From Candidatus Levybacteria bacterium RIFCSPHIGHO2_01_FULL_38_26 (lineage in GTDB: Bacteria; Patescibacteriota; Microgenomatia; Levybacterales; UBA12049), in the NCBI GenBank assembly GCA_001782075.1, contig MFNO01000033.1, positions 1 to 32,113 of the forward strand: a stretch of DNA of 32,113 bases. The letters are read 5' to 3'. The notes beneath the pieces are model-generated. The model worked only from the letters and a program-made list of their open reading frames with translations. It searched no databases and had not been told where the DNA came from. Position numbers and translations under genes: made by a program. Of the stretch, positions 1 to 32,113 are shown piece by piece. Positions within the stretch are counted from its first letter, which is position 1. Every line of letters starts with the position of its first letter.

Positions 1-360
1 ATAATCCTCGCCTTTTGATATCGTAGACTGCGCCAGTTCTGCGTTTTTGTCCTTATCGTTATGCAATAGATAAAGTCCGCTATTTAATCTTTTGTCTGCT
101 TGCAATAAATCAAATTCTGCCTTCTTTAAAAGATCTGAGATAAGAAGCCGGACAATCCAATCGCGTGTCATCTTTAGAAAGTACAGTGGATGATCGGGTA
201 AAATTCCAGGATACGGAAGTTCGTATTCAACGCTTTTGGATGTATTGGAGTCTGCAGAAACAGTTGCTTGGTTGAGAGGTAAAGTTTCCTGGGCAAAAGA
301 AGACACCGTATTTAAAGTTATGAGTGTTAAAAAAGAAAATAAAAAAATAATCTTTTTCAT
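1..360 (-). CDS. DUF5667-like secreted protein, C-terminally truncated by the window edge
   Basis: Reverse-strand ATG at 360 gives MKKIIFLFSFLTLITLNTVSSFAQETLPLNQ...YELPYPGILPDHPLYFLKMTRDWIVRLLISDLLKKAEFDLLQADKRLNSGLYLL..., open to position 1. Signal peptide plus the PYPGILPDHPLYFLK motif typical of DUF5667. Missed by the ORF track because no stop lies in the window. Confidence 0.8.
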   Translation of the reverse strand, partial: MKKIIFLFSFLTLITLNTVSSFAQETLPLNQATVSADSNTSKSVEYELPYPGILPDHPLYFLKMTRDWIVRLLISDLLKKAEFDLLQADKRLNSGLYLLHNDKDKNAELAQSTISKGEDY

Positions 361-420
361 ACCTGACCCTTTCGTAGTCCCTCCACAGCTTTAGCGAAGT
401 GGGACGAAGGAGGGCCACAT

Positions 421-1674
421 CTATCTTTTTGCCACCACATTTAAATAATCACTTTCAAGAGGATCAAATGACTCTCCAAACAGCCTACCTAACAACATGC
501 CTCCGTGTAAATAAATTTCTGAAAAACCAGCATCACGTAAAAGTCTTTTTATCTTCTGCTGATTCATATAAGCTATTGGGGTACTATTAATTGACTTTGG
601 ATGCCATCTTTTCCCATCAAAATAAAAAATTCCCATGTTAAGCATTATGCTGTCGCCTGGTTTTTTTGGTGGATCATAAAACTCTATAAAAGAATATTCC
701 TCTTCTTGACTACCTTTCACCTTAGCAATATTAAAATCTTCAAGCCTCTTGTTCTTATTAAAAATTTTCTCTGCGTTTATAATTTGAAGAAGAATTACTG
801 AGTTTTTTGCCAATAAACTATCTGCCACGGCCTTAAGTATACTTTTGTAATTTTGCGAATTATGAGGTAAGGCATTACCCATAAAAATTGCCGCACCAAA
901 CTCTCTTTTTTTCTTTTTTAGAATATCAACATAATCTCCTTTTAAAAAAGTGAGCCTTCTTTTTGTACTACTATCTAAATCCTTCCATTTTGCTTTTGAT
1001 GCCTCAAACATAAGACTGCTTCTTTCAAGCCCAACCACCTCAAAACCCTCTTTTGCAAGAGCAATATCGTGTCCTCCAGTTCCGCAGCCAACATCTAAAA
1101 TTTTTTTGACTTTTTTTTCTCTGAATAATTTGACCAAATCAGGAATCTCGTTACCTAGTCTTTTTCCCCATGAAACAACCATATCATAGTGTCTTGATAG
1201 CCAATCGTGATATTCCTCATCCTCTACAAATCGTAATTTGCCTCCAACGACTGCTCTGAAAATATCGCCTTTAGAAATCATGCCAACCAGATTATCATTC
1301 TTATCAACAACAGGCAGACGGCCTACTTTGTTGACAAACATCAAAGACTGTGCTCTAAGAAGAGGGGTATCGGCAGTGACAATTGTTGGGTCGCCACTCA
1401 TTATATCTTCGGCAGTTAATGCAAGAATCTGGGGGACTTTCTTTTCCATGCTCTCAAAGTCACCTTCACCGAATGGGTCTTCTATGTATTCTTGCACTGA
1501 TGGGTAAAACTTGGATAAAATATCACGTTCTGTAATAAAACCTATTACTTTTTTTCCTTCGCAAACCGGAAGTCCGTTTATGCCGCGTCCAAAGATAAGA
1601 CGAGCTATTTCCTCAATCTTCGCATCAACAGAAACATACTCGACGTGTTTGGACATTACATCAGATACTTTCAT
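421..1674 (-). CDS. Tandem CBS domains fused to a class I SAM-dependent methyltransferase
   Basis: N-terminal MKVSDVMSKHVEYVSVDAKIEEIARLIFGRGINGLPV..GFITERDIL and a second CBS (DIMSGDPTIVTADTPL..GMISKGDIF), then KKILDVGCGTGGHDIALAKEGFEVVGLERS (motif I). Confidence 0.88.
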   Translation of the reverse strand: MKVSDVMSKHVEYVSVDAKIEEIARLIFGRGINGLPVCEGKKVIGFITERDILSKFYPSVQEYIEDPFGEGDFESMEKKVPQILALTAEDIMSGDPTIVTADTPLLRAQSLMFVNKVGRLPVVDKNDNLVGMISKGDIFRAVVGGKLRFVEDEEYHDWLSRHYDMVVSWGKRLGNEIPDLVKLFREKKVKKILDVGCGTGGHDIALAKEGFEVVGLERSSLMFEASKAKWKDLDSSTKRRLTFLKGDYVDILKKKKREFGAAIFMGNALPHNSQNYKSILKAVADSLLAKNSVILLQIINAEKIFNKNKRLEDFNIAKVKGSQEEEYSFIEFYDPPKKPGDSIMLNMGIFYFDGKRWHPKSINSTPIAYMNQQKIKRLLRDAGFSEIYLHGGMLLGRLFGESFDPLESDYLNVVAKR

Positions 1675-1676
1675 AA

Positions 1677-2261
1677 TTAATTCTTTCTTTTTTTGCGTCT
1701 TTGATTCAAAACATCCCCAAATATTTCTTTCAGAAACGGCTCTTTTATATGCAGGCTTGCTGAAGTAAAAAATTCTTCCAAATTTTTACCTTGCGTTTTT
1801 TCGTACTCATATGCCTGCAACGCCATCTCAAGTTTGTCAAATTGCCAAAAAACTTTTGACTCCGGAGTAACTCTTTGAATCATTTCTTCAAAAATCCCAG
1901 CATATTCGTCTCCTCCTCCAATTTTATCAAAAATCTCTCTGATCCCTTCTTTCTCTCTCCTCTCCTTAGCATCTCGTTTTTTAATATCTACCAAGCCCGC
2001 TCTTTCGGCAACAACATCGCCTGTAACAAGCTCTCCAAGATCGTGAAGAAGAGACATTTTTATAAGCTTATCTTTGTCAAGTCCTACCCCAACCTTTTCC
2101 GAAAGCACCATTGCCAACACTCCAACTCTGAAAGAATGTTCCGCTATGCTTTCTGGGTCTTTAATCTTCTCTCTTTTCCAACCGCTTCTAAGCAAGTTTT
2201 TCGACTTTCCTACAGTCTTAAAAAAATCAAGATAATCAATTTTTTTGGAATTCTTTTTCAT
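1677..2261 (-). CDS. HD-domain hydrolase (YfbR/5'-deoxynucleotidase-like)
   Basis: SIAEHSFRVGVLAMVLSEKVG..KMSLLHDLGELVTGDVV: H...HD signature; 2 bp upstream of the CBS-methyltransferase gene. Confidence 0.85.
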   Translation of the reverse strand: MKKNSKKIDYLDFFKTVGKSKNLLRSGWKREKIKDPESIAEHSFRVGVLAMVLSEKVGVGLDKDKLIKMSLLHDLGELVTGDVVAERAGLVDIKKRDAKERREKEGIREIFDKIGGGDEYAGIFEEMIQRVTPESKVFWQFDKLEMALQAYEYEKTQGKNLEEFFTSASLHIKEPFLKEIFGDVLNQRRKKRKN

Positions 2262-2322
2262 TTAAAGTACCCATACTTTAGCATCAAGAGGAAAAAATAT
2301 CAAGCAGGAATTACTCTTGTAG

Positions 2323-3000
2323 TTATTGCTGTAATTGTGAAAGTATATCTCTTATATCTATTCTTCTCCTCATTCTCATCCAATCTTCCCGAAGAATCTC
2401 CCATCGTTCTGTAGGCTGAGTTTTTTCTACTCCAGACTCTTGATCTACTATTGTAATCTGATTTGGTAAATAATGCACAAACTTAAATCCTAAACTTCTA
2501 AGAGCCCTTGGCATTCTATCCCATTCCGGTACATCTCGTATAATTGCAGCGTCCAATTTCGTACGGATTCTTCCATCGTCAGTCCTCTCGTGAAATGCCT
2601 TATCGACAAGGCCGGCTATAAACCGCCTCCCCATACCGTGTCCTTGTAGCTCAGGATCTATTACTACTTTGACCAAAAAATGGTCATGTTCGTTTTCCGC
2701 AGCGTCATTTATTCCTCCACCAGCAACAGTAGATCCTAGTTTATTTTCAGAAAGATAAGTATGCGTCCGGTCATGCAATAGTCTTTGTTTTAAATCTGAC
2801 GCATCAATTGGTGGATTAGCATAATGTATCCTATTTTTAGGGTTGGTAAGTAAATTATAATATGCGCTCAAATCTTGATATAGTTCCCGACTGTCTCTTG
2901 CTAAATCTAATTTGCGCAAAGGAAGCAGCGTGTAACGTTTATCTACTTCTCTATCATTTGATTCTAATCCTGATGAACCCAGTAATTCTGGTCGTCCCAT
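2323..3000 (-). CDS. GNAT family N-acetyltransferase
   Basis: VVIDPELQGHGMGRRFIAGLVDKAF = GNAT motif A; Shine-Dalgarno-like AGGAGG upstream of the ATG. Confidence 0.75.
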   Translation of the reverse strand: MGRPELLGSSGLESNDREVDKRYTLLPLRKLDLARDSRELYQDLSAYYNLLTNPKNRIHYANPPIDASDLKQRLLHDRTHTYLSENKLGSTVAGGGINDAAENEHDHFLVKVVIDPELQGHGMGRRFIAGLVDKAFHERTDDGRIRTKLDAAIIRDVPEWDRMPRALRSLGFKFVHYLPNQITIVDQESGVEKTQPTERWEILREDWMRMRRRIDIRDILSQLQQ

Positions 3001-3121
3001 AAGAATAATCCTCCTTCATCGCTGAATAGTATATAAATATATCATATGCACTCTCGAAATACAAGGAAAGTGAGCCTTGTACGGAAAGAGAGGTTTAACT
3101 GTTTTGCAATATTTATCTTTA

Positions 3122-3782
3122 TTAGGAAATTAGAGATGGTCTATTCAAAACGGAGGATATCTCTTCCCATGCGCTTCGTTTAAGTTCAAATAATTCTACG
3201 TCCTTCACTCCTCCAAGCAAATCTACTTGATCCTCTAAGGTGCCTATAAACTTAAATCCACATCGTCTAAAAACTCCACTTGCTCTTTGCCAATAAGGAA
3301 TATCCTTGATTACTCCTGCATCAAGTTTTGTCCTTTGACGGCCATCATAAGTCGGTGTTGAGAATGCCATATCCAATAATCTCTTTGAGGAACTGACTAC
3401 CTACATGATGACCACCATCGCCTTTATTCTGCAGATCTTTTTCTATTACTAATCCCTCTATCCACGTGTCATGTCGTCCAGGATCTGAATCTCTCAGCTT
3501 GCTATAACCAACAGTATCTCCAAGTAAGTTTTTACCTACTATACCGTGCAAAGCAGGTATTTTAAATTCGTCCATCAATTCTCCTACATCTTTAGGCACT
3601 GGGTTAAAATGTAAAGAATTTATCGGATCCTGTAATAAACGTAAGTAATGACTTAGTTGATTTGTAGAAAAATCAATTTCTTGCACTGTAGCTATCGTTG
3701 ACATCTTGCGTAGCTCCTCTCGTGCGTTAAAAGCGATCTCGTTCTGATCTGCACCTTGTGGCTCTTCTTCCAGACTCGTCAT
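3122..3782 (-). pseudogene. GNAT family N-acetyltransferase, paralog of 2323..3000, split by a +1 frameshift near 3376
   Basis: ORFs 3345..3782 (..VIEKDLQNKGDGGHHVGSQFLKEII) and 3122..3376 (DMAFSTPTYDGRQRTKLDAGVIKDIPYWQRASGVFRRCGFKFIG) together match the intact paralog (..LVDKAFHERTDDGRIRTKLDAAIIRDVPEWDRMPRALRSLGFKFVH). Confidence 0.75.
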
Positions 3783-3881
3783 ATAAATACCCTTCTAAAA
3801 TAGACAGGCTCTATATATCATTCTTGATCATAAATGTCAACTTTTCACTGCTTGTTAAGCAAAGCTTATTCAGGCTTTCTA

Positions 3882-4739
3882 CTACAAGCGTTTTCCCATT
3901 AGGAAAAGTCCGCCAAGAATAAGCATAGCTCCGATAAATTCAATACCGCTAAGATATTCGCCGAAAATAAAAAATGCAATCACTGCCGTTAATATTGGCG
4001 AGGTCAGCTGATATGACGTTGCCTCTGCTGTTTTCAAATAGGAAATTGCAAGATACAAACATACAATCGTTCCGGCAACGATAAGTCCATACAGCAAAAA
4101 TAAAAACATATCTTGCCCTGTAGTCTTTTGTAGACTTTCAGGAAAGTATTGCAATGCTAATGGAAGTAAGATAAACAAGCTAAAAAAATTTCTTCCAAAA
4201 GCAAGAAAGAAAGAAGAAGAATGCCTTATTCTACTTTTAACAATTATGTCATTAATTCCCCACACAAAAGCACTGCCAAGAAAAAACAAATTTCCTACCT
4301 CAAAAGAAAATGAAACTGATGTGCTAAGTACATATGCTCCAACAAACATAAAGACAAGACCTCCGACCTGAGTTTGAGAAAGTTTTTCTTTTAACAAAAG
4401 AAATGCAAGAATCGCGGCAAAAAAAGTCTCGAGCTGAAAAATAAATCCGGCTTCACTTGCCCTGCCAACTGAAAGACCCAAAAAAGCAAATATAGATCCT
4501 ATGGCAGCAAAAAAACCAAGGACTGCAACCCAAAAAATATTCTTTAGGGTAAGGTTTTTAAAAATTTCTTTTCTCCAAAAAGCTACGATTCCAATAAAAA
4601 CACCTGCAAGTAGCACTACTGTAAAAGCTGCAAAAAGAGGAGGAAAATCTGTGACAAATTTTTTTCCTAAAATGGGAATTAATCCATATAGTGCCGCGCT
4701 ACATAAGGCAAATAATAAACCCTTCTTTTGATTTGACAT
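3882..4739 (-). CDS. DMT/EamA family transporter
   Basis: 285 aa, about 10 TM segments in two EamA-like halves (LFALCSAALYGLIPILGKKF..; FVWGINDIIVKSRI..). Confidence 0.85.
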   Translation of the reverse strand: MSNQKKGLLFALCSAALYGLIPILGKKFVTDFPPLFAAFTVVLLAGVFIGIVAFWRKEIFKNLTLKNIFWVAVLGFFAAIGSIFAFLGLSVGRASEAGFIFQLETFFAAILAFLLLKEKLSQTQVGGLVFMFVGAYVLSTSVSFSFEVGNLFFLGSAFVWGINDIIVKSRIRHSSSFFLAFGRNFFSLFILLPLALQYFPESLQKTTGQDMFLFLLYGLIVAGTIVCLYLAISYLKTAEATSYQLTSPILTAVIAFFIFGEYLSGIEFIGAMLILGGLFLMGKRL

Positions 4740-4750
4740 TTAAGCATGTT

Positions 4751-5338
4751 TTAATGTCCTTTGTATCCAATCTTCTCAAGAGCTATGCGTAGTGTTTCTT
4801 CTTTGTTCTGTGCGTAGGTATTAATTACCAAATCATAATACTTTTTATCCCAGTAAACCCAGTTGGGATCGCCGCCTGCATAAAGCCTGCTCCATTTTTC
4901 CAAATGCCCTTGTTCTCTTGCCATCAATTCCTCTTTTGCTTCATCTACCGATATTTTTTTTCTATTAACCAAGCGATCAATTCTTATTTCCATTTTGTCA
5001 TTACCCTCTTCATCCTCGCAAATAACCAGAATCTTAAACACTCCTTCTATTCCCTGCGCATCAAATCCTGCCAAATGACTCTGGACAACTTGATTACTCT
5101 CTTCTAGAAGAAGCTTTTTTATTTTTTCTTCATACTCAAGATCAAAATGATCAGGCCGTGCGCCCACCTGAACTTCGCTTATTTTTAATTCGTTATGGAT
5201 TTTCTCAAACAGAATTCCACCTTCTAGGAGTTCCCAGTCTAATTTTTCTGCCAAACCTGAGGCCAAAGTTGTAGTACCTGAACCAATGCGACCGGAGACT
5301 GTGATATTGCGGATACTTGGGAAATCAACGGGAGCCAA
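4751..5338 (-). CDS. Cytidylate kinase-like P-loop kinase
   Basis: ITVSGRIGSGTTTLASGLAEKL (GSGTTT P-loop of the archaeal-type CMP kinase family), RIDRLVNRKKISVDEAKEELMAREQGHLEKWSRLY, YYDLVINT; overlaps the 3' end of gap. Confidence 0.75.
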   Translation of the reverse strand: MAPVDFPSIRNITVSGRIGSGTTTLASGLAEKLDWELLEGGILFEKIHNELKISEVQVGARPDHFDLEYEEKIKKLLLEESNQVVQSHLAGFDAQGIEGVFKILVICEDEEGNDKMEIRIDRLVNRKKISVDEAKEELMAREQGHLEKWSRLYAGGDPNWVYWDKKYYDLVINTYAQNKEETLRIALEKIGYKGH

Positions 5339-6407
5339 CCATTATCACCTCCTCAACTAATCGGTTGGCATATCCATATTCATTGTCATACCAGGCTATA
5401 ACTTTTGCCATATTTCCTCCCACAACTTGGGTAAGAGAAAGGTCAACAATTGAGGAGTAGGAACTGCCAACTATGTCGCTTGAAACAATCGGGTCTTCTG
5501 TAACTGTCAGTATGCCTTTATAAAATTCGCTTTCTGCTGCTTTTTTAAATACACTATTGATCATCTCTTTTGTTGCCTCTTTTTTCAAAAGAAAAGTAAA
5601 ATCAGATAAAGACCCAACCGGTACTGGCACTCTCAGAGCAAGCCCTGAAAATTTATTTGATAAAGAAGGCAACGCTTTTGCAGCCGCAATAGTTGCGCCT
5701 GTTGATGTTGGGATTATATTCTCCGAAGCCGCCCTGGCCCTTCTATAATCTTTGTGTCCTCCGTCCTGAAGTCTTTGATCAGATGTGTATCCATGAACTG
5801 TGGTCATCATAGCTTTTTCAATACCAAAATTTTCCTCTATGATTTTAGCAACGGGCGCAATACAATTTGTGGTACACGAGGCATTATTGATAAGATTTTC
5901 GCCTTTGTAGTCCTTTTCGTTTACGGATAAAACATAAGTCGGGACACCTTGTCCTGAGCTTGTCGAAGGATCGCCTTCTTTTATAGGGGCCGATAAAACT
6001 ACTTTTTTTGCGCCAGCAGAAAGATGAGCCTTGAGTTTCTCCTCTGTTGTGAAATGCCCTGTTGATTCAATAACAACATCTACATTTAAATCTTTCCAAG
6101 GAAGAAAACTGGGGTCTTTTTGGGAGAAAACAGGAATTTTTTTGTCATTAATAATTAAATGGCCAATGCAGTCTTTGAGTATCCCTATCTTTTCTTCGTC
6201 TTCTAATTTTGAATTTTGAATTTTGAATTTTGAATTCAGGATACCGTATGTAGTGTCGTACTTCAAAAGATACATCCATCCCTTGATATCAGTCGATGAA
6301 CCGGCATTTATAGCAACCACGTCAATCTCATCCGAATGTTCCTGAAGAATCACTCTATGAGCAACTCTTCCAATTCTTCCATAACCATTAATAGCAACGC
6401 GAATCAT
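5325..6407 (-). CDS. gap: Type I glyceraldehyde-3-phosphate dehydrogenase
   Basis: IRVAINGYGRIGR, NNASCTTNCIAPVAK (catalytic Cys), YDNEYGYANRLV. ATG at 6407 preferred over the TTG at 6416. Confidence 0.96.
   Translation of the reverse strand: MIRVAINGYGRIGRVAHRVILQEHSDEIDVVAINAGSSTDIKGWMYLLKYDTTYGILNSKFKIQNSKLEDEEKIGILKDCIGHLIINDKKIPVFSQKDPSFLPWKDLNVDVVIESTGHFTTEEKLKAHLSAGAKKVVLSAPIKEGDPSTSSGQGVPTYVLSVNEKDYKGENLINNASCTTNCIAPVAKIIEENFGIEKAMMTTVHGYTSDQRLQDGGHKDYRRARAASENIIPTSTGATIAAAKALPSLSNKFSGLALRVPVPVGSLSDFTFLLKKEATKEMINSVFKKAAESEFYKGILTVTEDPIVSSDIVGSSYSSIVDLSLTQVVGGNMAKVIAWYDNEYGYANRLVEEVIMVGSR
5947..5973. repeat. Short dispersed-repeat-like element (CCTTGTCCTGAGCTTGTCGAAGGATCG) inside gap
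   Basis: Translates as DPSTSSGQG, an insertion between SAPIKEG and VPTYVL of GAPDH. Confidence 0.75.
6205..6237. repeat. Heptanucleotide tandem repeat (TTTTGAA)n inside gap
   Basis: aattttgaattttgaattttgaattttgaattc; about 4 units, encoding NSKFKIQNSKL. Confidence 0.9.
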
Positions 6408-6441
6408 ATAAATCAAAGTATATACTTTAAAAACAACTCAA

Positions 6442-7398
6442 TCAAGAGGATATTGCCGCTGGAAGAGAAAAGCTAAATGTCGAACCTTTGCCAACCTCTG
6501 ATTCTACCCATATACGTCCTCCGTGTCTCTGAACAATTTCTTTTGAGATATACAAACCCAAACCGGTGCCCCTGGACTCCTTCGATGTCTTGCTAGAAAC
6601 TCTGAAAAATTTTGTAAATAAATGCGGCAAAGAAGACTTAGGAATACCTATTCCAGTGTCATTTACACTTGTAATTACCTCTTGTCCTTTTTGTTCAATG
6701 GAGACCGAAACTTTACCAGACTTGTCTGTATAAGCGATTGCGTTTGATAAAAGATTTAAAAGCACCTCATTTGTTCTTAATTTATCCGCCTTTACAAAAA
6801 AACGTTTTTGAGGTTTTGTGAAAGTCAGATTAATTTTTTTATCCTTTGCCACTTCTAAAAACTCTTCAACCGCCTCCTCAACGCTCTCGCCCCAATCCAG
6901 TGCCTGCGTCGAAATAGCAAGCGCCCCCCTCTCGATACGAGACACATTCAGAAGATTTTCAGTTAAACCCACGAGTTGCTGTACGGCAATATCAATACGG
7001 CGTAAAAACAAATTCTGTGTATTATCGAGCTTCCCCTTGCTCTCGTTTATGAAAACCGATAGATAATCCCTGATTGAGGTTAAAGGAACTCGCAGTTCGT
7101 GCGCCGTCATGTATACAAAGTCTGTTTTTGCCTCCTCCTGCTCACTTTTTTTCATGTTGTTTATTTTTTTTATGTCAGGATTGTTTCTCAAAATGCAAAT
7201 CAAAAAAGTCGATGCTATAGTAAGTCCAAAGAAAATAGTAAAAATAACAATGCCAAAAAACATTAGCTGACCCGCTTGGGGAGTAGCAAATGAGCTAATC
7301 CATAAAAAACTAGCAATAATCAAGTAGGTTGCGGAAATTACAGTTGCAACAAATGAAGCTAAAAGTAGTAACCCTAGGTTAAGCTTGGGCAGGTTCAC
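6442..7398 (-). CDS. Sensor histidine kinase (2 TM, HisKA, HATPase_c)
   Basis: FVYMTAHELRVPLTSIRDYLS (H-box), NLLSNAIAYTDKSG (N), DTGIGIP (G1), GTGLGLYISKEIV (G2); GTG start. Confidence 0.93.
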   Translation of the reverse strand: MNLPKLNLGLLLLASFVATVISATYLIIASFLWISSFATPQAGQLMFFGIVIFTIFFGLTIASTFLICILRNNPDIKKINNMKKSEQEEAKTDFVYMTAHELRVPLTSIRDYLSVFINESKGKLDNTQNLFLRRIDIAVQQLVGLTENLLNVSRIERGALAISTQALDWGESVEEAVEEFLEVAKDKKINLTFTKPQKRFFVKADKLRTNEVLLNLLSNAIAYTDKSGKVSVSIEQKGQEVITSVNDTGIGIPKSSLPHLFTKFFRVSSKTSKESRGTGLGLYISKEIVQRHGGRIWVESEVGKGSTFSFSLPAAISS

Positions 7399-7442
7399 TC
7401 TTTTATTCTGACACTAAGAAATTTCAAGCGCAAGAGGTAAGT

Positions 7443-8516
7443 TTAATACAGGATTTCGATCCCTGGAAGCTTGTTGTCACTCAAAAATTCAAGCATTGCA
7501 CCACCTCCAGTTGACAAGAAAGAAAATTCTTCGGAAAGACCAATATTCCTTAAGAACCCAAGAGTATCTCCTCCGCCTACAATGCTAAACTCCTTACTTT
7601 TTGCTATAGCATAGGCTAGTTTTCTAGATGCTCTTGCGGAGTCCTCTTTTTTATTTTCTACATATCCTACAGGCCCGTTCCATATAATTGTTTTTGCTAA
7701 ATTAATAACTTGAATGAAATTTTCTGTACTTTCATCAGTAATATCTGTTTCGTTTTTGTTTAGCTCGCCAACAAACAACATTGATTTTGCACTATTCAAT
7801 TTTTCATGCTGGACTTTTATTAAAGATTCTGTTTCTTTTGCAATTTTTCCTCCAACCAAAACGTAATCTGCAAAATGATGCATCTTCTCAACCAAAGGTA
7901 ATTTTGTCTCGAGCTTTGCTCCGCCAATAAGTACTACCAAAGGCCTCTCAGGATCTTTTAGCACTTTGGACAAAACTTCGATTTCTTTTTCCAAACGAAA
8001 TCCGGCAAAATGAGGAAGGTGTTTTGGCACGCCAACTATTGACGCGTGCTTTCTATGGCTTGCGGCAAATGCGTCATTCACATATACATCTGCAAGGCCT
8101 GCCAGCTTTTTCGCAAACTCTTCATCGTTCTTCTCTTCACCTTCATAAAACCTTAAATTCTCTAGTAAAAAGAGGCTAGGCAGTACCTCCCATCCGTCAA
8201 ACTCTCCCAAATTAATTTTTTTTAATTTTAAATTTTCAATTTTTAATTTATTAGAAATCCATTTGGCAACAGGATTTAGGCTCAAGCTCTTGTCAACGCC
8301 CTTGGGCCTTCCTAAATGACCTGCTATAATTACCTTCGCCCCGTTTTTAAGTAAATATTCAAGGGTCGGCATCCACGCCAAAAGCCTACTGTCGTCAATA
8401 ATTTTTGTCTGTTGTCTATTATTTGTTTTTTGTTGTGAAAGAGGTACGTCTAAATCCGCTCTTAAAAAGACTGTCTTCCCAGAAACATTAGCATTTTTTA
8501 AAAGACAAAGCTTCAT
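7443..8516 (-). CDS. pgk: Phosphoglycerate kinase
   Basis: KTVFLRADLDVPL, AGHLGRPKG, VNDAFAASHRKHASIVG, LIGGAKLETK, IWNGPVGYVE, IVGGGDTLGFL, LSTGGGAMLEFL. Confidence 0.96.
   Translation of the reverse strand: MKLCLLKNANVSGKTVFLRADLDVPLSQQKTNNRQQTKIIDDSRLLAWMPTLEYLLKNGAKVIIAGHLGRPKGVDKSLSLNPVAKWISNKLKIENLKLKKINLGEFDGWEVLPSLFLLENLRFYEGEEKNDEEFAKKLAGLADVYVNDAFAASHRKHASIVGVPKHLPHFAGFRLEKEIEVLSKVLKDPERPLVVLIGGAKLETKLPLVEKMHHFADYVLVGGKIAKETESLIKVQHEKLNSAKSMLFVGELNKNETDITDESTENFIQVINLAKTIIWNGPVGYVENKKEDSARASRKLAYAIAKSKEFSIVGGGDTLGFLRNIGLSEEFSFLSTGGGAMLEFLSDNKLPGIEILY
8212..8252. repeat. Degenerate heptanucleotide array (TTTTNAA)n inside pgk
   Basis: tttttaattttaaattttcaatttttaattt; encodes NKLKIENLKLKKI. 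Confidence 0.8.
8404..8438. repeat. Second, degenerate heptanucleotide array inside pgk
   Basis: ttgtctg ttgtcta ttatttg ttttttg ttgtg; encodes QQKTNNRQQTK. Confidence 0.65.
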
Positions 8517-8541
8517 AAATCAATTATACAAAAAAATACCA

Positions 8542-9528
8542 CTAGTCTGTAAACTCTTGGCAAAACATCTTTCCGTAAATTCCTCCATCAATTACTCCAA
8601 CCCCAAGCTTTCCAAAATTAGGAGATAAAATATTTTCTCTGTGTCCAGGGCTATTCATAAGACCCTGCATCGCAAGGCGCACGTCAGGCGCCAAGGCTAA
8701 ATTCTCTCCAGCATAATTATAGGAAATATCCGCGTTGTCCATCCTGTCAAACGGAGAAAGTCCTTCTGGAGTATCATGGGAAAAATATCCGCGTCTAAAC
8801 ATATCCTCACAATGCCGTCTTCCTACCTCTGCTAACGGTTCATCAAAGATAACTGCTGAAACTCCATGTTTTCCTCTTTCTTGATTTACCAAAAGAAGCA
8901 TTGATTGTTCTGACTCTCTATCCACGCTAAAGTCAGTCACTTGAAAGTTAAGATCAATTCGTTCGGTACTTTGGGGAGCAACGGTTAAAAAGTTAAGTGT
9001 TTCATTAACAGCCTCGCCAAAGATTCCATTGAGATCTTTCTCGAATCCTTGAGTGCTCCTAACTAACTGGTTGCCTATTTTTGATGACGCGATGGACTGT
9101 TTTATAAATCCCGACAACGGCAAAGCAACAACAAGAGTGAGTAAGAAAGCAACTAGGATAAAACCGGATAAAAGACCAGGAATTATGCCCAAGAACCTAT
9201 TTGCAAATCTAAATCCCGGCACCTTCGAATAAATAGTGGATGATAAAATACGCGCGTTTGCAATCCTGCCCAAAATTAATTTAATAACCATCTCAAGAAG
9301 AAATGCTATGGTAAAAAAACCAATGGCGTTGGAAAAACCCTGGGGAATGGAAAAATTATCTACCAAAATAGCCCCTATCACTCCGTAGTACTTCAGTCCA
9401 GTGACAAACGATACTACAAAACTTACAAGATCTAAAATACTTGTAATAAATCCGCCAACAAACCCCTCGATAGAATAGAATAGAAGAACTATTAAGATAA
9501 CAAAATCTATCCAATTAAGCTCAGTCAT
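8542..9528 (-). CDS. CvpA-family membrane domain fused to extracellular CAP (SCP/PR1, YkwD-like) domain
   Basis: N-terminal LNWIDFVILIVLLFYSIEGFVGGFITSILDLVSFV (CvpA) with 4 TM; C-terminal LVNQERGKHGVSAVIFDEPLAEVGRRHCEDMFRRGYFSHDTPEGLSPFDRM..AGENLA..GLMNSPGHRENIL (CAP). Confidence 0.9.
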   Translation of the reverse strand: MTELNWIDFVILIVLLFYSIEGFVGGFITSILDLVSFVVSFVTGLKYYGVIGAILVDNFSIPQGFSNAIGFFTIAFLLEMVIKLILGRIANARILSSTIYSKVPGFRFANRFLGIIPGLLSGFILVAFLLTLVVALPLSGFIKQSIASSKIGNQLVRSTQGFEKDLNGIFGEAVNETLNFLTVAPQSTERIDLNFQVTDFSVDRESEQSMLLLVNQERGKHGVSAVIFDEPLAEVGRRHCEDMFRRGYFSHDTPEGLSPFDRMDNADISYNYAGENLALAPDVRLAMQGLMNSPGHRENILSPNFGKLGVGVIDGGIYGKMFCQEFTD

Positions 9529-9557
9529 ATGATTTTTTTTATTGTCTAAATATAGGG

Positions 9558-9563
9558 TATAAT
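9558..9563 (+). promoter_or_regulatory. -10 element TATAAT for PBP 1
   Basis: TATAAT overlaps the annotated ATG at 9562, so translation most likely begins at the in-frame ATG at 9580 (MKRKTPKRK). Confidence 0.6.
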
Positions 9564-9579
9564 GTTATCATATGCTCTT

Positions 9580-11760
9580 ATGAAGAGGAAGACGCCAAAA
9601 CGCAAGCCCAGATTTCTTAAAAAAATCGCTAAAAACAAGACTCGCATTTTTATTCTTTTAACAATTGCCATTGTTTCTCTTTTAGCCATATATTTTTTTA
9701 TTCTAAAAGACCTTCCTTCCCCAACGAGGCTGACTTACCAAAATGCTTCTTTCTCCACGCAAATCTTCGATAGAAATGAAAATCTTCTATATTCTGTTTA
9801 CGCAGACAAAAATCAGGCATTCATCCCGCTCTCATCAATCCCAGAAAACGTAAAAGAGGCAACAATCGCGATTGAGGATAAAGATTTTTACAAACACGGC
9901 GCAATAGACATTAGAGCGATAGTTCGATCAATAATATCTATTGCTTTTCGAAACGAGCTTCAAGGAGGGTCAACAATTACCCAGCAATTGGTCAAAAACA
10001 GCTTGCTTACTCCCGAACGGACCATACTTCGCAAAATCAAAGAAGTTATTCTATCATTTGCAACCGAAGCCCTATATTCAAAAGATAAAATATTGGAAAT
10101 GTATCTAAATCAAGTCCCATACGGGGGGACTGCTTGGGGTATTGAAGCTGCCTCCAGGACATATTTTGGTAAATCAGCAAAAGATTTGTCCCTTGCACAA
10201 AGCGCTCTTCTTGCTGGACTTCCTGAATCTCCAACTACATACTCTCCATTTGGCACCCATCCGGAACTGGCCATAAGAAGACAAAAAGAAGTCCTATCTG
10301 CCATGCTCAAACTTAAGTATATAAGTCAAAAAGAATATGATACCGCGCTAAAAGAACCAATTGAATTCAAAAAAGTTGAGGGCATACGAGCTCCGCATTT
10401 TTCTCTCTATATCAAAGACTTGCTGATTAAAAAATATGGAGAAAGGACAGTCGAACAAGAAGGGCTTAAGGTAATAACCTCCCTGGATATTGATCTTCAG
10501 GACTTTGTACAACAAGCTGTTGCCTCAGAAGTAGCTAAGCTTGAAAGATTTAATGTCGGCAACGCGGCCGCGCTTTTAACCAAACCCAATACCGGAGAAA
10601 TATTGGCAATGGTTGGAAGCAAAGATTATTTTGACACTGAAGCAGACGGAAACGTAAATGTAACTCTCGCTCTTCGACAACCGGGATCATCAATAAAACC
10701 CATAAACTACGCCGTGGGATTAATGAATGGATATACAGCCGCAACTCCTTTTGCTGATAAACAAATATGCTTCAAAACCCCCGGACAAAAAGACTACTGC
10801 CCTGTAAATTACGACGGCAAATGGCATGGAGCTGTTCAGATGCGGTTTGCTTTGGGAAACTCTATAAATATCCCAGCGGTTAAAATGCTAAAACTCAATG
10901 GCGTTGAGGAGATGATAGCGACATCCTCCTCAATGGGCATAACTACCTTTACGGATCCTGATAGATACGGATTGTCGCTGACCTTAGGAGGAGGAGAAGT
11001 GACAATGCTTCAAATGGTAGAGGCTTACGCAGTGTTTGCGAATGGAGGATACAGAATTCCCTTACATACAATTCTTAAAGTCGTAGACAGAAATGGTAAA
11101 ATACTTGAGCAGTATAACCCTCCACCTAGTCCGATTTTTGGCAAAAAAGTTTTACCAGAAGGAGTGGCGTTTATCATCTCAGATATCCTTGCGGACAACA
11201 ACGCCAGGCTTGGTGCTTTCGGCTCAAATTCTGCGCTTAGGATTGCGGATCAAACAGTATCTGTGAAAACCGGAACCACAGACGATCTTAGGGATAATTG
11301 GACTATCGGATACACCCCTTCCTTTTTGGCCTCCGTGTGGGTTGGCAACAATGACAATCAACCTATGAGTCGGCTTTCCTCAGGCGTTACCGGCGCCGCT
11401 CCCATTTGGAACGTTATTATGTCCCATGTTTTAGAAGATAAAGTGCCTGAGCCTATGCAAAGGCCGAGTAGCATTATTCAAAAAAGAGTTTGCTCTCTAT
11501 CGGGACTCCTGCCTCCTCCTGACGGCTGCGAAACCAGATTTGAGTATTTCATCAAAGGCACTGAGCCAACAAAGTTTGAAGAGGTAAAACAAAAAGCATT
11601 TATCGATAAAACTACCCAAGATTTGGCAAAAGATGGACAGACAGATAATATCGAAGAAAAAGAAGTTCTAATTCTAACCGATCCAACAGGCGACAGGTAT
11701 TGCGTATCATGTCCTCATCCCGGCTCAACCGAAAACACTAATTCTAATCAAAATCCCTAA
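9580..11760 (+). CDS. Class A penicillin-binding protein (transglycosylase/transpeptidase, PBP1A family)
   Basis: ATIAIEDKDFYKHGAID, GGSTITQQLVKN, LEMYLNQVPYGGTAWGIEAAS (GT51); RQPGSSIKP (SxxK), VSVKTGTTDDLRDNW (KTG). Confidence 0.95.
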   Translation: MKRKTPKRKPRFLKKIAKNKTRIFILLTIAIVSLLAIYFFILKDLPSPTRLTYQNASFSTQIFDRNENLLYSVYADKNQAFIPLSSIPENVKEATIAIEDKDFYKHGAIDIRAIVRSIISIAFRNELQGGSTITQQLVKNSLLTPERTILRKIKEVILSFATEALYSKDKILEMYLNQVPYGGTAWGIEAASRTYFGKSAKDLSLAQSALLAGLPESPTTYSPFGTHPELAIRRQKEVLSAMLKLKYISQKEYDTALKEPIEFKKVEGIRAPHFSLYIKDLLIKKYGERTVEQEGLKVITSLDIDLQDFVQQAVASEVAKLERFNVGNAAALLTKPNTGEILAMVGSKDYFDTEADGNVNVTLALRQPGSSIKPINYAVGLMNGYTAATPFADKQICFKTPGQKDYCPVNYDGKWHGAVQMRFALGNSINIPAVKMLKLNGVEEMIATSSSMGITTFTDPDRYGLSLTLGGGEVTMLQMVEAYAVFANGGYRIPLHTILKVVDRNGKILEQYNPPPSPIFGKKVLPEGVAFIISDILADNNARLGAFGSNSALRIADQTVSVKTGTTDDLRDNWTIGYTPSFLASVWVGNNDNQPMSRLSSGVTGAAPIWNVIMSHVLEDKVPEPMQRPSSIIQKRVCSLSGLLPPPDGCETRFEYFIKGTEPTKFEEVKQKAFIDKTTQDLAKDGQTDNIEEKEVLILTDPTGDRYCVSCPHPGSTENTNSNQNP

Positions 11761-11834
11761 GGAGCATTTCTCCCCTTTCCAAAAACATACACCCATAGTA
11801 TAATTCGTACACAAAAATTTTCTCCCAAAAATAT

Positions 11835-13994
11835 ATGCAAGTATTAATCGATGTTTTGGTCTTTATCATAAGACTTATAATCAACATAGGAGATATTGCA
11901 GTAAGGACTTTTGCCTTATTTTTAAAACTTTTAACCTTCCTCAAAAAAAGACTAAAAATTATTTTTTTAAAAAAAAAGCGCAAGAGAAGACGACAAAAAG
12001 TTGTAAAACCAATCAAAATTTTTCCACTGCCTATAACTTACAAGCTTAAATACTTCACGGCTGGACTCTTATTTTCTCTTATTTTTATCTTCATTCCGCT
12101 ACTCTTCATCATCTTTATTGATGAGCTCCCAAACCCCAAAACATTAAGTGTCCAGCAAGCTCCTCTTACCACAAAAATATATGACAGAAACGGAGTGCTG
12201 CTTTATCAAATATATGCAAGCCAAAACAGAACTCTTGTACCTCTGTCCTCCATTCCAAAACAACTTCAAAACGCTACAATCGCAATTGAAGATAAAAATT
12301 TTTATAACAATTCCGGATTTGATGTTTCTGCAATCGCAAGAGCTATAATTGCTAATTTATCTGGACAGCCACTGCAGGGCGGATCCACTATTACTCAACA
12401 GCTGATCAAATCAACTCTTTTATCCCCAGAGGTAACAATCAGACGCAAAATTAAGGAAATTATTCTTGCGTTATGGGCGCAGCGCATATATACAAAAGGT
12501 CAAATCCTGGAAATGTATCTAAATCAAGTCCCCTACGGGGGTACTGCCTGGGGAATTGATTCGGCAGCCAATATCTATTTTGGAAAAAATTTAAAAGATC
12601 TAACGCTTGGAGAAAATGCCTTCTTAGCAGGGCTGCCAAGAGCGCCTTCCATATATTCTCCTTATGGAGAAACCCCAAATGCTTGGAAAAAGAGACAACT
12701 AGAAGTGCTCAGGAGAATGGAGGAACTAAACTACATAACTTCGCAGGAGAGAAGGACTGCCGAGAAAGAAAAATTAACGTTTCAAACTCCTACAAATTCT
12801 ATAAAAGCACCTCATTTTGTTATGCATGTAAAAGATCTCTTGGTTAAAAAATACGGTCTTTCTCTTGTTGAGAAGAAAGGACTCAAAGTAACAACTAGCC
12901 TTGACTTAAGCCTTCAGAACATGGCATCAGAAATAGTTAAGGAAGAGGTGCTAAAAAATTTGTACCTTAATCTAACGAATGGAGCAGTACTTGTTACCAA
13001 TCCTGGGAATGGAGACATATTAGCAATGGTAGGAAGCATCGATTATACCGATCCAAAGTTTGGAAGCTTTAACGTAACAACTTCTGCTCGTCAACCGGGA
13101 TCGAGTATAAAAATAGTAACCTACAGCGCGGCTCTTGCGTCAGGATTTACAGCAGCAACCACAATTGATGACTCCCCAATTACATACAACATTCCCGGAT
13201 CCAAGCCGTATTCACCTGTAAATTATGACGCTAAATTCCATGGAATCTTAACACTTAGAAATGCTTTTGGGAACTCCATTAATGTTCCCGCAGTCAAAGT
13301 CCTTGCAAAGGTAGGCATACCAAATTTTGTTGATTTGGGCAAAAAAATGGGGATTACAACGTGGAACAATCCAGATGAATACGGGCTCTCAATCACCCTT
13401 GGGGCAGCCGAGGTAAAAATGACTGATTTGGCAACTGTCTATGGTGTATTTGCCAACAACGGAGAAAGAGTCGATCTTAATCCAATTATTAAAGTCGAAG
13501 ATTCGCTTGGAAATGTTCTTGAAGAAAAAAAAGATATACAAAGAAAAAGCGTGCTTGATCCAGGAATTGCTTTTATTATATCCGATATTTTGTCTGACAA
13601 CCCAAGCAGAGCTATGGCTTTCGGATTCAACTCGCCTCTTGTAATTCCAAATTATACTGTTTCTGTAAAAACAGGAACATCCGATAACAAAAGAGATAAC
13701 TGGACTATTGGCTACACAAAAAATTATCTGACAGCCGTATGGGTAGGAAACAATGACAACAGTCCAATGAGCCCCCATCTGGCATCTGGCATATCAGGAG
13801 CGGCGCCTATTTGGAATAAAATCATGAGCAATCTCTTGATCGATAAAGAAGACCAGAAGCCAACCAAGCCCTCAAATGTTATAGAAAAACTTTGCTTAGG
13901 AAGAATTGAATATTTCCTAATAGGAACAGAAAATTCAGCCATCTGCATTTCTATTCCTTCCGCATCCCCAACCGACCGCCGAAGGAATATATAA
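11835..13994 (+). CDS. Second class A penicillin-binding protein, tandem paralog
   Basis: ATIAIEDKNFYNNSGFD, QGGSTITQQLIKSTLL, LEMYLNQVPYGGTAWGID; RQPGSSIKI, VSVKTGTSDNKRDNW. Confidence 0.95.
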   Translation: MQVLIDVLVFIIRLIINIGDIAVRTFALFLKLLTFLKKRLKIIFLKKKRKRRRQKVVKPIKIFPLPITYKLKYFTAGLLFSLIFIFIPLLFIIFIDELPNPKTLSVQQAPLTTKIYDRNGVLLYQIYASQNRTLVPLSSIPKQLQNATIAIEDKNFYNNSGFDVSAIARAIIANLSGQPLQGGSTITQQLIKSTLLSPEVTIRRKIKEIILALWAQRIYTKGQILEMYLNQVPYGGTAWGIDSAANIYFGKNLKDLTLGENAFLAGLPRAPSIYSPYGETPNAWKKRQLEVLRRMEELNYITSQERRTAEKEKLTFQTPTNSIKAPHFVMHVKDLLVKKYGLSLVEKKGLKVTTSLDLSLQNMASEIVKEEVLKNLYLNLTNGAVLVTNPGNGDILAMVGSIDYTDPKFGSFNVTTSARQPGSSIKIVTYSAALASGFTAATTIDDSPITYNIPGSKPYSPVNYDAKFHGILTLRNAFGNSINVPAVKVLAKVGIPNFVDLGKKMGITTWNNPDEYGLSITLGAAEVKMTDLATVYGVFANNGERVDLNPIIKVEDSLGNVLEEKKDIQRKSVLDPGIAFIISDILSDNPSRAMAFGFNSPLVIPNYTVSVKTGTSDNKRDNWTIGYTKNYLTAVWVGNNDNSPMSPHLASGISGAAPIWNKIMSNLLIDKEDQKPTKPSNVIEKLCLGRIEYFLIGTENSAICISIPSASPTDRRRNI

Positions 13995-14000
13995 GTTAAA

Positions 14001-14633
14001 TCAAAATTGCAATTGTTTTTCTAGGAGCTCGTACGTTGCTTGAGGATTTTGTGAATTGAAGATAAAACTGTTTGCGACATACCGGCTGGCGCCTGCTTTA
14101 TGTGCTTGAGCAATAGTTTTATCATTGATTCCGCCGTCAACCTCAATAACAATGTCGCCCTTAACCTGCCGAAGGGACTCAACTTTTTTCAGATATTCCG
14201 GCATAAATTCTTGTCCAGATTCTCCGGCTTTTATGGTCATAATCAAAAGGCAATCCAAATCATCAAGCGGCACTTTTACTGCTTCCAGAGAAGTCGGTCC
14301 ATCAACTGCCAAGCCAACCTCTCCCAACAATTGCCCCTGAGCAACAAATTCTATCTGATCAGACATTTTCTCAATATGACCCATAAATCTTTTGAATCCG
14401 GCGTCCGCAAGAAGTTTTAAATAGCTTGTTGGTTCTTCAACCATAAGATGAGCTTCTAAAAAAATTTCCCGAGAGTATTTGATAAATGGTTTTGGATCCA
14501 GAAATGTGGTGTTTTGAGCAAACTTTCCGTCAATAAAATCTATGTGAATAGTCTTGGCAAATGGCTTCGCAAGACTGATTTTTCTTTCAATCTCTACCCA
14601 TTCTTTCTCTAAAATTCCAGGAATTATTTCCAT
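14001..14633 (-). CDS. rpe: Ribulose-phosphate 3-epimerase family protein
   Basis: IHIDFIDGKFAQNTTF, EAHLMVEEP, LLIMTIKAGESGQEFMPEYLKKVESL, IEVDGGINDKTIAQAHKAGASRYVANSFIF. Confidence 0.88.
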   Translation of the reverse strand: MEIIPGILEKEWVEIERKISLAKPFAKTIHIDFIDGKFAQNTTFLDPKPFIKYSREIFLEAHLMVEEPTSYLKLLADAGFKRFMGHIEKMSDQIEFVAQGQLLGEVGLAVDGPTSLEAVKVPLDDLDCLLIMTIKAGESGQEFMPEYLKKVESLRQVKGDIVIEVDGGINDKTIAQAHKAGASRYVANSFIFNSQNPQATYELLEKQLQF

Positions 14634-14636
14634 CTT

Positions 14637-15224
14637 CTATTTACCTATAATTACAAGCGCATCCGTTGAAGCTGACGCAGAAAGATTTGCAGAAGTTGTA
14701 CCAATGGTGTAATCTGATCCCAAATCTTTTTTAAGAAGTTCAAGAAAATTGCTCTCGCTGCTTTTCACCTGAATAACAACATTTGTATAGTCATAATTAT
14801 CTGCGTTTCCGACCGCAGTGACATTATAACCAAGAGTCTTTAGAATATCAGATGCTTCAGCCGCCGCTCCTGCTACTCCGCTGCCGTTTTGAACTTCAAC
14901 CGTGAGATCGCTTCTATCAAGACCCGTTGTTTTATCCACAGGATTTGTCGTTGGTCTTGGCGTTGGAGTTGAGGTCGGAACAGGCGTACTGGTCATCTCT
15001 GGTGTTGGAGAAGCCTCAGGTGTTGGCGTATCTGTTGGAAACTCAAATTCAGTTGGGGTTGGCGTGGAATCCTCAACTTCCTCTTGCTGATTACTTGTGC
15101 CAAAAAACTGCCACGCTCCAAACCCACCAACTATAAGAAGGAGGCTCGCAATGAAAAAAATTAAAAATTTAGACCGTTTTTGACCTTGTCCCATGTTGGG
15201 AGAGTGAAAAGTTGCATCTTCCAT
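14637..15224 (-). CDS. Membrane-anchored LytR_C-domain protein with Thr/Pro-rich linker
   Basis: TM (FLIFFIASLLLIVGGFGAWQFF), TPTPTEFEFPTDTPTPEASPTPEMTSTPVPTSTPTP linker, then LTVEVQNGSGVAGAAAEASDILKTLGYNVTAVGNAD (LytR_C). Confidence 0.8.
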   Translation of the reverse strand: MEDATFHSPNMGQGQKRSKFLIFFIASLLLIVGGFGAWQFFGTSNQQEEVEDSTPTPTEFEFPTDTPTPEASPTPEMTSTPVPTSTPTPRPTTNPVDKTTGLDRSDLTVEVQNGSGVAGAAAEASDILKTLGYNVTAVGNADNYDYTNVVIQVKSSESNFLELLKKDLGSDYTIGTTSANLSASASTDALVIIGK

Positions 15225-15304
15225 GTTCTATTTGCCACCACGATAACATATTTTCATAGTGTTATCAATAGAGAAATATAATTTGCTATAATAGAAATAC
15301 TGTC

Positions 15305-17017
15305 ATGAAGAAACTTCTAACAACTCTTTTTTTATTTATATTAGCAACCCTTAGTACTGTTTTTACCATAACTTCTAGTGCTCAAAGCGAGAATTGCTCT
15401 AACCTCCCATCTCTCAATTTAGGACAAATAGAAAAATGTCTTTCCGATATTCAAAAAGCATATGAGTCATCAGTTAACGCAACCAAACCCTTAGAATCAC
15501 AGCTCAACAGTATGCAAACTCAAATAAAAGGCATAAAAGACAGGGTAACTGCAATAGAAGAAGATTTGGCTGTCAAGAAAAAAAACATAGAAGATGGGTA
15601 TAAAAACCTCGCCGAAAAAGAAGCAATTCTTAATAGCACAGTCAGGGATTTCTATATCAAAAGCTTTTATGACTCTCCGCTTTTAATATTTCTAGCTTCA
15701 GATTCGTATTCACATGTAATGCAGAACCTAACCTACCAAGAAGAAATTGTCGATCAGGACAAAGTAACAATCACCAATATTGTCCTATCCATTCAAGACC
15801 TCAAAACTAAAGAAAGAGATCTCAAAGACGAACAAGCAAGGCTTGCTATTGTTAAAGCTGACCTGGACAATAAATCCGCCGAGCTGGATAAAATTATCAG
15901 CGGGGCGAAAGCATATCAAGGGGCCCTATCCGGTCAAATTGCCCAGCTATCAGCCAGGCAGCAAGACATATTAACAGCCAGAAGCGGTACGTTTATCGCA
16001 AGCATCGGAGATAGTGAATTAGCAGACGACTACAATGCATCAATAAAAGGATTTAGAGAGGCAGCTCCAGGGGGATCTTTTGCTGTTTTTTCTTTCGGCG
16101 CTCACACACATAGAAAAGGCATGAGTCAATATGGCGCGAGAGGACGCGCGGAATCCGGACAAAACTATATAAGTATATTAAAAGCATATTATGGAAAAGA
16201 ACCTGTTTCAAAAGACACTGGTGGAGACATTAATGTTTCGGGTTTTGACGCAATGAATTTTGAGGAAAGATATCTTTATGGAATTGCAGAAATGCCCTCA
16301 ACATGGAATCAGGAAGCGTTAAAAGCTCAAGCTATCGCAGCACGAACTTACGCATACAGATACAAACAAAACGGTCAATCAATATGCACAACAGAAGCGT
16401 GCCAGGTGTTCAATAGCTCAAAAGCCGATAATCCTCCTCAGGCCTGGAAAGATGCGGTGATTTCTACACGGGGACAAGTTTTAGAAGACGTTGTGACTTA
16501 TTACGCCTCGACTCACGGAGGATATGCATCTCCTATTGGCTGGGATACAACAGACGGCTCAGGAGGTGGAAATTTTATAGATAAATCCTACGATAAGCTG
16601 GGCGGATCACCCTGGCTATATAAAGCATGGTATACAAAAGGCTATAGTCCATCATCTGATAAATGCGGCAGATCAAACCCATGGCTTTCATCAGGAGAAA
16701 TGGCTGATATAATAAATGCAGCGCTTGTTTTGGGAAACGGGTCTGATGACAGAGTAACGCCTGTTACCACATCGTGCTGGGGAGGAAATCCGTATAGCTA
16801 TGATGAGTTACGCGCAAAAGCAAACGGGCCGTCTTCTGTTTCAGGCGTTTCAGTTTCACAAGGGAATGGCACAACCAATGAAGTTGTCTTTCAAACCGAC
16901 AAAGGAGAAATAAGATTAAACGGCTCAAGCTTTAAAACAGCATTTAACGTACGAGCACCAGGATACCTATCTATACCGCAATCAGGGTTTGCATTTTATA
17001 ATATAGAAAGAAAGTAA
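15305..17017 (+). CDS. Secreted SpoIID/LytB-domain protein with N-terminal coiled coil
   Basis: Signal peptide; coiled-coil region; GMSQYGARGRAESGQNYISILKAYYGKEP, YLYGIAEMPSTWNQEALKAQAIAARTYAY, YYASTHGGYAS. Confidence 0.9.
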   Translation: MKKLLTTLFLFILATLSTVFTITSSAQSENCSNLPSLNLGQIEKCLSDIQKAYESSVNATKPLESQLNSMQTQIKGIKDRVTAIEEDLAVKKKNIEDGYKNLAEKEAILNSTVRDFYIKSFYDSPLLIFLASDSYSHVMQNLTYQEEIVDQDKVTITNIVLSIQDLKTKERDLKDEQARLAIVKADLDNKSAELDKIISGAKAYQGALSGQIAQLSARQQDILTARSGTFIASIGDSELADDYNASIKGFREAAPGGSFAVFSFGAHTHRKGMSQYGARGRAESGQNYISILKAYYGKEPVSKDTGGDINVSGFDAMNFEERYLYGIAEMPSTWNQEALKAQAIAARTYAYRYKQNGQSICTTEACQVFNSSKADNPPQAWKDAVISTRGQVLEDVVTYYASTHGGYASPIGWDTTDGSGGGNFIDKSYDKLGGSPWLYKAWYTKGYSPSSDKCGRSNPWLSSGEMADIINAALVLGNGSDDRVTPVTTSCWGGNPYSYDELRAKANGPSSVSGVSVSQGNGTTNEVVFQTDKGEIRLNGSSFKTAFNVRAPGYLSIPQSGFAFYNIERK

Positions 17018-17023
17018 AGATAT

Positions 17024-17653
17024 ATGCCTGATATTTTTATCAAACCCCAAAATTCCAAAAAAGAAACAGCATTAGCGCCAGAGCTTAAAAACCATGTTGG
17101 CATGTTTTCAAATTTTCTAACAAACCCCCAGGGCGTATCTTTTGTGCAGCAGCAGCCTGACGAGAAAATACTTCTTTTTTTAAAACGCCATCTTATCGTT
17201 AATGTCCCGTGGGTAATAATAACCTTTATACTTCTTTTTGCACCCTTAATCATTTTTATATTTGAGGCAACCTTTCAACTATTTCAGACCCTTAATCTTC
17301 CCCCCCGCTTCATTTTGGTCTTTACAGCCTTCTATTATCTAATTGTTTTTTCCTACGCATTTGTAAATTTTATAACTTGGTTCTACAACGTACTTCTTGT
17401 AACTCAAAAAAGGGTCGTAGATATTGATTATCATGATATAACAATCCACAATATAGCCTTCACAAAGTTGATCAATGTACAAGACGTAAACTATACTCAA
17501 GCGGGTTTTATTCGTTCGTTTTTCAACTACGGCGATGTATTTGTCCAAACTGCCGGAACAGAAACGCATTTTGAAGGACTGTCGATACCAATGCCTAGAC
17601 GGGCAGCCCAAATAATAGGAGATCTTATCGGAAGGAGAGCTCATGCAGCCTGA
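17024..17653 (+). CDS. Bacterial PH-domain membrane protein (YdbS-like)
   Basis: Two TM segments then WFYNVLLVTQKRVVDIDYHDITIHNIAFTKLINVQDVNYTQAGFIRSFFNYGDVFVQTAG. Confidence 0.75.
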   Translation: MPDIFIKPQNSKKETALAPELKNHVGMFSNFLTNPQGVSFVQQQPDEKILLFLKRHLIVNVPWVIITFILLFAPLIIFIFEATFQLFQTLNLPPRFILVFTAFYYLIVFSYAFVNFITWFYNVLLVTQKRVVDIDYHDITIHNIAFTKLINVQDVNYTQAGFIRSFFNYGDVFVQTAGTETHFEGLSIPMPRRAAQIIGDLIGRRAHAA

Positions 17654-17879
17654 TTTGACTAATATATTTGGGTCCTCAGAAGTCGCCTTGGTGTTTAAAA
17701 TAATTACTCTTGCTTTTCTTTTTATCTACATTCTATTTACGTTTGTTATTCTTACTCAAGTCAGGGTCATGAACCGAATCCTCAAGGAATCCTTCCCTTC
17801 AACAGTAGTTTTCTTCTTGGCTTTGGGAAACCTAATTGCTGCTATTTCGCTTTTTTTAATTGCCCTTGTTATACTATAG
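17643..17879 (+). CDS. Small two-TM membrane protein
   Basis: 78 aa, overlaps the upstream gene and abuts the downstream gene (operon-like). Confidence 0.7.
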   Translation: MQPDLTNIFGSSEVALVFKIITLAFLFIYILFTFVILTQVRVMNRILKESFPSTVVFFLALGNLIAAISLFLIALVIL

Positions 17880-17882
17880 AAA

Positions 17883-19556
17883 ATGACAGAGGCAAATATA
17901 ACGTTTGCAAAAATAGTTTCGTTTCCAAAACCCTCTTCCTGGTCACAAGTCTATAACGCAGGGAGCTTATTTGCTGTTATCTCGCTCAAAAGTCAGGATT
18001 CAAAAGAACAAGAAGAGCCAAACTTGCTAAGCGAGGCTGGGAAAAATGTTCTGCAAAAGCTGGAAGAAGAATTCTTTACTATAGAAGCCAAAACCCTATC
18101 TTCGATAAAACAGGCGGTTACTGTCGCTTTTGATGGCTTGCCAGATGGAATTATACCCTCCTCTACTATAGCTTTTTTTAACAACAACATTTTATATCTT
18201 TTCGCAATTGGCGAGGCAAAAGTATTTATAAAAAGACATGAAAAATTCGGGACAATTCTTGCTTCAGAAAATTCAGATGTCAAATCTATTGCTTCATCCT
18301 CAGGACATGTTCAAAACAGCGATTCGATAATTCTTTGCACAAAATCTTTTTCAGAGCTTATTGACCCTTCATCGTTGTCTTCTTACCTAAATGAATCCGC
18401 ATCTCCCTCTGAAATTGTCGAAAACCTAACGTCCAGTGTACATGAAAAAGAAGAAGGAGCTGCAGCGGCAATCATTATCAAATACATAAAGCGGGATGAG
18501 CCACCAACAGCACAGACACTAAATATACAAATGCCAGAAAAAATAGAAGAGCCAAAAGAACGCGTCTTTGCTCCAAAAGTTCGCTTGCCAATCAATATTA
18601 CCCATTCAAAAAAAGTATATCTAACGATAGCCATAGTAATTTTAATAATTCTAATAGCCAGTGTATTTTTTGCCATAAAAAAACAAAACGACAATAAAAA
18701 CGAAAAGCTCTTTGGCGAAGTTTATCAGAGCGCTTTAGAAAAATATGAAGAAGGCAGCAGTCTTCTTGATCTAAACGCTAGTCTTGCAAAAGAAAGCCTT
18801 CTAGCTTCAAAGCAGTTATTGGAAGAAAACAAAAATAAATTCAAAGAAGGCTCTGAAGAAAACAAGCAAATAACGGATCTTATTAAAAAAATTGACGTAG
18901 GGCTTGAGGAAATTGACAAAAATATCAGTTTTTACTTAAAAACCCAGATAGAAAATCCAAATGCGAGCTTTTTTGCCCAGGACGAGAATCATGTATATAT
19001 CTTGGATGGCAAAAGCATATCAAGGCTTGATAAAAAGAACAACAACTCTGAAGCTCTTATAAACAACGGGTCCTGGAAAACTCCAGCCGGAATAGCAGCA
19101 TACATAGATAATATCTATGTAATAGACAAAGACTCCAATCAAATATTCAAGTTTGTTGAGGAAGATGGTGAATTTGTTAAATCAAATTATTTCAGCGGCA
19201 CACCACCCAGAATGTCAAACGCGGCAGCATTATCTATAGACGGATCTATCTGGGTACTTTTTAAAGACGGTGCGATTCAGAAATTTACAAGAGGAACTAG
19301 GGAAGCCTTCAGCCTTTCAGGTCTTGAAAAACCTTTTTCAAACCCGACAAAAATATTTACAGAAAGAGATATAGAGAATGTTTATATTCTTGACAATGGC
19401 AACTCCCGCGTGGTTGTAATCTCAAAAGACGGCAGCTATCGCACTGAATACAACCACGACGAAATAAAAAACGCAAAGGATTTCGAGGTTTTGGAATCCT
19501 CTAAAAAAATCTACGTTCTCTCGCAAGACAAGACCCACGAAATAATGATTAAATAA
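17883..19556 (+). CDS. Degenerate PP2C-like domain, TM helix and C-terminal NHL/beta-propeller-like protein
   Basis: N-term IIPSSTIAFFNNNILYLFAIGEAKVFIKR..SDSIILCTKSFSELI; TM VYLTIAIVILIILIASVFFAI; repeats such as DENHVYILDGKSISRLD, AAYIDNIYVIDKDSNQIFKF, RDIENVYILDNGNSRVVVIS. Confidence 0.65.
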   Translation: MTEANITFAKIVSFPKPSSWSQVYNAGSLFAVISLKSQDSKEQEEPNLLSEAGKNVLQKLEEEFFTIEAKTLSSIKQAVTVAFDGLPDGIIPSSTIAFFNNNILYLFAIGEAKVFIKRHEKFGTILASENSDVKSIASSSGHVQNSDSIILCTKSFSELIDPSSLSSYLNESASPSEIVENLTSSVHEKEEGAAAAIIIKYIKRDEPPTAQTLNIQMPEKIEEPKERVFAPKVRLPINITHSKKVYLTIAIVILIILIASVFFAIKKQNDNKNEKLFGEVYQSALEKYEEGSSLLDLNASLAKESLLASKQLLEENKNKFKEGSEENKQITDLIKKIDVGLEEIDKNISFYLKTQIENPNASFFAQDENHVYILDGKSISRLDKKNNNSEALINNGSWKTPAGIAAYIDNIYVIDKDSNQIFKFVEEDGEFVKSNYFSGTPPRMSNAAALSIDGSIWVLFKDGAIQKFTRGTREAFSLSGLEKPFSNPTKIFTERDIENVYILDNGNSRVVVISKDGSYRTEYNHDEIKNAKDFEVLESSKKIYVLSQDKTHEIMIK

Positions 19557-19558
19557 CT

Positions 19559-21091
19559 TCAAGTCTCAACGCATAAATTCTGACTGTTTTTCTGCCTGTA
19601 AACAACAGCCACGTTGTCTTTGTAAATCTCTACCATACTATTATCTTTTAGCTCTTTTATTAACCCTTCGTAATTATCTTTTTTTATACCCAATAATAAA
19701 CCTGCTACATCTTTGCCCAACACGTTTTGCATACTTCTAGCAAGAGGCGTGATCTCTCTTTTTTCTTCAAAGGGCAATACAACCGTATCCACCCTGTACT
19801 TGGTAATAACCATGCTTAAGGGAATTTTTCCTGCCAAAACTTTTTTGTGTTCTTCAAGAGCGTAATCACTTTCAGAAAGAGGCGAAACCTCTCTCCTCCA
19901 ACTCGGCATTCTGCCGTCAATAAAAACTTTTTTCTCAGGCAATTTCCAAATTAGATACCCTCCCCAGACATAAACAGAAAATAACTGCCCGCACGACTGG
20001 TTGGCTGAGAGAAACTCCACAGCTTTATTTGGATAGAAAGATCTTTCTTGAAGAATTCTGGCAGAGTAAAGACCTAAGGCAACTTCAACAATCACAACAA
20101 TAGTAACTACTGCCGCAAAAATCGAATATACTTTATTTAGTCTCTCTACCCCATTTTTATAGTTCTTTGCCTCCTGCTCAAACCAAACAAAACCATTTAT
20201 TGTCATAGGAAGAGCCAAAATAAGGAAGAAGGGTAAATGCCGCATGCTGGACAATCCCGCGATTAGCAAGATACAAAACAGAACCAGCTGGGACAAGCTA
20301 TATTTATTTCTATACCTTAAAACAACAAGAACAGAAATCAACGTAAACATCCAGAAAGTAAAATTAAACAAAAATAAAGCAGGCATCCATTCTAAAATGC
20401 TCCACCTCAAAGAAGCATCAGAAATCGACACCCAAAGCTCTTTCCACAATCCTATTCCGTAAGGATTAATAAAAGTAGAAGCTATGCACAAGGCTAAAAT
20501 AGCAATTTCTCCAAGCAAAAGTCTTCTTTGCTCCCATACATGTACTAAGGTAACTACCAATAGCACTGCCAATCCTATTCCAAAGCCTCCGTGTAAATTT
20601 GCCCACAAAATAAAAAAAAGAGGCAGTAAAAATTGCCATTTTTGAGCTTTTTTATGAAACAATATAAAAAGTAAAATTGAAAAGAAAAGCCAGGATATTA
20701 CCTGAACCCTTACTCCAACAAAAACCAAAAACGAACCTGCGGCGAGAACAAACGGCACAAAAGACCATTTTTTAATGGGAAACGGCAGTTGTATTAACGC
20801 TGCAAGTGTTGCTATAAGGGAAAAAATAACTGCAAGTCCTTTCATGCCAATCAGAGGATAAAGTTTTGAAATAACGATATCTGTCAGCCACTCATGATCC
20901 ACAAATGGATAGCTTGGCATCGTATAGGAAAAAGGGTCGTTTTTCGGAATTCCAGTATTTTGTATTATCTCGCCCATTCGAAGGTGCCAGCCAAAATCAG
21001 CATCAAGTAGAATTGCACCCCTTGCCCAAAAAACAATGGCAAAAAACAGAACGGTTGGCAAAAAAAAGAGCAAAACAAATCTATTCTTCAT
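19559..21091 (-). CDS. Polytopic membrane protein, possibly glycosyltransferase-like
   Basis: 510 aa with about 10 TM segments and a short soluble C-terminus; WGGYLIWKLPEKKVFIDGRMPSW. Confidence 0.65.
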   Translation of the reverse strand: MKNRFVLLFFLPTVLFFAIVFWARGAILLDADFGWHLRMGEIIQNTGIPKNDPFSYTMPSYPFVDHEWLTDIVISKLYPLIGMKGLAVIFSLIATLAALIQLPFPIKKWSFVPFVLAAGSFLVFVGVRVQVISWLFFSILLFILFHKKAQKWQFLLPLFFILWANLHGGFGIGLAVLLVVTLVHVWEQRRLLLGEIAILALCIASTFINPYGIGLWKELWVSISDASLRWSILEWMPALFLFNFTFWMFTLISVLVVLRYRNKYSLSQLVLFCILLIAGLSSMRHLPFFLILALPMTINGFVWFEQEAKNYKNGVERLNKVYSIFAAVVTIVVIVEVALGLYSARILQERSFYPNKAVEFLSANQSCGQLFSVYVWGGYLIWKLPEKKVFIDGRMPSWRREVSPLSESDYALEEHKKVLAGKIPLSMVITKYRVDTVVLPFEEKREITPLARSMQNVLGKDVAGLLLGIKKDNYEGLIKELKDNSMVEIYKDNVAVVYRQKNSQNLCVET

Positions 21092-21120
21092 TAAACTTTG
21101 ATATAATCATAACGTATTGT

Positions 21121-21570
21121 ATGAAAATCACAAACCGCAGGGCTTTCTATGACTATCAGTTGCTTGAGAGGCTTGAGGCCGGAATAAATCTTAATGGAGC
21201 CGAGGTCAAGGCTGTAAAGTTTGGCAATGCGGATCTTAAAGGAAGTTTTGTCAGAATTATTGGAAGCGAGGCTTATTTGGTAAACGCCAAAATTTTTCCT
21301 TATCAGTACGCGCGGCCGGAAGGCTATGATGAGTCAAGAACCAGAAAACTACTGCTTCACAAAAAAGAAATTATAGCCCTGAAATCGAAAGCAGAAGGTT
21401 CAAGCCTTGCTCTTGTTCCTGTTTCGATATATACTAAAAATAATCTCATCAAGGTTGAGTTAGCTCTGGCAAAAGGCAAAAAAGAGTACGATAAGAAAGA
21501 AGCGATTAAAAAAAGAGATATTCAAAGAGACATAGAGGTAGAATTACAAGAAAAATCCAAGCTAAGCTGA
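21121..21570 (+). CDS. smpB: SsrA-binding protein SmpB
   Basis: MKITNRRAFYDYQLLERLEAGINLNGAEVKAVKFGNADLKGSFVRI..EAYLVNAKIFPYQYA; next to ssrA. ORF-track start 20905 is an upstream extension. Confidence 0.95.
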   Translation: MKITNRRAFYDYQLLERLEAGINLNGAEVKAVKFGNADLKGSFVRIIGSEAYLVNAKIFPYQYARPEGYDESRTRKLLLHKKEIIALKSKAEGSSLALVPVSIYTKNNLIKVELALAKGKKEYDKKEAIKKRDIQRDIEVELQEKSKLS

Positions 21571-21584
21571 GGCTAATTTAAACC

Positions 21585-21613
21585 TTGACTTCCAGAGCCG
21601 AATTATATATAAT
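21585..21613 (+). promoter_or_regulatory. ssrA promoter TTGACT-N17-TATAAT
   Basis: TTGACT at 21585-21590, 17-bp spacer, TATAAT at 21608-21613, 8 bp before the tmRNA 5' end. Confidence 0.8.
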
Positions 21614-21621
21614 TCGTTATT

Positions 21622-22027
21622 GGGGATGCATTGATTCGACAGGAAATGCACATTGAAAAACTGCAAGCCGACTTTGATTATTAGTCGCTAAACAGAATCA
21701 AAATATAACTGCTAGAAATAGCGTTAATACATTCATCGCGAAGGCAAAAGCCGGACTCGATGGAATGTTTAGACAACCAGCTTTGGCATACGCCTAAGGC
21801 TTAACGTCTTGTTCATATAGTCTTTTCTCAGTGGGATTATATGGGCACAAATTTAGCTGAGAAATAGATTAGGAAATTCGGTTTTCGTCCTTATCTGAAT
21901 TTATAAAACCTTGGCTTTAATCATGCGTGTTGATTCGCAAAGTTTAAAGTGACTTTCAAAAATCGACTAAGCTTGTAGAGGTTTAAAATGTAATTCTTGG
22001 ACTCCGGATCATTCCCGGACATCTCCA
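21622..22027 (+). ncRNA. ssrA: tmRNA (transfer-messenger RNA)
   Basis: 5' GGGGATG..GATTCGACAGG; acceptor partner CATCTCC (22020-22026); T-arm TCCGG-ATCATTC-CCGGA; conserved TAGTC-GCT resume context; GACTAAGCTTGTAGAGG resembles E. coli GACTAAGCATGTAG. Confidence 0.95.
21687..21797 (+). other. tmRNA tag reading frame: AKQNQNITARNSVNTFIAKAKAGLDGMFRQPALAYA*
   Basis: GCT resume codon directly after TTAGTC; open for 36 codons to TAA at 21795-21797. Confidence 0.8.
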
Positions 22028-22082
22028 CCGCGTCAAACGCGGCTTCGCACTTCGCAAGAAGGCGAAAAGCGTTTGCAAGGTG
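22026..22082 (+). other. Long GC-rich hairpin directly after the tmRNA 3' end
   Basis: CAAACGC-GGC-TTCGC-A-CTTC-[GCAA]-GAAG-GCGAA-AA-GCGTTTG, with possible outer CACC/GGTG pairing. Confidence 0.75.
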
Positions 22083-22125
22083 ATCGCGTAAGACTCGACA
22101 CATATTATATATTTCCTAAAGGAAA

Positions 22126-22142
22126 GAAACGTCTGACGTTTC
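22126..22142. repeat. Perfect inverted repeat GAAACGT-CTG-ACGTTTC
   Basis: Read directly; preceded by TTTCC-TAAA-GGAAA (22112-22125). Confidence 0.8.
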
Positions 22143-22146
22143 TACA

Positions 22147-22443
22147 TCAAAATTCTACGTTTGTATCCTCTATAGCGTTCAAGATAAAGGTTTCTATATC
22201 GGCTTTACGACAGATTTACAATTAAGACTTATTAAGCACGTAAAGGGAGAAGTTGTTGCGACCAAATTCAGAAATAAAAGATTGGTTTTAACTAGTTTTT
22301 TGAATATGTCTATTGAAAGTTTTTTTGACACACAAGATCAGCTTACATTATCTATTCATCATCAAGGCGTTATTATTCAAAATGGTGAGGTTTCAAAAGA
22401 ACCTCAAAATTATATCCCAGAACCCCTGGCAATTAACCAATAA
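22147..22443 (+). pseudogene. GIY-YIG endonuclease remnant
   Basis: Open frame SKFYVCILYSVQDKGFYIGFTTDLQLRLIKHVKGEVVATKFRNKRLVLTSF... resembles the GIY-YIG N-terminus, but there is no ATG/GTG/TTG before the motif (stop at 22117) and the C-terminal half is unlike the family. Confidence 0.7.
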
Positions 22444-22484
22444 TCTCCTTAACAAAGAGCTTTAAAATTTATTATCCTATAGCA

Positions 22485-22513
22485 TTGAATTTAGGCGTAT
22501 TTTTTGGTAAAAT
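22485..22513 (+). promoter_or_regulatory. Promoter TTGAAT-N17-TAAAAT
   Basis: -10 ends 6 bp before the ATG at 22520. Confidence 0.65.
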
Positions 22514-22519
22514 ATTTAA

Positions 22520-23281
22520 ATGGTTGAAAGAGCAACGTCTAACGAATCTGTCCGCCGTTATATAAAGGGTGCCCATATTATGGGAGCTGTTGCAGAAGCA
22601 ACAACTGGAACTCCTATTTCTAGCGAGACTCTAGAGAAATGGGAGTCTTTATTTTCTTCAGTTAGAATTGTAGATGATAGAGTGGATAACATAAATTCTC
22701 TTGAGGAAAGACAGGAATTTTATAAAAATGTAAAGATGTCCTTAAAGGGTAATGCAGGTGTGTTCTCAAGTGACGTGCAACTTTCTGAAGCTATGAATTC
22801 AGTCAGAAGCTTATCGGAGTCACTATCTGAGAGGGAAAGGGCTAATTTTCTTGGGGCTTTGGGTGGGACATTAAAGGTTACTGAAAAAATTAAAACAGAA
22901 GAGAATCCGGATAGATTTTCTTTCTTAACTAGGCTTGAAGGACAGTTTATGAGCAGAGCCTTTATTTCGCTTCTTCCTGATGAGTACAGAAAGAGATCGA
23001 GGTACAGAAATTTGGCAAAGATAATTGTTAGAATAGGAAGGTCTGGAAACAGTCTTGATTCATTTTTCGACTTGCCGGATGATTATAAATATGGTGAAGT
23101 AAAGATTAGACCGACACTTGGTAACAGGGTGAGGTTGTTAAAAAATTCTGTATGTGATGTCGGTTATATTTTGAAAAGCGTAAAACCTTCAAAGAAGCTT
23201 GCCGGTTATTTAGGGTGTACCGTATTTGGTCTTACTCAAAATAGATCAAAAAAAGAGAGGTTAAATACATTCCAAGACTAG
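22520..23281 (+). CDS. Putative class I isoprenoid/terpenoid-synthase-like helical protein
   Basis: DDRVDN (DDxxD-like) and RNLAKIIVRIGRSGNSLDSFFDLPDDYKYGE (second-motif-like). Fold assignment is by eye. Confidence 0.45.
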   Translation: MVERATSNESVRRYIKGAHIMGAVAEATTGTPISSETLEKWESLFSSVRIVDDRVDNINSLEERQEFYKNVKMSLKGNAGVFSSDVQLSEAMNSVRSLSESLSERERANFLGALGGTLKVTEKIKTEENPDRFSFLTRLEGQFMSRAFISLLPDEYRKRSRYRNLAKIIVRIGRSGNSLDSFFDLPDDYKYGEVKIRPTLGNRVRLLKNSVCDVGYILKSVKPSKKLAGYLGCTVFGLTQNRSKKERLNTFQD

Positions 23282-23390
23282 CTTGTTCTGATTTTATTAA
23301 GGGATATGCCAGGCTATATTTTGCAGAATCGGATACCATTTGAAAATATATTCGTCAATTCTGTTTCAACTTTCTTCTGTAATCCCCACT

Positions 23391-24083
23391 TTAACCCCTC
23401 GCCAGAGTGAGGCCAAAAACTTTTTTTGCGCCGTTTCTTTTTAAAATCCTTGCTGCCTCAAGAAGAGTGGATCCAGAGGTCAAAACATCATCAATTAGAA
23501 AAAAGGCTTCGCCTTTTATCAAATCTTTACTTTCATCTTTTACCCCAAATGCATTAGAAATGTTCTCGATACGCTTTTCCCTAGCTAGTCCAAATTGGGA
23601 TTTTGTCTTTTTTACTCTTATCAAAATATCTTTTACCTCTAGTCCTAATTTTTCTCCCAATCCTTTTGCCAAAATAAAAGATTGATTGTACCCTCTGTTT
23701 TTTAACTTGGATGAATGGAGCGGTATGGGGACAAGCTGTGGATAACTTTGCAAAACTGTATTTACTTGTTCATTTTGCAAAACGCCCTCATAAAAAAAGT
23801 CTATGAGTAAGTCTTTCAAATTAGATACATATGGTTTGTATTTAAAAGCATATAAAAGCTTTTTAGCAGTTTTATTATAGGAAATAGATGAAAAAGCACC
23901 GTCAATAGTGTATCTGCCCACGCAAACAGGATGAGTCAGTCCATCAAAAGAATGCTTGTTGCAAACAAGACATACATACGAAGTGTCAAAGGAGAGAAGA
24001 GCAAAACAATCGCCGCAGAGATAATCACCTATTTTTCTGCAACATACGCAATATTTGGGGAAAAGAAAATCCAAAATTCCCAC
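23391..24083 (-). CDS. ComF family phosphoribosyltransferase-like protein
   Basis: FPKYCVCCRKIGDYLCGDCF..CLVCNKH zinc-finger Cys pairs; LVPIPLHSSKLKNRGYNQSFILAKGL; FFLIDDVLTSGSTLLEAARIL (PRPP motif). GTG at 24083 preferred. Confidence 0.9.
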   Translation of the reverse strand: MGILDFLFPKYCVCCRKIGDYLCGDCFALLSFDTSYVCLVCNKHSFDGLTHPVCVGRYTIDGAFSSISYNKTAKKLLYAFKYKPYVSNLKDLLIDFFYEGVLQNEQVNTVLQSYPQLVPIPLHSSKLKNRGYNQSFILAKGLGEKLGLEVKDILIRVKKTKSQFGLAREKRIENISNAFGVKDESKDLIKGEAFFLIDDVLTSGSTLLEAARILKRNGAKKVFGLTLARG

Positions 24084-24134
24084 ACGATGAGTGTAGCAGA
24101 AGAAGAACTCTGATGGTATAATGTAGGTTGCTAA

Positions 24135-24219
24135 GGAGAGTGGGCCGGACGGCAAGGCACAAGTTTGCTAAACTTGCAGGGTGAATAGCCCTGAATGGGT
24201 TCGACTCCCATACTCTCCG
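24135..24219 (+). tRNA. tRNA-Ser(GCT)
   Basis: Acceptor GGAGAGT/ACTCTCC; anticodon arm CAAGT-TTGCTAA-ACTTG; variable arm; T-arm ATGGG-TTCGACT-CCCAT. Confidence 0.95.
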
Positions 24220-24232
24220 CACTTTAATCAAA

Positions 24233-24314
24233 GGAGGGTTGGCCGAGCGGTAAGGCGTTAGTCTTGAAAACTAATGGGCGTAAGCCCTCAGGGGTTCGAA
24301 TCCTCTACCCTCCG
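24233..24314 (+). tRNA. tRNA-Ser(TGA)
   Basis: Acceptor GGAGGGT/ACCCTCC; anticodon arm TTAGT-CTTGAAA-ACTAA; long variable arm. Confidence 0.95.
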
Positions 24315-24353
24315 CAACTTGTTTAATCTTTAAAACAAGATATAATTTAAACT

Positions 24354-24698
24354 ATGGAAACTCCAGAGCTTTCAGATATTGAAAAAAAAATTAAAAAAGA
24401 GGAGGAACAGGATATAATAGACTTAGGGGAAACTTTAAAAAGGAAAATTGCAGAAAACGGTGGACAATTTTCTGAGACGATACCTATATTGCCTGATGGG
24501 AAATTAGAAATCATGGATAAGGATAATAATTTAAAGTCTTTATTTGCACACCGAGGGCGGGACAATCCAGAAGATCTATATAGGCTTGCCTTTAAAGTGC
24601 AACAAAAAGCGCCCGAGTTGGTCTTTACATTTGCGAGAGCTAGCGAGGGGCAATCAATTTCGTATACAGTGCAGAGTCCCCCAAAGCAGACGGTGTAA
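24354..24698 (+). CDS. Hypothetical protein
   Basis: 114 aa ORF with promoter TTGTTT (24319)-N16-TATAAT (24341) 7 bp before the ATG. Confidence 0.6.
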   Translation: METPELSDIEKKIKKEEEQDIIDLGETLKRKIAENGGQFSETIPILPDGKLEIMDKDNNLKSLFAHRGRDNPEDLYRLAFKVQQKAPELVFTFARASEGQSISYTVQSPPKQTV

Positions 24699-24812
24699 GC
24701 ATAGAAGACTGCTGGAATCTTTGGTAATAAGTTCCAACATAGTCAACTAGACACCGCCATCTTTACAAGATGCTACATTGACTTCCGACTTTTTCTGTTA
24801 TACATTAAAATC

Positions 24813-25367
24813 ATGGAAGAAAAAAGCCTGCCCAAAGGACACCAAAATGAGCCTTCAAATCAGCCGCAAAATCCTACCCGTGAGGTAAAAACCCTTCTTT
24901 CCTGGAGCGCTCCCGGCAGACCCTTTAGAAAAAGGAGCAGGCAGTATTATTTAACAAGCCTTCTTATCATGTTTTTTGTGGAAATAGTGCTTTTTCTTTT
25001 TTCTCAATATATGCTGATGGCTCTTGTAATATCTTTTGTTTTCGTCGCTTTTGCTTTGGCAAGCGTTCCGCCCCGTGATTTCAAATACAGAATAAGCACC
25101 GAGGGAATCACAATCGAAGACCATTTTTTCCTCTGGCAGGAACTATATGATTTTTACTTCATGAAACGAGAAGGAACTGAAGTCCTTCATGTAAGCACCC
25201 GCGCTCTTATCCCGGGAGAACTGACAATAACTTTAGGAGATATTAATCACGACAAGATAAAATCAGCACTTCTTCCCTATCTCCCGTATAGAGAAGTAAC
25301 CCAGCCAACATTTATTGAGAAATCCGGAGATTGGCTTGCGCGCACTTTCCCCCTTGAAAAACCCTAA
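24813..25367 (+). CDS. Hypothetical membrane protein (2 TM, PH-like C-terminus)
   Basis: YYLTSLLIMFFVEIVLFLFSQYMLMALVISFVFVAFALASV then soluble RISTEGITIEDHFFLWQELYDFYF. Confidence 0.7.
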   Translation: MEEKSLPKGHQNEPSNQPQNPTREVKTLLSWSAPGRPFRKRSRQYYLTSLLIMFFVEIVLFLFSQYMLMALVISFVFVAFALASVPPRDFKYRISTEGITIEDHFFLWQELYDFYFMKREGTEVLHVSTRALIPGELTITLGDINHDKIKSALLPYLPYREVTQPTFIEKSGDWLARTFPLEKP

Positions 25368-25374
25368 AATAAAT

Positions 25375-25403
25375 TTGCTTCGAAGATCTTAATGGAGTAA
25401 AAT
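25375..25403 (+). promoter_or_regulatory. Promoter TTGCTT-N17-TAAAAT upstream of the structured tRNA-Arg leader
   Basis: Read directly; predicts a start near 25410 and a leader of about 84 nt before tRNA-Arg(GCG). Confidence 0.6.
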
Positions 25404-25449
25404 ATAACCGCGCAAAGGGCTGAGTTGAAAGTGTCCCTTTGCGAATCCC

Positions 25450-25492
25450 TAAAGGGAAATCGTCGGGAAAAACCGTGAGGTTTGTCCCGTTT
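25450..25492 (+). repeat. tRNA-Arg leader hairpin element, copy 1
   Basis: TAAAGGGAAATCGTCGGGAAAAACC-GTGA-GGTTTGTCCCGTTT ending 1 nt before tRNA-Arg(GCG). Confidence 0.8.
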
Positions 25493-25493
25493 A

Positions 25494-25565
25494 GCGCCCA
25501 TAGCTTAACGGATAGAGTTGCGGCTTGCGGAGCCGTAGATCCCAGTTCGATTCTGGGTGGGCGCG
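25494..25565 (+). tRNA. tRNA-Arg(GCG)
   Basis: Acceptor GCGCCCA/TGGGCGC; anticodon loop TTGCGGA; T-arm CCCAG-TTCGATT-CTGGG; followed by CCA. Confidence 0.92.
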
Positions 25566-25579
25566 CCAAATTAAAACAT

Positions 25580-25664
25580 GGAGGGTTCGCATAGTGGACA
25601 ATTGCACGAGTTTCGAAAACTCGAGGGAGTAATCCCTACACAGGTTCAAATCCTGTACCCTCCG
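25580..25664 (+). tRNA. tRNA-Ser(CGA)
   Basis: Acceptor GGAGGGT/ACCCTCC; anticodon arm CGAGT-TTCGAAA-ACTCG; variable arm. Confidence 0.95.
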
Positions 25665-25713
25665 CAACACTTTTCTATAGCAAAGATTTATCAAAACAAG
25701 TTAATAAAACAAT

Positions 25714-25757
25714 TTAGGGAAAATCGTTGGGAAAAAACCGAAGGTTTTGTCCCATTT
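25714..25757 (+). repeat. tRNA-Arg leader hairpin element, copy 2
   Basis: TTAGGGAAAATCGTTGGGAAAAAACC-GAA-GGTTTTGTCCCATTT ending 1 nt before tRNA-Arg(CCG). Confidence 0.8.
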
Positions 25758-25758
25758 G

Positions 25759-25833
25759 GTCCTCGTAGTTCAACTGGATAGAGCGTCAGGTTCCGAACCT
25801 GAAGATTTGAGGGTTCGAGTCCCTCCGAGGACA
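25759..25833 (+). tRNA. tRNA-Arg(CCG)
   Basis: Acceptor GTCCTCG/CGAGGAC; anticodon arm TCAGG-TTCCGAA-CCTGA. Confidence 0.95.
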
Positions 25834-26624
25834 CCCAAGCCCTCTCCCTGTTCTCCTGATTTTTCAGCTCGTAGATCTTTTGCCCTCTGATACTCAATCA
25901 ATGCCTTTGCTGAAAGTTTAACTGTATCCAAAGTCTCGCCTTTATCCGCGGCTCCAATCACTTCCTGGCCTAATTTTTGCAAGTATAAAGGGTTCTCTTT
26001 TATTTCAGGAGGCAATCCTTTTTCTACCTGACTCCTGGCCCACTTATCATAATACTTAGACAAAGCTTGTTGATCTATTTCTGAAATATTAATATCCTTA
26101 TGTTGCTTCTTTGCGTCGGAATACAAATCTCCCCAAGTTCTTTTAAAGTCCGGATCATTTGTTAATTTTCCTGGAATCTCAACTCCTCGGCTTTCCTCTT
26201 CCTTTTCTTGCGGCGCAAAATTCTTTTCCTCTTTACCTTCCAAAACGACTTGGTCAATTTCTTCTGAGGGAGATTGATTATCAATGCCTATCGTGTCATC
26301 TTGTTTTTGCTCTTGTGCAAATCTTTTTACTCTATCCAGGATGCCTTTTATTCCTATGCCTTCTTTTTTCTCAACAGTATCCGGGGGCAATTCTGTTAAT
26401 TGGGGCTCTGTTTCTTCTGCCTCTTGGTCTTCAGGCTTGTTAAGCTCTATGTAATTGGATTCTATCGGTCTAGTCTCTGAAGAATGGGTTCTCACGGCAA
26501 TATCTTCTTTAGCTTTCTCAACTACTTCACTGCGCAATGATTTTATTGTTTCTTCAAGACTACCAGACTCTGCCACCTCTGGCTTCTCAACCGCTGGTCT
26601 TTCTGATTGATCTTTTCCATTCAT
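25770..26624 (-). CDS. Charged hypothetical protein whose C-terminus reads through antisense tRNA-Arg
   Basis: 284 aa ORF, Glu/Lys-rich; final residues GTRTLKSSGSEPDALSS encoded antisense to tRNA-Arg(CCG). Confidence 0.6.
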   Translation of the reverse strand: MNGKDQSERPAVEKPEVAESGSLEETIKSLRSEVVEKAKEDIAVRTHSSETRPIESNYIELNKPEDQEAEETEPQLTELPPDTVEKKEGIGIKGILDRVKRFAQEQKQDDTIGIDNQSPSEEIDQVVLEGKEEKNFAPQEKEEESRGVEIPGKLTNDPDFKRTWGDLYSDAKKQHKDINISEIDQQALSKYYDKWARSQVEKGLPPEIKENPLYLQKLGQEVIGAADKGETLDTVKLSAKALIEYQRAKDLRAEKSGEQGEGLGVLGGTRTLKSSGSEPDALSS

Positions 26625-26697
26625 AATATATCCAACTTTATAATCAAATAATTTACTGCAAAAGTCAAGAGAATGAGCTATAATTGAAGTCTAATTT

Positions 26698-27129
26698 ATG
26701 AAATTCGAGTTCTCTGCTGGCGGCGTAGTCTATAAAAAAGAAAATAGTAAAATATTTATTATTGTCGCCCAGCATTCTCAGCACCATGGATGGGTGTTTC
26801 CCAAAGGTTTAATCGCAGAAAAAGAATCTAAAAGGGAGACCAAAGAAGAAGCGGCGCTAAGAGAAGTCAAGGAGGAAACAGGAGTAAGTGGCAAAATAAT
26901 CAAGGTGTTGCCGGCTGTTACATATTGGTATAAATTCGACAATGAGAAAATAAAAAAGACGGTCTATTATTTTTTGATGGAATACGAATCCGGGGACATA
27001 AAAGAGCATGATTTTGAAATGGAAAATGTCGAATGGCTACCAATGGACGAGGTTGAAAATAGATTAACATACAAGTCGGATAAGAAAGTGTGGAAAGAGG
27101 CAAAAAAAATAATTGGTGGGGTCGCATAG
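26698..27129 (+). CDS. NUDIX hydrolase
   Basis: VFPKGLIAEKESKRETKEEAALREVKEETGVSGKI (Nudix box with a short insertion); stop codon inside the following tRNA. Confidence 0.9.
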   Translation: MKFEFSAGGVVYKKENSKIFIIVAQHSQHHGWVFPKGLIAEKESKRETKEEAALREVKEETGVSGKIIKVLPAVTYWYKFDNEKIKKTVYYFLMEYESGDIKEHDFEMENVEWLPMDEVENRLTYKSDKKVWKEAKKIIGGVA

Positions 27130-27201
27130 TGGCCTAGTGCGATTGCTTGGAGAGCAGTTGTATCCGCAAGGATACCGCGAGTTCGAATCTCGCCCCCACC
27201 G
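27115..27201 (+). tRNA. tRNA-Ser(GGA)
   Basis: Acceptor GGTGGGG/CCCCACC; anticodon arm ATTGC-TTGGAGA-GCAGT; long variable arm; T-loop TTCGAAT. Confidence 0.95.
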
Positions 27202-27243
27202 CAGCGTAACAGATTTTCTTTAGAAGAGTTAAGGGCTGGTTTG

Positions 27244-28065
27244 TTAGGGACGGAGTTTAAAGGATTCGCGCATTTTTTTAAATTCCTCATGAGTGTTTTC
27301 CATTTTAAGATCTCGTTGAAATGTTTGTCCCTCGACATTGTTCGTTTCAATTTGAAACTGAACAAAATATCCTTGTTTTTCATCTAAAAACACTATATTG
27401 GTGATTTCAAATCTATAAACAGTTCCCGATGATCTTTTTTCATTGCTGTATTGAAATTCATACGCATCGCGTCCGTCTATTTCTGTCTTGCTATACTGCG
27501 GTTTTTCAACGTCTGGTATAAAAATTAGAGATGTTGAGCTATTGTTGTCTCTAAAATCTTCCAATGACATCCATTCTGGTATTTGCTGCACCCCTATCGC
27601 GGCACTCTCCTTATAATAATCATAAATATTCCCCTCATAATTTCTTTCTAAATAATCAATTGAAATCGATGGATGTTGGAACGCAATCGGGCTACTGCTC
27701 CATCCCTGTGGAGCGTCTATTTCGTATTTAAGTTTATCATAATTATATACGGAGCGGAAAGTTTTCCACTCTTCCTCAGTTTTTTGTTCGGCAGAGACTA
27801 ATTTGGAATCCTGGGAGACTTCTTTAGAAAGAGAAGGGTAAGAAGCAGGAGAAGAATTGTCAGGATTTACTAACTGATCCCTGTCTTCTGCTGACGCACC
27901 CGAGCAAGCAATAGCTGCCATTGTTACCGCTGCTGTTGTTAATGCACCGGATATTCTTTTGGGTAACCTATGTCTTCTTTCTGATTTGCCAACAGAAAGA
28001 TTACCAATATTAATGGAGCCATCCGGAAGAGTATCTATTCTGTTGGGAGCGAGTTCTCCTGCCAT
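27244..28065 (-). CDS. Hypothetical membrane-anchored or lipoprotein-like protein, possibly PsbP-like
   Basis: Hydrophobic ISGALTTAAVTMAAIACSGASAED followed by a soluble domain (YNYDKLKYEIDAPQGWSSS); strong SD GGAGGG upstream of ATGGCAGGA. Confidence 0.6.
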   Translation of the reverse strand: MAGELAPNRIDTLPDGSINIGNLSVGKSERRHRLPKRISGALTTAAVTMAAIACSGASAEDRDQLVNPDNSSPASYPSLSKEVSQDSKLVSAEQKTEEEWKTFRSVYNYDKLKYEIDAPQGWSSSPIAFQHPSISIDYLERNYEGNIYDYYKESAAIGVQQIPEWMSLEDFRDNNSSTSLIFIPDVEKPQYSKTEIDGRDAYEFQYSNEKRSSGTVYRFEITNIVFLDEKQGYFVQFQIETNNVEGQTFQRDLKMENTHEEFKKMRESFKLRP

Positions 28066-28213
28066 AAGCAAACCCTCCTGTAATATAGAACGGATATCTT
28101 ATAGATATTACTCTAACCCCTATATATCACAAAACAAAAACAAATGCAAGTGGCAAAATATTTAGCGCTTGATACTTGACAATTATATAAAAATCATTCA
28201 CACTAAAATCGCA

Positions 28214-29806
28214 ATGAAAGCGTCTGCTCGCCTTGTCTTAACCTTCATTCTATTTTCTATTTTCTATTTTCTATTTTCTATCCCTGTGTCAGCTCAGCCG
28301 CAAATTCCCCAAGTAAATCCCTATCTCAACCCCAATACCAACCCCGATGTACCTAAAAACCAGCATACGTGGGTACAGACCGTGATGATTGACGTGATGT
28401 CTGCTATGGCTTGCCAGATAGCTGGCGTTGACCCCACAGATCAAAACGGCAAATGTCTTGGCGTTGATCCCAAGACAGGAGATATTGGATTTGTCCAGGG
28501 CGGAGGGGGGGCAATTGGAGTAACCGCAAAAATGATTGGCATGCTTTATACTCCTCCTTTTCACACCGCCGATTACTTCAAATACCTCGCGAATAATTTT
28601 GGCATTGCAAAGCCAACTCATGCCCAGGGAACATCCGGCGGATTTACCGGACTTCTGCCGGTACAGTCTCTTTGGAGTGCGTTCAGAGATATAGTCTATT
28701 TTCTCTTTGTAATTATTTTTATCGTCATTGGTATTGCGATAATGCTTAGGATTAGACTGGATCCAAGAACCGTAATGACTATCCAAAATCAAATACCAAG
28801 AATCATAATCGGAATCCTTCTTCTCACTTTCTCTTTTGCTATCGCTGGATTTCTGATTGATCTTATGTACCTAACAATTTTCGTAAGCTACAATGTTATT
28901 TCAACTGCTATTCCGGCAACCGCGAGTCTAAATCCCCTGTCTCTTCAGGGATCAACTCCTTTTGCGGCTGCTGACGGAATTGGAGGGGTTGTTGGAATAT
29001 CGTGGGGCGTAGGCGGGGTGATAAAGGATATGATTACCAACTTTCTTGGAATACAACAAATTTCTAGTTTTGCGGGCATTATGGCCCTTTTCACGTCTCC
29101 CCCAAATATAGCGACTATAATAATTGGAATTATCTCTCTGGCTGTCGGCGCAACGGTTGGTATTTTCACCGCATTTCTCGGACCTGGTGCATTTGTTACC
29201 GGAGGAATTGCAGCCATCGGGACATATGCCGCAATTACGGATTTCATCCCCCATGTTCTGGCTTTTCTTTTAATTGTCGTCATTCTTTTCATCGCGCTTA
29301 TCAGACTCTGGATCACCCTGATTATAACCTATGTCAGCATCCTTATTAGCGTAGTCCTTTCTCCCTTCTGGATAGCGGGATCGCTCTTGCCCGGCAGTCC
29401 TATTGGTTTTACAGCCTGGATTAGAAACATGATTGCCAATCTTGCTGTTTTTCCGGCTGTTATAATCATGTTCCTTTTGGCAAAAGCTTTTATGGATGCT
29501 TTTGGATCCGGATCATCGGCTAATCAATTTGTCCCGCCTCTTGTAGGAGACCCAGGGACCCCAAGCGCTATCGCTCATCTTATTGGCTTTGGAATCCTAC
29601 TCATGACGCCAAATGTAGCAAATATGGTCAAACAAGCCCTCAAAGCCCCAAGTATTTCAGGAGCGCCTATTACTGCTGCTATTGGAGCTGGAGTTGCTCC
29701 ATATACTTCTGGTGCTAGAGCTGTAGCAGCTGGTTATACCAAACTACCAGCGCCAGGAGCGCGAGGAGGATGGGGATCAGCAGCAAGACAAATATTCAGA
29801 TTTTAA
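28214..29806 (+). CDS. VirB6/TrbL-like polytopic membrane protein
   Basis: Signal peptide (MKASARLVLTFILFSIFYFLFSIPVSAQ), about 8 TM segments, C-terminal Ala/Gly-rich tail; ATG at 28214 preferred over 28169. Confidence 0.65.
   Translation: MKASARLVLTFILFSIFYFLFSIPVSAQPQIPQVNPYLNPNTNPDVPKNQHTWVQTVMIDVMSAMACQIAGVDPTDQNGKCLGVDPKTGDIGFVQGGGGAIGVTAKMIGMLYTPPFHTADYFKYLANNFGIAKPTHAQGTSGGFTGLLPVQSLWSAFRDIVYFLFVIIFIVIGIAIMLRIRLDPRTVMTIQNQIPRIIIGILLLTFSFAIAGFLIDLMYLTIFVSYNVISTAIPATASLNPLSLQGSTPFAAADGIGGVVGISWGVGGVIKDMITNFLGIQQISSFAGIMALFTSPPNIATIIIGIISLAVGATVGIFTAFLGPGAFVTGGIAAIGTYAAITDFIPHVLAFLLIVVILFIALIRLWITLIITYVSILISVVLSPFWIAGSLLPGSPIGFTAWIRNMIANLAVFPAVIIMFLLAKAFMDAFGSGSSANQFVPPLVGDPGTPSAIAHLIGFGILLMTPNVANMVKQALKAPSISGAPITAAIGAGVAPYTSGARAVAAGYTKLPAPGARGGWGSAARQIFRF
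28248..28281. repeat. Heptanucleotide tandem repeat (TATTTTC)n in a signal-peptide coding region
   Basis: ttctattttctattttctattttctattttcta; about 4 units, encoding FSIFYFLFSI. Confidence 0.9.
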
Positions 29807-29808
29807 TT

Positions 29809-31005
29809 TTAAGGACACGCAATTCTGAAATTATCAACGCTTTTCATACTGTTCTCCGAAGCTATAAAAGCATAGGTAGCACAAAGACCCTTCAACTCGC
29901 TCCATGATCCAGAACGAAGATTCTTTGCTAACCTCTGCTCATTTTCGTATTTAACCGAACGAAAACCAAACTCCTTTAATAATTTTAAAAAAATATCAAA
30001 ATACATTGGAAAATACAAAAGGTTTTTCCCAGCATTCTCATATGCATCTTCCAAATCAATATCAATAATGTCTTTTGTATGCGCATATAAATCCTTAGGA
30101 AGTCCTAAGTGTCCAGTCTCCCACCTGAATAGCGATGGCCTGTGTTCGTCGATAACAACAAAAAGCGATTCACAAGGAACACGCCTTACGTAATCAATAA
30201 AAGTAGAGATGGCATGAACAGGAACGTAGGCTCGCTGTCCACTATGCATCTGCCAGCCGGAGATATCAAAATACTTGCCATTGTTATCTTTATATATACC
30301 GTTATCTAATTCTATATTTCTGCGATACAACAGCTTCTTATCTAACACAATTTCTCTCAAAATTCTATTTTTAACGCTAATTCCTATCAATGCATTTGGA
30401 AACGATATTTCTTTTCTAGTATTTATAAAAATCTCAGGAGGAATACTATCCAGACTATAAGCAAACAAAACAATACATGGAGAGTTAATCTTAATTTCTT
30501 TTATTGACGATGATATCTGCCTTAGATTTTTGCTTATTCCTTCTTTTTTGAACCTCTTAACAATTACATCATGGAGTCTGCTGTTTTTTTCTACTCCACT
30601 CCATAAAACATTACAGCCGATTTTCTTAGCAGCCTTTATCAAATTAACTGCCAAACTACCGTCTCCTGGTCCAACTTCTATCACCTCTGAGTAATTCTTA
30701 TCCTTACACAAAGCCGCTAAAGCCTTCGGCCAGTAAGCACAATTGGCGGTTGCACCAAAATTTTTATTGACAGAATGATACCCATGCTGCCCAAATTGAT
30801 CAATATTAATAAATTCAGAGTAAGTAAGAAAGCTCTCCTTTTCTTTACAGGCAGCCTCAAGCTCTTCTGCCAATTTTTTATTTTTTATCTCAACTGATTT
30901 GAGCGAATAATTTCTCTTCTTCCAAGCGTCATAGTTCTTCCTTCCTGCAACTAGACTTGATAATTTATAACTAATATAATCATGCAGAAATTTTTGGAAA
31001 CTCAT
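29809..31005 (-). CDS. SAM-dependent methyltransferase, MidA-like
   Basis: SEVIEVGPGDGSLAVNLIKAAKKIGCNVLWSGVEKN (motif I), SLFVVIDEHRPSLFRWETGHLG. Confidence 0.65.
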   Translation of the reverse strand: MSFQKFLHDYISYKLSSLVAGRKNYDAWKKRNYSLKSVEIKNKKLAEELEAACKEKESFLTYSEFINIDQFGQHGYHSVNKNFGATANCAYWPKALAALCKDKNYSEVIEVGPGDGSLAVNLIKAAKKIGCNVLWSGVEKNSRLHDVIVKRFKKEGISKNLRQISSSIKEIKINSPCIVLFAYSLDSIPPEIFINTRKEISFPNALIGISVKNRILREIVLDKKLLYRRNIELDNGIYKDNNGKYFDISGWQMHSGQRAYVPVHAISTFIDYVRRVPCESLFVVIDEHRPSLFRWETGHLGLPKDLYAHTKDIIDIDLEDAYENAGKNLLYFPMYFDIFLKLLKEFGFRSVKYENEQRLAKNLRSGSWSELKGLCATYAFIASENSMKSVDNFRIACP

Positions 31006-31023
31006 GCTAATAGACTCTTAACC

Positions 31024-32113
31024 TTAAGTTTTTGTTGTTGCGGACTCTTCACCAGTTTTAACTAAAAAGCCAGCTGCAGCTATTGGGAACATGTCACGGA
31101 GAAAAGCCAGGAACATCCAAAATCCTTTTACCTTGAATTTCTTGCGAAATCTCTCGTATAAATCTGTAGTTATTCGCCCTTCCTCATTTATCCCTTTTCG
31201 TAAAATTTCCGCTTGCAATGCTTGGTCTAAAAAGTTTCTGATTTCGTAAATGTTGTGGGTAGATCCGAATGGCCCTATATATTTTTGAGCAAGAGATGTA
31301 GGTCGTCTAAATACACGTTTTACTCCGTTTACCAACATTCCCTCTTTAAAAGCAAAGCTAACAATTTGCCCCAACCTGCCTTGTGATATTGGGCCACCCT
31401 CTCTGGTAAAATCAATATATCCCTCAAGAATAGGCGCCACATCGTTTTGAGCACTCTCAAGCCCATTAGGATCACCTAATGACTTTACTACTTTACCAAG
31501 TATTTCTTTTGCCTGATCTAGTGTCAAGGCGCCAGGATTAGATATCAATTGAGTTAATCCCCCCCCTCCTTCATAGAAGGAAACCAGATCTGACCCTGTT
31601 CTTCTTTTGTAAAACTCTGTTCCAGCTTCGCTATAATCAGCAGTCTCGAACAAAACATCATTCATGATAGGATTTGATGGAAACCTTACCTCAGCAAGAT
31701 TGCCAACAAGCCTCTTGCCCACGTTTCTTATCTGTTCTAGCAGTTTTACTTCTTCTGCTGACAACTTCGCTCCTTCGCTAGGTTTTTCTATTGGCGCTCC
31801 CTCTATTGGCGCAGGTATTAGACCTTCCTCGCCTGACACTGGAGCTGGAGGCAATCCTTCTCCAGCCTGCGGTGTACCTGACTGAAGTTGAGTTAATGCT
31901 TCATCAAAACTCATGTCTCTTCCCTCTGCAATTGATCTCATTCTTATTTCCTGGGCAACAGTCAGTTTTTCTCGCAGTTTTGCCCATAGTGGCGTATCTT
32001 CTTTTTCTCCTGTCATCTCATTTTTAGTTATGTACATACTGTTACCAATAGCCTTTAGCCTATTATTCAATTCCTCGTTTCCGTCTAATTCCATCCCATA
32101 CAATATGCTTGCC
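31024..32113 (-). CDS. Hypothetical protein, 5'-truncated by the window edge
   Basis: Long ORF; frame stays open upstream of the track's TTG start (..ASILYGMELDGNEELNN), so the true start is probably outside the window. Confidence 0.6.
   Translation of the reverse strand, partial: ASILYGMELDGNEELNNRLKAIGNSMYITKNEMTGEKEDTPLWAKLREKLTVAQEIRMRSIAEGRDMSFDEALTQLQSGTPQAGEGLPPAPVSGEEGLIPAPIEGAPIEKPSEGAKLSAEEVKLLEQIRNVGKRLVGNLAEVRFPSNPIMNDVLFETADYSEAGTEFYKRRTGSDLVSFYEGGGGLTQLISNPGALTLDQAKEILGKVVKSLGDPNGLESAQNDVAPILEGYIDFTREGGPISQGRLGQIVSFAFKEGMLVNGVKRVFRRPTSLAQKYIGPFGSTHNIYEIRNFLDQALQAEILRKGINEEGRITTDLYERFRKKFKVKGFWMFLAFLRDMFPIAAAGFLVKTGEESATTKT

Follow-up and report, generated by a model that had tools for sequence, protein, structure and literature searches.

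A compact structured RNA element of about 85 nt precedes the tRNA-Arg(GCG) and tRNA-Arg(CCG) genes in the window, which is a 32,113-nt stretch of contig MFNO01000033.1 from Candidatus Levybacteria bacterium RIFCSPHIGHO2_01_FULL_38_26, and in related genomes the same element is found directly 5′ of many other tRNA genes, of tmRNA and of a range of protein genes. No description of it was found in open-access PMC papers (subscription papers or preprints may hold one), and, within the scope of Rfam and this open-access literature, our data suggest that it represents a previously undescribed structured leader RNA family.

The two copies in the window

The first-pass annotation had described two related hairpins, each ending 1 nt 5′ of a tRNA-Arg gene, and both were confirmed as written. 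Copy 1 as described spans positions 25454-25492, its 3′ end lying 1 nt from the start of tRNA-Arg(GCG) (25494-25568, + strand), and copy 2 spans 25717-25757, ending 1 nt from the start of tRNA-Arg(CCG) (25759-25835, + strand); both tRNAs were identified by ARAGORN and by Rfam model RF00005. The stems differ in length by a single pair, GGGA-A-AAACC/GGTTT-G-TCCC in copy 1 versus GGGA-A-AAAACC/GGTTTT-G-TCCC in copy 2, and the internal A·G mismatch is retained in both. The element is absent from the tRNA-Ser genes (0 of 4), again in agreement with the earlier description.

A two-hairpin pattern matched only these two sites in the whole 1.13-Mb Levybacteria-type genome, and a related pattern used in a later scan gave two matches in the window against 0.00 expected from 100 shuffles of the window. 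Hence the element does not arise by chance. The 54-nt stretch of copy 1 (25440-25493) has a predicted folding energy of -22.2 kcal/mol, with z = -4.1 relative to shuffles. The 59-nt stretch of copy 2, taken alone, gives z = -1.5, with 13 of 200 shuffles folding as well or better; as it is not unusually stable, the case for copy 2 rests on homology.

Anatomy of the element

The hairpin noted earlier, here termed HP3, forms the 3′ part of the full element: an upstream hairpin (HP1) comes first, then an unpaired GGGAAAA-type motif, then HP3, which holds the A·G mismatch. All features described below lie on the + strand. HP1 of copy 1, overlooked in the first reading, is a 9-bp hairpin at 25411-25443 with arms CGCAAAGGG (25411-25419) and CCCTTTGCG (25435-25443) and loop CTGAGTTGAAAGTGT; it is predicted by folding, and the homologous hairpins covary. 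Directly 5′ of it is a -10-like sequence, TAAAATATAAC (25398-25408), which on the basis of its sequence and the pattern in relatives is the probable promoter of copy 1; a simple promoter scan did not pick it up. At class level, outside the window's family, a -10-like hexamer ends 0-4 nt 5′ of HP1 in 29 of 65 copies (for example L099, L121 and L122) compared with 5 expected. This position would place the transcription start inside the 5′ arm of HP1, though the outermost HP1 pairs covary.

Folding also gives a possible small hairpin in copy 1, HP2 (TCCC-TAAA-GGGA, 25446-25457), which is mostly limited to the window's family and is missing from the class sequences. The linker between HP1 and HP3 contains UAAAGGGAAAUCG, and the conserved linear motif TAAAGGGAAATCG occupies 25450-25462, with near-invariant columns in alignments A1 and A6. 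HP3 of copy 1 (CGGGA-A-AAACC-GTGA-GGTTT-G-TCCCG, 25464-25489) is seen in the sequence, the fold and the pairing of relatives, 99.7% of the HP3 cells in alignment A6 being paired. In copy 2 the corresponding linear motif, TTTAGGGAAAATCG (25713-25726), falls within a covariance-model match at 25672-25757 and is followed by HP3 (TGGGA-A-AAAACC-GAA-GGTTTT-G-TCCCA, 25728-25754, from sequence and fold). Copy 2 thus keeps the linker and HP3 and has no recognisable HP1. The conserved motif of the element reads WNRGGAAAA-CG.

Covariation of the stems

The proposal that the hairpins belong to a selected structured leader RNA is strongly supported, the structure being kept across many genera with extensive compensatory changes. 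Among 30 sequences from a pattern scan, 94% of cells pair and all 10 modelled pairs of HP1 show two-sided changes. Two-sided cells number 137 against 38.9±5.1 in shuffles, values obtained from an alignment fitted to the model and with shuffle tests that kinship inflates, and the signal is lost when the pairing partner is slid. RNAalifold predicts the same two helices from the 30-sequence alignment. Since the pattern scan fixed much of HP3, it is HP1 that bears the evidential weight for covariation. In HP3, changes of length are compensated, and the upper stem is wholly replaced at two loci (L132 and L111).

A two-state switch, in which the linker GGGAAAA would swap with the 5′ strand of HP3, was considered and rejected: the linker is unchanged where HP3 has become GGAGA/UCUCC, and as it does not track changes in HP3 a simple strand exchange is unlikely. 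An asymmetry between G·U and A·C cells was also set aside as proof of an RNA, for it amounted to 74 versus 24 in the model-fitted alignments but shrank to 8 versus 5 when stems were searched symmetrically.

Some family members are enlarged. L046, L056 and L059 carry large hairpin inserts in HP3 or in the linker, the HP3 insert being alike in two genera, and distant genomes carry variants in which an additional helix separates GGGAAAA from HP3, among them copies 5′ of L11 and of tRNA-Arg(CCU).

Target genes in related genomes

A blastn search of the leader against 60 related genomes found leaders approximately 85-93% identical to it in several other genera, placed before tRNAs of other isotypes. 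A covariance model built from 11 sequences (R1) gave 28 matches in 18 of the 73 genomes of the family, nearly all of them directly 5′ of a tRNA gene (Arg, Gly, Lys, Pro, Leu, Thr, Tyr, Phe or Met); with His, Gln and Asp added, these are the tRNA isotypes that carry the element across relatives. In the class, 31 of 281 genomes have the element; strict filters lose some from the family and class counts. Searches of the class and of a set of 24 genomes with R1 and a broader model, R2, returned 1-17 matches per genome, and around half of the class-level matches are not 5′ of tRNAs.

The protein targets, with Pfam support or assigned by eye, include S8, S19, S20, L6, L7/L12, L36, IF-1, RpoA, RpoC and HU, and further YbaB, ATP synthase c, adenylate kinase, an RRM protein, LysM and DUF5679 proteins and Lon; the gene names among the class targets are rpsH, rpsS, rpsT, rplF, rplL, rpmJ, infA, rpoA, rpoC, HU and atpE. 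The element also stands 5′ of tmRNA and of L11 (rplK, assigned by eye). Some targets have no part in translation (LysM, Lon and a nucleotidyl transferase). Genes that carry the element in more than one genus are rpoA, infA, rplF, tRNA-Gly(UCC), tRNA-Pro(GGG), atpE and DUF5679, and the occupied tRNAs differ between genomes yet recur, in particular Gly(UCC), Lys(UUU) and Pro(GGG).

Of 56 cases with a tRNA downstream, 48 have 4-8 nt between the closing base of HP3 and the tRNA; the distance to the Shine-Dalgarno core is mostly 7-10 nt. Before S19, S8, L6, IF-1, L36, RpoC and Lon (one family) the element ends approximately 5-12 nt from the start codon, and no Shine-Dalgarno sequence was seen.

Two further suggestions of the first-pass annotation are not supported. 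A charging-responsive leader is not favoured by the many tRNA isotypes, the tmRNA and the protein genes that the element precedes, nor a simple duplicated leader-tRNA unit by the finding that copies 1 and 2, the latter without HP1, differ about as much as do copies from different genera.

Several loci show unusual arrangements. Tandem copies of the linear motif and HP3, with no HP1 or obvious promoter between them, occur at L091, L094, L096 and L103 (genomes G161 and G127), some of them 5′ of tRNA-Pro; at L091 and L094 the tandem HP1-less copies lie within one leader. In two Gottesmanbacteria genomes (L098 and L125, also L147 and L198) a conserved stretch of non-coding sequence lies behind the element; it matches nothing in Rfam even at E 0.5 and is possibly an undescribed small RNA. 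At L227 the element is followed by a Shine-Dalgarno sequence, a 9-codon ORF (MAKKRKKKK), a possible tiny basic peptide or leader peptide, and then a hairpin with a T-run. The distant copies L208, L211 and L223 have terminator-like hairpins within about 20 nt, one of them beside a convergent gene, and are possibly stand-alone small RNAs.

Taxonomic range and origin

When 84,980 bacterial and archaeal species were scanned with an exact pattern, 61 loci matched, all from Patescibacteria as judged by title or genome relationship. They belong to Levybacteria, Roizmanbacteria, Gottesmanbacteria and Microgenomates, with a few in Saccharibacteria, Parcubacteria, Paceibacterota and Falkowbacteria; the matches in Parcubacteria and Falkowbacteria are weaker and may be due to chance. 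As far as a scan of this breadth shows, the family appears to be confined to Patescibacteria. A phage or viral origin was rejected, the pattern being found in 0 of 2.9 million viral contigs.

Two Saccharibacteria have the element within a 23S rRNA gene, each in a different variable region (L168:6882-6967 and L186:5342-5257). At L186 it closes an insertion that carries a small ORF, immediately before the 23S rRNA sequence resumes.

Orthologues of tRNA-Arg(GCG) and tRNA-Arg(CCG) in other genera, whether of the same family, the same order or the same class, are without the element, including several with matching gene neighbourhoods, and where their promoter is recognisable a TATAAT-like box lies about 8-15 nt 5′ of the tRNA. 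Given these element-less sister genera, either this genome gained the module of about 85 nt between promoter and tRNA or the others lost it. In the window's lineage the element is limited to a few tRNA genes. At L004 (genome G044), tRNA-Arg(CCG) and tRNA-Arg(GCG) each lie behind a near-identical stretch consisting of sequence like a tRNA 5′ half, a hairpin and TAAAAT, which is a different repeated tRNA leader.

Proposed role and alternative explanations

Patescibacteria are mostly uncultured and have reduced genomes, and to our knowledge there is hardly any account of how they coordinate the expression of genes for translation. We put at about even the chance that the element is a leader module that works in cis on newly made transcripts of translation-machinery and other housekeeping genes. 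The sequences show the anatomy, the strong covariation, the orientation, the tight spacing and the sharing of the element by coding and non-coding transcripts, all of which speak for this reading; weighing against it are the patchy distribution (18 of 73 family genomes and 31 of 281 class genomes), the non-translation targets and the terminator-flanked distant copies. Because tRNAs, tmRNA and mRNAs share the element, action through translation alone is unlikely, and the sharing points to a mechanism most probably at the transcript level.

In the model we propose, the leader would sit between the promoter and the start of translation-machinery and housekeeping transcripts, where the GGGAAAA motif and HP3 would be recognised by a trans-acting protein or by RNA polymerase itself. 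The leader may then set the output of the marked transcripts together, by elongation control or 5′-end handling, the candidate biochemical steps being elongation control, 5′-end processing or stability. More tentatively, and with the balance somewhat against it, the leader RNA and a putative dedicated factor might together mark the tRNA, tmRNA, ribosomal protein and RNA polymerase transcripts of Patescibacteria with a shared tag for control or maturation, that is, an RNA-level growth regulon without a counterpart described in other bacteria. A structured leader RNA is an element of a known kind, but there is an appreciable chance that the regulon marked by this one represents a novel mode of control. 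The placement of the element suggests that Patescibacteria control or finish the transcripts of their protein-making machinery by means of an RNA. One compact RNA on tRNA, tmRNA, ribosomal protein, IF-1 and RNA polymerase transcripts offers a concrete, testable handle, and would add to Rfam a structured RNA family absent from it.

The main rival, on account of the sharp 3′ boundary and the 23S rRNA case, is a 5′-end processing module in which a nuclease or self-cleavage at or near the 3′ edge of HP3 would leave pre-tRNAs, rRNA fragments and mRNAs with a short and well-defined 5′ end. We regard this as unlikely, though it accounts for several observations: HP3 stops 4-8 nt short of tRNA 5′ ends and, where no Shine-Dalgarno sequence is seen, about 5-12 nt short of the start codon, tRNAs without the element would have a similarly short leader given a -10 box about 8-15 nt upstream, and the L186 element ends its insertion just 5′ of the resumed 23S rRNA. 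However, sequence conservation was not observed at the 3′ edge of HP3, no known ribozyme family in Rfam was matched, and genome compaction alone could explain the short spacing. There is a match to RNase P RNA (E = 9.8e-18, below the Rfam cut-off), and RNase P would in any case remove tRNA leaders; the match led us to reject loss of RNase P as the reason for the leader.

A riboswitch-like element or growth-signal sensor common to translation genes would fit the regulon-like target set and the highly conserved unpaired linker between the two helices. We consider it distinctly unlikely, as no alternative fold or expression platform was found, GGGAAAA does not co-vary with HP3, no terminator lies between the element and the tRNA, and the element is very small for a ligand pocket; nor was any alternative pairing backed by covariation noticed in the element alignments.

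The patchy presence, the variation between genera in which tRNAs are occupied, the empty orthologous sites, the tandem copies, the insertions in 23S rRNA genes and the copies away from gene starts would all be expected if a small mobile element or repeat, playing no part in regulation, settled behind the promoters of highly expressed genes. REP/MITE-type repeats are likewise short, palindromic and multicopy in some genomes. They differ from the present element in its fixed orientation and spacing to gene starts and its covarying stems, and a mobile origin of this kind seems to us improbable: the orientation is almost always the same, the distance to the gene is nearly constant, the same genes are occupied across genera, HP1 covaries rather than decays, and copies in one genome can differ as much as copies between genera. 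No target-site duplications were noticed at the element copies.

A leader specific to tRNA-Arg, the first reading of this DNA, is highly improbable even though both copies in this genome precede tRNA-Arg genes, since in relatives the searches placed the element 5′ of numerous other tRNAs and of mRNAs, and the sister-genus orthologues of both tRNA-Arg genes are without it.

Comparison with known leader RNAs

When searched against Rfam release 15 (4227 models), the element regions of the window and of about 40 related loci matched only tRNA, tmRNA and rRNA, and the window leader gave only chance-level matches at up to E = 10.

The T-box riboswitch is a leader RNA tied to tRNA biology and in joining the two resembles the present element. 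The T-box, however, precedes an mRNA and binds tRNA, whereas here the tRNA is the downstream gene, and no Rfam T-box match was found in the element regions. Autogenous ribosomal protein leaders (such as the L10, S8 and L20 leaders of Rfam) are likewise structured 5′ UTRs of ribosomal protein mRNAs, but each is specific to one gene, imitates an rRNA site and acts on its own operon, whereas here one motif serves many unrelated genes and tRNAs. We rejected such a leader, as the element is not limited to one ribosomal protein operon and is also found 5′ of tRNAs, tmRNA and unrelated mRNAs.

Antitermination leaders of the EAR, put and LoaP type are structured leader RNAs that act in cis on RNA polymerase, as the present element would be expected to do. 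They serve long mRNA operons or phage late genes, in contrast to an element that precedes tRNA genes of about 75 nt and has no Rfam match.

Nearest in logic are the rrn leaders and the lambda nut sites (boxB-boxA-boxC, with NusB-NusE binding boxA), which likewise combine a promoter-proximal hairpin with a conserved single-stranded motif on translation-apparatus transcripts, but in boxA and in placement at rRNA operons the present element departs from them. The element lacks the boxA consensus (taken as GYTCTTTAANA; PMC5725501), and two hairpins flank its linear motif. BoxA sites themselves occur upstream of mRNAs too (PMC5725501). R2 had no match, at E up to 1, in six 16S loci of element-bearing genomes taken with 1.5-kb flanks; absence from these 16S leaders weakens a general rRNA-type antitermination role, and we set aside such a leader as an explanation.

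Three of these six 16S leaders, all from Gottesmanbacteria, carry a separate boxA-like sequence, CTTTAACAATCG. In the 16S leaders L235, L236 and L237 (genomes G161, G185 and G142) a promoter is followed by an intrinsic-terminator-like hairpin with a T-run, a boxA-like CTTTAACAATCGAATGGTGATAGG and then 16S, an arrangement that is a possible attenuated rrn leader.
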